A DNA stretch of 64,000 nt from Lacunisphaera sp. (lineage in GTDB: Bacteria; Verrucomicrobiota; Verrucomicrobiia; Opitutales; Opitutaceae). Every line of letters starts with the position of its first letter. The first letter of the stretch is position 1. The stretch covers positions 82,066 through 146,065 of the forward strand of contig JAQSCO010000015.1 of NCBI GenBank assembly GCA_029945445.1, read 5' to 3'. A program made the translations under genes and the position numbers. Below, in pieces: positions 1-64,000 of this stretch. Under the pieces are notes generated by a model. It had not been told where the DNA came from, did no database searches, and was given only the letters and a program-made list of their open reading frames with translations.

Positions 1-30
1 GGGGGCCCCCCCGCCTCCACCATCCCACGC

Positions 31-540
31 ATGACTGATTCCGCCAAGCCCACGTTCCTGGTCGACGCCTATGCCGATCCCGTGCTGGTGCGCATCGACG
101 GACGCGCGTCATTCGCCAACAGCGGCAGCCTGAAGGATTTCTTCACCGAGATGATCAAGCAGGGCAAGCACCGCTTCGTGGTCGATTTTCAGCTCTGCAC
201 GAGCATGGACAGCACGTTCCTTGGCGTGATCGCCGGCGCGGCGCTCGAGCTGCGCCGCCTGGCGCCCCCGGGCACGCTGACGCTGGCGCGGGTGGGGGAG
301 CGCAACCTCGAGCTGATCCGCAACCTCGGGCTGCACCGGCTGGCGACGGTGGACGCGGGCGCCTTTCCCATGAATTTCAGCGGCAGCGCGCAGGCGCTGG
401 ACAGCAAGGCCAAGACGGAGATCGAGAGCGCCCGGCTCGTGCTCGAGGCGCACGAGCACCTCGTCACGGCGGATGCGGCCAACGCCGCGAAGTTCCAGGA
501 CGTGATGGCCTTCTTGCGCAACCGGGTGGAGCCCCGCTGA
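31..540 (+). CDS. STAS-domain protein (anti-sigma-factor-antagonist-like)
   Basis: The first 110 or so of 169 residues fit the STAS fold of SpoIIAA/RsbV-type antagonists. The family's phospho-acceptor region is visible as D60-S61-T62-F63-L64-G65, so S61 is the likely regulatory serine. Residues 115-169 form an extra, probably helical, C-terminal extension not present in minimal STAS proteins. By family knowledge such proteins bind an anti-sigma kinase or another partner when dephosphorylated. The next gene encodes a PP2C/SpoIIE-type phosphatase, which would be the natural enzyme to dephosphorylate S61, so the two probably form one partner-switching module. No cognate HPK/RsbW kinase lies in the window. 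The target is unknown. Confidence 0.85.
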   Translation: MTDSAKPTFLVDAYADPVLVRIDGRASFANSGSLKDFFTEMIKQGKHRFVVDFQLCTSMDSTFLGVIAGAALELRRLAPPGTLTLARVGERNLELIRNLGLHRLATVDAGAFPMNFSGSAQALDSKAKTEIESARLVLEAHEHLVTADAANAAKFQDVMAFLRNRVEPR

Positions 541-547
541 TGCGGGG

Positions 548-612
548 AAGTGGCAAGGAACAAGGGAATGCCAGTCGTGCGCCGATCTTGTTACTTGTTA
601 CTTGAAACTTGG
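548..612. repeat. Imperfect inverted CAAGTAAC-type repeat
   Basis: The arms are at 548-565 and 587-612. The right arm, read in reverse complement, matches the left at 14 of 18 positions and consists of reiterated CAAGTAA-like words. It fills the gap between the STAS and phosphatase genes. It belongs to the same family as the copies at 6010-6026/6471-6487 and 7380-7470. Confidence 0.6.
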
Positions 613-629
613 CCCTTCAGTTTTCCCCC

Positions 630-2069
630 ATGATGCAGTTCCTGCTCGGCGGCTTTCTCGGCGCGGCGCTGGTTTACGCGCTCTACTGGCGCGCCCAGCG
701 CGAGGCGGCGCGCATCGAGGAGGAGAAGCAGGCCCTGATGGAGGAACGGCAGATCGTCATCGACTACATGCACACCATGGTCGACGCCGTCGGCGAGCGC
801 CTGCCCCGCGAGGAACTGTTCCAGCGCATCGTGCACGCGGCGATCCTGAGCACCGGGGCGCTGAGCGCGTGCATTTTTGAAAAGGGCGCCGACAATATGC
901 TGCGCGGCGCGGCGGTCGAGGGGCTGTTTCCCCCCCACCGGCCCATCCCCGACACGCAGAAGATGAAGCTCGGCTCGCGGGCCAAGTTCATCGAGCAGGT
1001 GCTCAAATCCGAGTCCTTCCCCGTCGGCGAGGGCGTCGTCGGCCGCGTGGCCGCGACCGGCCGCGGCGAGATGATCGCCCGCGCTGCCGACGATCCGCGC
1101 ATCGTGAAGCACGAGGACGCCGCCCTGATGGTCCGCTCCGTCATCGCTGCGCCCATCATGGTCCGCTCGCACCTCATCGGCGTGCTGTGCGTCTGCAATG
1201 CGTCGGACGGCCTGCCGTTCACCGAGACGGACTACTCGCTGGTGGAGGCGCTGGCCGAGCAGGCCGGCCTGGCGGTGCATAACGCCGACTTCCTCAACCT
1301 GCAGGTCGCCAAGCAGCGGCTCGACCTCGACCTCGCGCTCGCCAGCGACGTCCAGCAGATGCTCCTGCCGCAGGCGATGCCGTCGGTGCCCGGCCTCGAC
1401 ATCGACGCGCGCTATCTCGCCGCGCAGAAGGTCAGCGGCGACCTTTACGACGTCTTCAAGCTCGGCTACGACCGCGTCGGCGTCGCCGTGGCCGATGTGT
1501 CCGGCAAAGGCGTCTCGGCCTCGCTGCTCATGGCCATTTGCCGGACGACGCTGCGGCAGATCGCGCCCGCGCACAGTTCGCCCGCCCGGGTGCTGGCCGA
1601 ACTGAACCGCTCGCTCGCCGGCGACATGCGCTCCGGCATGTATATCACCATGACCTATGCCGTCGTGGATGCGGGCCGGAACCAAGTGACCATCGCGCGA
1701 GCCGGTCACGAGCTCTCGCTGCTGTCGCGGCGCGATCCGGCGACCGGCTCGTTCGTGAGCGAGTTCATCGGCTCCGAGGGCATGCCCGTCGGTCTGGTGG
1801 ACGCCGAGCAATTCGAAGCGGCGATCGCGGACCGGACGCTGGAATTTGCGCCGGGCGCGACGCTCGTGCTCTACACCGACGGCCTGACGGAGGCGCCCAA
1901 CGCCGAGGACAAGGAGTTCGGCAGCGCGCGGCTGGCCGATGCGCTGCGTTCAGGTCACCTCGGCCGGGCGAAGCAGATCAACGACTCGATCCTGCAGGCC
2001 GTGGAGCAGTTTGTCGGTCAGGCCGGATTGCGGGACGATTACACGCTGTTGACAATCAAGCGATTGTAA
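630..2069 (+). CDS. GAF-domain PP2C/SpoIIE-type serine phosphatase (RsbU-like)
   Basis: A protein of about 479 aa. It has one N-terminal membrane helix (about residues 3-20), a short charged linker, a GAF sensor domain (about 45-215), and a C-terminal PP2C/SpoIIE phosphatase domain (about 250-478). The phosphatase is recognised from ADVSGKGVSASLLMA and LYTDGLTEAPN, whose aspartates bind metal, and from the terminal LRDDYTLLTI motif. In this family the enzyme dephosphorylates STAS antagonists to release a sigma factor or other regulator. It directly follows a STAS gene on the same strand, which supports that role. I chose ATG 630 over an in-frame TTG at 609, which lies inside the repeat. The signal sensed by GAF is unknown. 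Confidence 0.88.
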   Translation: MMQFLLGGFLGAALVYALYWRAQREAARIEEEKQALMEERQIVIDYMHTMVDAVGERLPREELFQRIVHAAILSTGALSACIFEKGADNMLRGAAVEGLFPPHRPIPDTQKMKLGSRAKFIEQVLKSESFPVGEGVVGRVAATGRGEMIARAADDPRIVKHEDAALMVRSVIAAPIMVRSHLIGVLCVCNASDGLPFTETDYSLVEALAEQAGLAVHNADFLNLQVAKQRLDLDLALASDVQQMLLPQAMPSVPGLDIDARYLAAQKVSGDLYDVFKLGYDRVGVAVADVSGKGVSASLLMAICRTTLRQIAPAHSSPARVLAELNRSLAGDMRSGMYITMTYAVVDAGRNQVTIARAGHELSLLSRRDPATGSFVSEFIGSEGMPVGLVDAEQFEAAIADRTLEFAPGATLVLYTDGLTEAPNAEDKEFGSARLADALRSGHLGRAKQINDSILQAVEQFVGQAGLRDDYTLLTIKRL

Positions 2070-2075
2070 TTAATT

Positions 2076-2103
2076 TTGTCTTACAAAAGCTGGATGTTAT
2101 AAA
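2076..2103 (+). promoter_or_regulatory. Candidate promoter TTGTCT-N16-TATAAA
   Basis: It lies in the AT-rich gap 2070-2159 ahead of the sorting-signal protein gene. The spacing of 16 bp equals that of nine other candidate promoters in the window. The leader to the ATG would be about 50 nt. Confidence 0.45.
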
Positions 2104-2159
2104 GTTCAGTTTTCGCTTTCAAAGATCACAAGACTGCCGCAATATAGGTATAAATACTA

Positions 2160-3167
2160 ATGCAATCTAGGGTCAAAGTCTCATGCGGATTTACCGCCGT
2201 TCTGCTGATCGCTCTCGCAGTGCGGCTGCCTGCGCAGATTGCGGTAACGGATCTGAGCACTTCGTTTTATGGGATGAAGCTTCCTTCCCAGGCGGCCATG
2301 GCCGATCCGTTTGCTGATCAGCAGACCGGCCAGTCCCAATCCGACATCATTAGTTTGGCCGCGGGCACAACCGGCGTCTTCGTCAACAGCTCGCCCACCT
2401 CCAGCACGCTCGCCACTGATGTTTATGGGTTTCTTGTGAAATCAGGCACGGTTAGTGGAGTGCTGTCTGAGATGTTCCGTTTTCGTTATCTCGATAAGAA
2501 CCAAAACAAAGCCTATGAGGGTTCGATCACGGTTGTCGGCATGGATCTTAATGGCGACGGCAAGCCGGACTTCATGGTCGGCGCCGATTCCACCGGTGCC
2601 ACACCCTCACTGGTCTATTTGAAACCCGGCACCGGAGCCAACACTTCGCCCAATACGACCACCGTCAGCACCTACACCACCACGGCCACGAAAACGCTGA
2701 CATCCGGCACCACCTTCAGCTACACTCTGCCGGACGACGGAATGAATTACGACAGTGTGGCCAGCACTGCACCAAGTGCCCATACGAACAAGATCATGAC
2801 CTTTGCCGTCTCATTCGCCAATCTTCAGCAGGCCATCCGCGACATGGGCACGGTTAATGGCACGAACTGGTCCAGCTTCGTGTTTGATGCCACCACGCCG
2901 ATCTCCTTTCTGGCCTACACCTCCGGCCAGCCGAATGCCTTCAATCAGGACCTCTTTGGGGGCAATTTCACCGCGACCGCGTCCGCCACGTGGTCGTCAC
3001 TGGGCGCCTTCACCGATACGGTCACGCCGAGCGGCGCCAAAGTCCCGGAAGCTGGCACCATGGTGCAGGTGGGTGTGCTGCTCGGCACGCTGCTGGGGGT
3101 CAGTCTCTGGCGCGCACGCAGCAAACCTGCCGGGGCCGCTGATGTCCCCGCCGCCGAAACGGTCTAG
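2160..3167 (+). CDS. Secreted protein with PEP-CTERM/VPDSG-like C-terminal sorting signal
   Basis: A 335-aa protein of unknown function. It begins with an N-terminal signal peptide (about residues 1-26, ending near LPAQ). The body is Ser/Thr-rich and contains an acidic calcium-site-like DLNGDGKPD at 129-137. The tail shows the exosortase-substrate layout: PEAGT at 296-300, a hydrophobic helix (301-316), and a basic WRARSK cluster. That layout is known for PEP-CTERM and Verrucomicrobial VPDSG-CTERM proteins, which are cut and anchored or released at the surface by exosortases. No exosortase is in the window. Base composition is less GC-rich than the neighbours. The next gene starts 20 bp downstream and is probably co-transcribed. 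Confidence 0.7.
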   Translation: MQSRVKVSCGFTAVLLIALAVRLPAQIAVTDLSTSFYGMKLPSQAAMADPFADQQTGQSQSDIISLAAGTTGVFVNSSPTSSTLATDVYGFLVKSGTVSGVLSEMFRFRYLDKNQNKAYEGSITVVGMDLNGDGKPDFMVGADSTGATPSLVYLKPGTGANTSPNTTTVSTYTTTATKTLTSGTTFSYTLPDDGMNYDSVASTAPSAHTNKIMTFAVSFANLQQAIRDMGTVNGTNWSSFVFDATTPISFLAYTSGQPNAFNQDLFGGNFTATASATWSSLGAFTDTVTPSGAKVPEAGTMVQVGVLLGTLLGVSLWRARSKPAGAADVPAAETV

Positions 3168-3187
3168 CTTAAAGCCGACTGCCTGCT

Positions 3188-4696
3188 GTGCCGGCCATCC
3201 GCCTCTTCTATCATTGGGTGGCCGATACGTTCAGGCTCTTTGGTGCGCTGTTCTATTGGAACGCCCGCAAGTCCATCTATGTGTTGGGCGGTCGTCAGGG
3301 ACAATGTCCATGTCACGACCGCAGTGATTCCGGCCATCCCGGCGAGACGCATTGCGAGGCGGTATGGCACTGGCACAAGCCGGCCCGATTCCGACGGGTC
3401 TGCCCTCTGCTGCAACTAACTCCTGATGGTTGGCGCTGCTCGGTGGCTCCCAGCGGCGTCAGGCCTTTTTGGGGCCGTGCCTTGCGTATCAGTTCGCTGT
3501 TCGCCCTGGTGCTGGTGTTGCTGGCAGGTTGCGGCACCTACGCCTTACTCCGGGCCACCGTCGGTCCTTCGATCACCCCTCTCCATGTCTTCTGGCCCGG
3601 TAAATGGCGGGAGATTCGGGTCGAGCAATCTCGGGCCTTTCAGCAGAAGGCGATGGTCGCATTCAGTCGCCGGGCCTACCGTCAGGCGACACTGGAACTC
3701 GCCAGCAGTCTGGAACGGGATCCGGGCAATTATGAGGCGGCCTTGCTGCTTAGCCAGATCGCCCAGTTTCAGGGAAATCACGATTTTGCGGACAAAATGT
3801 TCGAACGGCTCCTGCGGGAATTTCCCGCGCAACGAAAGCGCACCGCGCTGGTCTTTCACGACACCCTGCTCGGTCTATGGCGCAGTGATGCACTGGCGAA
3901 ACTGTCCCTGCGGATGGCCTTGGCCGATCCTGACAATACGGCGGTCTGGGTGCGTTCGCTACTCTTGGCACTGCGCTTGAGTGCCGCCTGCTCCAACTTC
4001 ATTGTCCAGAACAAGGAAACCATTGGCCGACTGCCCGCCCACGCGATCCTGCTGGTGAACGCCGTGGACCACATCGCTGCCGGCAAGGCGGCGGCGGCCG
4101 TCGAGCTGTTGCGGCAGCCCTTTGCCGGGCCTTGGAACCAAGTGTATATCCAGCAGCAGCTGAGCCTGCTGCTGCACTTGCGCCAGCCGGACGCCGCGCA
4201 AAGACTCCTCGGCCTGTATGCCGTGGCGCTGCCTGCGACCGAGCAATCTCTGATGGCCTATGCCACGGGCAAGGTGGCGGGTGAGGACATGCTAGCCCGG
4301 CTGGACTTGGCCATCGCAATGCGGTTGCCCGACTCCGCCTATCGCACGGCCCGGTTGGCATCGGTGCTGATAGATTACCCCGACCGGGCGGCTTTTCAGC
4401 AGTTCGATCAGTTCCTCACCAGTGATGCGGGTCGCCTGGCTAAAGCTGATCCGGTAGCCCTGTGGGCGGCCGCGCTGGCCTGTGGTGAACCGCGAGAGGC
4501 TGACTACTGGGCCGCGGAAGCAAAGGCGCGCACGGGCCTCCTCCTTCCCCCGATTCGCAGGATCAACTACGACTCGCAGTTGTTCGAAGACCCGGCTTCT
4601 CCGGCTTATCTCGTCAACAGTCTCCCCCTAGGGAGGGAAATCATTTATAGTCTGGTGCAGCAGACCATCGCGAAACCGGGCTGGCGGCCGCGTTAG
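3188..4696 (+). CDS. Cys-rich N-terminal domain, membrane helix, TPR-like protein
   Basis: A 502-aa protein I do not recognise by function. The N-terminal 98 residues hold five cysteines (C40, C42, C56, C72, C84) spaced like a metal site or disulfide cluster. They also carry aromatic/Arg-rich conserved-looking segments such as ARFRRVCPLL and VRPFWGRA. A single transmembrane helix follows at about 99-123, then a helical TPR-like region (about 145-330 and beyond). The start is GTG 3188, because the Cys-rich part reads well from there and the upstream gene stops at 3167. The tight coupling to a secreted sorting-signal protein suggests a role in its export, anchoring or assembly, but that is only contextual. 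GC content is lower than average here. Confidence 0.6.
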   Translation: MPAIRLFYHWVADTFRLFGALFYWNARKSIYVLGGRQGQCPCHDRSDSGHPGETHCEAVWHWHKPARFRRVCPLLQLTPDGWRCSVAPSGVRPFWGRALRISSLFALVLVLLAGCGTYALLRATVGPSITPLHVFWPGKWREIRVEQSRAFQQKAMVAFSRRAYRQATLELASSLERDPGNYEAALLLSQIAQFQGNHDFADKMFERLLREFPAQRKRTALVFHDTLLGLWRSDALAKLSLRMALADPDNTAVWVRSLLLALRLSAACSNFIVQNKETIGRLPAHAILLVNAVDHIAAGKAAAAVELLRQPFAGPWNQVYIQQQLSLLLHLRQPDAAQRLLGLYAVALPATEQSLMAYATGKVAGEDMLARLDLAIAMRLPDSAYRTARLASVLIDYPDRAAFQQFDQFLTSDAGRLAKADPVALWAAALACGEPREADYWAAEAKARTGLLLPPIRRINYDSQLFEDPASPAYLVNSLPLGREIIYSLVQQTIAKPGWRPR

Positions 4697-4791
4697 CGCA
4701 AACCTAGGTCCCGGCGCCCGGCGGTAAGTCCGCGAAAAGCTGCGCGGAGAAACGCGTTGCGTTTATCAGTCTGACGGCTTGCGTTTTGGCG

Positions 4792-6015
4792 ATGTCTGCC
4801 GCCGCCACGCCCGCTCCCACGCAGCTGCCCGATACCTCGGGCCACTTCGGCCCGTATGGCGGCGTGTTCGTGCCCGAGACGCTGATGACCGCGCTCGCCG
4901 AACTCACCGCGGCCTACGAGCAGGCCCGCGCGGATCCGCTGTTCCAGTCGGAGCTGCGGTTCCACCTCAAGGAGTTCGCCGGCCGGCCGACCGAGCTGTA
5001 TTTTGCCGAGCGCCTGACCCAGCACTGCGGCGGCGCGAAGATCTATTTCAAGCGCGAGGACCTGCTGCACACCGGCGCGCACAAGATCAACAACGCCCTC
5101 GGCCAGGCGCTGCTCGCGCAGCGCATGGGCAAGCAGCGCATCATCGCGGAGACCGGCGCCGGCCAGCACGGCGTCGCCACGGCGGCGGTGTGCGCGAAGT
5201 TCGGTCTCGCGTGCACCGTCTACATGGGTTCGGTGGACATGGAGCGGCAGGCGCTGAATGTTTTCCGGATGCGCCTGATGGGCGCCAAGGTCGTCGCCGT
5301 CGAGGCCGGCCAGAAGACGCTCAAGGACGCCGTCAACGAGGCGATGCGCGACTGGGTGACGAATGTCCGCGGCACGCACTACATCCTCGGCTCCGCGCTC
5401 GGGGCGCACCCCTACCCGATGATGGTCCGCGATTTTCACCGCGTCATCGGCCAGGAACTCCGCGAGCAGATCATGGCGCGCGAAGGCCGGCTGCCGGACG
5501 AGATGATCGCGTGCGTCGGCGGCGGTAGCAATGCCATCGGCTGCTTCTTTGATTTCCTCGACGACCAGGGCGTGAAGCTCACCGGCGTCGAGGCGGGCGG
5601 CCGCGGCATCCGGCGCGGCGAGCACGCGGCGCGCTTCGAGGGCGGCAAGCTTGGCGTCCTGCAGGGCAGCAAGACCTACATCCTCCAGAATCCCGACGGC
5701 CAGATCGAGCTGACGCACTCCGTGAGCGCGGGCCTCGATTACGCCGCCATCGGTCCCGAGCACGCCTATTACCGGGACAAGGGGCGCATCGGCTACGCGT
5801 ATGCAACCGATGACGAGGTGCTGGAAGCCTTCCAGCTCTGCTCGCGCCTCGAGGGCATCATCCCGGCGCTGGAGTCGACCCACGCCATCGTGGAAGGCGT
5901 GAAGCGCGCGAAGAAAATGAAGCCGGACCAGATCCTGGTCATCAATCTCAGCGGCCGCGGCGACAAGGACGTGCAGCAAGTGGAGAAGCTGCTGACGCAG
6001 CAAAGTGACAAGTAA
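4792..6015 (+). CDS. trpB: Tryptophan synthase beta chain
   Basis: A 407-aa cytoplasmic PLP enzyme condensing indole with serine to give tryptophan, normally in an alpha2-beta2 complex with TrpA. The diagnostic [12 protein letters not shown] stretch lies near residue 20. The PLP lysine is K98 in [19 protein letters not shown] follows, and the phosphate-binding GGGSNAIG is near residue 242. The length is typical. I used ATG 4792 rather than the TTG two codons upstream. No trpA or other trp gene is present within the window, so the gene appears solitary here. The last codons and the TAA stop are supplied by an intergenic repeat (AGTGACAAGTAA). Confidence 0.97.
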
Positions 6016-6026
6016 CAAGGATCAAG
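6010..6026. repeat. Left copy of a 17-bp exact inverted repeat
   Basis: AAGTAACAAGGATCAAG recurs exactly, in inverted orientation, at 6471-6487. The pair frames the broken four-helix-bundle gene. The left copy contains the trpB stop codon (6013-6015). It is of the CAAGTAAC repeat family. Confidence 0.85.
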
Positions 6027-6073
6027 TAACAATTGCCAAGTCACTGGGCCAAGTGACGGGGCAGCAAAGAATT

Positions 6074-6436
6074 ATGGCCGATCATTCCAGGGATCTGATC
6101 AAGCGGACCTTTGAATTCGCGTTGTGAGTCCGGGCCTTTGTAAACCGTCTGCCGAAGTCTGTTTCCAATTACGAAGATTCGAAACAGCTGGTAAGAGCAT
6201 CGGGCTCGGTGGCCGCCAACTATCTTGAGGCTCAGGAGGGACTAAGTCGAAAGGACTTCTTCTATCGGATCAAGGTTTGCCGCAAGGAGTCGCGCGAATC
6301 CGGCCTTTGGCTGCGCCTGTTGGAAATCGGTCCGGACTTAGGGGTGAAAGGCGAGCGGGACGCGCTTGTGCGGGAGGCAGACGAGTTAAAACGAATCCTG
6401 TGCGCCATTGCGGGCAAGGATGACACCGGGGATTAG
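6074..6436 (+). pseudogene. Four-helix-bundle protein (S23/IVS family) interrupted by an in-frame TGA
   Basis: From ATG 6074 to the stop at 6436 the frame encodes about 120 residues, the usual length of this small family. The family starts with a pattern like SRDLIKRTFEFAL and continues with VNRLPKSVSNYEDSKQLV and SVAANYLEAQEG. One in-frame TGA at 6125-6127 (codon 18) interrupts helix 1, where relatives usually carry an arginine, consistent with a CGA-to-TGA change. No other lesion is visible. Translation from an internal GTG at 6209 would give 75 residues without the first helix. Function in the family is unknown; members occur in rRNA intervening sequences and scattered chromosomal sites. 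It sits between inverted 17-bp repeats, suggesting an inserted unit. Confidence 0.75.
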
Positions 6437-6470
6437 TTAGTGGCCTCCATCGTGCTCTTGCCACTTGTCC

Positions 6471-6487
6471 CTTGATCCTTGTTACTT
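6471..6487. repeat. Right copy of the 17-bp inverted repeat
   Basis: Exact reverse complement of 6010-6026. It ends 7 bp before the yicC start codon, so the repeat forms most of the yicC leader. Confidence 0.85.
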
Positions 6488-6494
6488 CTGTTCG

Positions 6495-7364
6495 ATGAAC
6501 AGCATGACCGGTTATGGGCGGGCGACCGCTAAACTCGGGAGCCAGACGCTGACCGTGCAGGTCAACTCCGTGAACCGCCGCGGGCTCGACCTCACCATGA
6601 AGCTGCCTGACGAGTGGCAGGGCTTCGAGGCCGCCGTCGGCGACGCCGTGCGGAAGGTGGTCCTGCGCGGCAAGGTGCACGTGGCCGTCGAAGTGGAGGG
6701 CAAAGCGTCCGCAAACACCGACTGGGATCAGGCCGCGATCGGCGCGACGCTCGACCAGCTGGGGAAGCTCGCGAAGAAGCGCGGGGTCAAGTTCGAGCCG
6801 ACCGCCGACCTGCTCTGGCAGATTGCCAACGCCCAGCGTCCGGGCACCAAGCTGCCGGCCGATGAGAAAACCGCGGCGCTGCTGCTCAAGACCCTTGACC
6901 AGGCGCTGCGCGGCCTGGCCGGCATGCGGGCGCGGGAAGGCGAGTCGCTGCTGATTGATTTCCTGGGCCGGCTGGAAAAATTGCACGCCGCCGCGGAGAC
7001 GATCGCCCACCGGGCGCCGCAGATCAGCGGCTTCTACAAGGAGGCGCTGCTCGCCCGGCTGCGCCAGGCGGGGCTCGAGCTTAATGTGACCGACGACCGG
7101 GTGCTGAAGGAAGTGGCGCTCTTCGCCGACCGCTGCGATGTCTCGGAGGAAATCACGCGCCTGCGCAGCCATTTCGGACAGTTCAAGGACCTGCTGCGGA
7201 CGAAGGGCGAGGTCGGCCGGAAGGCGGAGTTCCTCCTGCAGGAGATCGGCCGCGAGATCCACACCATCGGCAGCAAGGCCAACGACCTGGCGATTTCGCA
7301 GCAGGTGATCGAGTTCAAGAACGAGCTCGAGCGCGTGCGCGAGCAGATCGCGAATGTCGAATGA
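6495..7364 (+). CDS. yicC: YicC/YloC-family endoribonuclease
   Basis: A 289-aa cytoplasmic protein. It begins with the family hallmark MTGYGRA and the nearby VNSVNRRGLDLTMKLP. It ends with the highly conserved block around EIGREIHTIGSKAND and a helical ELERVREQI tail. By established knowledge YicC proteins are endoribonucleases, implicated in small-RNA turnover in E. coli. The start could be ATG 6495 or ATG 6504; both keep the MTGYGRA motif. In many genomes gmk or rpoZ follows, but here the next gene, lspA, is convergent, so yicC looks monocistronic. Confidence 0.92.
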   Translation: MNSMTGYGRATAKLGSQTLTVQVNSVNRRGLDLTMKLPDEWQGFEAAVGDAVRKVVLRGKVHVAVEVEGKASANTDWDQAAIGATLDQLGKLAKKRGVKFEPTADLLWQIANAQRPGTKLPADEKTAALLLKTLDQALRGLAGMRAREGESLLIDFLGRLEKLHAAAETIAHRAPQISGFYKEALLARLRQAGLELNVTDDRVLKEVALFADRCDVSEEITRLRSHFGQFKDLLRTKGEVGRKAEFLLQEIGREIHTIGSKANDLAISQQVIEFKNELERVREQIANVE

Positions 7365-7379
7365 GCGCTGCTCATTCGA

Positions 7380-7470
7380 CAAGGGCCAAGGTTCAAGTAT
7401 CAAGTAACAAGGCCAAAACGGAGGCGCTCCGTCACTTTCTTGGCACTTGATACTTGCTACTTCTCACTTG
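7380..7470. repeat. Inverted CAAGTATCAAGT repeat framing a GC hairpin
   Basis: The 12-bp word CAAGTATCAAGT lies at 7394-7405 and its reverse complement at 7445-7456, within longer imperfect arms (7380-7416 and 7439-7470). Between them is a small GGAG-gcg-CTCC hairpin. The right arm supplies the last codons and the TAG stop of lspA. It lies between the convergent yicC and lspA genes, so it could also act as a transcript 3' structure. Confidence 0.75.
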
Positions 7471-7954
7471 CAGCCGTCGCCGGCTGGCGCAGCGACCACA
7501 GGATATAGCCGAACACGCCGAGGCAGATGGCGGAGTCCGCCACGTTGAACGTCGGGTAGATGTAGCTGCCGAAATGCAGGTCGACGAAGTCGATCACGTG
7601 GCCGTGGACGAGCCGGTCCACGAGGTTGCCCACGATGCCGCCGCAGAGCAGGCCGAAGGCGACCTGGGCGGCGGGCGCGTGCAGGCCGAGCTGCCGGCGC
7701 CCGAAGAAGATCGCGGCCAGCGTGCCGAGCGCGAGGAGGGCCAGCCAGGTGCTCCGGCCGGTGAACATGCTCCAGGCCGCGCCGGTGTTGCCGACGTGCA
7801 CCAGATAAAAGAAATGCGGGAAGATCTCGATGCTGCCCGGCCCGTAGCTGCCGTAGGGCAGCCGGGCGTTGATCCAGTATTTCGTCAGCTGATCGAGGGC
7901 GAAGACCACGACACCGATGATCCACAGGCGCCGGTAGGCGAGGAGGCGGTCCAT
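7457..7954 (-). CDS. lspA: Lipoprotein signal peptidase (signal peptidase II)
   Basis: A 165-aa inner-membrane aspartic protease that cleaves prolipoprotein signal peptides after lipid modification. Four hydrophobic helices are visible. Both catalytic aspartates are in their family blocks, GNLVDRLVHGHVIDFVD and FNVADSAICLG, along with an early FALDQLTK and NTGAAWS. I chose the ATG at 7954. An upstream in-frame extension lies in repeat DNA (encoding ENHKSK) and is not conserved sequence. It is the last gene of a reverse-strand run ileS, DksA-like, lspA; ileS-lspA linkage is common in bacteria. Its stop codon lies in a CAAGTA-type repeat. Confidence 0.95.
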   Translation of the reverse strand: MDRLLAYRRLWIIGVVVFALDQLTKYWINARLPYGSYGPGSIEIFPHFFYLVHVGNTGAAWSMFTGRSTWLALLALGTLAAIFFGRRQLGLHAPAAQVAFGLLCGGIVGNLVDRLVHGHVIDFVDLHFGSYIYPTFNVADSAICLGVFGYILWSLRQPATAASEK

Positions 7955-8038
7955 TTTTGATTTATGATTCTCGTTTTTCGCTTCCACGGAAAGGCGTCGG
8001 TTGGCGGCGGCGTCCGCCGGTGATTGAAAATCAAAAAT
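7953..8038. repeat. Inverted ATTTTTGATTT repeat framing a hairpin
   Basis: The 11-bp arm at 7953-7963 is repeated inverted at 8028-8038. In between is a GGCGG-cgt-CCGCC hairpin. The left arm overlaps the lspA start codon. A relative of the arm occurs at 11974-12010 upstream of ileS. Confidence 0.6.
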
Positions 8039-8056
8039 CCGAAATCGAAAATAGCC

Positions 8057-9031
8057 TTACTCGCCGCCGTCGTCGTCGCTGGAAATCTTGCCGCCTTCCT
8101 CCTCGGCGCCGTCGCCGAACAGGCCGCCGCGCTCGACCGAGCGGTGGGAGTGGCGCTCGACCTGCTTCTTGGCCTCGGCCGAGTAGCGGGTGAAGGGCAC
8201 GGCGAGCAGGCGCTCCTTGGCGATGGGCTTCTGCGTCGACTCGCAGATGCCGTAGGTGCCGGCGTGGACGCGCTTGATGGCGGCCTCGATCTCGGAGAGG
8301 GCCTCCTGCTCGTTGGAGACGAGGCTGAGGGCGAAGTCGCGGTCGAAAGTGTCGGTGCCGGCGTCGGCCATGTGCTGGCCGTAGCCCGAGAGGTCGCCCG
8401 AGTCGTCCTTGGCGGACTTGAGCAGGGTCTCCTCCGTGTGCTCGCCGAGCTGGGTGAGCACGTGGTGGCGGAGCTCGAGCAACAGGCGGTAGTAGCGGCG
8501 GTATTTGTCGGGCACCTCGGACTCGTCGACCATCCGGGTGCGCGCCTTGCTCTTCTTCGGGTTGAAGCCGAGGATGTCGGCGAGGGAGGCGGCCTTCACG
8601 TGGTGCGGCTTGTGGGGCTTCTCGAGGTGGGCGGCGGCATCGTGGGGCTTGGCGGCGGTGATGGCCTTGCCGTTCTTGCCGGTCTTCGCGGCGGTCTCGA
8701 CCTGCTTCTCGTTCTTCTTGGCGATCTCGCGGACCTCATCGAGGCTGAAGGCGATGGCCTTGGGCGCGGTCTTGCGCTCGAGCAGCATGCGCTTGAGCTC
8801 GGTGGCGTTGAGGGGCTGCTTGCCGCCCTTGGCGGCGGGCTTGAGCGCGGCCGAAGCCGATTTCTTGGCGATGGGGGCGGCCGCCTTGGGCGAGGGTTTG
8901 GCAGCGACGGGCTTGGCCGGTTTGTGGGCCGGCTTGTGGGCCGACTTGTGGGCCGGCTTGTGGACCGGCTTGTGGACCGGCTTCCTGGTGGCGGGCTTCT
9001 TTTTCGCGGCGGACTTTTTCGAAGTGGGCAT
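8057..9031 (-). CDS. DksA/TraR-like protein with histone-H1-like Lys/Pro/Ala-rich N-terminus
   Basis: A 324-aa protein. The C-terminal third resembles the DksA/TraR transcription-factor family: a helical YRRYYRLLLELR region, then GTYGICESTQKPIAKERLLAVPF, the position of the zinc finger. Only one cysteine of the classical four-Cys finger remains, so zinc binding is doubtful, as in other Cys-poor members. The first 60-80 residues are a basic low-complexity tail of KP(A/V)H repeats resembling eukaryotic H1 or bacterial nucleoid proteins, and could bind DNA. The basic tail comes from a 12-bp tandem repeat. It lies between ileS and lspA with 12 bp to ileS, so it is probably co-transcribed. Confidence 0.75.
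   Translation of the reverse strand: MPTSKKSAAKKKPATRKPVHKPVHKPAHKSAHKPAHKPAKPVAAKPSPKAAAPIAKKSASAALKPAAKGGKQPLNATELKRMLLERKTAPKAIAFSLDEVREIAKKNEKQVETAAKTGKNGKAITAAKPHDAAAHLEKPHKPHHVKAASLADILGFNPKKSKARTRMVDESEVPDKYRRYYRLLLELRHHVLTQLGEHTEETLLKSAKDDSGDLSGYGQHMADAGTDTFDRDFALSLVSNEQEALSEIEAAIKRVHAGTYGICESTQKPIAKERLLAVPFTRYSAEAKKQVERHSHRSVERGGLFGDGAEEEGGKISSDDDGGE
8915..8974. repeat. 12-bp tandem repeat (five units) inside the DksA-like gene
   Basis: Five consecutive near-identical units of the type GGCCGGCTTGTG (plus strand) run from 8915 to 8974. They encode the HKPA/HKPV repeats of the basic tail. A sixth, diverged unit follows. Unit count may vary between strains. Confidence 0.85.
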
Positions 9032-9043
9032 AAAAGGTCTGGG

Positions 9044-11911
9044 TTAGGATTTAAGGGCTTCTGCGCACCGAGGGCAAACTTCTCCGTGCGGGTTGTGAAC
9101 AAGTTTCGGCACCCACCGCCAGCAGCGCGGGCAGCGGTGGTAGCTGAGTTCGGCGCAAGGCTCGATTAGGATGGAGTTTTCAGGCGTGACTCCGGCCGTC
9201 GGCGTGAATTTGACGTCCGATACGATAAATAGTTCCGCTAGGGCAGATAGGTCTTGTCCCACCGCATGCATCTCATGGTCGGCATGCACGCCTTGGAAGG
9301 TCACGACAGCATCCAGCGACTTGCCCAGCTTCCCAGCAGCCCGGAGTGGCTCGATGGCTTCATTGACCAGCGCGCGGTATTTCAGACGCGAGACCATCTC
9401 GGTGGCTAGTTTAGGATTCGTCCATTCGGGCGGGGCGATGGGCCAGTTCTGCAGGTGGATTGATCCGTCGGAATATTCCTGGTTGGTCGTCGCGTAGCTC
9501 CAGGCCTCGTCGGCGGTGAAGGTGATGAATGGCGCGAGGATTTTCACCAGGGCGTCAAAGATGGCGTGGATCGCGGTCTGCGATGAGCGCCGGAGCGGGT
9601 GGGCGGCGCCGAGCGTGTAGAGCCGGTCCTTCAGGATGTCGTGGTAGGTGGCCGACAGCGTGACCGAGCAGAACTGGTTGCAGAGCTGGTAGACGCGGTG
9701 GAACTCATAGGCGTCGTAGGCCTTCGTGCACTCGTCGATCAGCACCGCGGTCTGGTGCAGCGCCCAGCGGTCGAGCATGTCCATTTTCTCCGGCGCAATG
9801 GCATGCTTGGTGGCGTCGAAGTCGAAGAGGTTGGAAAGCTGGAACCGGAGCGTGTTCCGGAAAAGCCGGTAGGCTTCGCCCACGTGCTTCAGGATCTCGT
9901 CGTCGACCGGGATGTCGTCGCGGAAATCCTGCGAGGCGATCCAGAGGCGGATGACATCGGCGCCGTGTTGCGCGATGTAGGCGTCGGCGGTCTGCGGCTT
10001 CTGGTAGGTGGAGCTCTTGGAGATTTTCTGGCGGTCCTTGTCGACGATGAAGCCGTGGGTGAGGACGGCCTTGTAGGGCGCGCCGCCCCAGGCGATGACG
10101 CTGCACCAGAGCGAGGACTGGAACCAGCCGCGGTGCTGGTCGCTGCCCTCGAGGTAGAGGTCGGCGGGCCAGTGCGTGCCGCCCTGGCCGGTCTTGAGCA
10201 CGGCGGCCTGCGTCGAACCGGAGTCGATCCAGACGTCGAGCGTGTCGCGGCCGCCGGTGAGGTCGGCGGGTGCGGGCCAGCCGGCGGGGAGCTTCACGCC
10301 CTCGAGGATCTGCGCCGGCGTGGCGTCATACCAGAGGTTGGTGCCGCTCGTCGCGACCTTGGCGGCGACGGCGCGGATGACGCCGGCGTCGATCCAGGCC
10401 TGCTTGTCCGGGCCGTAGAATGCGATGATCGGCACGCCCCACGAGCGCTGGCGGCTGATGCACCAGTCGGGCCGCGACTCGACGGCGCCGCGGATGCGGG
10501 CCTCACCCCAGGCGGGGATCCAGCCCTGATGCTGCGCGATCTTGGTGATCTCGCCGAGCGCGAGTTGGCGGTGACCGGCCTTGTCGAGGGAGACGAACCA
10601 CTGGTCGACGGCGCGGAAAATGATCGGGGTCTTCGAGCGCCAGCAGTGCGGGTAGCTGTGCGCATACTTGGCCTTGGCCAGCAGCGCGCCGGCCTCGGCC
10701 AACTTCTTGAGGACGCCGAGATTCGCGGGCGCTGGCTTCTTGGCCTTGAGGTCCTCGACGGTCTCCAGCGTGGTCAGGCCGACGAGGTCGGCTGGCACCT
10801 GGCCGTCGTCGAGGTATTTGCCGTCGTCGCCGACCGGGCAGTAGATCGCGAGCTTGTATTTGAGGCCGGTGAGATAGTCCTCCGCGCCGTGGCCGGGTGC
10901 GGTGTGCACGGCGCCGGTGCCGCTGTCGGTGGTGACATAGTCGGCGAGCACGACGGGCGAGGCGCGGTCGATGAACGGATGACGAGCCTGCAGGTGCTCG
11001 AGCTTGGCGCCCATAAACGTCGTGGGCCAAATGGCTGACGGCATAACCTCGAGCTTGGCAGCTGTAGCAACTGTGCCGATCAGTGGGAAAGCGACAATGA
11101 TGCGCTCGGCTCCGAGGTCGACGACGGCATACTCCACCTCGGGATGCAGCGCGATCGCGAGGTTGGCGGGGATCGTCCAGGGGGTGGTCGTCCAGATGAC
11201 GATATAGAGCGGCTTGTCGGCGGGCAGACCGAACTTCGCGGCCTCGGCGGCGGGCACGAGAAACTTCACCCAGATGGCGATCGAGGTGTGGTCCTTGTAT
11301 TCAATCTCGGCCTCGGCGAGCGCCGTCTCGAAGGGGATGGACCAGTAGACGGGTTTCTTGCTGCGGTAGACGAGGCCCTGCTCGACGAACGCGGCGAAGG
11401 TGCGCAGCACGTCGGCCTCGAACGCGGGCGCCTTGGTCTTGTATTCGTTGGCCCAGTCGGCGAGCACGCCGATGCGTTTGAACTGCTCGGTCTGCTTCTT
11501 GATCCAGCTCTCAGAAAATTCGTCGCACTTCGCGCGCAGCTGCGCGGTGGTCAGCGTGAGGTTCTGCTCCTTGATCTCGCGCGAGACCTTCTGCTCGATC
11601 GGCAGGCCGTGGCAGTCCCAGCCCGGCACGTAGGGCGTGCGGAAGCCCTGCATGGACTTGTAGCGGTTGACGATGTCCTTGAGGGTCTTGTTTAGCGCGG
11701 TGCCGATGTGGACGTCGCCGTTGGTGAACGGCGGGCCGTCGTGGAGGACGAACGAGCCCTTAGGGCTGTTGGCCCGGTTGGCCTGGATGCGGCCATGGAG
11801 CTGAAGCTTTTCCCAGTGGGCGACCCGCCCCGGCTCGCGTTGCACCAACCCCGCCCGCATGGGGAAGTCGGTCTTGGGAAGCAGGAGCGTATCTTTCAAG
11901 TCTTGCGCCAT
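9044..11911 (-). CDS. ileS: Isoleucyl-tRNA synthetase
   Basis: A 955-aa cytoplasmic class Ia synthetase that charges tRNA-Ile. The signature HIGH region appears as GDVHIGTALNK and the KMSKS loop as KISKSSTY. The catalytic core has typical blocks such as YVPGWDCHGLPIE and the editing-domain stretch TAPGHGAEDY. The C-terminus carries a CPRC...CPRC zinc-finger pair (CPRCWRWVPK and CPRCAEAL). The first methionine of the family sequence is ATG 11911; the upstream in-frame stretch is repeat DNA. It heads the operon with the DksA-like gene and lspA, and a promoter candidate lies at 11929-11956. Confidence 0.97.
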   Translation of the reverse strand: MAQDLKDTLLLPKTDFPMRAGLVQREPGRVAHWEKLQLHGRIQANRANSPKGSFVLHDGPPFTNGDVHIGTALNKTLKDIVNRYKSMQGFRTPYVPGWDCHGLPIEQKVSREIKEQNLTLTTAQLRAKCDEFSESWIKKQTEQFKRIGVLADWANEYKTKAPAFEADVLRTFAAFVEQGLVYRSKKPVYWSIPFETALAEAEIEYKDHTSIAIWVKFLVPAAEAAKFGLPADKPLYIVIWTTTPWTIPANLAIALHPEVEYAVVDLGAERIIVAFPLIGTVATAAKLEVMPSAIWPTTFMGAKLEHLQARHPFIDRASPVVLADYVTTDSGTGAVHTAPGHGAEDYLTGLKYKLAIYCPVGDDGKYLDDGQVPADLVGLTTLETVEDLKAKKPAPANLGVLKKLAEAGALLAKAKYAHSYPHCWRSKTPIIFRAVDQWFVSLDKAGHRQLALGEITKIAQHQGWIPAWGEARIRGAVESRPDWCISRQRSWGVPIIAFYGPDKQAWIDAGVIRAVAAKVATSGTNLWYDATPAQILEGVKLPAGWPAPADLTGGRDTLDVWIDSGSTQAAVLKTGQGGTHWPADLYLEGSDQHRGWFQSSLWCSVIAWGGAPYKAVLTHGFIVDKDRQKISKSSTYQKPQTADAYIAQHGADVIRLWIASQDFRDDIPVDDEILKHVGEAYRLFRNTLRFQLSNLFDFDATKHAIAPEKMDMLDRWALHQTAVLIDECTKAYDAYEFHRVYQLCNQFCSVTLSATYHDILKDRLYTLGAAHPLRRSSQTAIHAIFDALVKILAPFITFTADEAWSYATTNQEYSDGSIHLQNWPIAPPEWTNPKLATEMVSRLKYRALVNEAIEPLRAAGKLGKSLDAVVTFQGVHADHEMHAVGQDLSALAELFIVSDVKFTPTAGVTPENSILIEPCAELSYHRCPRCWRWVPKLVHNPHGEVCPRCAEALKS

Positions 11912-11928
11912 CGGAAATAAGGGGCGGG

Positions 11929-11956
11929 AGGCTACCCATCCAAGGGGGGTAGTCAA
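11929..11956 (-). promoter_or_regulatory. Candidate ileS promoter TTGACT-N16-TAGCCT
   Basis: Reading the reverse strand, TTGACT (11956-11951) and TAGCCT (11934-11929) are separated by exactly 16 bp. The -10 box ends 17 nt from the ileS ATG, giving a leader of only about 10 nt. Confidence 0.55.
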
Positions 11957-11973
11957 GTGGCGTGTAGGGCCCC

Positions 11974-12010
11974 GGATTTTCGATTTTTGATTCTCGATTT
12001 TCGAATCCCG
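11974..12010. repeat. ATTTTCGATTTTTGATTC-type AT-rich repeat
   Basis: It shares the words GATTTTTGATT and GATTTTCG with the repeat at 7953-8054. Its ends (GGATT and AATCC) are inverted, so it can fold on itself. It lies upstream of the ileS promoter. Confidence 0.5.
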
Positions 12011-12041
12011 AAACACCCGTTTGGGCCGGTGTGGCTGGGCT

Positions 12042-12101
12042 GTAGGAGGGGCTTTATGCCCCGATTCAGGAGGACCGATCGGGGCGTAAAGCCCCTCCTA
12101 C
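12042..12101. repeat. REP-like inverted pair with 24-bp arms beginning GTAG
   Basis: The arms at 12042-12065 and 12078-12101 are reverse complements with one mismatch (a possible G-U pair), separated by 12 nt. Each arm starts with GTAG at its outer end and contains its own small hairpin GGGGC-TTTAT-GCCCC. A GTAG tetranucleotide next to a palindrome is the hallmark of REP elements moved by RAYT transposases. It lies between the hemG stop and the ileS promoter region; no other feature is seen in 11957-12123. Confidence 0.85.
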
Positions 12102-12123
12102 AGGCGGAAGGTCGGCCGACGAA

Positions 12124-13488
12124 CTACGCTGCCGCGGCTTTCGCCAAACGCTCACCCGACTTGAGGCAATCCGGGAGCGAGATGCCGTCGCGAACGTTGC
12201 CGCCGATGAACACGCCGGGGTGCGATTGCTCGCAGCGGATGAGGGGCTCAAGGAAGCGCTCGTAGCCGAGATTGTATTGGGGAATGGCCTTGGGCCAGAA
12301 GCTGTGTTTGATGAAGGCCGGCTCGCCCGTGACGCCGACCAGGTCGCGCAGGTCCGGCTCGATGCGCCGGAGCAGGGCGGGGGTGTTGAGGCGGGCATTG
12401 TCGGGCTGGCGGACGCCGCCGGCGAAGACCGTGAGGCCCACGTGGCCCTCCGGGGCGCGGCCGGGGAAGAGCGACGAGGAAAAGAGGATGCCGAGCACCT
12501 CGCGGCGTTCGACGGCAGGCACGAGACCGCCGAAGCCGTCGAGCGGGTGCCCCACCTGCTCGCGCCGGTAGCCCAGGAAGAGTGAACTGACCGGCGGCTG
12601 CACCACGGAATCGAGGAGCGCGAACGGCCGCTCGGCGAGCGTGCCGAAGGTAAGCTGCGCGAGGCCGGCCGCCGGCACGGCGAAAATCACGGCGTCGAAT
12701 TCGCCGCTGGCGGATTGGCCGTCGCGTTTCCAGATCAGGCGGTGCGGCTGGCCCGGGATCAGGGTCTCGACGGTCGCGCCCAGGACGAGGGCGCCGGCGG
12801 GCAGGCGGGCCGCGAGCGTGTCGGTGATGGTTTGCAGGCCGTCGGGGAACGACACGATGGGGCTCACGGTGGATTCGCCGCGGGCCTTTTTCTCCTTGGC
12901 CAGCGCCATCATGCCGCGGAGCAGCGAGCCGTGCGAGCGCTCGGCTTTCCACAACATGGCGAAGGCGTTTTTGACGGAAAGTTTCTCCGGGTCGCCCGCG
13001 TAGATGCCGGCGATGAGCGGGTTCACGGCGTAGTCGACGAGCTCCTGGTTGAAGTGCGAACGCACGAGCTCGGCGAGGCTGAGATCGGTCGTGCGGATGC
13101 GCGGGCGCTTGAGCAGCTCGGCGAAGATCCGCACCTTGGTGCCGAAGGAGAACAGCGGCGTGCTGAAAAACGCGCCCGGTCCGGCCGGCACCGGCTCGAA
13201 TTTGCCGCCGCGGACGATGAAGCGCTTCTTGCCCGCGGGGCCGGCGGTGAGCATTGAGGCCTCGAGGCCGAGTTCCTTGACGAGGGCCTTGAGCTCGGGC
13301 GCGCCGTATTGCAGGGAGTTGGGGCCCGCCTCGATCAGATAGCCATATTCGCGGATCGACCGAACCGAGCCGCCGGGCTGGGCGCCGCGCTCAAGCACGG
13401 TCACAGCGTGGCCCTGCCGGCTGAGGCGGTAGGCGGCGGTCAGGCCGGTGATGCCGGCCCCGACGATGGCGATGCGCTTGGCGGGCAT
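12124..13488 (-). CDS. hemG: Protoporphyrinogen oxidase (HemY/oxygen-dependent type)
   Basis: A 454-aa FAD enzyme converting protoporphyrinogen IX (or coproporphyrinogen III in coproporphyrin-pathway bacteria) to the aromatic porphyrin. It begins with a Rossmann FAD motif IAIVGAGITGLTAAYRLS and ends with the conserved block around GVFIGGNVRDGISLPDC that packs on the flavin. It is the last gene of hemF-hemE-hemG; its ATG is one base after the hemE stop. Because hemF makes protoporphyrinogen, the protoporphyrin route is the more likely. The gene might equally be named hemY; the flavin-amine-oxidase fold excludes the unrelated flavodoxin-type HemG. Confidence 0.92.
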   Translation of the reverse strand: MPAKRIAIVGAGITGLTAAYRLSRQGHAVTVLERGAQPGGSVRSIREYGYLIEAGPNSLQYGAPELKALVKELGLEASMLTAGPAGKKRFIVRGGKFEPVPAGPGAFFSTPLFSFGTKVRIFAELLKRPRIRTTDLSLAELVRSHFNQELVDYAVNPLIAGIYAGDPEKLSVKNAFAMLWKAERSHGSLLRGMMALAKEKKARGESTVSPIVSFPDGLQTITDTLAARLPAGALVLGATVETLIPGQPHRLIWKRDGQSASGEFDAVIFAVPAAGLAQLTFGTLAERPFALLDSVVQPPVSSLFLGYRREQVGHPLDGFGGLVPAVERREVLGILFSSSLFPGRAPEGHVGLTVFAGGVRQPDNARLNTPALLRRIEPDLRDLVGVTGEPAFIKHSFWPKAIPQYNLGYERFLEPLIRCEQSHPGVFIGGNVRDGISLPDCLKSGERLAKAAAA

Positions 13489-13489
13489 G

Positions 13490-14518
13490 TCAGGATTTCC
13501 AGTTGGTGACGGTGTCCACCAAGGCTTGGACACACTCGATCTTCGCTTGGGGCATGATACCGTGGCCGAGGTTGAAGATATGGCCCGGCGCGCCGCCCAT
13601 GGATTTCAGGAGGCTGGTGACCTCGCGGCGCACGATCTCCGGCGTGGTGTTCATCAGCACCGGGTCGAGGTTGCCCTGCAGGGCGACATTGCCTGGGACG
13701 AGCCGGCGCGCCATGGCCAGGTCGATCGTCCAGTCGACACCAAGAACCTTGGCGCCCGTAAAAGCCTGGGCGGTGAGCTGCGTGGGCGTGCCCTTGGCGT
13801 AGATGATGACGGGGAAATCCTTCGGCAGCGCGGCGACGATCTGCTGGATCCATTTTAACGAGGCGGCCTCGTAGTCCTGGCCGGCGATGATGCCGCCCCA
13901 GGAGTCGAAAATCTGGATCGCGTCCACGCCGGCACTGATCTGCATCTTGAAATACTCGATGAGCGCCGCGGTGAGTTTCTCGAGCAGGGCGTTGAACAAC
14001 GCGGGATCGGAATAGAACACGGCCTTGCTGCGCTCGAAGTCGTCGGCACTGCCGCCCTCGAGCATGTAGGTCGCGAGCGTCCACGGCGACCCGCCGAAGC
14101 CGAGCAGGGCGCGCTCGCCCTTCAGGTCGGCTTTCACGAGCTTCAGCGCCTGCGCGACGTAGTCGAGGCGTTGCGCCATGCCGGTGGCGTCGAGGCGGTC
14201 GAGCTGCGCCTTGTTCTCCAGGCGGAAGTCCATCGCGATGCCGCCTTCGTCGCGGAACTTGTAGCCCTGGCCCATGGCCTCGGGGATGACGAGGATGTCG
14301 GAAAAGATGATGGCGGCATCGAGCGCGAAGCGGCGCAGCGGCTGCAGCGTGACCTCGGCCGCGAGCGCGGGGGTCTTGACCATCTCGAGGAAGGAGCTTT
14401 TGGCCTTGAGGGCGCGGTATTCCGGCAGGTAGCGGCCGGCTTGGCGCATGATCCAGACGGGCGGTCGGTCGAGCGGCGTGCAGGCGCAGGCGGAGAGGAA
14501 ACGTTCGCGGGAGGTCAT
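13490..14518 (-). CDS. hemE: Uroporphyrinogen decarboxylase
   Basis: A 342-aa cofactor-free cytoplasmic enzyme that removes four carboxyl groups from uroporphyrinogen III to form coproporphyrinogen III. The signature [17 protein letters not shown] with substrate-binding arginines is near the N-terminus. [22 protein letters not shown] and FNLGHGIMP follow in family order, and the length is typical. The ATG overlaps the hemF stop codon by four bases (ATGA), a strong sign of translational coupling. Upstream in-frame residues lie within hemF and are not used. Confidence 0.97.
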
Positions 14519-15426
14519 GGAGTGTGGTTGGCCCAGTCGCGGGGCCGGAGAAAGACGTCGTAGAGCCGCGCCTCGGCGGTGCCGGGCGCCGGTTGCCAGT
14601 CGTAGCGCCACGCGACGAGCGGCGGCAGGGACATGAGAATGGACTCGGTGCGGCCGCCGCTCTGCAGGCCGAAGAGCGTGCCGCGGTCGTAGACGAGGTT
14701 GAACTCCACGTAGCGGCCGCGCCGGTAGAGCTGGAAATCGCGCTCGCGCTGCGTGTGTGGCAGGGGCTGGCGTTTCTGCACGATGGGCAGGAAGGCGGGC
14801 AGGAAGGCGTCACCGACGCTGCGCATGAGCGCAAAACCCTGCTCGAAGCCGCGGCCGTTGAAGTCGTCGAAGAAGATGCCGCCGATGCCGCGCGGCTCGC
14901 CGCGGTGCTTCAGGAAGAAATACTCGTCGCACCAGGTCTTGAACTTCGCGTAGGCCTTCGGGCCGGCCGGGTCGCAGGCGGCGCGGGCGGTGCGGTGCCA
15001 GTGCACGGCGTCCTCCTCGAAGCCGTAATACGGCGTGAGGTCGAACCCGCCGCCGAACCACCACGTCGCCGTTTCGCCTTCGCCCGCCTGGAGGAAGCGC
15101 ACGTTCATGTGCGTGGTCGGCACGTAGGGGTTGCGCGGATGGATGACGAGCGAGACGCCCATCGCCTGGAAGGGTCGGCCGGCCAGCTCGGGCCGCGCGG
15201 CCGTGGCAGAGGCGGGGAGGGCGGCGCCGGCGACATGGGAAAACCCCACGCCGGCTTTTTCGAACACCTTGCCGTCGGCCAGCACGCGGGAGCGGCCGCC
15301 GCCGCCCTGGGCGCGCGTCCACTCGTCCTCGTGAAAACGGCCCCCATCCTCGCGCTCCAGGGCCGCGCAAATGGAATCCTGCAGGTCAAGCAGGTAGCGA
15401 CGGACGGCGTGGAGGTCGGGGAGCAT
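14515..15426 (-). CDS. hemF: Oxygen-dependent coproporphyrinogen III oxidase
   Basis: A 303-aa enzyme using O2 to oxidatively decarboxylate two propionates of coproporphyrinogen III, giving protoporphyrinogen IX. Family blocks are clear: [49 protein letters not shown] and [12 protein letters not shown]. Both conserved histidine and aspartate positions are present. It is the first gene of the haem operon and indicates aerobic or microaerobic haem synthesis. The start at ATG 15426 gives a normal-length protein; a longer in-frame extension upstream is low-complexity and unlikely. No oxygen-independent hemN is in the window. Confidence 0.96.
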
Positions 15427-15560
15427 GGCGTGGGAAGACTGTGAGATAGTCACAAAGCATCGCAGAAATACACGAAAAAGCTCGGCGGGTGTTGCGGGAT
15501 AGTCGCCATTTCTTGCGCCGGGTGGCGGGGCGGGGGGCGGCGCTTGACGACCTTGGTAAG

Positions 15561-15616
15561 GTGGTGCGGCTTGACCTCGGGCCGCAGAGCGCGTTGAGGT
15601 CAACGCGCTCCACCAC
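15561..15616. repeat. REP-like doublet with a 22-bp palindrome
   Basis: It is bounded by GTGGTG (15561-15566) and its complement CACCAC (15611-15616). Inside are a GCGGC/GCCGC hairpin (15566-15585) and a perfect 10-bp-arm palindrome (15588-15609, 2-nt centre). Both hairpins contain the word TTGACCTC. It ends 5 bp before the start codon of the transporter-like gene. Confidence 0.75.
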
Positions 15617-15621
15617 TTTCA

Positions 15622-16338
15622 ATGAATTCCGCCATCCTCACCACCGTCGCCGCCACCGGCTTCACGGTGGCTTTTTTTCATGCGGCGATCCCGACCCACT
15701 GGCTGCCGTTCGTGCTGGTGTCGCGGGCGCGCGGCTGGAGCCGGGGCAAGACGCTGGCGGTGTCGGCGCTGGCGGGCCTGGGGCATGTGGCGCTGACGAC
15801 CCTGCTCGGGCTCGTGATCGCATGGTTCGGCTTCCAGCTGGACGAGAAGCTCGGGCGGCTGTTCCCGATGATCGCCGGCGGCATCCTGCTGGTGATCGGC
15901 CTGTATTATTTCTGGCGGCAGTGGCGCGGCGGCGTGGTGCACCACCACGTGCTTGGCGCGCACCATCATCCGAGTGAACAGTGCGGCCACGAGCACGAGC
16001 ACAGCCACTGGGACGAGGAGCTGAAGGACAGCACGCTTGTCACGAAGAAGGAGGGCGACTGGGCTGCGATCAGCGGGCTGTTCGTGATGCTGACGCTCTC
16101 ACCCTGCGAAGGCTTCCTGCCGGTCTATCTCTCGGGCGTGCAGTTCGGCTGGACCGGTTTTTTTGTGCTCAGCGCCATCCTCGCGGTGGGAACGTTGGCC
16201 GGCATGATGATCTTCACGTGGCTGACGCTGGTTGGCCTCGAGAAAATCCAGATCAAGAGCCTCGAGCGCCACGAGGCGGGCCTGCTCGGCGCGCTGTTCA
16301 CGCTGCTCGGCGGCCTGCTGCTCGTGCTCGGGCATTAG
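15622..16338 (+). CDS. His-rich polytopic membrane protein, metal-efflux/transporter-like
   Basis: A 238-aa integral membrane protein with about six hydrophobic helices. Between helices 3 and 4 is a His/Glu-rich cytoplasmic or periplasmic loop (about residues 107-129, with HHH, HHH and HEHEHSH clusters) like those of Ni/Co and Zn transporters. Helix 1 contains FFHAAIPTHW and a later helix SPCEGFLPVY, so buried His and Cys residues could line a metal path. Overall resemblance is to the RcnA/NicO and TauE-like transporter superfamilies, but I cannot assign a substrate. A REP-like palindrome lies immediately upstream. Confidence 0.6.
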   Translation: MNSAILTTVAATGFTVAFFHAAIPTHWLPFVLVSRARGWSRGKTLAVSALAGLGHVALTTLLGLVIAWFGFQLDEKLGRLFPMIAGGILLVIGLYYFWRQWRGGVVHHHVLGAHHHPSEQCGHEHEHSHWDEELKDSTLVTKKEGDWAAISGLFVMLTLSPCEGFLPVYLSGVQFGWTGFFVLSAILAVGTLAGMMIFTWLTLVGLEKIQIKSLERHEAGLLGALFTLLGGLLLVLGH

Positions 16339-16396
16339 GCCCGCAGGGACCAGCCGTCGCCAAGGCTATGGCTGGCGGGCGCGGATCGTCCACCAT

Positions 16397-17770
16397 TCAC
16401 TCGAACACTTTCACGGCGTCGGCGGTGAGCCGGTTCTTGTAGATTTCGCCGCCTTTCATGACGAACTCGACCTGCTCGAGCACGGTGATGTCGGCGAGCG
16501 GGTCGCCCTTCACCGCGACGAGGTCGGCGTAGAAACCGGGGGCGAGCTGGCCGGCCTTGTCCTTCCAGCCGAGCAGGTCGGCGGCGACGGTGGTGGCGGA
16601 CTGCACGGCCTGCATCGGCGTCATGCCCCACTTGACCATGTGGAAGAACTGCTTGCCGTTCCAGCCGTGCGGATAGACGCCGGCATCGGTGCCGTAGGCG
16701 ATCTTGCAGCCGGCCTGCACGGCCTTCGTGAAGTTCTCGCGCTGCGTGCGGCCGACGAGTCTTTCCTTGTCGAGCATCTTCTGCGGGAAACCGAGGCGGC
16801 CGTATTCGGCGAGGATGTAATCGTCGTTGTAGATGTCGGGCACGAGCCAGGTGCCGTGCTCCCTGGCCAGGGCGATGCCCTCGGCGTCGATGAAGCTCGC
16901 GTGCTCGATGGAGGTGACACCCGCGCGGATGGCCAGCTTGATGCCCTCGGTGCCGTGGGCGTGCGCGGCGACGCGCCGGCCCCACAGGTGGGCCTCGTCG
17001 ACGATGGCCTTCATTTCCTCGAGCGTGTATTGCGGGGCGCCGACGGATTCCTCCTCGGACAACACGCCGGCGGTCGCGAGCATCTTGATGACGTCGGCGC
17101 CGTATTTGATGTTTTCGCGGACCTTCTTGCGGACCGCGTCAATGCCGTCGGCGATGCCGTTGATATCGCCCTCGAAGCGCACATAAGGGGACATGCCGTT
17201 GAGGTCGCCGTGTCCGCCGGTGGCGCTGAGCGCGGGGCCGCTGGCGAGGATGCGCGGGCCGGGGAGCTTGCCGGTGTTGATGGCGTTGCGCAGCGCGAAG
17301 TCCACGTAGTTGCCCGCGCCGACGTTGCGGATAGTGGTGAAGCCGGCGTCGAGCGTCCGCCGCGCGTAGATATGCGAGGTGGTGGCCTCGTCGATCGGGC
17401 TCTTGCGGAACATGTCCTCGTAGAAATTCTCCGGCTGGCCGGTGATGTGCGTGTGGCAGTCGATGAGCCCCGGCAGGACGGTGGCGGCGCCGAGATTGAT
17501 CATTTTCACTGTGGCACCGGCGGGGAGGGCCTTCGCCAATTCAGCCGCAGGCACGACGGCCTTCACGCGATCGCCCTCGATGATGATCGCCCGATCGGCG
17601 AGGACCTGGCCCGTGCCCGGGTCGACGAGGCGGGCGCATTTCACGACGGTCAGCACGACCGGAGCGTCGGCCGGCGGCAAATCGCCGGCAGTGAGGCGCG
17701 CGCCCAGCAGAAACGCGGTGAGCAGGCCGAGGCTGAAGGGATGCGGCAGGGGAAACTTCATGCGTTGCAT
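16397..17770 (-). CDS. Secreted amidohydrolase (imidazolonepropionase/Xaa-Pro dipeptidase-like)
   Basis: A protein of about 457 aa with an N-terminal signal peptide (start ATG 17770, or 17761), so it acts outside the cytoplasm. It has the metal-dependent amidohydrolase fold: the HxH pair in GLIDCHTHITG, the metal-bridging lysine region KMLATAGVLSEEE, then VAAHAHGTEG, SIEHASF, and the catalytic aspartate in GTDAGVYPHG. Related proteins hydrolyse Xaa-Pro or other cyclic or peptide amides, but the substrate cannot be read from sequence. It is convergent with the transporter-like gene and divergent from the lipoprotein gene. Confidence 0.85.
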   Translation of the reverse strand: MQRMKFPLPHPFSLGLLTAFLLGARLTAGDLPPADAPVVLTVVKCARLVDPGTGQVLADRAIIIEGDRVKAVVPAAELAKALPAGATVKMINLGAATVLPGLIDCHTHITGQPENFYEDMFRKSPIDEATTSHIYARRTLDAGFTTIRNVGAGNYVDFALRNAINTGKLPGPRILASGPALSATGGHGDLNGMSPYVRFEGDINGIADGIDAVRKKVRENIKYGADVIKMLATAGVLSEEESVGAPQYTLEEMKAIVDEAHLWGRRVAAHAHGTEGIKLAIRAGVTSIEHASFIDAEGIALAREHGTWLVPDIYNDDYILAEYGRLGFPQKMLDKERLVGRTQRENFTKAVQAGCKIAYGTDAGVYPHGWNGKQFFHMVKWGMTPMQAVQSATTVAADLLGWKDKAGQLAPGFYADLVAVKGDPLADITVLEQVEFVMKGGEIYKNRLTADAVKVFE

Positions 17771-17808
17771 GTTGGCGGCTTCGGCCGGTGAGACAAAGCT
17801 AAAGACAC

Positions 17809-17836
17809 TTGCGATGCGGTGTTTGCCGGCTAGGTT
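17809..17836 (+). promoter_or_regulatory. Candidate promoter TTGCGA-N16-TAGGTT
   Basis: TTGCGA (17809-17814) and TAGGTT (17831-17836) are separated by 16 bp, 48 nt upstream of the lipoprotein ATG. The leader carries a Shine-Dalgarno-like AGGAGA near 17871, unusual in this window. Confidence 0.5.
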
Positions 17837-17884
17837 GGCTCCGGGCCATCTGCCCAATACCTCACCTCCTCAGGAGATCCAGCC

Positions 17885-18763
17885 ATGAAAATGTTCGCCC
17901 GTTATCTTCCGGCCGTGGCGCTGTTCGGTGCGCTGCTGGCTTTTGCCGGATGCACCACCCAGACGGCCCGGGCCGGGTCGAGCCGCGGCAACTATCAGGT
18001 GGCCGTGATCGAAAGCTCCAAGGGCCTGCAACTGACCACGGAGCAGGTGGCGGAAATTCGCGCGTCGGCGCTCAATTACCTTAAGGAAAACGGCCTCACC
18101 GGCGGCGGGGAATATGTGGTGAAGATCAACCTCACCCCCGGCAATCCCGAGGCCACCGACCAGTGGGTGGTACTGCGGATCAGCAGCCTGCCCACGCGGA
18201 CCTACACGCTCCTCGCGGCGTATCCCGGTCCCGACGACTCCTATCCCTTCGACAACAGCTACTATTACGGCCGGGCCAATTATCGCTATGCGGGCCTCCC
18301 GCAGTTTGGCTATTACGACCCGTTTGACTACGGCTACAACAACAACGATTACCTCGGCGGCGGCTATACCTCGCCGGGGTCGCCGCCGCGGAATCACCGG
18401 CCGGACTACAAGCCGGGAGACCACGACAACCGCCCGCCGGTGACGCATACCCGGTGGGAGGCCAACCCTAACCAGCCGGATTCAGGCCGGACCCACTCCG
18501 GCGATTATCAGCCGCGCGCCGATGCGCCGCGGACCTGGAACCACGACCGGCCCACGGACCGCGATTCCGGCTCATCCGGGTCGGGGCACGGCAACTCCGG
18601 CGGTCATACCCGCACCGAGAGTTCAGCCGGTTCAGGCGGTTCCTCGTCCGGATCATCCTCCAGCCCGCCGCCGGCTCCCAGCCATTCAGCTCCGGAACCA
18701 GCGCCGCGCTCGGAGCCAGCCCGGCAGACGGAAAAGGGCGAAACCCAATACCAGCCCCGCTGA
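17885..18763 (+). CDS. Lipoprotein with repetitive disordered C-terminus
   Basis: A 292-aa predicted lipoprotein. The signal peptide ends in a lipobox (LAFAGC, acylated Cys at residue 23). Residues 24-120 could form a small folded domain. This is followed by a Tyr/Asn/Gly-rich stretch (about 120-160) and a Pro/Ser/Gly/His-rich low-complexity tail with runs such as SSGSSSSPPPAPS. No known family is evident. The tail suggests a cell-envelope or extracellular linker. A recognisable ribosome-binding site (AGGAG, eight bases before the ATG) supports the start. The following 18764-18973 holds no gene I can support. Confidence 0.75.
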   Translation: MKMFARYLPAVALFGALLAFAGCTTQTARAGSSRGNYQVAVIESSKGLQLTTEQVAEIRASALNYLKENGLTGGGEYVVKINLTPGNPEATDQWVVLRISSLPTRTYTLLAAYPGPDDSYPFDNSYYYGRANYRYAGLPQFGYYDPFDYGYNNNDYLGGGYTSPGSPPRNHRPDYKPGDHDNRPPVTHTRWEANPNQPDSGRTHSGDYQPRADAPRTWNHDRPTDRDSGSSGSGHGNSGGHTRTESSAGSGGSSSGSSSSPPPAPSHSAPEPAPRSEPARQTEKGETQYQPR

Positions 18764-18973
18764 ACGAGCGGGCTAGGCGGCGAATCGCAGGAGTTCGAAA
18801 TCCGCCAGGGACTCTGTGTCCATTGCTTTGGCCAGCCGAGGCCATGGCGCGGGCGAGGAGTTTTGCCCGGAGCGGCTGGCGCAGGCGTTGGGGTTCCGGC
18901 GGCGGATTTTCCGGGCAAGCCTTTCGCCGACGACGGATGCCTTGTGGCGGGCGAACGCCGGAAGTGAGTTCGC

Positions 18974-19327
18974 TCAGATCTTCTCGTCCATGCTCCGCAG
19001 CCGTCCGGCCATAATGGTCATCAGCTGCAGCGCGAAAAAGGGGTTTTGCTGCACGAGAAACATGAAGCGCTTGCGGTCGATCGGCACGATCTTGGCGTCC
19101 GTCTTCACCAGCGCGGTTGCAATACGCGGGAGCTCCTCGATCAGGGCCATCTCGCCGAAAACGCCGCCGGGTCCGACGGTTTCGACGGTCTTCCCGTGAA
19201 TGCTGATTTCCACCGTGCCATCAAGCACGGCAAACATCAGGGAGCCGGGATCACCGACGCGGAAGATTATGCGGCCGGCGGGGAAGAGCTCGGCGTCCTG
19301 ATCCTTGTCAAACAGGTGAATTTGCAT
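18974..19327 (-). CDS. Single-domain cyclic-nucleotide-binding (cNMP) protein
   Basis: A 117-aa protein consisting almost only of a CRP-type cNMP-binding beta-roll. The phosphate-binding cassette is visible as FGEMALIEELPRIATA, close to the consensus FGExxLxxxxPRxAT. The final helix RLRSMDEKI ends the protein, with no HTH DNA-binding domain, so it is not a CRP-type transcription factor on its own. It may act as a regulatory subunit or bind partners. Neighbours give no clear function. Confidence 0.85.
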   Translation of the reverse strand: MQIHLFDKDQDAELFPAGRIIFRVGDPGSLMFAVLDGTVEISIHGKTVETVGPGGVFGEMALIEELPRIATALVKTDAKIVPIDRKRFMFLVQQNPFFALQLMTIMAGRLRSMDEKI

Positions 19328-19432
19328 GTTGGGAATATTACCGCCCGAGACAGTGGCGCGCGACGATCCCGTGACAATCGCGGGCGTGAAGCGTCACCAG
19401 ATTGTGACAATTGCCGGTCTCCGCCGCCGAGG

Positions 19433-19903
19433 TCAGATCCACCGGCGCACGCGGCGCTGGTAGGCGAGGTAGGTTTCACCGAACTTGGCGGCGAGGTAGC
19501 GCTCCTCGCGCCTGACGACGCCGAAGTGGAGGGTGAGGGCCAGCGGCACGACGAAGAGCACGGGCAGCACGCCATCGAGCAACAGGCCGATCGCGAGCAG
19601 CAGCAGGCACAAGGAGAAATACATCGGGTTGCGGGTGTAGCGGTAGGGCCCGGCGGCGACGATGGCGATGGTCGGCTTGTCCGGATTCACATTGGTGCCG
19701 GCGCGATGCATGATGCGCGAGGCCCAGAACGCCTGCGCGCCCGCCGCCAGGGCCAGTCCCGCGCCGAGGAGTCGCGCCGGCAGGGTCGGCAGCAGCGGAA
19801 TGGGGCACAGCCAGTGCGCCAGCCCGCCTGCCACGGCATGAAGCGCAAAGATCAGCGGCGGAAACGCGAGGACGTGGGCATGATCCTGGGTTTCGGCGCT
19901 CAT
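19433..19903 (-). CDS. Isoprenylcysteine methyltransferase-like membrane protein
   Basis: A 156-aa protein with four hydrophobic segments. Its C-terminal half, GPYRYTRNPMYFS followed by REERYLAAKFGETYLAYQRRVRRW, is the hallmark of the ICMT/PEMT-type membrane methyltransferase superfamily, whose conserved Arg/Glu residues bind S-adenosylmethionine. The bacterial substrate is generally unknown. The ATG overlaps the prfC stop by four bases, so it is translationally coupled to prfC. I used ATG 19903; upstream residues in the same frame belong to prfC's out-of-frame sequence. Confidence 0.82.
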   Translation of the reverse strand: MSAETQDHAHVLAFPPLIFALHAVAGGLAHWLCPIPLLPTLPARLLGAGLALAAGAQAFWASRIMHRAGTNVNPDKPTIAIVAAGPYRYTRNPMYFSLCLLLLAIGLLLDGVLPVLFVVPLALTLHFGVVRREERYLAAKFGETYLAYQRRVRRWI

Positions 19904-21555
19904 GTCCTGGCCTGCTCCGGCGGGAGCGTGTGCAGCTTCAATTCGGGGTTTTTTTCCAGGAAGTAACGCGTGGTCCACTCGTTCGGGAACAGGACCACGG
20001 GGTGGTCGAACTTGTCGGTGCCGAAGCTGACACCGGTGGCGACGATGAAGCGGGAGTAGTCGATGCCTTTTGGGCCCTTGAATGAATCCGGAATGTCCAC
20101 CCAACGGATGACCGTCCACGGCGTCGGGGTCAGCTTGCACTCGGCGTTGTATTCGGACTGCAGGCGCCATTGCACGACCTCGAACTGCAGCGGGCCGACC
20201 GCGGCGAGGAGCGTGGCGCCGGCGGGGGCGTTGCGGGCATTGAACGATTGCACGACGCCCTCCTGCAGAAGTTGCTCGAGGCCGGCGCGGTATTTCTTGG
20301 CGTCGCCGCTGTTCGGGTTGGAAATGTAGGTGAAGACCTCCGACGGGAAGCGCGGGATCTCGTTGTAGAAGATGCCGCGGTCCTCCGTGAGCGTGTCGCC
20401 GATGCCGAATTCACTGTGGCCAACGAGGCCGATGACGTCGCCCGGCCAGGCCTCGTCGACGGTCTCGCGTTCGCGGCCGAAGAGCTTGTGCGAGGACGAG
20501 AGGCGGACGGACTTGCCGGTGCGCTGGTGCGTGACGACCATGTCGCGGTCGAACTTGCCGGAGCAGACGCGGCAGAACGCGATGCGGTCGCGGTGCTTGG
20601 CGTCCATGTTCGCCTGGATCTTGAAGATGAAGCCGGAGAACTTCGGGTCGTCGACCGGCACGACGCGCTCGACGGTCGGCTGGGCCAGCCCCGGCACGGA
20701 GACGCTGACGGACTTGCGCGGCGCGGGCGGGACGGAGTCCTGCAAGAAACCGTCGAGCAAAAGCTGGATGCCGAAGTTGTTCACGGCGGAGCCGAAGTAG
20801 ACGGGCGTCTGCTGGCCGGCCTGCACGGCCGCGAGGTCGAACGGGTGGCCGGCGCCGTCGAGCATCTCGATCTGCTCCTTCACCGCGGCGAAGGTATCGT
20901 CGTCGAGCTTTTCGCGGACGATCGGATCGTCGAGCGAGGCGACACTGACGGGCGCCTGGAACTTGCCGCCCGGGACGCGCTCGAAGAGGTGGACCTGGCG
21001 GGTGCGGCGGTCGAACACGCCCTTGAACTGCGGGCCGTTGCCGAGCGGCCAGATGACGGGCGAGGACTGCAGGCCGAGGACGCTCTCCAGTTCGTCGAGC
21101 AGGTCGAGCGGGTTGCGCGTCGGCCGGTCGCACTTGTTCATGAACGTGAAGATCGGCACGCCGCGGCGGCGGCAGACCTCGAAGAGCTTGCGGGTCTGCG
21201 TCTCGACGCCCTTGGCGGCGTCGATGACCATGAGGGCGGCGTCGACGGCGGTGAGCACACGGTAGGTGTCCTCGGAGAAGTCCTTGTGGCCGGGGGTGTC
21301 GAGCAGGTTGACCGCACAGCCGGCGTAGTCGAACTGGAGGACGGTGGACGAGATGGAGATGCCGCGCTGTTTCTCGAGTTCCATCCAGTCGGAGGCGGTG
21401 GCGCGCTGGTTCTTGCGGTCCTTGACCGCGCCGGCGAGGTGGATGGCGTTGCCGTAGAGCAGGAACTTCTCGGTCAGCGTCGTCTTGCCCGCATCGGGAT
21501 GCGAGATGATCGCAAAGGTGCGGCGACGGGCGATTTCCTGGGCGGTCGTGGACAT
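19900..21555 (-). CDS. prfC: Peptide chain release factor 3
   Basis: A 551-aa translational GTPase that recycles RF1/RF2 from the ribosome. The G1 loop is SHPDAGKTTLTEK, G2/switch I is near QRGISISSTVLQF, G3 is DTPGHKDFSEDTYR, and G4 is NKCDRPTR. All are in the RF3 order, and the C-terminal RF3 domain includes VGPLQFEVVQWRL. The length is near the usual 530 residues. I chose ATG 21555, because the longer frame upstream runs through low-quality intergenic sequence containing a CACGCAAAGGCG-type repeat. Confidence 0.95.
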   Translation of the reverse strand: MSTTAQEIARRRTFAIISHPDAGKTTLTEKFLLYGNAIHLAGAVKDRKNQRATASDWMELEKQRGISISSTVLQFDYAGCAVNLLDTPGHKDFSEDTYRVLTAVDAALMVIDAAKGVETQTRKLFEVCRRRGVPIFTFMNKCDRPTRNPLDLLDELESVLGLQSSPVIWPLGNGPQFKGVFDRRTRQVHLFERVPGGKFQAPVSVASLDDPIVREKLDDDTFAAVKEQIEMLDGAGHPFDLAAVQAGQQTPVYFGSAVNNFGIQLLLDGFLQDSVPPAPRKSVSVSVPGLAQPTVERVVPVDDPKFSGFIFKIQANMDAKHRDRIAFCRVCSGKFDRDMVVTHQRTGKSVRLSSSHKLFGRERETVDEAWPGDVIGLVGHSEFGIGDTLTEDRGIFYNEIPRFPSEVFTYISNPNSGDAKKYRAGLEQLLQEGVVQSFNARNAPAGATLLAAVGPLQFEVVQWRLQSEYNAECKLTPTPWTVIRWVDIPDSFKGPKGIDYSRFIVATGVSFGTDKFDHPVVLFPNEWTTRYFLEKNPELKLHTLPPEQART

Positions 21556-21558
21556 GAA

Positions 21559-21591
21559 GGGGCTCACGCAAAGGCGCAAAGGCGCCAAGGT
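21559..21591. repeat. GCAAAGGCGCAAAGGCGCC word repeat
   Basis: A short stretch of reiterated CAAAGGCG words between prfC and the upstream region, similar in style to the CACGAAAAGTCACG arms near 60860. No second inverted arm is visible. Confidence 0.4.
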
Positions 21592-21681
21592 GAAGCCTTT
21601 TCCGCCTGCGGCTAAGCGGCAGGCCGGGTTCCCGACGGGCTCAGCCACGGGCCAAATGTGCCGATCTAACCCGCAACCCTT

Positions 21682-21762
21682 ATGAACAACTGGATGCTCA
21701 TTGCCGCGATGGCAGGCCTTATTCAAGCGACCGGACTCGTCGTCCTGATGGCCAGCGCCTAG
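21682..21762 (+). CDS. Possible 26-aa hydrophobic peptide
   Basis: An ATG-to-TAG frame encodes 26 residues that are almost all hydrophobic, with no charged residues (it begins MNNWMLIAAMAGL). It would form a single membrane helix, like known small membrane proteins. There is no good ribosome-binding site, and coding potential cannot be judged at this length. It lies in the 325-bp gap 21556-21880 between prfC and the DUF3052 gene, where otherwise only a short repeat is seen. Treat as a candidate only. Confidence 0.2.
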   Translation: MNNWMLIAAMAGLIQATGLVVLMASA

Positions 21763-21880
21763 TGGCCCGGTGGCTATCAGGACGTGGCCGGCATCCTTCT
21801 GAGCTCCCAGTCCGGTGCCGCAGTCATTCCACAGCGCGGACCCGGCGGCGGGCAGCGACGACCTGCCGCACGCCGCCTGA

Positions 21881-22294
21881 TTACTTCGGCCGATCCTTCA
21901 GGCGCCGGACGAACTTGAGGCCCGACCAGACTTCGTCGACGGCGCAGACCTTCACGTCCACGAGCCCGGCCGCGAGGCCGATACGGCGCACATCCGTCTC
22001 AGTGACATCGGTGGCGACCCCGGAGGATTTTTTCGGCCACGAGATCCAGAGTGCGCCCGCCGGTTGGAGCTTGGCGGCGAGCGGCGCGAAGTGACTCGCG
22101 AGGGCCTTGGCGGAAGAAGTGAAAAACTGGATGAGGTCGAGGTCCGTGTCGCGCGGGCGGCAGGCGGGGCAGTCCTCCGGCAACTGGCCCAAGGTGCGCG
22201 CATAGTCAGCCGGTGCGCCGACGAGCAGGTAGCGCGTGCCGGGCTTGAAGCCGAGCTTCTGGGGGAGGGGCGTGCCGGAGTATCCCGCGGGCAT
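21881..22294 (-). CDS. DUF3052-family protein
   Basis: A 137-aa protein matching the DUF3052 pattern. It begins GYSGTPLPQKLGFKPGTR, has a central acidic DLDLIQFF segment, and continues with LAAKLQPAGALWISWPKKSS and a C-terminal VKVCAVDEVWSGLKFVRR. Family function is unknown; the fold resembles an SAM-methyltransferase-like half domain. It is divergent from the rRNA methyltransferase gene, with a 47-bp gap. Confidence 0.85.
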   Translation of the reverse strand: MPAGYSGTPLPQKLGFKPGTRYLLVGAPADYARTLGQLPEDCPACRPRDTDLDLIQFFTSSAKALASHFAPLAAKLQPAGALWISWPKKSSGVATDVTETDVRRIGLAAGLVDVKVCAVDEVWSGLKFVRRLKDRPK

Positions 22295-22341
22295 GTGATT
22301 TAATGCTTCGCTAGGAACGGCTCTTGGTCAATCGTGAGCGC

Positions 22342-23502
22342 GTGTCTGTTTCCCTGAAGCTCAAGCCCAACGTCAAATCCCGCGCCCTCGACGGCCACCC
22401 CTGGGTGTTCGCCAACGAGTGCGAGGCCCTGCTGCCCGTTGAGCACGACGGCGAGGTGGTCGAATGCCGCGACCGGTCCAACCGGCTGCTCGGCACCGGT
22501 ATCTACAACAGCAAGTCGCAGATCGTCTGGCGGCGGCTGAGCCGCGAACGGGTGGCGCTTGATGGCGCTTATCTGCGCGAGGCCCTGGCCAAGGCGCTCG
22601 CGCGCCGGGCCGGCATGGGGGATTTCAAGCGGCTGGTGTGGTCCGAGTCGGACGACCTGCCCGGCGTCGTCGTCGACCAGTTCAGCGGCACACTCGTGGC
22701 GCAGATCCAGACCTTGGCCATGGAGAAGCGCGCGGCCCTCATCAGCGACCTGCTCGCGGATCTGGCGCAGCCGGCCGAGATTATTTTCCGCAACGACGCG
22801 AACATCCGCAAACTTGAGGGCCTGCCGGTCGAGGTGCACACGCGCTCGGGCGCGGCGTGGGAGCCGCGCTGGGTGAACATCGACGGGCTCAACTACTGGC
22901 TCGACCTGCAGGGCGGGCAGAAAACGGGATTCTACCTCGACCAGCGGCAGCAGCACGCGGCCGTGGCGCGCTACGCGTCCGGCAAGCGCGTGCTCGACGC
23001 GTTCTGCAACCAGGGGTCGTTCGCGCTGCATTGCGCGCGGGCCGGCGCGGCCCGCGTGCTCGGACTCGACAGCGCGTTCGACGCGGTCGGGCAGGCGAAG
23101 AAGAACGCCGAGCACAACGGGCTGAAGGCGGATTTCCAGGGCGTGAACGTCTTCGACTGGTTCACGGCGCAGCGCGAGACCGCGCCGGCGTGGGACCTGA
23201 TCATCCTCGACCCGCCGCCGTTCGCGAAATCGAAGTCGGCGCTCGAGGGCGCGCTGCGCGGCTACAAGGAGCTCAACCTGCGCGCCATGAAGTCGCTGGC
23301 GCCCGGCGGCGTGCTGGCGACTTACACCTGCTCGTATCACATGCAGGACGCCCAGCTGCGCGAGGTGCTGGCCGCGGCCGCGGCCGATGCCAAGCGCCGC
23401 GTGCACGTGCTGGAATACTGCCACCAGCCGCCGGACCATCCGGTGCTCGTGACGATGCCCGAGAGCGAATACCTCCGGGGCTACATCCTGCGCGTGGAGT
23501 AG
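22342..23502 (+). CDS. Class I SAM-dependent rRNA methyltransferase (RlmI/RlmK-like)
   Basis: A protein of about 386 aa. The N-terminal PUA-like part (LKPNVKSRALDGHPWVF) and a central bridging region precede a Rossmann methyltransferase domain with GFYLDQR, the SAM-binding LDAFCNQGSFALH and the catalytic LDPPPFAKSK. This arrangement matches the RlmI family of 23S rRNA m5C methyltransferases; the DPPPFA motif and TYTCSYHM (catalytic cysteine region) support it. The start is uncertain: GTG 22342 is preferred over TTG 22324. It is oriented away from DUF3052. Substrate base not determinable from sequence. Confidence 0.9.
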   Translation: MSVSLKLKPNVKSRALDGHPWVFANECEALLPVEHDGEVVECRDRSNRLLGTGIYNSKSQIVWRRLSRERVALDGAYLREALAKALARRAGMGDFKRLVWSESDDLPGVVVDQFSGTLVAQIQTLAMEKRAALISDLLADLAQPAEIIFRNDANIRKLEGLPVEVHTRSGAAWEPRWVNIDGLNYWLDLQGGQKTGFYLDQRQQHAAVARYASGKRVLDAFCNQGSFALHCARAGAARVLGLDSAFDAVGQAKKNAEHNGLKADFQGVNVFDWFTAQRETAPAWDLIILDPPPFAKSKSALEGALRGYKELNLRAMKSLAPGGVLATYTCSYHMQDAQLREVLAAAAADAKRRVHVLEYCHQPPDHPVLVTMPESEYLRGYILRVE

Positions 23503-23553
23503 TGGAGGGCCCAGCTCCGGCTGGGCCGCGGCTCAGCGGGAGCGGCGCCCTCC
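23502..23553. repeat. REP-like doublet, TCCC-loop class (copy A)
   Basis: A 52-bp element starting GTGGAGGGCCCA, 43 of 52 positions identical to 37324-37375. The first hairpin is GGCCCAGC-TCCG-GCTGGGCC. The second is a weaker hairpin with loop TCCC on the reverse strand. It starts on the last base of the upstream methyltransferase stop codon and ends 22 bp before the secreted-protein gene. Confidence 0.85.
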
Positions 23554-23575
23554 AACAGGCGACGGAATCGCAGCC

Positions 23576-24097
23576 TCAGCGCTGGGCCTGTGCGCTGTCC
23601 AGATTCCGGCGCGTCAGCCGGAGCTGCTCGATCTCGGTTTCCATTTGGGCCAGGTCGCTCACGCTCGCGGGGCGCTTCATGTCCTCCAGCACGGCGCGCT
23701 CGGTTTCCATCAGGCTGACCCGGGAGGCGGCGACGGCAGAGAGGTGCTCGGAGGAATTCCCGCCGAAGATGGCGGCGACGGTGGAGACCTTCTGGTTGTT
23801 GAGCGTCTTGTCCAGGTTGGTCGGCTTGATCTTCTTTTTCTCGCGGGCGATCAGCTTGTCGAGCTTCTCGATGGTCTTGTCGATTTCCTTGGCGCGCTGC
23901 GCCGTGACCTGGATCTTGGGCAGGACAATGACCTCGGCGTCGGGCAATTGGGATTCGACGGAGGCGGCGTGCGCCTTGGCCGCTTCGGGCATCTTGCTAG
24001 GTTCGGCCGCCTTGGCGGGTTCGGCGGCCGGGAGCAGGCCGGCGTCCGCCAGGATGAGGAGCACGGAGAAGGGCCGGCGAAGATGGGTGAATTTCAC
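23576..24097 (-). CDS. Secreted coiled-coil protein of unknown function
   Basis: A 173-aa protein with an N-terminal signal peptide (about residues 1-25) and an Ala/Pro/Lys-rich linker. A long helical region of coiled-coil character follows, with many Glu/Lys/Leu heptads (about 65-95 and 125-170, e.g. KEIDKTIEKLDKLIAREKK). The start is GTG 24097. A strong promoter-like sequence with a 16-bp spacer lies just upstream at 24108-24135. No family is recognised. Likely periplasmic or envelope-associated. Confidence 0.6.
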   Translation of the reverse strand: MKFTHLRRPFSVLLILADAGLLPAAEPAKAAEPSKMPEAAKAHAASVESQLPDAEVIVLPKIQVTAQRAKEIDKTIEKLDKLIAREKKKIKPTNLDKTLNNQKVSTVAAIFGGNSSEHLSAVAASRVSLMETERAVLEDMKRPASVSDLAQMETEIEQLRLTRRNLDSAQAQR

Positions 24098-24107
24098 GAA
24101 GAGGCAG

Positions 24108-24135
24108 ATTACAGCAAGGGAACCGGGTGCGACAA
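24108..24135 (-). promoter_or_regulatory. Candidate promoter TTGTCG-N16-TGTAAT
   Basis: On the reverse strand TTGTCG (24135-24130) and TGTAAT (24113-24108, five of six TATAAT matches) are 16 bp apart. The -10 box ends 10 nt before the GTG start, so the mRNA would be leaderless or nearly so. Confidence 0.55.
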
Positions 24136-24171
24136 GGACAGATGCCGGCGGCCGGCGGATGTTCCCAAAGA

Positions 24172-24199
24172 AAAGGCCGGACCTTGCGGCCCGGCCTTT
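24172..24199 (-). terminator. Rho-independent terminator of eno
   Basis: A stem of AAAGGCCGG (24172-24180) with CCGGCCTTT (24191-24199) around a 10-nt loop. On the reverse strand it is followed by a T-rich run. It lies about 90 bp downstream of the eno stop. Confidence 0.8.
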
Positions 24200-24286
24200 C
24201 CTGCTGTGTGTGTGCGGACGAAGCCTGCTTGTGTTAGGTCAACTTCGTTGGGCGGTATGGAAACGATCAGGGGGCCGGGTGCAAGC

Positions 24287-25642
<1,356 letters not shown>

Positions 25643-26671
25643 TCAGGCGTAAGGCGGGCGGGTGGCCCCGATCCGGTAGAGGAACTTCTGGATGACCGTG
25701 GGCGGCTTGGGGACGAACTCCTCCGGCAGCTGGTCGGTGTGGCCGTGGCGGATGGCGGCGCCGATGGGCGTGCCGCCGTTGTAATTGCGGATGAGCAGCG
25801 TCGCGCGGTTCAGGAACTCGCGGGGAATCTCGCGGAGGTGGCCCTCCACGGCGGCCGCGTGCAGCGGGGTGTCGCCGAAATCATTGCGGCTGATGAGCAG
25901 GTCGACCGTCAGCCGGTCGGCCGGGATCTGGCCGATGTTGCCCGACTCGGCGGCCGCGTGGATGGGCGTGTGACCGGACTTGCTCGGCATGACGAGGTTG
26001 TCGTGGGTGAGGAACTGGGGCGGGATCTGGTCGAGGTGGCCGGCGATGGCGGCGGCGTGCAGGCAGGTGTCATGGTTCGCCGTCTTGGCGAGCAGGGCCT
26101 CGGCCGTCAGCAGGGCGGCGGGGATCTGGTCGAGGTGGCCGTTGAGCGCGGCGACGTGGAGCACGGTCTCGCCGCTGATGTTCGGGGCCAGGATGGCCTC
26201 GCGGGTGATCAACTGGACCGGGAAGCGGTCGAGCGAGCCGGCCTCGGCCGCGACGTGGAGCAGGTTGTTGCCGTGGTCGGTCTTGGTCAGGACGAGCTCG
26301 GCGGTGAGCAGCGCGGCGGGCACCTGGTTAAGCGCGCCCCCGGCGGCGGCCTGATGCAGCGGGGTGTAGCCGCTGTTGGAGCGGAGCAGCAGGTTCTCCC
26401 TCGTGAGGAAGGCGGCGGGCACCTGGTCGAGGAATCCGCTGCGCGCCGCGAGATGGAGTGGGGTGTATCCCGCATCGTTCTTGCGGAGCAGGTTTTCCCC
26501 GGTCAGGAGGATGGCGGGCACCTGGTTGAGCGAGCCGTATTTGGCCGCGATATGCAGCGCTGTGTTGCCCGAGGAGTTGGGCTTGGTCAGCTGTTCGCCC
26601 GTCAGCGTCTCCCCGGGCAGTTGGGAAAGCGTGCCTTCGCGGGCGGCCGCGTGAAGATTGATTTTGTCCAT
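25643..26671 (-). CDS. Ankyrin-repeat protein with about nine 33-residue repeats
   Basis: A 342-aa protein made almost entirely of ankyrin-type repeats of 33 residues. Each has the TPLHxAA helix (for example GYTPLHLAARSG, GETVLHVAALNG). The link between repeats is an unusually uniform variant, with a block like LDQIPAALLTAE in almost every unit. No signal peptide or membrane helix is seen, so it is probably cytoplasmic. Ankyrin arrays bind proteins. The near-identity of units suggests recent tandem expansion. Expression is divergent from the receiver gene at 26803. The partner is unknown. Confidence 0.9.
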   Translation of the reverse strand: MDKINLHAAAREGTLSQLPGETLTGEQLTKPNSSGNTALHIAAKYGSLNQVPAILLTGENLLRKNDAGYTPLHLAARSGFLDQVPAAFLTRENLLLRSNSGYTPLHQAAAGGALNQVPAALLTAELVLTKTDHGNNLLHVAAEAGSLDRFPVQLITREAILAPNISGETVLHVAALNGHLDQIPAALLTAEALLAKTANHDTCLHAAAIAGHLDQIPPQFLTHDNLVMPSKSGHTPIHAAAESGNIGQIPADRLTVDLLISRNDFGDTPLHAAAVEGHLREIPREFLNRATLLIRNYNGGTPIGAAIRHGHTDQLPEEFVPKPPTVIQKFLYRIGATRPPYA

Positions 26672-26802
26672 GCCAGAACCTCAGGAAATACGCGCGAAAA
26701 CAGGCAGGCAAACTAATATACGCCCATAGGGTCGAACCGGGAGGGCCGCATGGGGTAGCTTTGGGTTTGCCAAGGCAGCGGGGGCGCGCAAAGTTTTTTT
26801 CA

Positions 26803-27234
26803 ATGACCACGCCGGTTAAAGATCTGTCGCCTGCCAAGCCCAAGCTAGGAGCGGTGCTCCTGATCGACGACGAGAAGCCGCTGCTGACGCTTTTCCAGGA
26901 AGCGCTTTCGCCGCATTTCGAGGTCGTGATCGCAACCAGCGCGAAGGAGGCCGGGTTCATCATGCACAAGAAGGCCTTCAAGGTCATCGTGTGCGACCAC
27001 CTGATGCCCGGGGGCAACGGCCTGAGTTTCCTCGTGCACGCGCGCGAGGAGTATCCGGACACGCAGCGCGTGCTGGTGACCGGCTACATGAAGCCCGAGA
27101 TGCTGCTGCGCAGCGTGAACGAGGCGGCGCTTTACCGCTATCTCCTCAAGCCCGTGTCGCTGTCCGAGCTGATCAAGACGGTGCAGGAGGCGGCCAAGCT
27201 GCACGACCAGACGGTCGCCGCGGTGAGCGCCTGA
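26803..27234 (+). CDS. Lone response-regulator receiver domain (CheY-like)
   Basis: A 143-aa protein consisting of a single receiver domain. The acidic pair is D22-D23 in LLIDDE, the phospho-acceptor is D65 in VCDHLMPG, T93 switches (LVTGY), and the conserved lysine is K116 in YLLKPV. The N-terminal extension (about 12 residues) is Lys/Pro-rich. No output domain is present, so it acts by binding a partner such as a sensor kinase or phosphatase. It is convergent with rpoN. No histidine kinase lies nearby. Confidence 0.92.
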   Translation: MTTPVKDLSPAKPKLGAVLLIDDEKPLLTLFQEALSPHFEVVIATSAKEAGFIMHKKAFKVIVCDHLMPGGNGLSFLVHAREEYPDTQRVLVTGYMKPEMLLRSVNEAALYRYLLKPVSLSELIKTVQEAAKLHDQTVAAVSA

Positions 27235-27236
27235 CA

Positions 27237-27300
27237 GGAGGGCCGGTCTTAGACCGGCCTTGCTCGCTGCAAACCGGGCCCGGCCGGGACGGGCCCGGCG
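27237..27300. repeat. REP-like doublet between convergent genes
   Basis: The first hairpin is GGCCGGTC-TTA-GACCGGCC (27241-27259). The second is CCGGGCCCG (27274-27282) paired with CGGGCCCGG (27290-27298). The start resembles the GGAGGGCC of other copies, and the second loop contains TCCC on the reverse strand. It lies between the receiver and rpoN stops and may end transcription in both directions, though no T-tract is present. Confidence 0.7.
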
Positions 27301-27306
27301 TCCGAA

Positions 27307-28764
27307 CTAATCATATCGCCGGCGCAGGTTGCTCGGCAGCAGGCCCAGCTCCTCGCGGTATTTTGCGACGGTGCGGCGGGCGATCTTGAGGCCCTTCGCC
27401 TCCAGCAGGCCGACAATTTCCTGGTCGCTCAGCGGCTTGCCCGGATCCTCGGCCGCCACGATGTCGGCGATCATCTCCTTCACGCTGGTGTTGGCGACCG
27501 CGGTGCCCGCGTCGGACTGGTAGCCGGACGTGAAGAAATACTTCATCTCGAAGACGCCGTGCGGGGTCTGGATGTATTTGTTGGCGAGCGCCCGGCTGAC
27601 CGTCGTCTCGTGCACGCCGATGATGTCGGCGATCTGGGTCATCGTGAGCGGCTTCAGCTTGGAGATGCCCTCCTCGAAGAACTCGCGCTGGTGCTTGATG
27701 ATCTCGCGCGTGATGCGCTCGATCGTGCGCTGGCGCTGCTCGATGGCGTTGATGATGAATTTGCCCGAGCGCAGCTTCTCGCGCAGGTAGTCGCTCTCCG
27801 GCTTGCTCAACCGGCCTTTCGCGATGAGGTCCTTGTAGGTATTGCTCAGGCGCAGGCGCGGGATGTAGTCGCTGTTGAGCGAGATCTTCCATTCGGCGCC
27901 ATCCTTTTCGACGCTCACGTCGGCCACGACGACGCGGTTGGCGTCGTCGGCGAAGCGGCGGCCGGGCGCCGGGTCGAGGGTGCCGATCTCCTCGATGGCC
28001 TCCTGGATGATCTCGGGCGCGAGGCCGGTCTTCCGGGCGAGGTCGGGGATGCGGCGGCGCACGAGCAGGTCGAAATGATCGCGGATGATGCGCGCGGCCA
28101 CGGATTTTTCGCGGCCCTTCAGCGTGAGCTGGATGAGCAGGCAGTCGGCGAGGCTTTCGGCGCCGATGCCGGCCGGATCGAAGGTCTTCAGCAGTTTCGC
28201 GGCCGCCTGCATGGCCTCGAGCGGCAGGTGCGACAGGAGGGCGAGGTCGGAAAGGGTGGAGGTCAGGTAGCCGCGGTCGTCAAGGCTGCCGACGAGGAAG
28301 TGCAGGGCCTCCAAGGTCGGCGCCGGGCAGTCGGCGAGCTCGGCCTGCGACATCAGGTGCTGCTGCAGCGAGGTCTCGGTGGTCAGCGAGTCGAAGAAGT
28401 GCTGCCGGCGCTCGTCCTCCTCGCCGGTGGTCTGCCGCACGCCGCCGGTGTCGGACATGTGGTCCTTCCAATCCTGGCCGATGCGCTCGAGCAGCTGCAG
28501 GTCCTTGGAAAAATCCATCTCCTCGCGCGGGTCGTCGTTGGGCACGTCCTTCTCGTCGCCGCTGGTGGCGGATTTCTCGAGGCTGACATCGTCCATCGGC
28601 ATCTCCTCGAGCGTGGGGTTGGCCTGCAGTTCCTCCTGGATGGCGGCGCGCAGGTCGAGCGCGGCGACCTGCAGGATCTTCAGCGACTGCCGCATCTGCG
28701 GCGCCAGCACGAGCTGCTGCGTCTGCCGCTGGTGGAAACCCTGATGGAGCCCTGGGCCGCTCAT
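27307..28764 (-). CDS. rpoN: RNA polymerase sigma-54 factor
   Basis: A 485-aa protein with the three regions of sigma-54. Region I is Gln/Leu-rich at the N-terminus (QTQQLVLAPQMRQSLKILQ), which binds activators. An acidic linker and the core-binding region follow. The C-terminus is the DNA-binding region with an HTH (MTQIADIIGVHETTVSRALANKY) and the diagnostic RpoN box ARRTVAKYRE at 462-471. It requires an AAA+ activator to melt promoters; no such activator is in the window. It lies 12 bp after the kinase gene on the reverse strand, so the two are likely co-transcribed. Confidence 0.95.
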   Translation of the reverse strand: MSGPGLHQGFHQRQTQQLVLAPQMRQSLKILQVAALDLRAAIQEELQANPTLEEMPMDDVSLEKSATSGDEKDVPNDDPREEMDFSKDLQLLERIGQDWKDHMSDTGGVRQTTGEEDERRQHFFDSLTTETSLQQHLMSQAELADCPAPTLEALHFLVGSLDDRGYLTSTLSDLALLSHLPLEAMQAAAKLLKTFDPAGIGAESLADCLLIQLTLKGREKSVAARIIRDHFDLLVRRRIPDLARKTGLAPEIIQEAIEEIGTLDPAPGRRFADDANRVVVADVSVEKDGAEWKISLNSDYIPRLRLSNTYKDLIAKGRLSKPESDYLREKLRSGKFIINAIEQRQRTIERITREIIKHQREFFEEGISKLKPLTMTQIADIIGVHETTVSRALANKYIQTPHGVFEMKYFFTSGYQSDAGTAVANTSVKEMIADIVAAEDPGKPLSDQEIVGLLEAKGLKIARRTVAKYREELGLLPSNLRRRYD

Positions 28765-28776
28765 ACGTGCAAGAGG

Positions 28777-29787
28777 TTACCTCTGGCTTTCGAGCGACGA
28801 GACGCGGGGTATGGGGGGGAGTGGGACGGCGGGGGTTGTGCCGGGTTTGGCGGGGGGAAAGACCTCGGCGAGGTAGACGGCCAGTTTCTCGTTCGTCGGA
28901 CCGTAGCGGTCGCTGTAAAGATACATTTCCAAGTCGGTGAGCATCTCGAAGGCCGACTGGTAGCGCTTGTCGCGGTCGCGCTGCAGGGTCTTGTGGATGA
29001 TGACCTCGAGCTTCGGGTCGATGTCGGCGCGCAAAGCGGAGAACTGCGGGACCGTCATCGTGAGGATGTTGCGGCGCGACTCGAGCCGGGTGCTGCCGCG
29101 GAAGATGTTTTTCCCGAGGAGAATCTCGGTCAGCACGATGCCCAGCGAGAACAGGTCGGCGCGCCCGTCGGTGACCGCGTAGCTGGCGCCCTCGGGGGAG
29201 AGATACTCGTCCTTGCCCGGGATCACCTTGCCTTCCTCGTTATACATCAGGTCCAGGGCCTTCGCGATGCCGAAGTCCGTGAGTTTCACGTCGCCCTCGA
29301 TGGCGAGCATGACGTTCTTCGGGTTCACGTCGCGGTGGACGATGCCGAGCAGGCGGCCTTCGCTGTCGCGTTTGGCGTGGGCGTAGCTGAGGCCGCGGCA
29401 GACGCGCGAGGCGATGAACACCGCCATGTCGATCGGCACGGGCCGGTTCAGCTCGGAGTGGCGGTCGATGAATTGCTCGAGGTTCACCCCGCGCACGAAC
29501 TCCATCGTCATGAAATACTGTCCGCCGATCTGGCCGAGGTGGTAGGTCTGGACGATGTTGGTGTGGATGAGGTCGGCCACCAGCTTGGCCTCGCCGATGA
29601 AGTTTTTTTGAAATTCGGGAATGGCCGAATACTCTTCGCGAATGAGCTTGATGGCGACAGTCTTGCGGAAATTGCCCGTGCCCTTCTGCACCGCTTCGTA
29701 AACGAGGCCCATTCCACCCTCGGCGAGCTTGTTCGTCAGCTCGTATTGGAGTTCGTTGAAGATGTGCTTGAGGGGAGTGGACGGCAC
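28777..29787 (-). CDS. Hanks-type serine/threonine protein kinase
   Basis: A 336-aa soluble kinase without a membrane helix. Motifs are in order: the Gly-rich loop [12 protein letters not shown] (21-32), the ATP lysine K47 in VAIK, E66, the catalytic loop HRDVNPKN (D153, N158), the DFG at 171-173, and an SPEG in place of the usual APE (197-200). The catalytic loop has N where most kinases have K (HRDxKPxN), and the C-terminal third (about 290-336) is Pro-rich. The start is GTG 29787. It lies directly upstream of rpoN on the same strand with a 12-bp gap, which suggests regulation of, or with, sigma-54. Substrates are unknown. Confidence 0.88.
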
Positions 29788-29886
29788 GACGTCAGAAAAA
29801 CGCCGGTTTTAACGCGTGGCAAGAACTCATGCGCTATATTTGCACACTTCCTGCTAGGGATGGAACATTCCAGACGGATGAGCCGG

Positions 29887-29914
29887 TTGACAGCGGGGCG
29901 AAGCGGCCTAGGTT
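29887..29914 (+). promoter_or_regulatory. Candidate promoter TTGACA-N16-TAGGTT
   Basis: A consensus -35 TTGACA (29887-29892), a 16-bp spacer and TAGGTT (29909-29914). The -10 box ends 7 nt before ATG 29922, so transcription would begin at or beside the start codon. Confidence 0.65.
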
Positions 29915-29921
29915 CCGCCGC

Positions 29922-30239
29922 ATGATCACGCTCACCACCCGCGCCGCCCGCCAGGTGCAGTCCATGCACGCCGCGCAGGGCGTTGCCGAGAAACGCCTGC
30001 GGGTTTTCGTGGAAAGTGGCGGCTGCTCGGGCTTCGAATACGGCATGTCCTTCGACCTGGCCAAGGCCGACGACCAGAAATTTCTGAGCGAGGGCGTGGA
30101 GGTGCTGGTGGATCCGACCAGCCTGGCCTACCTGAACGGCACGAGCATCGATTTCGACGATGGCCTGCACGGCAAGGGCTTCGAGCTGAAGAATCCCAAC
30201 GCGCAGAGCACCTGCGGCTGCGGGAAGTCCTTCAATTAG
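29922..30239 (+). CDS. A-type iron-sulfur carrier protein (IscA/ErpA/SufA-like)
   Basis: A 105-aa protein with the HesB/IscA fold. The three cluster-ligand cysteines are C35 in GGCSGFEYG and C98 and C100 in STCGCGKSF. The family delivers or stores Fe-S clusters during assembly. A protein of this length with a CGCG tail is nearer ErpA/SufA than a scaffold such as NifU, but subfamily assignment is uncertain. The predicted promoter makes the mRNA leaderless. A VIT1-like iron/manganese transporter follows after 22 bp, so iron handling links the pair. Confidence 0.9.
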   Translation: MITLTTRAARQVQSMHAAQGVAEKRLRVFVESGGCSGFEYGMSFDLAKADDQKFLSEGVEVLVDPTSLAYLNGTSIDFDDGLHGKGFELKNPNAQSTCGCGKSFN

Positions 30240-30261
30240 CCGCCCGCCCGCCCCGCCGCCT

Positions 30262-30957
30262 GTGCCGCTAACGCCTCACACCGAAAAGCATTTCACGGCC
30301 GGCGAACTGGTGCGGGATATAGTAATCGGCATGTCCGACGGCCTGACGGTGCCGTTCGCCCTCGCCGCCGGACTCACCGGCGCGATTGCCCAGACGCATC
30401 TCATCGTCACCGCGGGTGTGGCCGAGATTGCCGCGGGCTCGATCGCCATGGGTCTCGGCGGCTATCTGGCCGCGCGGGGCGATGCGGAGCACTACGCCAG
30501 CGAACGGGTGCGGGAGCAGCAGGAAATCGTGACCAAGCCCGAGGCGGAGGCGCAGGAGGTGCGCGATATTTTCAAGACTTACGGCCTGAGTGACGAGGAA
30601 AGTGCCACGGTGGTCGAGTCGCTGCGCCGGCGACCCAAGGACTGGGTGGATTTCATGATGCGCTTCGAACTCGGGCTCGAGGCACCGGAGCCGGGGCGCG
30701 AATGGAAGAGCGCGGTGACCATCGCGTCCGCCTACATTGTCGGCGGCATCGTTCCCCTCAGCGCCTATATGCTGCTCGCGGACTCGCGCCAGGCCTTGCA
30801 GCTCTCGGTGCTTGTCACGCTCGTGGCCTTGGCCTTCTTTGGCGGGATCAAGGCGCGCTTTACCGGGGTGCCGGTGGTGCGCGGTGCGGTTCAAACCACC
30901 CTGATCGGCGGACTGGCTGCGGCCGCGGCTTTTGGGATCGCCCGCCTCATCAGCTGA
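30262..30957 (+). CDS. VIT1/CCC1-family iron or manganese transporter-like protein
   Basis: A 231-aa membrane protein of the VIT1/CCC1 family, which moves Fe2+ or Mn2+ out of the cytoplasm. The first helix contains the family signature VIGMSDGLTVPFALAAGL. The cytoplasmic metal-binding domain with acidic residues lies between helices 2 and 3 (HYASERVREQQEIV ... AEAQEVRDIF). At least four further hydrophobic stretches follow. The start is GTG 30262, because internal ATG codons would remove helix 1. It is coupled to the A-type carrier gene upstream. Confidence 0.88.
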   Translation: MPLTPHTEKHFTAGELVRDIVIGMSDGLTVPFALAAGLTGAIAQTHLIVTAGVAEIAAGSIAMGLGGYLAARGDAEHYASERVREQQEIVTKPEAEAQEVRDIFKTYGLSDEESATVVESLRRRPKDWVDFMMRFELGLEAPEPGREWKSAVTIASAYIVGGIVPLSAYMLLADSRQALQLSVLVTLVALAFFGGIKARFTGVPVVRGAVQTTLIGGLAAAAAFGIARLIS

Positions 30958-30974
30958 GACCAACCCGGTGCGGG

Positions 30975-31670
30975 TCAGGCCCGCGCCTCGTGCAGCGCGA
31001 CGATGCCGAAGGTCATCGGCGTGGCGTGCACATCACTGAAACCGGCGCGCCGGATCTCCGCGCTCATCGTCGCCCGGTCGGGGAATTGCTCGATCGAGCC
31101 ACCAAGGTATTCGTAGGCGGAGCGGTCGCCGGTCACCACCGCGGCGATGCTGGGCAGGACGAACTTTAGGTAGGCGTAGTAGAACGGCCGGAACCAGAAA
31201 TACGGCTGGGAAAACTCGAGCACGAACAACCGGCCTTTCGGGCGCAACACCCGGCGCATCTCGGACAATGCCTTGTGCCGGTCGGCCATGTTGCGCAGGC
31301 CGAAAGACACGGTGATCGCGTCGAAAGCCGCGTCCGGCAGCGGCAGGGCCATGCCGTCGCCCTGTTTGAACTCGATTTCCGCCCACCGGTCGTGCGCGCC
31401 GCGTTTTTTCACGGCCTCGTCCAGCATCGGCTGGCAGAAATCCATGCCGGTCAGCCGCACCCCGGGCGGCAGCCCATCGGCGAGGGCAAAAGCCACATCC
31501 CCGCTGCCCGTCGCTAGGTCAAGCACCGCGCCGGATTCGGCGTCATGGACGGCCCGCACCAGCCTCTGGCGCCACCAAAAGTCCACGCCGCCGCTCAGGA
31601 GGTGGTTGGCGAGGTCGTAGCGGCCCGCAATGCGGGCAAACATGGTGTTGACGGCCTTCGGATCGGGCAT
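30975..31670 (-). CDS. menG: Demethylmenaquinone/ubiquinone methyltransferase
   Basis: A 231-aa class I SAM methyltransferase of the UbiE/MenG family, catalysing the last step of menaquinone (or a C-methylation of ubiquinone) synthesis. The characteristic N-terminal FARIAGRYDLANHLLSGGVDFWWR, the SAM motif VLDLATGSGDVAF, VSFGLRNMADRHKAL and FVLEFSQP are in family order. UbiE and MenG sequences cannot be separated without other quinone genes, none of which lie here. Convergent with the VIT1-like gene. Confidence 0.93.
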   Translation of the reverse strand: MPDPKAVNTMFARIAGRYDLANHLLSGGVDFWWRQRLVRAVHDAESGAVLDLATGSGDVAFALADGLPPGVRLTGMDFCQPMLDEAVKKRGAHDRWAEIEFKQGDGMALPLPDAAFDAITVSFGLRNMADRHKALSEMRRVLRPKGRLFVLEFSQPYFWFRPFYYAYLKFVLPSIAAVVTGDRSAYEYLGGSIEQFPDRATMSAEIRRAGFSDVHATPMTFGIVALHEARA

Positions 31671-31702
31671 GGTTAAGACTTAGCCTTTGTGCGGCTTTGC
31701 GG

Positions 31703-31730
31703 TTGACGCAAGCACTGGGTAGTGAATTAT
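31703..31730 (+). promoter_or_regulatory. Candidate promoter of HU gene, TTGACG-N16-AATTAT
   Basis: TTGACG (31703-31708) and AATTAT (31725-31730) are 16 bp apart in the AT-rich gap between menG and the HU gene. The leader would be about 38 nt. Confidence 0.45.
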
Positions 31731-31775
31731 TTGTGGCTGTAACCAGTAAGGACTAAATTATAACCCACGCTCGCC

Positions 31776-32114
31776 ATGTCGACCAACCTCACCAAACGCG
31801 AAATCGTGCTGGAAATCTATGAGAAGACGGGTTTCCCGCAGAAACAAATCCAAGATACGGTGCAAATGACCCTCGACATCGTGATGGATGCCCTGGCCGC
31901 CGGCCGCAACGTCGAGTTGCGCAACTTCGGCGTCCTCGAGGTCCAGGTCCGCAAGGCCCGGGTCGGCCGCAACCCGAACAAGCCCGAGACCGAGGTCATC
32001 ATTCCCGAGCGCGCCGTCGTGAAGTTCAAGTCGGGCAAGATTCTCAAGCAGAAGATCAAGCAGCTCAGCCTCGACAAACTGCGCAACAACCCGCCGCCTC
32101 CGGCCTCGGCCTGA
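31776..32114 (+). CDS. HU/IHF-family DNA-binding protein
   Basis: A 112-aa nucleoid protein with the HU/IHF fold: an N-terminal helical dimerisation body (NLTKREIVLEIYEKTG), the beta-arm region with NVELRNFGVLEV, and the DNA-minor-groove arm GRNPNKPETEVIIPE, with proline near the arm tip. The GRNPxxxE arm resembles IHF as well as HU. A Pro/Ala tail of about 12 residues (NNPPPPASA) ends the protein. It bends and compacts DNA. hisS follows after 24 bp in the same direction. Confidence 0.9.
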   Translation: MSTNLTKREIVLEIYEKTGFPQKQIQDTVQMTLDIVMDALAAGRNVELRNFGVLEVQVRKARVGRNPNKPETEVIIPERAVVKFKSGKILKQKIKQLSLDKLRNNPPPPASA

Positions 32115-32138
32115 GCGCGCGCCCAGTCGCAGCGAGGC

Positions 32139-33452
32139 ATGGCCGGCTTCCAGTCGCTTCCGGGCTTTCGGGATTTCTACCCGGAGGACTTTTCCCGCCG
32201 TCAGCATATTTTCCGCGTCTGGCGGCAGACCGCCAGCGCCTTTAGCTTCCAGGAATACGACGCACCCGTCCTGGAACCGCTCGAACTCTACAAGACCAAG
32301 TCAGGCGACGAGATCGAGGCCCAGCTCTTCAGCTTCACCGACAAAGGCGGCCGGGAGGTCTCCCTCCGCCCCGAGATGACCCCGACAGTGTGCCGCATGG
32401 TCGGCGCCAAGGCCGGCGCGCTCAAGCGGCCGATCAAGTGGTTCAGCATCGCCGAGTTTTACCGCTACGAACGCGCCCAGAAGGGTCGGCTGCGGGCCTT
32501 CAGCCAGTTCAACGCCGACATTTTTGGCGAACCGGGCCCGGAGGCCGAGATCGAGCTCATCGCGTTGCTCATCCAGTGCCTCGCCGGCTTCGGCCTCACG
32601 AAGGACGATTTCACGATCCGGCTCAGTGACCGCGACCTGTGGTTTTTCTATCTGGAGGCGCTGGGCTTTAACGACGCCCAGTCGCGCGCGCTGCTCACGG
32701 CGATTGACCGTTACGAGAAGGCTGGCGACGACGCCTTCAAGGTCTACACCGAGGCGCACGGCGCACTCGATGCCGGCCTGAAGGAGAAAGTGCTGGCCTT
32801 TCTGAAAATCAAAAGCCTCGGCGAACTCGAAGCCGCGTTGGCGCCGTTCAAGTCGGAGAAACTCGCCGCCCGGCTGGCCGACTGGCGCAAAGTGCTGGCG
32901 GGCGTCTCCGCCATGGGCCTCGGCGATTTCATTGCCGTCGACCTCAGCGTCGTGCGGGGACTGGCCTACTACACGGGCTTTGTGTTCGAGGCCTTTGACC
33001 GGAAGGGCGATCTCCGCGCGCTGGCCGGCGGCGGGCGCTACAACGACCTCGTCAAGAAACTCGGCGGTCCCGACCTGCCGGCGGTCGGCTTCGCCATCGG
33101 CGACGTCACGACCGGCCTGCTGATCGAGCAGCGCGGGCTGGCGCCCGCCCAGGCCAACGCACCGGAAGTCTATGTCGTCATCGGCGGCGCACCCGAGCGC
33201 GCGGCGGCCTTCGCCGACATCCAGGCGCTGCGGGCCGCGGGCGTGCGCGTCGAGTATCCCTTCAAGGAGCTGGCCTTCGGCAAGCAGTTCAAGGCGGCGT
33301 CCGAGTCCGGCGCGAAACTGGCGCTCATCTATGGCGGCGACGAACTCGCCAAGGGCGTGGTGAAGATCCGCGACCTCGCCGACCGCTCGGAGCGCGAGGT
33401 GCCGCGCAACCACATCGTCGCGAGCGTGCGGACCGAGCTGGCGGGTGGTTGA
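32139..33452 (+). CDS. hisS: Histidyl-tRNA synthetase
   Basis: A 437-aa class II synthetase. Motif 1 is in the N-terminal region, and motif 2 is FYRYERAQKGRLRAFSQFNADIFG. The histidine-binding GLAYYTGFVFE and motif 3 AGGGRYNDLVKKLG then appear in order, followed by a C-terminal anticodon-binding domain. The length matches the usual 420-450. The ATG directly follows the HU gene in the same direction, so co-transcription is likely. No other tRNA synthetase is adjacent. Confidence 0.96.
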   Translation: MAGFQSLPGFRDFYPEDFSRRQHIFRVWRQTASAFSFQEYDAPVLEPLELYKTKSGDEIEAQLFSFTDKGGREVSLRPEMTPTVCRMVGAKAGALKRPIKWFSIAEFYRYERAQKGRLRAFSQFNADIFGEPGPEAEIELIALLIQCLAGFGLTKDDFTIRLSDRDLWFFYLEALGFNDAQSRALLTAIDRYEKAGDDAFKVYTEAHGALDAGLKEKVLAFLKIKSLGELEAALAPFKSEKLAARLADWRKVLAGVSAMGLGDFIAVDLSVVRGLAYYTGFVFEAFDRKGDLRALAGGGRYNDLVKKLGGPDLPAVGFAIGDVTTGLLIEQRGLAPAQANAPEVYVVIGGAPERAAAFADIQALRAAGVRVEYPFKELAFGKQFKAASESGAKLALIYGGDELAKGVVKIRDLADRSEREVPRNHIVASVRTELAGG

Positions 33453-33463
33453 GCACTGTTCCG

Positions 33464-33489
33464 GTCATCCTGAGCGGAGCGAAGGATCC
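33464..33489. repeat. Half-unit of a CATTCTGAGCGAAGCGAAGAATC-type repeat
   Basis: A 26-bp unit GTCATCCTGAGCGGAGCG followed by AAGGATCC. It ends immediately at the start codon of the alpha/beta hydrolase, so the whole leader is repeat. Related units form the arms at 47890-47915 and 47982-48007. Confidence 0.7.
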
Positions 33490-34287
33490 ATGCCGAAAAT
33501 GCCCGAACTCGCGCTAAGTCTGGGCCGCATCCTGCTGCTGCTCGCGGCGGCCTACGTCTTCATCGCCGTCGCCGCGCACTTCCTGTCTTACGCGATGATC
33601 TTTCCGCGGCCGCCCGTGAAATACGAGCGGACGTCCGACTACATCCAGCTCACGACGCCCGATGGCGTGAAGCTCGCGGCGCGGCTCTGGCCGAACCCCG
33701 CGGCGAAATACACGCTGCTCTACCTGCACGGCAACTACGAGGACCTCGGCAGCCTGAACGAATACCTGCCGCAGTTTGTGGCAGCGGGTTATGCGGTCTT
33801 CGCCTTCGACTACCGGCGCTACGGCCACAGCGAGGGCCGGCCGACCGAGGCCAACGCCTGCGCCGATGCGGCGCTGGCCTATGATTACCTGCGCACCAAG
33901 CTCGGCGTGCCGGCCGACCGCGTCATCATCTTCGGCTATTCGCTCGGTGCCGGTCCGGGCGTCGAGCTGGCGCTGCACCAGCGGGCGGCCGGTCTGGTCG
34001 TGCAGGGGGCGTTCGTCAGCGCCTACCGCGTGATGACCAAATATCCGCTCTTGCCCGGCGACAAATTCCAGAACCTCGCAAAGGTGCCGCAGCTCAAGCT
34101 GCCGGTGTTCGTCATCCACGGCACGGCGGACAACACCGTTCCGTTCTGGCACGGGGAAAAACTTTACGACGCCATCAAGGCCCCCAAGGCAAAGCTCTTT
34201 GTCGAGGGCGGGCCGCACGCCGGCCTCGGCGACTTCACGGGGCCGCGCTACTGGGTGGAGTTCCGGAAGTTCACGGACTCGCTGTAG
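33490..34287 (+). CDS. Membrane-anchored alpha/beta hydrolase
   Basis: A 265-aa protein with one N-terminal membrane helix and then an alpha/beta-hydrolase fold. LLYLHGNYEDLG is the oxyanion strand, FDYRRYGHSEG follows, and the nucleophile elbow is FGYSLGAGPG. The catalytic Asp and His are near HGTADNTVPF and GGPHAGLGDF. Similar proteins include BEM46/ABHD13-like esterases; substrate unknown. I chose ATG 33490, which abuts a 26-bp intergenic repeat. The stop TAG lies within the GTAG of a REP-like repeat. Confidence 0.85.
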   Translation: MPKMPELALSLGRILLLLAAAYVFIAVAAHFLSYAMIFPRPPVKYERTSDYIQLTTPDGVKLAARLWPNPAAKYTLLYLHGNYEDLGSLNEYLPQFVAAGYAVFAFDYRRYGHSEGRPTEANACADAALAYDYLRTKLGVPADRVIIFGYSLGAGPGVELALHQRAAGLVVQGAFVSAYRVMTKYPLLPGDKFQNLAKVPQLKLPVFVIHGTADNTVPFWHGEKLYDAIKAPKAKLFVEGGPHAGLGDFTGPRYWVEFRKFTDSL

Positions 34288-34350
34288 GGCGGCGGTCGCC
34301 GCTGTTCCTATCGGCGATCGGCGTCGGTGCGGAAACCGACGCCCACCCAC
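34284..34350. repeat. REP-like doublet, GTAGGGCGGCG class (copy 1)
   Basis: It starts GTAG at 34284, overlapping the upstream stop codon. The first hairpin is GCGGCG-GT-CGCCGC. The second has a 9-bp stem (34320-34328 with 34335-34343) whose loop reads TTCCGC on the reverse strand, followed by a CCAC complement of GTGG. It is of the same class as 40302-40356, and lies between convergent genes. Confidence 0.8.
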
Positions 34351-35684
34351 TACTTCGTCTCGTGCACCAGCGGCTGCGTCCAGGCGCACTCCGATTCGTC
34401 GGCGACGCTGGCGTTGGGTTTGGCCTTCGAAGAAATGATCTTCGCGCGCACATAGAGTTCGTCACCCTGCAGGGTGTAGGTGGCCTTGGGGCCTTTGACT
34501 TCGGCGAGGACGGCGCCGACGTCCTTGCTGTAGCGGCGATGCGGCAGGCCTTTGCCCGGGGCGTTTCCCTCCGCCGACGCGGGGATGAGCTGGCTGGCGG
34601 GATCGTAGCCGCGGCGCGTGCCGATGAACTGCGTCGTGTAGGTCACGCCGGGCTCGGTTTGAATTTCCAGCGCGAGGGTTTTGCCCGAACGGGTGACGTC
34701 GACGAGCGTCACGCCGGAACTGGCGTAGAAATCGCCGGCTTCCATCGCGCGGATGAGCGACTCAGGGGTGAGGTGCTGCGCGCGGACCATGATCCAGCCG
34801 CGGAACGGGTTGCTCTTGCCGAGGATGAACTGGTAGTGGTCGTGCGCGTCATCGGTGGCGATGCCATACATGGCCTCGAGCTTCAGCTCGGCGAGGCGCC
34901 GCGTGAGGATCACGTCCCAGATTTCATCGGTGCTGAGGTGCGTCTGATTGCCGCCATTGTGCACGCCCGGGTGGCCGTTGTAGACCTCGAAGAATCTCTC
35001 GCCGGGCACCTGCATCAATTCCTCGGCCGTCACGCCCCAGAGGTAGTTGGGATGGTTGAGGTGGACGATCATCGGCTGTCCGGTCTGCGCGCGCTGCGCG
35101 AGCACGTCGTCGACGGCGTGCTGCATGATTGCGAGCGCGTTGTCGGCGGCGATCGGCGCGACCCGGGTGACGGGGTTCGTGTGGTTCAGGTGCACGGGAC
35201 CGCTGCGCTCGGGTTCGGTGGCGGTCGGCGGCCGGTGCCAGTTGGCTGTGATCTCCGAGGCCGGGATCAGGAGAAACCGGCCGGGCTCCTCGAGCAGGGT
35301 GCGATACTCGGCCAGCGGCTTGAGGCGGACTTTCATTTTTCCGGCGGCCTCGCGCTGCTCGACCCAGGCCGTCCCAAAGCGGGCGAGGTATTTTTCCAGC
35401 ACGGCGCCGCCACCCAGCTGCACGACCTCGCCGTTCACGACGGCCGGCGCCTTCAGTTCGAGCCAGCGCGTGCCCTCGGCGAGCACGTTGTGGTCGGAGA
35501 TGGCGAGGAAGTGATAGCCGGCCTGCTTGTAGCGGTCGGCGATCATCTCGGGATAGTCGTTGCCGTCGCTCCAGAGCGAATGCGTGTGCAGGTTGCCCTT
35601 GAACCAGCGCGGGGCGGCGGGTTCGGCGGCGTGGAGCAGCGTGCCGGCGGCGAGGATGGCCGCGAAGACCACGGGCATTTTCAT
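34350..35684 (-). CDS. Secreted PHP/CehA-type metal-dependent hydrolase
   Basis: A 444-aa protein with a signal peptide (residues 1-20, LLHAA) and an N-terminal PHP-like metal centre: H33 and H35 in GNLHTHSLWSDGND, then D64-H65 in FLAISDHN. Further histidines appear in LNHTNPV and LNHPNYLWGV. CehA/McbA relatives hydrolyse phosphodiester or ester substrates, but the substrate here cannot be told. It is the last gene of the reverse-strand run tdh, kbl, cdd, with 25 bp from cdd. Confidence 0.8.
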   Translation of the reverse strand: MKMPVVFAAILAAGTLLHAAEPAAPRWFKGNLHTHSLWSDGNDYPEMIADRYKQAGYHFLAISDHNVLAEGTRWLELKAPAVVNGEVVQLGGGAVLEKYLARFGTAWVEQREAAGKMKVRLKPLAEYRTLLEEPGRFLLIPASEITANWHRPPTATEPERSGPVHLNHTNPVTRVAPIAADNALAIMQHAVDDVLAQRAQTGQPMIVHLNHPNYLWGVTAEELMQVPGERFFEVYNGHPGVHNGGNQTHLSTDEIWDVILTRRLAELKLEAMYGIATDDAHDHYQFILGKSNPFRGWIMVRAQHLTPESLIRAMEAGDFYASSGVTLVDVTRSGKTLALEIQTEPGVTYTTQFIGTRRGYDPASQLIPASAEGNAPGKGLPHRRYSKDVGAVLAEVKGPKATYTLQGDELYVRAKIISSKAKPNASVADESECAWTQPLVHETK

Positions 35685-35709
35685 GGGGAAAGAAACCGGG
35701 CGACCGCGG

Positions 35710-36120
35710 TCAGGCCAGGTCGGCGGGTCCGAACGCCCCGGGCAGCAGTTCGTGGGTGCTGGAGGAAATGTGCCCGCGGCCGCGGCAGACCGAGATGATG
35801 CGGGCATTGGGACCGAATTCGTTGATGACCTGCCGGCACGCTCCGCAGGGGGCCGTGGGCATGTCGGTCGGCGTGTAGACGACCACGCACTGGAGCTTGA
35901 GCTTCCGCTCGCCTGCGGCCACGGCGTTGAAGATGGCGGTGCGCTCGGCGCAGTTGGTCAGGCCGTAGGAGGCGTTCTCGACGTTGCAGCCGGCGTAGAT
36001 TTTGCCGGACGCCGTAAGCACGGCGGCGCCGACGTGGAACTTGGAGTAGGGGGCGTAGGCGCGGGCGGCGGCGGTCTTTGCGGCGGCCTTCAGCTTCCGG
36101 AGTTGGGCGGGCGTGGGCAT
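35710..36120 (-). CDS. cdd: Cytidine deaminase
   Basis: A 136-aa zinc enzyme converting cytidine and deoxycytidine to the uridine form in pyrimidine salvage. The catalytic block is GCNVENASYGLTNCAERTA, with zinc ligand C57 and catalytic E59. The second zinc-ligand pair PCGACRQ supplies C92 and C95. The short single-domain tetrameric type is indicated by the length. Its ATG overlaps the kbl stop by one base (TGATG), so the two are translationally coupled. Confidence 0.95.
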   Translation of the reverse strand: MPTPAQLRKLKAAAKTAAARAYAPYSKFHVGAAVLTASGKIYAGCNVENASYGLTNCAERTAIFNAVAAGERKLKLQCVVVYTPTDMPTAPCGACRQVINEFGPNARIISVCRGRGHISSSTHELLPGAFGPADLA

Positions 36121-37310
36121 CAGAAACCGAATTCCTGCTTCACTTCGGCGAATTTCTCAATCGCAAAGGCCAGGTCCTCGCGGCTGTGCGCGGCGGACAC
36201 CTGCGTGCGGATGCGCGCCTGGCCCTGCGGCACGACGGGAAAAAAGAAGCCGATGGCGTAGAGGCCCTTTTCCAGCAGGCGGGCGGAGACTTTCTGCGCG
36301 AGCGCGGCGTCACCGAGCATGATCGGGACGATGGGATGCGTGCCGGGCTTGATCGTGAGGCCGGCCTTGGTCAGGCCGGCGCGGTAGAACCGGGTGTTCT
36401 CGTGCAGTTTGTCGCGCAGCGCCGTCGAGCCGGTGAGCATCTCCAGGCACTTGATCGATGCGGCGGCGATGGACGGCGGGATGGTGTTGGAGAAAAGATA
36501 GGGGCGGGAACGCTGGCGCAGCAGGTCGATGATCTCCTTGCGACCGGAGGTGTAGCCGCCGTTGGAGCCGCCTAGGGCCTTGCCGAGCGTGCCGGTGAAG
36601 ACGTCGACGCGGCCCATGACGCCGCAATGCTCGTGCGAGCCGCGGCCGGTCTTCCCCATGAAGCCGACGGCGTGGCTGTCATCCACCATCACGAGGGCCT
36701 GGTATTTGTCCGCGAGGTCGCAGATGCCCTGCAGGTTGGCGACGGTGCCGTCCATGGAGAACACGCCGTCGGTCGCGATCAGCTTGAAGCGGGCGTTCGC
36801 GGCGTCGGCCTCCTTCAGGCGCCCCTCGAGATCCTCGAGGTTGTTGTTCTTGTAACGGTAGCGCTGCGCCTTGCAGAGGCGGACGCCGTCGATGATCGAC
36901 GCGTGGTTCAACTCGTCCGAGATGACCGCGTCCTCCGCGCCGAGCAGCGTTTCGAACAGCCCGCCGTTGGCGTCGAAGCAGGAGGAGTAGAGGATGGCAT
37001 CGTCCGTGCCGAGAAATTTGGCGATGGCGGCCTCGAGGTCCTTGTGGATCTGCTGCGTGCCGCAGATGAAGCGCACCGAGGCGAGGCCGTAGCCCCAGCG
37101 GTCGAGCGACGCGTGCGCGGCGGCGATCAGCTCGGGATTGTCGGCGAGGCCGAGGTAGTTGTTGGCGCAGAGGTTCAGGACCTTTTGCCCCGAGGCCACG
37201 GCGATGTGCGCGGTCTGGTGCGTGGTGATGACGCGCTCGCGCTTGTAGAGCCCGGCGGCCTCGATCTCGCCGAGAGTTTTCTTCAGGTGGTCGGAGTAGG
37301 CGGAATTCAT
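36120..37310 (-). CDS. kbl: 2-amino-3-ketobutyrate CoA ligase (glycine C-acetyltransferase)
   Basis: A 396-aa PLP enzyme of the alpha-oxoamine synthase family. It cleaves 2-amino-3-ketobutyrate with CoA to glycine and acetyl-CoA. The PLP lysine is in [16 protein letters not shown]. Other conserved blocks are [15 protein letters not shown] and [15 protein letters not shown]. The start at ATG 37310 matches family length. tdh lies just upstream on the same strand, and together they form the threonine-to-glycine pathway. A REP-like repeat occupies the gap between tdh and kbl. Confidence 0.95.
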
Positions 37311-37323
37311 TGGCAGGAGGTTG

Positions 37324-37375
37324 GTGGAGGGCCCACGTCCCCGTGGGCCGCGGCCCAGCGGGAGCTGGGCCATCC
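37324..37375. repeat. REP-like doublet, TCCC-loop class (copy B)
   Basis: A 52-bp relative of 23502-23553. The first hairpin is GGCCCACG-TCCC-CGTGGGCC. The second is a perfect 8-bp stem GGCCCAGC-GGGA-GCTGGGCC. It sits between tdh and kbl within an operon. Confidence 0.9.
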
Positions 37376-37389
37376 ATGTTGAGTTTTAT

Positions 37390-38430
37390 TCAAGCCCAGT
37401 TGAGTACAATCTTGCCGGACTTGCCCGCGCCCATGAGCTCGAAGCCCTCCTGGAATTGGGCGACGGGCAGGCGGTGGGTGATGACCGGGGTGATGTCCAT
37501 GCCGCCCTGGACGAGCGCGGTCATCTTATACCACGTCTCGAACATCTCGCGGCCGTAAATGCCCTTCAGGTGAAGCATCTTGAAGACGATCTTGTTCCAG
37601 TCGACGGTCGCCTCGCCGGGGTGCACGCCGAGCAGCGCGATGCGGCCGCCCATGATCATGTTGTCGATCATCTGGTTCAGCGCGAGGGAGCTGCCGGACA
37701 TCTCCAACCCGATGTCGAAGCCCTCCGTCATGCCGAGTTCCTTGTGCCAGACGTCGGAGAGGTTTTCCTTGGCGACGTTCACGGCGCGGATCGGGCCGAG
37801 TTTCTTGGCGAGTTCGAGCCGGCCGTCGTTGATGTCGGTGATGACGATATGGCGGGCGCCGGCGTGCTGCGCGACCGCGATGGCCATGCAGCCGATCGGG
37901 CCGGCGCCGGTGATGAGCACGTCCTCGCCGACCATGTCGTAGGAAAGGGTGGTGTGCACGGCGTTGCCGAGCGGGTCGAAGCACGAGACAACGTCGAGGT
38001 CCATGCCGGCGGGCACCTTCCAGACATTGCTCGCGGGAATGGAAACGTAGTCGGCGAAAGCCCCGTCGCGGTTCACGCCGACGCCGATGGTATTGGGGCA
38101 GAGGTGGCGGCGGCCGGCGAGGCAGTTGCGGCAATGCCCGCAGACGATGTGCCCCTCGCCGGTCACGATCTGGCCCTTGGTGAAGCCGGTCACGCCGTGG
38201 CCCACGTCCTCCACGGTGCCCACGTATTCGTGGCCGATGACGAGTGGCGGCTTGATCGTGCGGGCGGCCCACTTGTCCCACTTGTTGATGTGCACGTCGG
38301 TGCCGCAGATGGAGGTCTTCTTGATCTTGATCAGCACATCGTTGACGCCCGGCACGGGCACGGGCACCTCGGTCATGATCAGGCCGGGGCCGGCGGAGGG
38401 CTTCACAATGGCGCGCATTTTGATGGGCAT
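37390..38430 (-). CDS. tdh: L-threonine 3-dehydrogenase
   Basis: A 346-aa zinc-dependent medium-chain dehydrogenase oxidising threonine to 2-amino-3-ketobutyrate with NAD+. The catalytic zinc ligand and site are in [16 protein letters not shown] and the GHEYVG motif. A structural-zinc cysteine cluster is [15 protein letters not shown]. The Rossmann motif is [16 protein letters not shown]. The start is ATG 38430; ATG 38418 is possible. kbl is next, completing the pathway. A 16-bp-spacer promoter candidate lies upstream at 38456-38483. Confidence 0.95.
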
Positions 38431-38455
38431 GGGGAGGAGGGAATTGGCTGCCGTC

Positions 38456-38483
38456 AACCTAGGTGCCCTGTCCGCCGACACAA
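38456..38483 (-). promoter_or_regulatory. Candidate tdh promoter TTGTGT-N16-TAGGTT
   Basis: TTGTGT (38483-38478) and TAGGTT (38461-38456) on the reverse strand are 16 bp apart. The -10 sequence TAGGTT is identical to that at 29909 and 17831. The leader would be about 20 nt. Confidence 0.6.
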
Positions 38484-38525
38484 CCGCGAAGGCATACGCC
38501 GTTCAGATTAATCGGGCTGACTCAA

Positions 38526-38590
38526 GTGGAGGCGGGGCCATCCGCCTCGCGCGGCACCGGCCGCGCCGGCCGCCAAACTGCGGGACGGCC
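38526..38590. repeat. REP-like doublet upstream of tdh
   Basis: It starts GTGG at 38526. The first hairpin is GAGGCGG-ggccat-CCGCCTC (38529-38548). The second is GCGCGGC-ACCG-GCCGCGC. It fills part of the gap between tdh and the MgtE-like gene stop. Confidence 0.65.
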
Positions 38591-38608
38591 AGGCGCGCCA
38601 CCGAAAAC

Positions 38609-39625
38609 TCAGCCCAGCCAGATCGACGCCAGCCCGAGGAAGAGCCCCATGCTCGCCACGTCGGTCGCGGTCGTCAGGAAGATGCTCGAGGCCGTCGCCG
38701 GGTCGAAGCCCAGTTTTTTCAGGGTCACGGGGACCAGCACGCCCGAGAGGCCGCTGAGAAAGCAAGCGCCGGTCATGGCGAGCAGGACAATGGCGCCGAG
38801 CTTGAGCGGGGATTGGGCGGTGTGCTTGAGCGTGGCGTAGACATACATGCCCGCGCCGGCGGTCAGGCCGACGAGCGCGCCATTGGCCAGCCCGAGCATG
38901 CCCTCCTTGAACACATGGCCGCGGGCCTCGCCGGGCTTGAGTTCGCCGAGCGTCATGCCGCGCAACGCCACCGCCAGCGCCTGGCAGCCCGTGTTGCCCG
39001 ACTGGCCCGCGAGCACGGGGAGGAACACCGCCAGCACGACGATCCGCTCGATGGTGCCTTCAAAGAAACCGACCACGCCGGCGGCCAGGAAGGCCGTGAG
39101 CAGGTTGAACTGCAGCCAGGGATGCCGGAAGAACAGGCTGCGCCTGAACGGGGTCACGATCCGCTCCTCCTTTTCGACGCCCACCATGGAGCCCGGCTGC
39201 GCGCTGATCTCGATGGCCTGCTCCTCGAAGATCCGCGAGCCGCGCACGATGCCGACCAGCACGCCGCCCCGGTCGCAGACCGGGTAGGAAGGGTAGTGCT
39301 TGTTCACCGTCAGTCGCATGGCCTCCTTCATGACCATCTCGGGCTGGAGCGCGAAGGGCTGGCGCAGCATGAAATTGTCGAGCTGCTCTTCCTTCCCGTG
39401 CAGCAGCAGGTCGCGCATGGTGATCACCCCGAGCAGCACGCCCTGGCTGTCGGTGACATAGCCGTAGGTGAAATGGCGCGAATTGGACAGCTCGCGCACC
39501 AGTTCGGTGGCCACGGCGACGGTCAGGTGCGGTGGGAAAACCGCGATGGGATGCTCCATCAATCGGCCGACACTTTCCCTATCGTAGGCTTCCGCGGCGG
39601 CAAACGGGGCTGCGCTGGTAGGCAT
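38609..39625 (-). CDS. MgtE-like magnesium transporter lacking the N-terminal domain
   Basis: A 338-aa protein. Residues about 20-140 hold a CBS pair (HFTYGYVTDSQGVLLGVIT and SYPVCDRGGVLVGIV). A linker helix follows and then an MgtE membrane domain with five helices (about 190-338), including the motif GQSGNTGCQALAVALRG and a final FLTTATDVASMG with a likely pore aspartate. The usual N-terminal superhelical domain of MgtE is missing, so gating by cytosolic Mg2+ may differ. I used ATG 39625. alkA follows downstream of the mgtE start in the opposite sense of transcription order, with a 35-bp gap. Confidence 0.82.
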   Translation of the reverse strand: MPTSAAPFAAAEAYDRESVGRLMEHPIAVFPPHLTVAVATELVRELSNSRHFTYGYVTDSQGVLLGVITMRDLLLHGKEEQLDNFMLRQPFALQPEMVMKEAMRLTVNKHYPSYPVCDRGGVLVGIVRGSRIFEEQAIEISAQPGSMVGVEKEERIVTPFRRSLFFRHPWLQFNLLTAFLAAGVVGFFEGTIERIVVLAVFLPVLAGQSGNTGCQALAVALRGMTLGELKPGEARGHVFKEGMLGLANGALVGLTAGAGMYVYATLKHTAQSPLKLGAIVLLAMTGACFLSGLSGVLVPVTLKKLGFDPATASSIFLTTATDVASMGLFLGLASIWLG

Positions 39626-39660
39626 GGGTGGGTCGGCTGACCGCACAGTAAGTAAGTTTT

Positions 39661-40293
39661 TCAGCCTGTGTCGAGCGAACGCCACAAATACCAGCTCGCC
39701 ACCGAGCGGTAGGGCGACCAGCGCCGCGCGTGCTTGAGGATGAGCTCGGGCTTGGGGTCCTTCCGCTTCCGGTAGAGCCGTTGGAATCCGAGCCGGATGG
39801 CGAAGTCTCCCGTTGGCAACACATCGGGCCGGCCGAGATAAAAGATGAGCAACATGTGCACGGTCCAGGGCCCGATGCCGCGCACCTCGGTCAGCCGCGC
39901 CACGAGCTCGTCGTCACCCAGCTTGGCCGCCTCGCGCAGCGTGGGCACCGTGCCCGCACGGCACTTCGCCGCGAGGTCGCGCACGGCGAGCAGCTTGTTG
40001 CGGGATAGCCCCGCGCCGCGCAATGCCGCGTCGGTGGCCTTGGTCAGTGCCTCCGGCGTCGTGCCGCCGTGCTTCGCCAGTTCGACCCGCACGCGCCCGT
40101 GGATGCTGGCGGCGGCCTTGGCGTGCAGTTGCTGGTAGACGATCGAGCGGAGCATTGCCTCAAACAGGCTGCCAGCGGTGGTGAGTTGGAGGGCGAACGG
40201 CCCGACGCGGTCGATCAAAGCCGCCAGTTCCGCATCGCCGGCCCGAAGGTGGGCGAGGGCGGCGGCGGGCTCGTATTTGAATTTCGGTTTCAT
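39661..40293 (-). CDS. DNA-3-methyladenine glycosylase (AlkA-type)
   Basis: A 210-aa HhH-GPD glycosylase. The helix-hairpin-helix is TEVRGIGPWTVHMLLIF (about 136-152), and the catalytic aspartate is D163 in PTGDFAIRLGFQ. It lacks the Ada/AraC and N-terminal AlkA domains, making it a compact alkA-like enzyme. It excises alkylated purines such as 3-methyladenine. ogt lies just upstream on the same strand, separated by a REP-like repeat, so the two form an alkylation-repair pair. Confidence 0.9.
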   Translation of the reverse strand: MKPKFKYEPAAALAHLRAGDAELAALIDRVGPFALQLTTAGSLFEAMLRSIVYQQLHAKAAASIHGRVRVELAKHGGTTPEALTKATDAALRGAGLSRNKLLAVRDLAAKCRAGTVPTLREAAKLGDDELVARLTEVRGIGPWTVHMLLIFYLGRPDVLPTGDFAIRLGFQRLYRKRKDPKPELILKHARRWSPYRSVASWYLWRSLDTG

Positions 40294-40301
40294 GCCTTAG
40301 G

Positions 40302-40356
40302 GTAGGGCGGCGAGTCCCTGCGCCGCCGCGGCGCGGAACGGAATCCGCGCCCCACC
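40302..40356. repeat. REP-like doublet, GTAGGGCGGCG class (copy 2)
   Basis: It begins GTAG at 40302. The first hairpin is GGCGGCG (40306-40312) with CGCCGCC (40321-40327). The second is GGCGCGGA (40330-40337) with TCCGCGCC (40344-40351), loop TTCCGT on the reverse strand. A CCAC complement follows. It lies between ogt and alkA, and is of the same class as 34284-34350. Confidence 0.85.
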
Positions 40357-40363
40357 TTAAAAA

Positions 40364-40888
40364 TCATTCCGACAGCAGCTCCGCGCCCTCGAGGGTGAGC
40401 AGGCGGGTCTTGGTGCGCACGCCACCGGGCGCCGAGAAGCCTGTCATCTTGTCGCCGGCCGACACCACGCGGTGGCACGGGACGATGAGCGGCCAGGGAT
40501 TGGTGGCCAGCGCCACGCCGACGGCGCGCGCGGCCTCGTGGCCCAGCGCCATGAGCTTGGCGATCTCCCCGTAGCTTTTCTTGTAGCCGGGCTTGATGGC
40601 CTGCGCCTGCAGGTAGACCGCCTGTTGGAAATCCGTGACGCGCGACCAGTCGAGCGCCGTGCCGGAGAAATCCTGCAGCTTGCCTTCCAGGTGCTGCTGC
40701 ACGCGCGCGATGACCTGCTGCACCCACCCGGGCGCCGGCTCCGTGGCGAGCAGGCTGCGGGCCTTGGTGGCGAGATGCTGTTCGTTCAGCGCGTCGGTGG
40801 TCTCGGGCAGCTGGAAGCCGGTCAGGCCGGTGTCGTTCCAGGCGATGCCGCAGGTGCCGAAGGCGGTGGGAAAAAGCACGTGGGGCAT
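40364..40888 (-). CDS. ogt: Methylated-DNA-protein-cysteine methyltransferase
   Basis: A 174-aa suicide enzyme transferring the alkyl group from O6-methylguanine to its own cysteine. The active-site motif PCHRVV gives C138. The HTH-like region with YGEIAKLMALGHEAARAVG, and NPWPLIVPCHR before it, is typical of the MGT C-terminal domain. The N-terminal half is the usual variable domain. ATG 40888 is favoured. A TTGCGG-N16-CATAGT promoter ends 7 nt before it, so the transcript would be leaderless. Confidence 0.93.
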   Translation of the reverse strand: MPHVLFPTAFGTCGIAWNDTGLTGFQLPETTDALNEQHLATKARSLLATEPAPGWVQQVIARVQQHLEGKLQDFSGTALDWSRVTDFQQAVYLQAQAIKPGYKKSYGEIAKLMALGHEAARAVGVALATNPWPLIVPCHRVVSAGDKMTGFSAPGGVRTKTRLLTLEGAELLSE

Positions 40889-40895
40889 GACGGAG

Positions 40896-40923
40896 ACTAT
40901 GGGAGCAGGAAGTATCACCGCAA
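40896..40923 (-). promoter_or_regulatory. Candidate ogt promoter TTGCGG-N16-CATAGT
   Basis: On the reverse strand TTGCGG (40923-40918) and CATAGT (40901-40896) are 16 bp apart. The -10 box ends 7 nt before the ogt ATG, indicating a leaderless mRNA. Confidence 0.55.
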
Positions 40924-41038
40924 GCAGTCACCGCCGGGCGTGGCGTGCAGGACGTCAATCAGGCGCTAAAGTCAGTAGGTGATGCATCGCGATAGCACCG
41001 CACGCATCTTCATCGTTCGCCGCGCTCGATTGGCACCC

Positions 41039-41069
41039 AGAAATGCGCTGCATGCGCCAAGAAATGCGC
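41039..41069. repeat. Direct repeat AGAAATGCGC, spaced 21 bp
   Basis: AGAAATGCGC lies at 41039-41048 and 41060-41069. The start-to-start distance is 21 bp (two helical turns), in the leader of the PEGA lipoprotein gene. It could be a regulator-binding pair. Nothing else is evident in 40924-41172. Confidence 0.4.
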
Positions 41070-41172
41070 AGCCTTGGCGTCGGGAGCGAGCTAGGCTCTG
41101 CCCAATTCAGCAGTAACGTAATGTGGTGATTATCCCCATCCGGATCTACTGCCCCGCCAATCCCTCGGCCCC

Positions 41173-41589
41173 ATGAAACTCCTGCCGCTTGCCTCCACCC
41201 TTGCCCTCTTCCTGTATGGCTGCGCCGCCGGCCCGGCCGTTCCCCAGAAAGTCCCGGCGACAACGATCAACACCATACCGCAAGGGGCGGACATTTCGGT
41301 GAACGGAAATTATATCGGGAAATCTCCGGTCGAATTCCCCATGCCCGTCCAGGTAGTCGACTACGGCGCTTACAATCGCCGTGAGACGCGGGCCGATCAG
41401 CCCATGGTCATCGAAGCCCAGATGGCCGGCTACGAAACGAAGACGATCAACTTCGGGGAGTTTCACAATCCCGAGCAGAAGGTGATCCAGCCGGTATTCA
41501 GCAGCAGTGCGGTGGTCAAGACGGCCGGCGGCTACTACACCTTCGGCTGGCAGGTGACGATGAAGCTCGCCCCCGTTGCGGCCAAGTAA
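41173..41589 (+). CDS. PEGA-domain-like lipoprotein
   Basis: A 138-aa predicted lipoprotein. The signal peptide ends in a lipobox (LFLYGC, Cys at about residue 17). The mature part has a PEGA-type beta segment TTINTIPQGADISVNGNYIG, followed by KSPVEFPM, common in envelope lipoproteins and surface-layer-linked proteins. A repetitive beta-strand character continues to the end. Function unknown. It is convergent with the S9 peptidase gene. Confidence 0.75.
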   Translation: MKLLPLASTLALFLYGCAAGPAVPQKVPATTINTIPQGADISVNGNYIGKSPVEFPMPVQVVDYGAYNRRETRADQPMVIEAQMAGYETKTINFGEFHNPEQKVIQPVFSSSAVVKTAGGYYTFGWQVTMKLAPVAAK

Positions 41590-41591
41590 GC

Positions 41592-41661
41592 CGGACTATT
41601 CCCGACAGCCGCGAGCCTGCGGTATGTGAACTGCCGCGGTCACCCGGGCGGCAATAGTCCG
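41592..41661. repeat. Structured inverted repeat between convergent genes
   Basis: CGGACTATT (41592-41600) and AATAGTCCG (41653-41661) form a 9-bp outer stem. The intervening 52 nt contain GC-rich shorter stems. It may act as a bidirectional terminator or be another REP-type element. Confidence 0.5.
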
Positions 41662-41717
41662 TTGACCAGCAGAAGGCGTGGGCGGATTGCGCGGCGCAGC
41701 CATGCCGCTGAGGTCAT

Positions 41718-43958
41718 TCAGGGATTCTCCCCGATGTAGCGGCGGAAGAACTCCTCGTAGCGCACGAGGGTGTCGAGGCGCTGCTTCGGCTCGCCGCTGC
41801 GGCTGAGCTCGTGTGTGGCGCGGGGGTAGCGGGCGTATTCCACGTCGCGGCCCATCTGCTTCAGGCTCTTGTAGAGGATCTGGCTCTGCACGAAACCCGT
41901 GCGGAAATCCACGTCGCCGTGCTGGATGAGCAGGGGCGTCTTGATGTTCGCCACATAGGTGAGCGGCGAGTCGCGGTCGAGCAGGTGGCGCACCTCGGGC
42001 TCCCACGGGTAGCCGCCCCAGTAGAGCGGCACGAGGAACCACGCGTTGCCCTCGCCGTAGAAGGTCGCGAGATCGTAGACGCCGCGCTGCGCGACCGCGG
42101 CCTTGAAGCGGTGGTCGTGGCCGACGATCCACGCGACCATGTAGCCGCCGTAGGAGCCGCCGGTGACGACCTGCCGGCCCTTGTCCACGAAGGGCTCCTT
42201 CGCGGTGAAGCTGGCCGCGGCGAGGATGTCGCTCGACGGGCCGGGACCCCAGTCCTTGAAGTTCGCGCGCTGGAAATCTCGGCCGTAGCCGCCCGAGCCG
42301 CGGGGGTTGGCGAAGAGGACGGTGTAACCGCGCGCGGTGAAGAACTGAAACTCGAACCACATCGTGTCCTCGCCGGGGCCCCACATCGCGGTCGGGCCGC
42401 CGTGGATGTTGAGGAGCAGCGGGTATTTCTTCTTCGCGTCGAAATCCGCCGGCTTGAGCGTCCAGTAGTCGACGGTGATGCCCTCCTTGTTCTCGAGGCG
42501 GTGGGGCTCGTAGGCGCTGAGCTTCCTGCCCGTCAGCCAGGAGCTGTTATGCGTCGTGAGCTCGCGCGCGCCCTTGGCATCGGGCGCGGCGGCGAAGAGC
42601 TCATACGGGTTGGTGGCGCGCGTGAGCACGTAGGCCAGCGTCGTTCCGGCGAGGTTGTAGTCGCGCACGCCGGACTCGATGCCGGTGAGTTTCTCCACGG
42701 CCCCGCCGGCCGCCGGCACGCGGTAGAGCGGGAAGCCGCCACCGGTCGGCGCGGTGAAGTAGATGAACTTGCCGTCGGGCGACCACTGCAGGTTCGTGGC
42801 GGAACGGTCGAGCTTGGTCGTGAGCATTTTCACCTGGCCGCCGGCCGCGGGCATGACGGCGACCACGGGTTGCTCGAAGCTGAACTCGCCGCCGGTGGTC
42901 AGGATAAAGGCGATGGACTTGCCGTCGGGCGAGGCCACCGGTTCAGCATAGCGGCTGCCCAGCTCCTCGAGCAGCACCGTGCGGGCGCCGGTCGTGGCGT
43001 CGATGCGATAGAGGCTGTCGAAGCGCAAGCGGTCGGGATGCTCGTCGGCCTTGCGCGGGCCGGTGCAGTAGATGCTCTTGCCGTCAGGTGACCACTCGGC
43101 GCCGGCGAGCCCCGCGTAGCCCAAAGCCGCGGCCGCTGGTTCGGCGCCGTCGCGGGCCTTGATCGTGTAGAGCTGCGTGAAGCTTGGGTCGAGGGTCAGG
43201 TCGCCCTCGGCGATGAAGTTCAATCGGTCGGTCACGCGCGGGCTGCCGTCGGCTTCGTTCCTCGCGAGCCACTCGCGCATTTCCTGCAGGGTGCCGTCGG
43301 GTTTCGCTGACGCCTTCGGTTCCGGCCTTATCTCATCCTTCGCCTTGTCCTTGTCGGCGGACTTGAGATTCCAGTTGGCGGTGTCGTTCGCCTTGCGGCC
43401 GGCTTTTTCCGGGCTCCATGCCGGGGTGGTCTCCTTGCCGGCTTTCTCGAGGGCGTCGCGCACTTGGGCATAGGAAAGCGAACTGGTGAACAGGATGTTA
43501 GCGCCATCGGGCGACCAGCGCGGATTGCCGGCGCCGGTCTCGAGTTTCGTGAGCGGCTGCGCCTCGCCGCCGGCGAGCGAGAGCAAGTAGATCTGCGGCT
43601 TTTCCTTCTCGATGCCGCGCACGAAGGCGAGACGGTCACCCTGGGGCGACCAGGCCGGGCTGGAGTTGCCGGCCTGCCCGAAGGTCAGCTGTCGCGGCGG
43701 CGCGGAGCCGTCGGTGGCGGCGAGCCAGAGTTGCGTGCGGTAGGTCCAGTCGTCCTTCGCCTCGGGTTTTGGCTCGATGGAGCGCACGACGTAGACCACG
43801 AGCTTCCCGTCGGGGGAAAGGGCGGGGGCTTCGAGCTGCTTCAGCTTGAACAGGTCGGTGGCGGTGATGAGCGCCGGCGCGGCGGTTTCCGCGCACCAGG
43901 CGGACGCGCCGGCCAGCAGGGCGAGGGCGAGAACGAGGCGTTTCAGGGGATGCGGCAT
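41718..43958 (-). CDS. Secreted S9-family peptidase (acylaminoacyl-peptidase/DPP-like)
   Basis: A 746-aa serine peptidase of the prolyl-oligopeptidase clan. It has a signal peptide (residues 1-22), a WD40/beta-propeller region of repeated SPDGKxIxF blades (about 40-480), and a C-terminal alpha/beta-hydrolase domain. The catalytic triad is S602 in VTGGSYGGYMVAW, D684 in HGDVDFRTGF, and H716 in RATHELSR. The propeller gates access, so substrates are short peptides. The exported location fits extracellular or periplasmic protein breakdown. Confidence 0.93.
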   Translation of the reverse strand: MPHPLKRLVLALALLAGASAWCAETAAPALITATDLFKLKQLEAPALSPDGKLVVYVVRSIEPKPEAKDDWTYRTQLWLAATDGSAPPRQLTFGQAGNSSPAWSPQGDRLAFVRGIEKEKPQIYLLSLAGGEAQPLTKLETGAGNPRWSPDGANILFTSSLSYAQVRDALEKAGKETTPAWSPEKAGRKANDTANWNLKSADKDKAKDEIRPEPKASAKPDGTLQEMREWLARNEADGSPRVTDRLNFIAEGDLTLDPSFTQLYTIKARDGAEPAAAALGYAGLAGAEWSPDGKSIYCTGPRKADEHPDRLRFDSLYRIDATTGARTVLLEELGSRYAEPVASPDGKSIAFILTTGGEFSFEQPVVAVMPAAGGQVKMLTTKLDRSATNLQWSPDGKFIYFTAPTGGGFPLYRVPAAGGAVEKLTGIESGVRDYNLAGTTLAYVLTRATNPYELFAAAPDAKGARELTTHNSSWLTGRKLSAYEPHRLENKEGITVDYWTLKPADFDAKKKYPLLLNIHGGPTAMWGPGEDTMWFEFQFFTARGYTVLFANPRGSGGYGRDFQRANFKDWGPGPSSDILAAASFTAKEPFVDKGRQVVTGGSYGGYMVAWIVGHDHRFKAAVAQRGVYDLATFYGEGNAWFLVPLYWGGYPWEPEVRHLLDRDSPLTYVANIKTPLLIQHGDVDFRTGFVQSQILYKSLKQMGRDVEYARYPRATHELSRSGEPKQRLDTLVRYEEFFRRYIGENP

Positions 43959-44002
43959 AAGGCTGGCATCCTGCGAAAACCCGTGCTTCTGTCGAAACGA
44001 AT

Positions 44003-45274
44003 ATGCCGCAGAACCGTTTCTACAACGCCTTCGACACGCAGGAGTGGGGCATGGCCCGGAAGACTGATTACCGCACGCCGTTCCAGATCGACCGCGATCG
44101 CATCATCCACGCGCACGCGTTCCGCAAGCTCCAGTCCAAGACCCAGGTGTTCCTCAGCGGCGAATACGATTTCTACCGCACCCGGCTCACGCACTCCATG
44201 GAGGTCGCCCAGATCGGCCGCTCCATCTGCACCTGGCTGCTCAGCCGCGGCGACCCGCTGGCCGACGACTTCTACATCGACTCCGACCTCGTCGAGGCGA
44301 GCTGCCTCGCGCACGACATGGGTCACCCGCCGTTCGGCCACTCCGGCGAGCGCACGCTGCAGGAGCTGATGAAGCGCCGCGGCGGCTTCGAGGGCAACGC
44401 GCAGACGCTGCACCTGCTCTGCGAGACCATCTACCAGAACGAATCCGGCGTGAAGGGCATGCAGCCCACGCGCGCGCTGCTCGACGGCGTGTTGAAATAC
44501 AAAAAGCTCTACACCGAATTCGGCACGCCGCCGCTGCACCACTTCATCTACGACGGCCAGGCGCCGGTGCGCGAGTGGGTGTTCGGCGGGACCAAGATCC
44601 CCGGTTCGCTCATGCGCGGCGAGGCGCTCAACGACTTCAAGAGCGTCGAGTGCCAGATCATGGACTGGGCCGACGACGCGGCCTACTCACTCAACGACAT
44701 CGTCGACGGCGTGCGCGCGGGTTTCCTCACGGTCGAGCGCGTTGAGCGCTGGGCGGCCGGGGAAAAAATCGGCGCGGCCGAGCAGGGGCACATTGACATG
44801 CTGTTCGAGGCCATCCGCCACGACCGGCTCGAGAATACCTTCTCCCAGAAGATCGGCGCCTTCATCAAGGGCTGCCGCCTGAAGGAGCGGGAAAATTTCA
44901 TGGCGGAGAAGTCCAACCGCTACAAATACGACCTCGTCATCGACGAGGCGGCGCGCAGCGAGGCGGATTTTTTCAAGAAGATGGCCAACGACATCATCTT
45001 CGAGAGCCCGCAGCTCGAGCAGCTCGAGCACAAGGCGCGTGTCGTGATCATGGCCCTCTTCAACGCCATCTGGGAAAACTACGCCGAGCGCAACGAGCGC
45101 GTCATCCACATCCTGCCCGGCAACGTCAGCCGCCTGATCGCGGCGGAGAAGACCCAGGACGGCAAGGCCCGCCGCATTTGCGACTACCTCTCCGGCCAGA
45201 CCGACGGCATGATCGTACGGACCTACCGGCGGCTCTTCGATCCGGAATTCGGGTCGTTCCGGGATCTGGGTTAA
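44003..45274 (+). CDS. dgt: Deoxyguanosine triphosphate triphosphohydrolase-like HD protein
   Basis: A 423-aa HD-domain hydrolase of the dGTPase family, cleaving dNTPs to deoxynucleosides and triphosphate. The HD-site residues are H64 in RLTHSMEVAQ and H104-D105 in CLAHDMGHPPFGHSGE. FYRTRLTH and the central DDAAYSLNDIVDG are also typical. The length and domain layout match bacterial Dgt family members of the shorter type. Start ATG 44003 is only 44 bp from the divergent peptidase gene. It may supply dNTP control. Confidence 0.92.
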   Translation: MPQNRFYNAFDTQEWGMARKTDYRTPFQIDRDRIIHAHAFRKLQSKTQVFLSGEYDFYRTRLTHSMEVAQIGRSICTWLLSRGDPLADDFYIDSDLVEASCLAHDMGHPPFGHSGERTLQELMKRRGGFEGNAQTLHLLCETIYQNESGVKGMQPTRALLDGVLKYKKLYTEFGTPPLHHFIYDGQAPVREWVFGGTKIPGSLMRGEALNDFKSVECQIMDWADDAAYSLNDIVDGVRAGFLTVERVERWAAGEKIGAAEQGHIDMLFEAIRHDRLENTFSQKIGAFIKGCRLKERENFMAEKSNRYKYDLVIDEAARSEADFFKKMANDIIFESPQLEQLEHKARVVIMALFNAIWENYAERNERVIHILPGNVSRLIAAEKTQDGKARRICDYLSGQTDGMIVRTYRRLFDPEFGSFRDLG

Positions 45275-45279
45275 GCGAG

Positions 45280-45291
45280 CCCTGGCCAGGG
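45280..45291. repeat. 12-bp palindrome CCCTGGCCAGGG
   Basis: A perfect 12-bp palindrome in the 48-bp gap between the convergent dgt and Sel1-like genes. It has no T-tract, so it is only a weak terminator candidate. Confidence 0.35.
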
Positions 45292-45322
45292 TGCCGCGAA
45301 ACCAAGGACGTAGTCCACCGAA

Positions 45323-45979
45323 TCAATCGCCGCCACCGACCCTGACCCGGAGCTGGCGGCTGCGCTTGATGGCCAGCAGGGCAACCTCCTTGCCCAGCAG
45401 CCGGGTGCGTTCGTCCCGGATCTCCTGGGCCGGCCGGGAACCAGCCTCGGCGGCCACGATGAGCCAGGCGAGGGACTCGACATTGTTTTTCGGGAGGGAG
45501 TCGTCGCCGATCAAATACAGCATCCCGAGGCGAAACTGGGCCGGAACAAATCCCGCCAAGGCTGATGTCCTGATCAATTCCGTCCCATGCCGCCAGTCGA
45601 CCGGCACCTCATGGCCTTCCAGCAGCAGTTCGCCGAGAATCACCCGGGCGTAATCGTCGCCCTGTTCGGCGGCCCGCGAGAGGCAGGCCATCGCCTTGGC
45701 CCCGTCCTTGGTTATCCGGCTGTTCGCTTTCCGGAGCTGGGCCAGCATGAAGGCCGGCCTTGCGTCGTCCAACTCGGCGGCCACTTCACACCAGCGGGCG
45801 GCCGATGAGTCGGGTGCGATGTTTCCGTCCCATCCATCCAGGTAGGCCAGGCCCAGGATGAATTGTGACTCGGCCTCGCCGCGACCGGCCGTTTCCTCCA
45901 GATACCGGAGGAAGGACACTCCCGCCTGCGCCGGCAAAACCGGGGTCAACAGGGCCAGGGAAAGCAGCAGGACTTTCAA
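45323..45979 (-). CDS. Secreted Sel1-like repeat protein
   Basis: A protein of about 218 aa. It has a signal peptide (KVLLLSLALLTPVLPAQAG) and then Sel1/TPR-like repeats of about 36 residues, such as AESQFILGLAYLDG, AKAMACLSRAAEQGDDYA and VPAQFRLGMLYLIGDD. Sel1 repeats mediate protein-protein contacts, often in signalling or envelope assembly. The start is uncertain; TTG 45979 gives the cleanest signal peptide, while longer in-frame N-termini look unlike a signal. The gap 45980-46242 has no further gene I can support. Confidence 0.65.
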   Translation of the reverse strand: MKVLLLSLALLTPVLPAQAGVSFLRYLEETAGRGEAESQFILGLAYLDGWDGNIAPDSSAARWCEVAAELDDARPAFMLAQLRKANSRITKDGAKAMACLSRAAEQGDDYARVILGELLLEGHEVPVDWRHGTELIRTSALAGFVPAQFRLGMLYLIGDDSLPKNNVESLAWLIVAAEAGSRPAQEIRDERTRLLGKEVALLAIKRSRQLRVRVGGGD

Positions 45980-46242
45980 GGACGCCGGGGTATTTTTTGC
46001 AGGTGTTTGTTCACGTGGGTTTCCGTCATCTCCCCATCGAAGCAACTCCGTTACCAGCCCATCGACGCAATCGTCTCTCGCAGAACACAGGGGCTGTGCA
46101 CACCCCGCGTCAAGATGTATATGGGGTATAGACCTACCGGAGGCCGATTCACCGGTCCGGCTGGTGAATCCGGTGACGCGGACGCGATCGCTCGTCCGCC
46201 TAACTTCAGAGCGGGCCGCCTGATTGCGCCCCACCCAGGCCC

Positions 46243-47868
46243 CTACTTCTTTGGAGCCAGATACTGGTCGAGCGGCGCGCCCGGCAGCGCGCGCAACCCG
46301 GCGGCGATCACCTCAGCGTTCACGTCGGCGCCGGCCTTGCTGGTGTGCAGGTTCGGGTCGCCGAAGAGCGGAGTGACCTGGTCGGCACCAAGCGCCTCGT
46401 AGCGCGTGGCGATGAGATCGTTGGCGTCGACGAAGGCGACGCCTTCCTGCTCTGCGACCTGTCGCGACCAACCGCCGTAGCTGTCGGCGCCGCTACGGGC
46501 GATCTGGCCGTCCTGCCAGGTCTTGCGCGGGGTGAGCGACAGCACGACGGGCGTCGCGCCGGCCGCCTTGGCCTCACGGACGTATTTGCGGATATACCAG
46601 CCGTAGCTGTGCACGACCTCGTGCTGCTTGGTCAACAGGTTGTCGATCTCCTCGGTCTCCTCGCCCACGCCCTTGATCGTGCCGCGGGCGCGGGAGATGT
46701 CGTTGTAAGGCGCGGGATCGTTGTGCCCGAGTTGGATCAGGACGAAGTCGCCGGGCTTGATGAGCGTGAGCGCGCGCTCCCAGTGGCCCTGCGTCAGGTA
46801 GGTGCGGCTGCTGAGTCCGCCGACGGCGCGGTTGGCGACATTGACCTTGGCCGCGTCGAAGAACTGGCCGAGCGAGTCACCCCAGCCCCACTGGCCGCCG
46901 GCGCCGTCACCGCGGCCGTTGCGCACGAGCGAATCGCCGATGAGGACGATCGAGGGCAGCTTCGGGTTGGCGGGCTCGGGCAGGTTGAGCCAGCCGAGCT
47001 TGTCCTCCGGCACGGCCGCGCCCTTGGCGGAGAGGAAGGCGCCGAACGGGCCCTTGCGGATGCCCTTGAGGCCGGCGACGACGAGCGAGGCGTTGAGGTC
47101 GCCACCCTCAAGTCCGGTGTGCGTGTGGTCCTTCGGGAAAAGCGCTCCCACTTTCGCGGCGCCGAGCTTCTGGTATTCGTCGGCGATAATGCGGGTCAGG
47201 TCGATGTAGGTAACGCCGGCCTGATCAGCGAGCTCGTGGGAAAATGCGCGCCACGGGCCGTTGTAGCGCTCGACCTTGCCGTCCTTCCATTCGTTGCGGA
47301 CGGTGAGCGAGAGGACGACGGGCGTGGCGCCCTTGGACTTCGTGTCGGCGATCATCTTGCGCATATACCAGCCGTAGCTGTGGACGGTCTCGTGCTTCTT
47401 CGTGATGACATTGTCGATCTCCTGCGTCTCCTCGCCGAGCGACGGAATCGACCCGCGCGAGCGCATCTTTTCACGCGGGACCGAGGCGTCCTCGTTGACC
47501 GGACCGGAGTCGTTATGGCCGAACTGGATCAGGACAAAGTCGCCGGCCTTCACGTTCTCAAGGAGCTTGTCCCACAAGCCCTCGGTGATGAACGTGCGGC
47601 TGCTGCGTCCGCCGCGGGCGCGGTTGACGACATTGATCTTCGTGAGGTCGAAATAATCCGGCAGTGGCACGCCCCAGCCGGTGGCATTGGGCCCGCCATT
47701 GGCCGCGGTGGAATCGCTGGCGACCCACAGGGTGGGCAGTGCAGGGTTGATGACCTCGGTGGCTGGTTCCGCCGGCTCGGGCGGCGGGGCAACAGTCGGG
47801 TCCGTCGGCGCCTGGGCGAAGGCGGAGAGGCAAAGGATGGACGACAGAAGGATGAAGAGGCGCTTCAT
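46243..47868 (-). CDS. Secreted tandem SGNH (GDSL) esterase, rhamnogalacturonan acetylesterase-like
   Basis: A 541-aa protein with a signal peptide and two SGNH hydrolase domains of about 240 residues. Domain 1 (about 46-285) has the Ser block ASDSTAANGG (S53), the oxyanion block NRARGGRSS, GHND (117-120), and a DxxH pair D247/H250. Domain 2 (about 305-541) has IGDSLVRNG (S313), NRAVGGLSS, GHND (381-384) and D504/H508. Both thus appear catalytically complete. CE12-type relatives deacetylate rhamnogalacturonan. Adjacent GH2 and PL22 genes support a pectin role. Confidence 0.87.
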   Translation of the reverse strand: MKRLFILLSSILCLSAFAQAPTDPTVAPPPEPAEPATEVINPALPTLWVASDSTAANGGPNATGWGVPLPDYFDLTKINVVNRARGGRSSRTFITEGLWDKLLENVKAGDFVLIQFGHNDSGPVNEDASVPREKMRSRGSIPSLGEETQEIDNVITKKHETVHSYGWYMRKMIADTKSKGATPVVLSLTVRNEWKDGKVERYNGPWRAFSHELADQAGVTYIDLTRIIADEYQKLGAAKVGALFPKDHTHTGLEGGDLNASLVVAGLKGIRKGPFGAFLSAKGAAVPEDKLGWLNLPEPANPKLPSIVLIGDSLVRNGRGDGAGGQWGWGDSLGQFFDAAKVNVANRAVGGLSSRTYLTQGHWERALTLIKPGDFVLIQLGHNDPAPYNDISRARGTIKGVGEETEEIDNLLTKQHEVVHSYGWYIRKYVREAKAAGATPVVLSLTPRKTWQDGQIARSGADSYGGWSRQVAEQEGVAFVDANDLIATRYEALGADQVTPLFGDPNLHTSKAGADVNAEVIAAGLRALPGAPLDQYLAPKK

Positions 47869-47889
47869 GGAATTTGAATCACACTGTTT

Positions 47890-48007
47890 GTCATTCTGAA
47901 CGAAGTGAAGAATCCGGTTGGAGGGCGGACGCCCTCGTCCGCCATGCCTCGCGGGTTGAGGGCACCCCGCCCACAACAGATGGATTCTTCGCTGCGCTCA
48001 GAATGAC
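47890..48007. repeat. Inverted 26-bp repeats framing a REP-like doublet
   Basis: The outer arms at 47890-47915 and 47982-48007 are 26 bp of GTCATTCTGA...GAAGAATCC type and match in inverted orientation at 23 of 26 positions. Between them (47917-47978) lies a REP-like pair whose first hairpin is GGCGGACG-CCCT-CGTCCGCC (47924-47943). It is a nested arrangement in the gap between GH2 and the tandem esterase. Confidence 0.85.
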
Positions 48008-48030
48008 AGGTAATTATATGTAGAGGTAAG

Positions 48031-50670
48031 TCAGGGCTGGCTGGTGAGTTTGATCTCAGCGGACGCCAGCCCGGCGGATTCGGCGTGGAGGGTGAGGGCG
48101 CCGGGCTCGCCGGCCTTGGTGCGGATGACAACCAGGGCGAGGCCGTTGTAGGCCTTGCGCTCGGGGGATTGGAAAGATTCGAAGCTGGTCGCGTCGCCGT
48201 TGTCGGTGGCGATGATCTCGCCCGGGCCGGTGAGAGTGAACTTGAGCGCGTTGCCCGCGCGCGGGGCCATCAGGCCGTCCTTGTCCGTCACGGTGACGGT
48301 GACGAAGGACAGGTCGCGGCCGTCGGCGCGCACGGTGGCGCGGTCGGCGGCGAGTACGAGCCGGGCGGCGGGACCGGCGGTGCGCTGCACGGCCTCGGCC
48401 CACTTGGCCCCCTTCTTGTAGGTGACGACCCTCAGCTCGCCGGGTTGGTAGACGACGCTGTCCCATTGAAAACGATATTCCTGCGGGCCGCGCTTCTTGC
48501 GGCCGAGGGACTGGCCGTTGAGGAACAACTCGGCCTCGTCGCCCGACGAGTAGACGTGCACCGGCGTGACCTGCCCGGCGCGCTCGGGCCAAGTCCAGTG
48601 CGGCAGGAGGTGCGCCATCGGGAGGTCGGGCCGCCAGCGGGCCTGGTAGATGTAGTAGCGGTCCTTCGGGAAACCGGCGAGGTCGATGATGCCGAAGTAG
48701 CTGCTGCGCGACGGCACGCGGATTTTACCGAGAGCATCGAGTTCCTTCTGCATCTTCGCCTTCTCGGCGGGATCGGAGAAGTTGAGCAGGTTGGTGACGT
48801 CAGAGTTGTAGGGCGTGGGCTCGCCGAGGTAGTCGAAGCCGGTCCAGACGAACTCGCCCGCGGCATACGGCGCCGAGTCGAGGCCCTTGAACTCCACATC
48901 CGGCGGGAACGCCCAACGCGGCGCGTAGAGATCGTAGCTGCTCACCTGGAAATCGGCGCGGCCCTGCAGCTTGTCGTCGGTGACCGGGAAGAAATACTCG
49001 CCGCGCGAGCTGACGCACGACGACGTCTCCGAGCCCATGACCGGCAGCTGGGGGTGGATCGAGCGGAGGCGGGCGTATTCGTCGGGCTTGTAGTTGAAGC
49101 CCACGAGGTCGACCACGGTCTGCATGCCGTTGTAGCCGGAGGCGGTGTTGTTGTAGGCGGAGGTAATGCCGCGCGTGCGGTCCTCGCCGCGCACGATGGC
49201 GGCGAGATGGGCGGCGGTCTTCCAGCCGTCGGGCTCGTATTGCTCGCGCACCTCGTTGCCGATGCTCCACAGGACGACACTCGGGTGGTTGCGGTCGCGG
49301 CGCACGAGGGCGGTGAGGTCCTTCTCGTGCCAGTCGGTGAAGACGCGGCTGTAGTCGTCGCGGCGCTTGCTGTAGCGCCAACAATCGAACGCCTCGTCCA
49401 TGACGACGAAGCCCATCCGGTCGCACAGTTCGAGCAACTCGGGCGCCGGCGGGTTGTGGCTCGTGCGGATGGCGTTGCAGCCCATGGTCTGGAGAATCTC
49501 GAGCTGCCGCTCCAGCGCGCGGAAGTTGATGGCCGCGCCGAGTGCGCCGAGGTCGTGGTGGTCGCACACGCCGTTGAGCGGCACGCGCTCGCCGTTGAGC
49601 AGGAAGCCGCGGTTGACCGTGAAGGCGATCGTGCGGATGCCGAAGGGCGCCGTGACGCGGTCGATCTCGATGCCGCTCTGCAGGACGGTCGTCTCCGCGA
49701 CGTAGCGGTTGCGCTCCTTCAGGCTCCAGAGCTTCGGGGCGGCCACCTTGACCGTGTGGGCGACGTTGCCTTGGCGGCCGGGCTCGAGCCGCACCCGCTG
49801 GGCGGCGCTGGTTGCGACCGGCTCGCCCGTGGGCCGGCCCTCGGCGTCGGCGGCGAACAGACGCACGGCCACCGTTGCATCGGCGGCGGCGATGGTCTTG
49901 TTATCGAGGGTGACGTTGACGTCCACCGTGGCCGAGTCGGGGGAAACCTGCGGCGTCGTGACGAAGACGCCCCATTGCGCGATGGCGACGGGGGAAGCCT
50001 GAAGCAGCCAGACGTTGCGGTAGATGCCGCCGCCCGGATACCAGCGGGAGGACTCGCGCGGGTTGTCGAGGCGGATCGCGATGACGTTGTCCTCGCCGGG
50101 CTTGAGGTAGGGCGTGAGATCGGCGCGCCACGACGAGTAACCGTAGGGCCAGCCGCCCGCGAACTGCCCGTTGCACCAGACCATCGCGTAGGCCATGGCG
50201 CCGTCGAGCTCGAGGTAGGCCTGGCGGCCGGGGGCGGCGGGCGCGGTGAATTTCTTCCGATACCAGCCGACGCCGAACCACGGGAGCTTGCCGGTGTCGC
50301 CGGACAGTTCCTGCTGGAACGGGCCCTCGATGCCCCAGTCATGCGGGAGGTTGAGCGCGCGCCACGACGAGTCGTTGAAATCGGTGCGGGCATACGCGAC
50401 GTTGCCGCCCGGCTGGCCGGCGGGGCGCCGGCGGGGCGCGGCCTGGAAGTTCAGCAGGTCGTCGCCCGTCGGCAGCACCCAGTCCTGCACGCGCTCATAG
50501 GCGAGCGACTCGCCGACGCTTGGGTGGTCGCCCTTCGTGAAGCGCCAGCCGGAGTTGAACAAGGTGCGCTCGCGGGCCGGGGCGGCGGCGGCCGCGGCGG
50601 GTTCATCGGCCGCCCGGGCGGGCGGCGCGAACGTGAGCAGCAGGAGGACGAGTGGGGTGAGGCTTTTCAT
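48031..50670 (-). CDS. Secreted GH2-family glycoside hydrolase (beta-galactosidase-like)
   Basis: An 879-aa protein with a signal peptide (residues 1-22). The order is that of GH2: an N-terminal sugar-binding jelly roll (HDWGIEGPFQQ), an Ig-like domain, then a TIM barrel with acid/base E473 in SIGNEVREQ and nucleophile E548 in MGSETSS. DUF4982-like and other C-terminal beta domains (from about 690, VTPVHVYSSGDEAELFLNG) follow. GH2 includes beta-galactosidase, beta-glucuronidase and others; specificity cannot be fixed by reading. It lies in a run with the PL22 and esterase genes. Confidence 0.92.
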   Translation of the reverse strand: MKSLTPLVLLLLTFAPPARAADEPAAAAAAPARERTLFNSGWRFTKGDHPSVGESLAYERVQDWVLPTGDDLLNFQAAPRRRPAGQPGGNVAYARTDFNDSSWRALNLPHDWGIEGPFQQELSGDTGKLPWFGVGWYRKKFTAPAAPGRQAYLELDGAMAYAMVWCNGQFAGGWPYGYSSWRADLTPYLKPGEDNVIAIRLDNPRESSRWYPGGGIYRNVWLLQASPVAIAQWGVFVTTPQVSPDSATVDVNVTLDNKTIAAADATVAVRLFAADAEGRPTGEPVATSAAQRVRLEPGRQGNVAHTVKVAAPKLWSLKERNRYVAETTVLQSGIEIDRVTAPFGIRTIAFTVNRGFLLNGERVPLNGVCDHHDLGALGAAINFRALERQLEILQTMGCNAIRTSHNPPAPELLELCDRMGFVVMDEAFDCWRYSKRRDDYSRVFTDWHEKDLTALVRRDRNHPSVVLWSIGNEVREQYEPDGWKTAAHLAAIVRGEDRTRGITSAYNNTASGYNGMQTVVDLVGFNYKPDEYARLRSIHPQLPVMGSETSSCVSSRGEYFFPVTDDKLQGRADFQVSSYDLYAPRWAFPPDVEFKGLDSAPYAAGEFVWTGFDYLGEPTPYNSDVTNLLNFSDPAEKAKMQKELDALGKIRVPSRSSYFGIIDLAGFPKDRYYIYQARWRPDLPMAHLLPHWTWPERAGQVTPVHVYSSGDEAELFLNGQSLGRKKRGPQEYRFQWDSVVYQPGELRVVTYKKGAKWAEAVQRTAGPAARLVLAADRATVRADGRDLSFVTVTVTDKDGLMAPRAGNALKFTLTGPGEIIATDNGDATSFESFQSPERKAYNGLALVVIRTKAGEPGALTLHAESAGLASAEIKLTSQP

Positions 50671-50678
50671 TGGGGATA

Positions 50679-51974
50679 TCATTTGGCCGGGACGGCCGGG
50701 GTTTTGGCGATCTCGACCGCGTAGACGTGCGTGGCGCCGTGCATGTTCGAACGGAAGATGATCCACTTCATGTCGGGCGTGAAAGTGAGGTTGGGCTCGA
50801 GGCTGTAGTTGTGCTGCGCGAGGTTCACGAGTTTCTCCGCGCGGAAGACCCCGGCGCGGATCAGGCCCGGCTGCTGCGCCGGCAGGGCGTGGTAGCGGGT
50901 CATTTCCGGCCGGAACAGATAGATCCACTGGCCGTTGCTCGGCGGATCGAATTTCAGGCCGGTCGTGTCGGACGAGCCGACGCTGTTCGGACCGCCGCCG
51001 TCGCCCGCGAAGAGCGTGCCGTCAGGCGAGACGTTGTAGTGGACGGACCACTCGCTGCGCGCATGGTTATACCAGGTGCGTTCGCCGGTCGCGACGTTGT
51101 AGCCCGCCAGCCAGTAGACCTGGCTGCGCGGCGTCTGCAGGTCATACCAGACCGTCTTCCCATCGGCGCCGAAGAACTCGTGGCCGGCGATCTCGCCATC
51201 CATCGTGCGCGGGTGGACCTTGGTCAGGCCGGTGCCGTCGGTGCGGATGAGCCAGGTGCGGTCGTTGTAGTGCCACGGGCCCTCGTGGCAGAACATGATG
51301 AGGGTCGGGTCGGTCGGGGAGCACTGCAGGTGATTGGTCCAGTCGTGCTCGTGGTAGATTTTTTTGACCTCACCGGTCGCAAGGTTGATCGTGAACAGCA
51401 CCATGGGCAGGCCTTGCGCCCAACGGCCCTCCAGCCCGCCCGGCGGGCCGTCGTGCGGCAGGGCGCGCGGCTCGGCCTTGCCCTCCTTGTCGACGCCGAT
51501 GCCGACGATGAGCGATTCGTCGGCATTGATGGTGATGTTGGTGCCGTCGACGTCGGCCGGCAGCTTCGCGACCTCGTGCGTGGCGTGGGTGTCGAGATTG
51601 GTGGCGAACACGGCCCGGTTGCGCGTGTAATAGATGTCCCCGCTCTGGCGGCCGGTGACGAGGATATTGACGCGCTGCGTGCGGTCCTCGGTGCGCGGCG
51701 CAGGGACGACGAGGTCGATGGCGTGGGTCTCGAGATTGATGGTCGAGATGCCGCCGGGGGCGGTGACGACGAGTTTCTTGCCGTCGACGGAGTAGGCGTT
51801 CTGGTGAAAGTAGAGCGAGGCGGTGCCGGGCTCGCGCGAAAGGCGGATGACGCGGTGGCCGGTGTCGGGATCGATCCAGTCGGTGGGCGGCGCGGGGGCC
51901 GGGGCGGGCACGTCGGTGGCGCGAAGCGAAGCGAGAACGAGCAGCAGGCTGGCGAAACGCGGCAGGTATTTCAT
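50679..51974 (-). CDS. Oligogalacturonate lyase (PL22-like), secreted
   Basis: A 431-aa beta-propeller enzyme with a signal peptide (1-19). PL22 members carry manganese-binding histidines; matching stretches here include WTNHLQCSPTDPTLIMFCH, EGPWHYNDRTWLIRTDG and AGHEFFGADGKTVWYD. It removes unsaturated galacturonate from the reducing end of pectin oligomers. Eight bases separate it from the GH2 start, so they form one transcription unit (PL22, GH2, and probably the tandem esterase). Exported location differs from the cytoplasmic Enterobacterial Ogl. Confidence 0.85.
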   Translation of the reverse strand: MKYLPRFASLLLVLASLRATDVPAPAPAPPTDWIDPDTGHRVIRLSREPGTASLYFHQNAYSVDGKKLVVTAPGGISTINLETHAIDLVVPAPRTEDRTQRVNILVTGRQSGDIYYTRNRAVFATNLDTHATHEVAKLPADVDGTNITINADESLIVGIGVDKEGKAEPRALPHDGPPGGLEGRWAQGLPMVLFTINLATGEVKKIYHEHDWTNHLQCSPTDPTLIMFCHEGPWHYNDRTWLIRTDGTGLTKVHPRTMDGEIAGHEFFGADGKTVWYDLQTPRSQVYWLAGYNVATGERTWYNHARSEWSVHYNVSPDGTLFAGDGGGPNSVGSSDTTGLKFDPPSNGQWIYLFRPEMTRYHALPAQQPGLIRAGVFRAEKLVNLAQHNYSLEPNLTFTPDMKWIIFRSNMHGATHVYAVEIAKTPAVPAK

Positions 51975-52112
51975 GACGGACGGGGTAGGTGGCCAGGGGC
52001 CGTTGAGGGGCTGGACCTGACGACGGGGGGGTAGGAAAGCAGGTTACGCCGGCGGCCGAGAATGGGAGGAGCGGAAAAAACTGACAGTATGAATAGGCCG
52101 GGAAATGCGGTT

Positions 52113-52182
52113 GGAGGTTAAAAGTTGAAAGACGGGCTTTGGCGCAAGGGCCGGTGGTTCGGTCTTTCAACTCATAACCTTC
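52113..52182. repeat. Inverted GGTTAAAAGTTGAAAGAC repeat
   Basis: The arms at 52113-52133 and 52162-52182 match inverted at 18 of 21 positions. The right arm and following bases supply the last codons and TGA stop of the HD-domain gene. No gene is seen in 51975-52180. Confidence 0.8.
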
Positions 52183-52810
52183 AACTTTCAACTCGGCCCC
52201 GTTGCGGGGCCGGCGCGAGATGGCCCTTGGCGACGGCGTCGTCGATCATGCGGACCGCGTATTCCCAGATGGCGGCCGAGCCGTCGGCCACGTGGGCGTT
52301 GCGGGCGAGCACGCGGTCCTGCGTGACGCCGTGCTTTTGCCACGCATGGCCGTCCGTGAGGCAGTTGAGCAGCATCGGGTGGAAGCGGTCGCAGGCCAGG
52401 GCGAATCTCGCCTCGGGCGTCTGGTGCTCCTCGAACTCATCCCACAGCGCGCGGAACTCGGCGGCCTGGTCGGGCGGCAGCAGGCCGAAGATGCGCGTCG
52501 CGGCGACGGCCTCGCGCGCGTGCTGGTCGGCCATGTGCTTAATGTCGTAGGCGAAGGTGTCGCCGGCGTCGATTTCCACGAGGTCGTGGATGAGCACCAT
52601 CTTGAGGATGCGGAGGACGTCGAGCGGCTGGTGATTGGAATGCTCGGCGAGCACGATGATCATCAGCGCGAAATGCCAGGAGTGCTCGGCGCTGTTCTCG
52701 GCGCGGCGGCTCTGCGTGAGGACGGTCTGGCGGAAGACCTCCTTGAGCTTGTCGACCTCCGTGATGAAGGCGACCTGGCGGCGGAGGCGCTCGGCGGAGT
52801 CGGCGTTCAT
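52181..52810 (-). CDS. HD-domain hydrolase (YfbR/HDDC2-like)
   Basis: A 209-aa HD-superfamily protein. The metal site is H43 in NSAEHSWHFALM, H75-D76 in LIHDLVEIDAGDTFAYD (also E79 and D81), and a distal aspartate. This matches the YfbR/HDDC2 group of 5'-deoxynucleotidases acting on deoxynucleoside monophosphates. Its ATG overlaps the SGNH stop by four bases. A long continuous frame continues upstream into the SGNH gene but in a different frame of that gene, so I end this gene at ATG 52810. Confidence 0.85.
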   Translation of the reverse strand: MNADSAERLRRQVAFITEVDKLKEVFRQTVLTQSRRAENSAEHSWHFALMIIVLAEHSNHQPLDVLRILKMVLIHDLVEIDAGDTFAYDIKHMADQHAREAVAATRIFGLLPPDQAAEFRALWDEFEEHQTPEARFALACDRFHPMLLNCLTDGHAWQKHGVTQDRVLARNAHVADGSAAIWEYAVRMIDDAVAKGHLAPAPQRGRVES

Positions 52811-53478
52811 GGCTGGAGGTAGGGGGCCAGCACCTTGGTCCAGATCGCGTAGCCCGCGGGCCGCAGGTGCAGCTGGTCCTCGCGGAAGAGCTCGGGCCGG
52901 TAGCCGCCCTTGGCGTCGAGCAGCGGTGCCGCGACATCGACGAAGGTGCAGCGCTGGTCGGTGGCGCAAGCGGCGGCGATGAGCCGGTTGCCCTCGCGGA
53001 CCTGGGGGCGGACCGTGGCGCGCACGGGGCTTTCCTTCATCGCGAGATAAATGATTTTCGTCGCGGGCAGCGCGGCGTGCACCTGGCGGCGGAAGGCCTG
53101 GAAGTCGGCGAGCACGCTGGCGGCGGACTTGCCGGCCGCGATGTCGTTCTCGCCGGCGTAGACGACCACGAGCCGCGGATGGTAGGGGCTGACGATGCGG
53201 TCCACATAGAAGGCGCTGTCGGCCATCTCCGAGCCGCCGAAGCCGCGGTTGATCGTGGCGATGCCGGGAAAATCCTCCGCGAGCGTCGTCCAGTAACGGA
53301 TCGACGAGCTGCCCACGAACACCACGGCGCCCTGCGGCGGCGGGTTCGTGGCGTCGGCCGCGGTGAACTTGTCGATGTCGGCCGTCCACTTGTCGGGCGT
53401 GGCGAAAGCCGGGGTGGCCGCGAGCAGGATGGCCAGCACACCGAGGAGGAGGCGCCGCGGGAGGAGAGTCGAATTCAT
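52807..53478 (-). CDS. Secreted SGNH/GDSL-family hydrolase
   Basis: A 223-aa protein with a signal peptide (1-26). The SGNH blocks are FVGSSSIRYW (nucleophile S58), NRGFGGSE, YAGENDIA (with N111) and DQLHLRPAGY holding the Asp-x-x-His pair. It may act on esters of carbohydrates or lipids. The HD-domain gene is translationally coupled downstream (ATGA). ATG 53478 is favoured; a promoter with 16-bp spacer ends 6 nt before it. Divergent from the prolyl oligopeptidase gene. Confidence 0.88.
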   Translation of the reverse strand: MNSTLLPRRLLLGVLAILLAATPAFATPDKWTADIDKFTAADATNPPPQGAVVFVGSSSIRYWTTLAEDFPGIATINRGFGGSEMADSAFYVDRIVSPYHPRLVVVYAGENDIAAGKSAASVLADFQAFRRQVHAALPATKIIYLAMKESPVRATVRPQVREGNRLIAAACATDQRCTFVDVAAPLLDAKGGYRPELFREDQLHLRPAGYAIWTKVLAPYLQP

Positions 53479-53484
53479 TGGGAC

Positions 53485-53512
53485 AGCGTAGTTCGGCGCG
53501 CGCCGGGTGCAA
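53485..53512 (-). promoter_or_regulatory. Candidate promoter TTGCAC-N16-TACGCT
   Basis: On the reverse strand TTGCAC (53512-53507) and TACGCT (53490-53485) are 16 bp apart. The -10 box ends 6 nt before ATG 53478, so the mRNA would be leaderless. The -10 match is weak. Confidence 0.4.
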
Positions 53513-53572
53513 CTCATCGCTGGGTTCCGCCGCGGGCTTGCCTGCCGGCGGATTCCCTATCTTGTTGGCCGG

Positions 53573-55714
<2,142 letters not shown>

Positions 55715-55738
55715 TTATCAGCAAATGCGCCGGACCGG

Positions 55739-55766
55739 TTGCGTAGTGGGGCGACATGGCTATCTA
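55739..55766 (+). promoter_or_regulatory. Candidate promoter TTGCGT-N16-TATCTA
   Basis: TTGCGT (55739-55744) and TATCTA (55761-55766) are 16 bp apart. The -10 ends 8 nt before ATG 55775, giving a near-leaderless transcript. Confidence 0.55.
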
Positions 55767-55774
55767 AAACGGCC

Positions 55775-56830
55775 ATGGGCCAACTGCATTCCTCCCTCCG
55801 TGTCGGCGCGTTGACGCTGCCGAACCGCATCATCATGGCGCCGCTCACGCGGTGCCGCGCCGGTGCCGGCCGCGTGCCGACCGACCTGATGCGGGAATAC
55901 TACGTCCAACGCGCCTCGGCGGGTCTGATTCTCTCCGAGGCCACCGCCGTCGACCCGATGGGCGTCGGCTATCCGGACACGCCCGGCATCTGGTCGGACG
56001 AGCAGGTCGCGGGCTGGAAGAAGGTCACGGAAGCGGTCCATGCGGCGGGCGGACGGATGTTCCTGCAGCTCTGGCACGTCGGCCGCATTTCCGATCCGTT
56101 CTACCTGAACGGGGCGCTGCCCGTCGCCCCCAGCGCCATCGCGGCGGCGGGCCACGTGAGCCTGATCCGCCCGCTCAAGCCCTTCGTCACGCCGCGCGCC
56201 CTCGAACTGAACGAGATTCCGCGCATGGTCTCCGCCTACCAACTCGGCGCGGTGAACGCGCTGCGCGCCGGCTTCGACGGCGTCGAGATCCACGGCGCCA
56301 ACGGCTACCTGCTCGACCAGTTTCTGCAGGACCGCTCCAACCAGCGCACGGACAATTACGGCGGCCCGATCGAGAACCGCGCGCGCTTCGCGTTGGAGGT
56401 CACCGACGCCGTCAGCTCGATCTGGGGCGCCGACCGCGTGGGCTACCACCTGGCGCCGCGCGGCGATTCGCACGGGATGGGCGACAGCAATCCCGCCGCC
56501 ACCTTCGGCTACCTGGCGACCGAGCTGGGCCGGCGGAAGCTCGCCTTTCTCTGCGCCCGCGAATCCTTGGATGCGCCGCGCCTCGGGCCGGACCTGAAGC
56601 GCGCCTTCGGCGGCGTCTACATCGCCAACCAGGGCTTCACCGCCGACACGGCGGAGGCGACCCTGGCCGCCGGCGAGGCCGATGCGGTGGCGTGGGGCAA
56701 GCTCTTCATCGCGAACCCGGACCTGCCGCGGCGCCTGCAGCTGGGCGCCCCGCTCAACGCGCCCGACAACGCCACCTTCTACGGCGGCAGCGTGCGCGGC
56801 TACACGGATTACCCGGTGCTGGCGGCGTGA
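55775..56830 (+). CDS. Old yellow enzyme family alkene reductase (NemA-like)
   Basis: A 351-aa FMN enzyme with a TIM-barrel fold reducing activated C=C bonds with NAD(P)H. FMN-binding APLTRCRAG is near residue 22, LWHVGRIS is in place, and the active-site His/Asn pair is in HGANGYLLDQFLQDRSNQR. NYGGPIENRARF and FIANPDLPRR at the C-terminus complete the family pattern. ATG 55775 fits the family length. A rho-independent terminator follows at 56873. Confidence 0.93.
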   Translation: MGQLHSSLRVGALTLPNRIIMAPLTRCRAGAGRVPTDLMREYYVQRASAGLILSEATAVDPMGVGYPDTPGIWSDEQVAGWKKVTEAVHAAGGRMFLQLWHVGRISDPFYLNGALPVAPSAIAAAGHVSLIRPLKPFVTPRALELNEIPRMVSAYQLGAVNALRAGFDGVEIHGANGYLLDQFLQDRSNQRTDNYGGPIENRARFALEVTDAVSSIWGADRVGYHLAPRGDSHGMGDSNPAATFGYLATELGRRKLAFLCARESLDAPRLGPDLKRAFGGVYIANQGFTADTAEATLAAGEADAVAWGKLFIANPDLPRRLQLGAPLNAPDNATFYGGSVRGYTDYPVLAA

Positions 56831-56872
56831 GGGATCGGGCTCCACCACCGAGCCCAAGTCATAAATCTCCGA

Positions 56873-56911
56873 CAACCCCGCGGGCCCCGTGCCTGCGGGG
56901 TTGCCTTTTTT
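56873..56911 (+). terminator. Rho-independent terminator
   Basis: A stem of CAACCCCGC (56873-56881) with GCGGGGTTG (56895-56903) around a 13-nt loop, followed by CCTTTTTT. It ends the alkene-reductase transcript before serA. Confidence 0.9.
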
Positions 56912-56938
56912 GGCGGCGGTCTGCTGATTGGCGCGTCC

Positions 56939-58528
56939 ATGAAAATTCTCGTCGCCGACAAGATCTCACCCAAGGGAGTCGCCTTTCTGCGCGCGCAGCC
57001 GGGCTTCGAAGTCATCGAGGCCTACGGCTCCTCGCCCGCGAAAGTGCTCGAGCTGGTGCGCGATGTGTCGGCCATCGCCGTGCGGTCCGAAACGAAGATC
57101 GACGCCGCGGTGTTCGCCGCCGCGCCGCTGCTCAAGGTCGTCGGCCGCGCCGGTGTCGGCGTGGACAATGTCGACGTTGAGGCCGCCACCGAGCGCGGCG
57201 TCATCGTGATGAACACGCCGCTGGGCAACACCATCGCCACGGCCGAGCTCACCATCACCCACATCCTCTGCGGCGCCCGCCCGGTGCCGCAGGCCGCCGC
57301 GTCGATGAAGGCCGGCCAGTGGGACCGCAAGAGCTTCTCGGGCCTCGAGCTGTTCCGCAAAACCCTGGGCGTCGTCGGCCTCGGCCGCATCGGCACCGAG
57401 GTCGCAAAGCGCGCCCAGGCCTTCGGCATGAAGGTGCTGGCCTTCGATCCCTATCTCGCGCCGAGCCGCGCCAAGGCGATGCAGGTCGAGGCCGTGTCGC
57501 TCGACGACCTCCTCGCGCAGTCGGACTACATCACCGTCCACATGCCGCTGACGGAGCAGACCCAATACATGATCGACGAGGCCGCCCTCGCGAAGTGCCG
57601 GAAGGGCGTGAAGCTCTTCAACTGCGCTCGCGGTGGCATCATCAAGGAGGCGGCGCTCATCGCCGCGCTCAAGTCCGGCCACGTGGCCGCCGCCGGTCTC
57701 GACGTGTTCGAGACCGAGCCGCTCGCCGCCGACAGCGAGCTGCGCCAGCTCCCGAACGTCACGCTGACGCCGCACCTCGGCGCCTCGACCGCCGAGGCGC
57801 AGGACGCCGTCGGCATCGAAATCGCGGAGCAGATCGTCGACGTGCTCGCGGGCGGCGTCATCCGCAACGCCGTCAACATGCCGTCGCTCGACGCCGCCAC
57901 GCTCAAGGTCATCGGGCCCTACTTGGAACTTGGTTCCCGCCTCGGCACGCTCGTGCAGCAGCTTGCGACCAGCCGCGTGGAGCGCCTGCGCATCACCTAC
58001 TGGGGCAAGATCGTCGAGCTCGACGCCAACCCCGTCACCCGCGCCATCCAGAAGGGTTTCCTCAGCCGCATCAGCAGCGACTCGCTCAATTTCATCAACG
58101 CCCCGATCGTCATGGACCGGCTCGGCGTGCAGGTGGAGATCATGAAGTCCAACCTCGAGACCGACTACACGGAGCTGATGCAGGTCGAGGCCTTCGGCGC
58201 CGACGGCCAGGTTTTCTCCGCGTCAGGCACCTTGATCGGCAAGGCCAACAACCCGCGCCTCGTCGCGCTCAACGGCCGCGAGGTCGAGGCCGCGCCGGTC
58301 GGCGTGCTGCTCATCTACGAGAACCACGACGAGCCCGGCATCATCGGCATGGTCGGCACGCTGATGGGCCGCGACCAGGTGAACATCGCCGCGATGTCGC
58401 TCAGCCGTAACAACGCCGGCGGCACAGCGCTCTGCGTGCTGAATCTCGACAGCGCGCCGTCCGAGGGGGCCCTTAAGGAGTTGACCAGCCATCGCGCCAT
58501 CAAGCAGGCTGTGGTGGTCAACCTCTGA
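56939..58528 (+). CDS. serA: D-3-phosphoglycerate dehydrogenase (long form with ACT domain)
   Basis: A 529-aa enzyme starting serine synthesis by oxidising 3-phosphoglycerate with NAD+. The substrate-binding part has GRAGVGVDNVDVEAATERG. The Rossmann motif GLGRIGTEVAKRA and the catalytic-region NCARGGIIKEAAL are present. A C-terminal extension of about 210 residues contains the ASB and ACT domains, as in the long-form enzymes (for example Mycobacterium), which can mediate serine feedback. Stop and plsY start overlap (TGATG). Confidence 0.96.
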   Translation: MKILVADKISPKGVAFLRAQPGFEVIEAYGSSPAKVLELVRDVSAIAVRSETKIDAAVFAAAPLLKVVGRAGVGVDNVDVEAATERGVIVMNTPLGNTIATAELTITHILCGARPVPQAAASMKAGQWDRKSFSGLELFRKTLGVVGLGRIGTEVAKRAQAFGMKVLAFDPYLAPSRAKAMQVEAVSLDDLLAQSDYITVHMPLTEQTQYMIDEAALAKCRKGVKLFNCARGGIIKEAALIAALKSGHVAAAGLDVFETEPLAADSELRQLPNVTLTPHLGASTAEAQDAVGIEIAEQIVDVLAGGVIRNAVNMPSLDAATLKVIGPYLELGSRLGTLVQQLATSRVERLRITYWGKIVELDANPVTRAIQKGFLSRISSDSLNFINAPIVMDRLGVQVEIMKSNLETDYTELMQVEAFGADGQVFSASGTLIGKANNPRLVALNGREVEAAPVGVLLIYENHDEPGIIGMVGTLMGRDQVNIAAMSLSRNNAGGTALCVLNLDSAPSEGALKELTSHRAIKQAVVVNL

Positions 58529-59148
58529 TGCCCAACGCCTGGTTACTCGCTTCAGCCATCACCGGATATCTCCTCGGGTCGCTGCCTTTCGGCTACCTCG
58601 TCGCACGGGCGCACGGCGTTGATATCTTCAAGGTCGGCAGCAAGAACCCCGGCGCGACCAACGTGAAGCGCGTGCTCGGCCCGAAGGCCGGCAACACCGT
58701 CATGGCGCTCGACATGGTGAAGGGCGCGGTCGCGTCCGGCTGGCCGCTGCTGCCCTTCGTCGGGGCGCCGGACCCGGTCATGCTCGGCCTGGTCGGCGTG
58801 ATCGCGGCGGTGCTCGGTCATTCGTTTTCCATCTTCACCAGGTTCAAGGGCGGCAAGGGCGTCGCGACTGCCGCCGGCGGCCTGCTTGTGCTGATCCCCG
58901 TCGCCGGCGCGATTGCCGCCGCGACCTGGGTCGTGGTGTTCTACGCCTTCCGCTACGTGTCGCTCGCCTCGATCCTCGGGGCGGTGGCGGTCATCGTCGC
59001 GAGCTGGCTGCTGCCGTATCATATTGCCATCCGGATTGTCGCCACGGTGATCGGCCTGTTCGTCATCATTCGCCACCGCGAGAACATTTCGCGCCTCATG
59101 GCCGGCACGGAAAACAAGTTCGCGAAGAAGCCGCCAGTGGAGTCGTGA
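58528..59148 (+). CDS. plsY: Acyl-phosphate glycerol-3-phosphate acyltransferase
   Basis: A 206-aa polytopic inner-membrane enzyme that transfers an acyl group from acyl-phosphate to glycerol-3-phosphate. The family motifs are SLPFGYLVARAHGVDIFKVGSKNPGATNV (with the SGNPGATN-like site) and GHSFSIFTRFKGGKGVAT, and six or so hydrophobic helices fit. It is coupled to serA by TGATG. Neither plsX nor plsC is in the window. Confidence 0.94.
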   Translation: MPNAWLLASAITGYLLGSLPFGYLVARAHGVDIFKVGSKNPGATNVKRVLGPKAGNTVMALDMVKGAVASGWPLLPFVGAPDPVMLGLVGVIAAVLGHSFSIFTRFKGGKGVATAAGGLLVLIPVAGAIAAATWVVVFYAFRYVSLASILGAVAVIVASWLLPYHIAIRIVATVIGLFVIIRHRENISRLMAGTENKFAKKPPVES

Positions 59149-59199
59149 GCGAGATGGATAGTCTCAAGTTAATCTGCGCCGCCTAGTCAGAGTGTAGCT

Positions 59200-59529
59200 A
59201 TGAACTTTCTAATGAAATTACTCATGCTGCCTGTCGCACGCCGACAGGTAGAAAGTAATATGCTCAGCGATTATCGGGATTTCCTACTGACCGATCTTGA
59301 ATTGCGGAAAGTAAGTCGATGGAAGGAGTTTCCTGAAGCATTGCTGGATCGTTTGGTTCAAGAAGCCTATCGTAGATCCGCATTGCAGGATTCAGAGGGA
59401 GTGGCGCGCCACGGTGCACTGTTTGACCAAATCGAGAAAATGGCTGAAGAGGTCAGGCTAATTTGCAATAGTGAGGTTGCGGCCGATGAGGTGTTGAAGA
59501 CTATATTGTCTCACCACGGGTTTCCTTAA
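59200..59529 (+). CDS. Unknown 109-aa protein from an AT-richer segment
   Basis: A protein with no family I recognise. The N-terminal stretch MNFLMKLLMLPVARRQV is hydrophobic/basic, and the rest is helical with many charged residues (DYRDFLLTDLELRK, EALLDRLVQEAYRRSA). Codon use and base composition are clearly less GC-rich than serA, plsY and lysC on either side, so it is probably a recent acquisition. No ribosome-binding site is obvious. Confidence 0.5.
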   Translation: MNFLMKLLMLPVARRQVESNMLSDYRDFLLTDLELRKVSRWKEFPEALLDRLVQEAYRRSALQDSEGVARHGALFDQIEKMAEEVRLICNSEVAADEVLKTILSHHGFP

Positions 59530-59631
59530 AGCTAGTGAGTTCAAGGGGTTCAGCGGTTGCGTATGACGCGCGCTGCCCACTCGCGCCTTGCCAAGCGGCG
59601 GGCCGTTGCGCCATCTATGCGGGCTCTATCC

Positions 59632-60852
<1,221 letters not shown>

Positions 60853-60858
60853 GTTGTT

Positions 60859-60938
60859 GCCACGAAAAGTCACGCGAAGGCACAAAAGGCTCGGACTACG
60901 GCGTTGGATTTTCGTGTCTTTTTGTGACTCTTTGTGGC
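60859..60938. repeat. Inverted CACGAAAAGTCACG-type repeat between lysC and thrC
   Basis: The left arm (60859-60890) and the right arm (60909-60938) match imperfectly in inverted orientation, both composed of CAC(G/A)AAA words. The loop is about 20 nt. It lies between lysC and thrC, which run in the same direction. Confidence 0.7.
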
Positions 60939-60953
60939 TAATCAGGATTGGTC

Positions 60954-62312
60954 ATGAAGTTCATCTCCACACGCGGCCAAACCGAGCCCAAGTCCTTCAC
61001 CGAGGCCGTGGCCATCGGGTTGGCGCCTGACGGCGGATTGTTCCTGCCGGAGACACTGCCCGATATCTCCGGCCAGCTGGCGAAGTGGGAGAAGCTCGGC
61101 TACGCGGACCTGTGTTTCGAGTTCTTGCGGCTCTTCGCCACGGACATCGAGCCGACTGTCTTGCGCGGTCTGATCCAGAAATCCTACGCCACCTTCTCCG
61201 TTCCGGAGATCGCGCCGCTCAAGCAGCTGGACGAGCGCACTTATGTGCTGGAGCTCTTCCACGGGCCGACGCTCGCGTTCAAGGACTTTGCCCTGCAGCT
61301 GCTCGGGAATCTCTACGAGCACCAGTGCGCCCAGAGCGGGCTGGGGATCAACGTCCTCGGCGCGACCTCGGGCGACACGGGGGCGGCGGCGATCCACGGC
61401 CTGTTCGGCAAGCCGAAGACCGCGATCTTCATCCTTTATCCCGACGGGCGCGTGTCGCCGCTGCAGGAGCGGCAGATGACCTGCACCGGCGCGGCCAACG
61501 TCCACGCCATCGCCATCGACGGCAGCTTCGACGACGCCCAGCGGGTGCTGAAGGAGATCTTCGGCGACCAGGCCTTCAGCGCGCAGCACCACCTGTCAGC
61601 GGTTAACTCCATCAACCTTGCCCGCATCCTGGCCCAGTGCGTCTATTACCTTTCCGCGTGGCTGCGGCTGCCAGCCGCCGATCGGCCGAGCGTGGAATTC
61701 GTGGTGCCCACGGGAAATTTCGGCAACGTGCTCGCCGGCTGGCTGCTCTCGCGCATGGGCGTGCCGGTGGCGGGCTTCAAGGTCGCGACCAATCGGAACG
61801 ACATCCTGCACCGGCTCTTCACCACGGGCGAATATCGCACCGGCGACGTGCATGCCAGCCTGGCGCCGTCGATGGACATCCAGGTGGCGTCGAACTTCGA
61901 GCGCTTCCTCTATTACACCGTGGACGGCGATGCCGCCAAGGTCCGCGCAATCATGGCGCAGTTGAAGGCGACCGGCGCCCATCACTTCGCGCATTTCAAC
62001 CAGTTCAATTTCACTTCCTCGCGGGCGACCGATGCGGAGATCACGGCCATCATCCGCCGTGTGCACGAAAAGTCCGGCTATATCGTGGACCCGCACACGG
62101 CCTGCGCCTTCAAGGACCTCAATCCCGCCCGCATCAGCGTGGTGCTCGCGACGGCGCACCCGGCGAAATTTCCCGCGGCCATCCGCGCGGCCATCGGCCA
62201 GGAGCCGACGCATCCGGCCCTCGAGGCCCTCAAGCCGCGCCCCGTCGTGAAACACCGGCTGCCGGCCAACGCGGCGGCGATCAAGGCGTTCATCGGGCAG
62301 CACGCGGTGTGA
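60954..62312 (+). CDS. thrC: Threonine synthase
   Basis: A 452-aa PLP enzyme converting O-phosphohomoserine to threonine. The N-terminal MKFISTRGQTE is typical of the ThrC type with an extended N-terminal domain. The PLP-lysine region is GPTLAFKDFALQ, with SGDTGAAA and PTGNFGNVLAGWL further on. Length fits the longer fungal/proteobacterial type. lysC upstream is in the same direction, but homoserine dehydrogenase and homoserine kinase are absent from the window. Confidence 0.96.
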   Translation: MKFISTRGQTEPKSFTEAVAIGLAPDGGLFLPETLPDISGQLAKWEKLGYADLCFEFLRLFATDIEPTVLRGLIQKSYATFSVPEIAPLKQLDERTYVLELFHGPTLAFKDFALQLLGNLYEHQCAQSGLGINVLGATSGDTGAAAIHGLFGKPKTAIFILYPDGRVSPLQERQMTCTGAANVHAIAIDGSFDDAQRVLKEIFGDQAFSAQHHLSAVNSINLARILAQCVYYLSAWLRLPAADRPSVEFVVPTGNFGNVLAGWLLSRMGVPVAGFKVATNRNDILHRLFTTGEYRTGDVHASLAPSMDIQVASNFERFLYYTVDGDAAKVRAIMAQLKATGAHHFAHFNQFNFTSSRATDAEITAIIRRVHEKSGYIVDPHTACAFKDLNPARISVVLATAHPAKFPAAIRAAIGQEPTHPALEALKPRPVVKHRLPANAAAIKAFIGQHAV

Positions 62313-62438
62313 GCCACGTGCCGGCGCCAGTAGCGCGGCTAAAAAAATTTGGCATCGGCTGCATTACTTACGCTGCAATGCCGGCCCGCGGGCGTCGCGG
62401 CGCTGGTGATTTCCGCCGGGGCGTGCGATAACTTCCCC

Positions 62439-63179
62439 ATGAGTTTTCAGGACCACTTCTCCACGAAGGCGGCGGTCTACGCCAAGGCGCGGCCGACGTA
62501 TCCGCCGGCCTTGTTCACGGAGCTGGCGCGGCTCGCGCCCGGCCGGTCGCTGGCGTGGGACTGCGGCTCGGGCAACGGGCAGGCGGCGGTGGCGCTCGCG
62601 GAGCACTTCGAGCGCGTCGTGGCGACCGAGCCCAGCGCGGCCCAACTGGCGGCAGCGACGGCGCACCCCCGGGTCACCTATGTGCAGAGTGCCGAGCTGG
62701 CGCCCGGCGTGGCCGACCACACAGCCGACCTAGTAACTGCGGCGCAGGCGGCGCATTGGTTCGACCTGAAGATATTCTATCCCGAGGTGCGGCGGGTGCT
62801 GCGCCCGGGCGGGCTGCTGGCTTTATGGAATTACGCCATTTGCCGCGTCGATCCCGCCATCGACCCGGTGCTGCAGCATTTCTACACGGACGTCGTCGGC
62901 CCCTACTGGCCACCCGAGCGCAAGCATGCGGAGAACGGTTACCGGGAATTCGCGTTTCCCTTCCCGGAGATTCCGTTTCCGAAACTGGAGCTGGTGGTCG
63001 AGTGGAAGGCGGAGGATTTTGCGACCTATCTGCGCACCTGGTCGTCGGTCACGCGCTACACGGCGGCGCGCGGCATTGATCCGGTCGTCGGGTTTGAACC
63101 GCAACTGGCCAAGCTCTGGGGGCCCGGTCCACGGCGCGTCATGTGGCCGCTGGGCGGCCGGCTGGGTCGCGTCGGTTAG
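62439..63179 (+). CDS. Class I SAM-dependent methyltransferase
   Basis: A 246-aa protein with a Rossmann methyltransferase core. The first residues FQDHFSTKAAVYAKARPTYP resemble the N-terminal part of the small-molecule methyltransferase family (methyltransf_11). The SAM motif is LAWDCGSGNGQAAVALA, then ATEPSAAQLAA and AQAAHWFDL, with the post-motif VRRVLRPGGLLALWNY. The substrate is unknown. The 3' end overlaps the convergent cardiolipin-synthase gene by four bases. Confidence 0.88.
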   Translation: MSFQDHFSTKAAVYAKARPTYPPALFTELARLAPGRSLAWDCGSGNGQAAVALAEHFERVVATEPSAAQLAAATAHPRVTYVQSAELAPGVADHTADLVTAAQAAHWFDLKIFYPEVRRVLRPGGLLALWNYAICRVDPAIDPVLQHFYTDVVGPYWPPERKHAENGYREFAFPFPEIPFPKLELVVEWKAEDFATYLRTWSSVTRYTAARGIDPVVGFEPQLAKLWGPGPRRVMWPLGGRLGRVG

Positions 63180-64000
63180 AGCAGCGGCGCGAGCAGACGG
63201 GCGATCTCCTCGCCGATGGTCGGGATCAGCCGCGGCTTCTGGCGCCGTTCGAGCATCGGCTTGGAGAGGTCGAAGACCTCGTGCATCCATTTGGCCATGG
63301 CCTTGGCCTCGCTGGGCGAGTAGGTGACGGCCCCGACCTCAAAGTTCAGGAACAGGCTGCGGAGGTCCATGTTGGCGGAGCCAAACAGGCCCGTCTGTTC
63401 GTCGACGAGCAGCATCTTCGCGTGGTTCATGCCCGGCTGGTAGAGCAGGACCTTGGCGCCGGCGGCCTGCAGGCCGCGCAGGAAATGGCGGCGCGCGAGG
63501 TCGGTGATGGGGTGGTTGGATTTCGCCGGGACGACGATGCGCACGTCAATGCCGGCGCGCGCCTGCACCAGCAGCGAGCGGAACAGCACCTCGTCGGGGA
63601 TGAAGTAGGGTGTGACGATCCACACGCTGCGCTCAGCCTGCTGCACCAGCGAGAGGATGCCCTCGTAGAGCGCGTCGCCGGCGACATCGGGCCCACTGGC
63701 CACAATCTGCACCTCGCTGCCGCCCGCGGCCGCGGGGAGTTTCTCCGGCAGCTCCTTCTGCAGCCTGGCGAGCGGCTGGCCGCTGGCGAAGGCCCAGTCG
63801 GCCAGAAAAATCTCCTCGAGGGCGCGGACGGCGGGGCCCTCGATGATGCCGCCGAAGTCGCGGAAGCGGCGCTTGAGCGGGACGGGGCCCATGTATTCGA
63901 GGGCGACATTGCGGCCGCCGAGCGCGGCGACCTCGTGGTCGAAGATGGCGATCTTGCGGTGATTGCGGAGGTTGGCCGAGGCGGGCGTCGCCAGCGGCAT
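63176..64000 (-). CDS. Phospholipase D-like / cardiolipin synthase, C-terminal part
   Basis: Only the last 274 residues are visible; the start lies beyond the window. Two HKD-type motifs are seen: an H-R-K-xxx-D variant near the visible N-terminus (HRKIAIFDHEVAALGGRN) and HAKMLLVDEQTGLFGSANMD. IVTPYFIPDEVLF between them is typical of bacterial cardiolipin synthases (ClsA/B/C) that join phosphatidyl groups. Membrane helices expected at the N-terminus are not in the window, so it cannot be separated from other PLD enzymes. Confidence 0.85.
   Translation of the reverse strand: MPLATPASANLRNHRKIAIFDHEVAALGGRNVALEYMGPVPLKRRFRDFGGIIEGPAVRALEEIFLADWAFASGQPLARLQKELPEKLPAAAGGSEVQIVASGPDVAGDALYEGILSLVQQAERSVWIVTPYFIPDEVLFRSLLVQARAGIDVRIVVPAKSNHPITDLARRHFLRGLQAAGAKVLLYQPGMNHAKMLLVDEQTGLFGSANMDLRSLFLNFEVGAVTYSPSEAKAMAKWMHEVFDLSKPMLERRQKPRLIPTIGEEIARLLAPLL

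Follow-up and report, generated by a model that had tools for sequence, protein, structure and literature searches.

A GGAG-tagged REPIN family with covarying stems and a RAYT-like transposase in Lacunisphaera sp.

Two 52-bp repeats in a 64,000-nucleotide stretch of a Lacunisphaera sp. genome (the window) begin with hairpins whose stems differ in sequence while their pairing is kept, and this raises the question of what is being maintained at such sites, and by what. The first-pass annotation, made from the letters of the window, had described these copies at 23502 and 37324 as agreeing at 43 of 52 positions and had proposed that the hairpin itself, as RNA or as single-stranded DNA (ssDNA), is selected or recognized by a protein. 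The printed letters place both copies as described and return the same identity count (an alignment of the two gives 83% over 53 positions), and the first stems read GGCCCAGC/GCTGGGCC and GGCCCACG/CGTGGGCC as written there. The repeats are very probably REPINs, nonautonomous inverted doublets of a single family of REP hairpins. A HUH/tyrosine transposase of the RAYT type, whose gene lies at another locus of the genome (C60:226903-227388), would spread them and most likely binds their tag strand as folded ssDNA.

Window REPINs and their genome-wide family

The unit of the family is 27 nt long and consists of T-GGAG, an 8-bp stem with a 4-nt loop (TCCN), and GC. Each of the 52-bp elements (23503-23554 and 37325-37376) is built of two such units in inverted orientation with the tags facing outward. 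The features of the two loci, of two other REP-like hairpins in the window, and of the transposase gene are given in Table 1. A scan of the 64-kb window with Rfam returned no family at the gathering score. An intrinsic terminator was considered for both window REPINs and rejected, as the letters show no T-run directly after either.

Table 1. Features at the two window REPINs, other REP-like hairpins of the window, and the RAYT-like gene (window coordinates unless prefixed; bit scores of hairpins from the covariance model)
Feature	Position	Strand	Remarks
Gene ending at first REPIN	22324-23502	+	Best NCBIfam model 23S rRNA cytosine methyltransferase, under cut-off (306.9/575 bits)
Left arm, first REPIN	23503-23529	+	Begins immediately 3′ of the stop codon of the gene at 22324-23502; tag TGGAG, stem GGCCCAGC/GCTGGGCC, loop TCCG; 45.1 bits
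Right arm, first REPIN	23528-23554	-	Partly decayed, 2/8 pairs broken and 6/8 intact; 33.7 bits
Gene converging on first REPIN	23576-24097	-	No match in NCBIfam search
REP-like hairpin of a different class	27236-27261	+	Resembles GTAG-tagged class; 17.2 bits
kbl, glycine C-acetyltransferase	36120-37310	-	Start 14 nt from second REPIN; start (37310) read from the letters
Left arm, second REPIN	37325-37351	+	Stem GGCCCACG/CGTGGGCC, loop TCCC; 45.0 bits
Right arm, second REPIN	37350-37376	-	Stem GGCCCAGC/GCTGGGCC, tag TGGAT; 42.6 bits
tdh, L-threonine 3-dehydrogenase	37390-38481	-	End 13 nt from second REPIN
Related but distinct REP-like hairpin	47919-47945	+	Stem GGCGGACG/CGTCCGCC; 20.2 bits
RAYT-like Y1 gene	C60:226903-227388		Bracketed by GGAG-tagged hairpin

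The copies are not unique to the window. A 76-bp sequence query located at least 40 places in the genome (47 match rows, with 40 of 81 candidates scored). The genome-wide covariance-model collection that the first-pass annotation had suggested, here seeded with 32 chosen rows, recovered at least 142 units (E ≤ 1, 150 of 7,142 candidates scored). Setting aside the 9 that are not 27 nt long leaves 133 full-length units. Of these, 117 have an intact GGAG tag, 129 have a G-C at stem pair 6, and 127 have one at stem pair 7. Three upper-stem classes predominate (GCG, 50 units; AGC, 34; and GTC, 21); pairwise differences within them (3.77, 3.46, and 3.63 of 27 positions, respectively) offer no useful age contrast. 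The full-length units form 37 tag-outward doublets at a spacing of 23 to 27 nt, 30 of which are spaced at exactly 25 nt. Gene calls from a home-made program place 60 of 85 sites between genes and 13 within genes, with 12 unplaced. The intergenic sites include 28 between convergent and 2 between divergent genes; of the window's 38 spacers, 8 are convergent and 8 divergent (P = 0.017 and 0.012, respectively).

Hairpins with a conserved tetranucleotide at the 5′ foot, in many mainly intergenic copies and in inverted doublets, are the hallmarks of REPs and REPINs, and all of these are found here. The tetranucleotide is GGAG, unlike the usual GTAG or GTGG (the REP tetranucleotide is described as "most often GTAG" in the text of PMC8266576); membership in the GTAG families is thereby excluded, but membership in the REPs is not. 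With at most 150 candidates scored per genome, units were detected (E ≤ 0.001) in 13 of the 19 genomes examined from the genus, a count that includes the window's own, and ten genomes from other families of the order yielded none. One contig of the own genome ends inside a REPIN (C63:74026-74074), which indicates that the assembly breaks at such repeats and that some copies are probably missing.

Two further elements of the window, at 27237-27300 and 47917-47978, had been taken as additional copies. The shared layout stands, but membership in the GGAG family does not, as the covariance model of the 27-nt unit matches only the first hairpin of each and does so with low scores (17.2 and 20.2 bits). 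The second hairpin of the 47917 element resembles the repeat bracketing another Y1 transposase gene (C55:49104). This gene is one of five further Y1 genes in the genome (the others being C45:129863, C14:270519, C45:81585, and C14:272784), each of which sits between its own inverted repeats of differing sequence (arms of 28 to 40 nt, 80 to 100% complementary), so several REP classes probably coexist. The 47917 doublet is itself enclosed by inverted copies of a third repeat, of the TTCTGAACGAAGTGAAGAATCC type (window 47885-48010), which matches many places in the genome. Elsewhere in the window (25725-26571), a minus-strand gene contains about 10 direct repeats of 99 bp, each encoding 33 residues, which we presume from their length to be ankyrin-like.

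The RAYT-like transposase and its relatives

Six Y1 transposase matches were identified in the genome, three of them above the family cut-off. The gene at C60 has a GGAG hairpin 5 nt before its ATG and another 1 nt after its stop codon, and it thus lies between inverted REPs with further copies in the genome, as expected of a RAYT. Its protein scores 18.0 bits in Pfam, under the cut-off of 23 bits. The best NCBIfam model is REP-associated tyrosine transposase (NF047646), yet the score of 73.5 bits falls under the cut-off of 80, and we therefore call the protein RAYT-like. Among relatives of solved structure, E. coli TnpAREP is the best (4er8, E value of 4.7e-8), and the HUH motif PDHIHLF and the catalytic tyrosine segment KWEYVRGNPVRH of the open frame align with it. 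A metagenome-assembled genome of Opitutus sp. encodes a named relative that is 71% identical and whose gene has the same hairpins on either side.

Close orthologs (58 to 72% identical) are present in seven congeners, although that of G014 has a stop within the matched stretch. The hairpins around all eight genes keep the GGAG tag and the GG/CC stem base, and their upper stems fall into three types: AGC in the window's genome (G000), G004, and G014; GCG in G007, G010, G011, and G017; and GTC in G016, where 7 of 8 pairs form. The three AGC enzymes form a clade with support of 99/96, while most other forks of the RAYT tree are open; the surroundings of the genes in G000, G004, and G016 match. Genome-wide unit counts with at most 1 mismatch show that, in six of the seven genomes with an AGC or GCG enzyme, the class bracketing the enzyme outnumbers the other of these two (AGC/GCG units: G004, 92/38; G014, 17/1; G007, 9/20; G010, 3/13; G011, 8/77; and G017, 3/8). 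The exception is the window's own genome, which has 30 AGC and 47 GCG units, contrary to its AGC enzyme. G016, with the GTC enzyme, has 33 AGC and 6 GCG units (GTC uncounted). The corresponding counts are 17 and 48 in G012, where the best match to the RAYT shares 41% identity. Just downstream of the GTC-bracketed gene of G016 (G016:C1:2309520-2311550) lies an abutting doublet of one GTC arm and one AGC arm.

The published TnpAREP work (PMC8266576) leads us to infer how such an enzyme may bind, cleave, and move REPINs. The RAYT would bind tag-strand hairpins exposed as ssDNA, would read the GGAG tag, the GG/CC stem base, and the TCC loop, and would move or copy the doublets. It would need the upper stem mainly as a duplex, and the upper stem could then drift by paired changes. 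The same biochemistry of the family makes ssDNA the favored acting form over RNA. The text of that study describes enzymes of E. coli, Stenotrophomonas, and Marinomonas from the same transposase family as the C60 protein, and its group 3 REPs are likewise tagged perfect palindromes, in which certain loop bases are essential; those enzymes were assayed, whereas ours is described from sequence.

The closest described arrangements share much with this family. As far as the text of Nunvar et al. (2010; PMC2817692) describes them, the Stenotrophomonas systems have the same REP-rayt-REP order, perfect GC-rich palindromes, and preserved pairing, with a head of GT(A/G)G in place of GGAG and in another phylum. 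Opitutus terrae, from the same bacterial family as our host, carries GTAG-17 HH dimers 1 to 2 bp apart, with tags given as GTAG or GTGG in the text of Di Nocera et al. (2013; PMC3733652). The REPINs of P. fluorescens SBW25, in the text of Bertels and Rainey (2011; PMC3116915), are likewise inverted REP doublets with conserved ends that are tied to specific RAYTs. In their GI class, however, the conserved 16-mers start 71 bp apart, whereas the arms here mostly abut; compensatory changes were noted there in the spacer and here lie in the upper stem of each arm. The GGAG tag is absent from the main texts of PMC8266576, PMC3733652, and PMC6006769. Collectively, a new GGAG-tagged REP/REPIN family with a RAYT-like enzyme in relatives of Opitutus is well supported.

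Covariation of the stems and its possible causes

Stem pairs 9 to 13 vary among the units while mostly staying paired, and 91 of the 133 stems are fully paired when G-U is counted. Covariation was assessed in three collections with shuffles that ignore the relatedness of the units, and no shuffle reached the observed total of cells changed on both sides in any of them. The seed alignment of 32 rows, hand-chosen from 61 units picked partly for pairing, has 96.7% of its cells paired and contains 46 both-side-changed cells against 15.2 after shuffling, a total that falls to 5 or fewer when the partner is slid by 1 to 3 columns. In this alignment, pairs with at least one both-side change are not in excess (5 versus 4.0 shuffled), nor are pair types (10 versus 9.9). 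The 98 distinct model-found units contain 150 such cells against 49.8. Both of these collections lean towards paired stems, and a third, of 57 units, does not, as its places were found by sequence alone and its units by tag, foot, and loop; it contains 73 such cells against 26.7 (0 of 1,000 shuffles reached the observed value). The excess of covariation on which the proposal of a selected or recognized hairpin depended is thus present in all three. Together with the RAYT-like gene bracketed by the same hairpin, it supports that proposal, while the alternative of action as RNA found no support.

The same pattern is seen at sites shared among congeners. In the kbl-tdh spacer, a REPIN occupies the same place in 3 of 15 resolved genomes (G000, G014, and G016), whose right arms differ at only 1 to 2 of 27 positions, and the left stems of the three species (CCACG/CGTGG, TCAGC/GCTGA, and ACATC/GATGT) are all perfect. 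At the 23502 site, units of the GGAG family are found in 7 of 20 genomes, own genome included. Across 57 matched unit pairs, which count several species pairs per site and are not independent, 91 stem pairs changed on both sides, compared with 37.5 expected if the sides were independent; 83 of these 91 are paired in both species, and 39 further stem pairs changed on one side. These differences do not distinguish change in place from conversion by another copy or from re-insertion. No clean empty site was found for the REPINs of the GGAG family. In G018 and G009, the kbl-tdh spacer holds an insert of about 445 bp instead of a REPIN, seemingly with a short open frame, perhaps GxxExxY-like.

Covariation of this kind could arise by shared descent only, if a few stem classes had each arisen once and been copied often. 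The three main classes do hold most of the 133 units and the shuffles ignore relatedness, but the fully paired upper stems (with G-U counted) fall into 22 types, 12 of which are seen once, and neither the both-side changes between congeners nor the three perfect left stems beside nearly constant right arms at kbl-tdh are expected from such copying, so we regard this account as improbable. Alternatively, mutation alone might restore pairing, with a polymerase copying one hairpin arm from the other and so correcting an imperfect palindrome without selection. Templated correction of imperfect palindromes is a known mutational process that could add to the covariation, and broken-tag units remain largely paired (8 of 16 perfectly paired versus 83 of 117 with an intact tag, a nonsignificant difference, P = 0.15). 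It predicts even variation along the stem, however, whereas pairs 6 and 7 are nearly fixed and pair 12 splits 65/38/25; the unpaired tag and loop are also conserved, and the arms of doublets are not equalized (0 of 103). As the whole explanation, it seems quite unlikely.

The hairpins could also be retained for a role in host RNA, at transcript ends, in mRNA protection, or in attenuation, with the RAYT merely their source. The intergenic and convergent placement of the sites and the occurrence of several of them in congeners are compatible with such a role, but avoidance of promoters accounts for the placement equally well. Neither window element is followed directly by a T-run and no Rfam family was found in the window. 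Wobble pairs in columns 6 to 12 show no strand preference (15 versus 18; in column 13 the count is 41 versus 0, mainly from one class), and conservation extends beyond the stem to the GGAG tag and the loop, which a stem acting in RNA would not by itself require. We give little credence to an RNA role for these reasons, and retention through recognition by the RAYT is the reading that we prefer.

That REP stems change by compensation is itself not new, and neither is RAYT-REP coevolution; the first-pass annotation was right on a point already in print. Bertels and Rainey (PMC3116915) state that compensatory changes in REPINs are common, Nunvar et al. (PMC2817692) suggested selection for complementary REP mutations and showed coevolution, with RAYT and REP trees of the same topology in Stenotrophomonas, and Di Nocera et al. 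(PMC3733652) described subfamilies with alternative complementary stem residues. The present family adds a well-supported example of REP stem covariation from a little-studied phylum. Its eight related genomes, with orthologous transposases and three stems, offer a natural experiment in target recognition by the enzyme.

Unequal arms in abutting doublets

Identical arms are absent from the abutting doublets. In G000, 0 of 37 have them, where re-pairing of arms within classes predicts 6.3, and in twelve genomes 0 of 103, where 19.7 are predicted and the lowest of 5,000 shuffles gave 7. The relatives' doublets in the larger set come from high-scoring matches, in which the AGC class is over-represented; with AGC-AGC doublets excluded, the count is still 0 of 64. 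The 21 same-class doublets outside AGC-AGC are unequal in twelve different ways. Watson-Crick pairing of the upper stem is found at 329 of 370 positions within arms versus 258 of 370 between arms. Folded as ssDNA, 23503-23554 is best as one long hairpin and 37325-37376 as a pair of small hairpins, with -22.6 kcal/mol in each case. For 89 natural doublets spaced at 25 nt, DNA folding parameters give a mean difference of 0.0 kcal/mol between the long and the two-hairpin form, two hairpins being better in 42; the 47 same-class doublets favor the long form (median, 3.4 kcal/mol) and the 42 others the two-hairpin form (3.6 kcal/mol). Equal-armed controls favor the long hairpin by 16.5 kcal/mol and random same-class pairs by 6.8 kcal/mol.

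A tentative and rather doubtful explanation is that the arms of abutting REPINs, each preserving its own stem through paired changes, are actively kept unequal, so that selection would act on the balance between one long and two small hairpins and not on the sequence of the stems, with spaced doublets exempt. If this were true, abutting doublets would need unequal arms and spaced ones would not; such a balance could allow a RAYT dimer to find two hairpins, or could spare the element from palindrome-cutting enzymes. The result is relevant to a question that the literature leaves unanswered, the frequent unequal partners in REP dimers: the text of Di Nocera et al. (PMC3733652) reports a preference for heterodimers with no obvious explanation and suggests that it protects against enzymes such as SbcCD. 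In the REP literature surveyed, which comprised texts rather than figures and few of the subscription papers, we met no statement linking the spacing of the arms to the difference between them.

Doublets spaced 47 to 120 nt apart have identical arms in 9 of 20 cases, compared with 0 of 103 abutting ones (Fisher's exact test, 1e-8, a P value made too small by shared descent). All nine are AGC doublets, from G004 (six) and G014 (three), and possibly stem from one founder, and spaced doublets of the other classes have unequal arms in 8 of 8 cases, which argues against the spacing half of the arm rule. In a rough scan for other tagged hairpins in the DNA analyzed, the arms were equal in none of 18 abutting pairs and in 9 of 43 spaced ones. 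A large part of those 18 consists of mis-sorted members of the GGAG family and about six seem genuinely different, so the scan is only a hint. In the spaced doublets with identical arms in G004 and G014, the spacers of about 25 nt vary and are often partly self-complementary, perhaps forming a third small hairpin.
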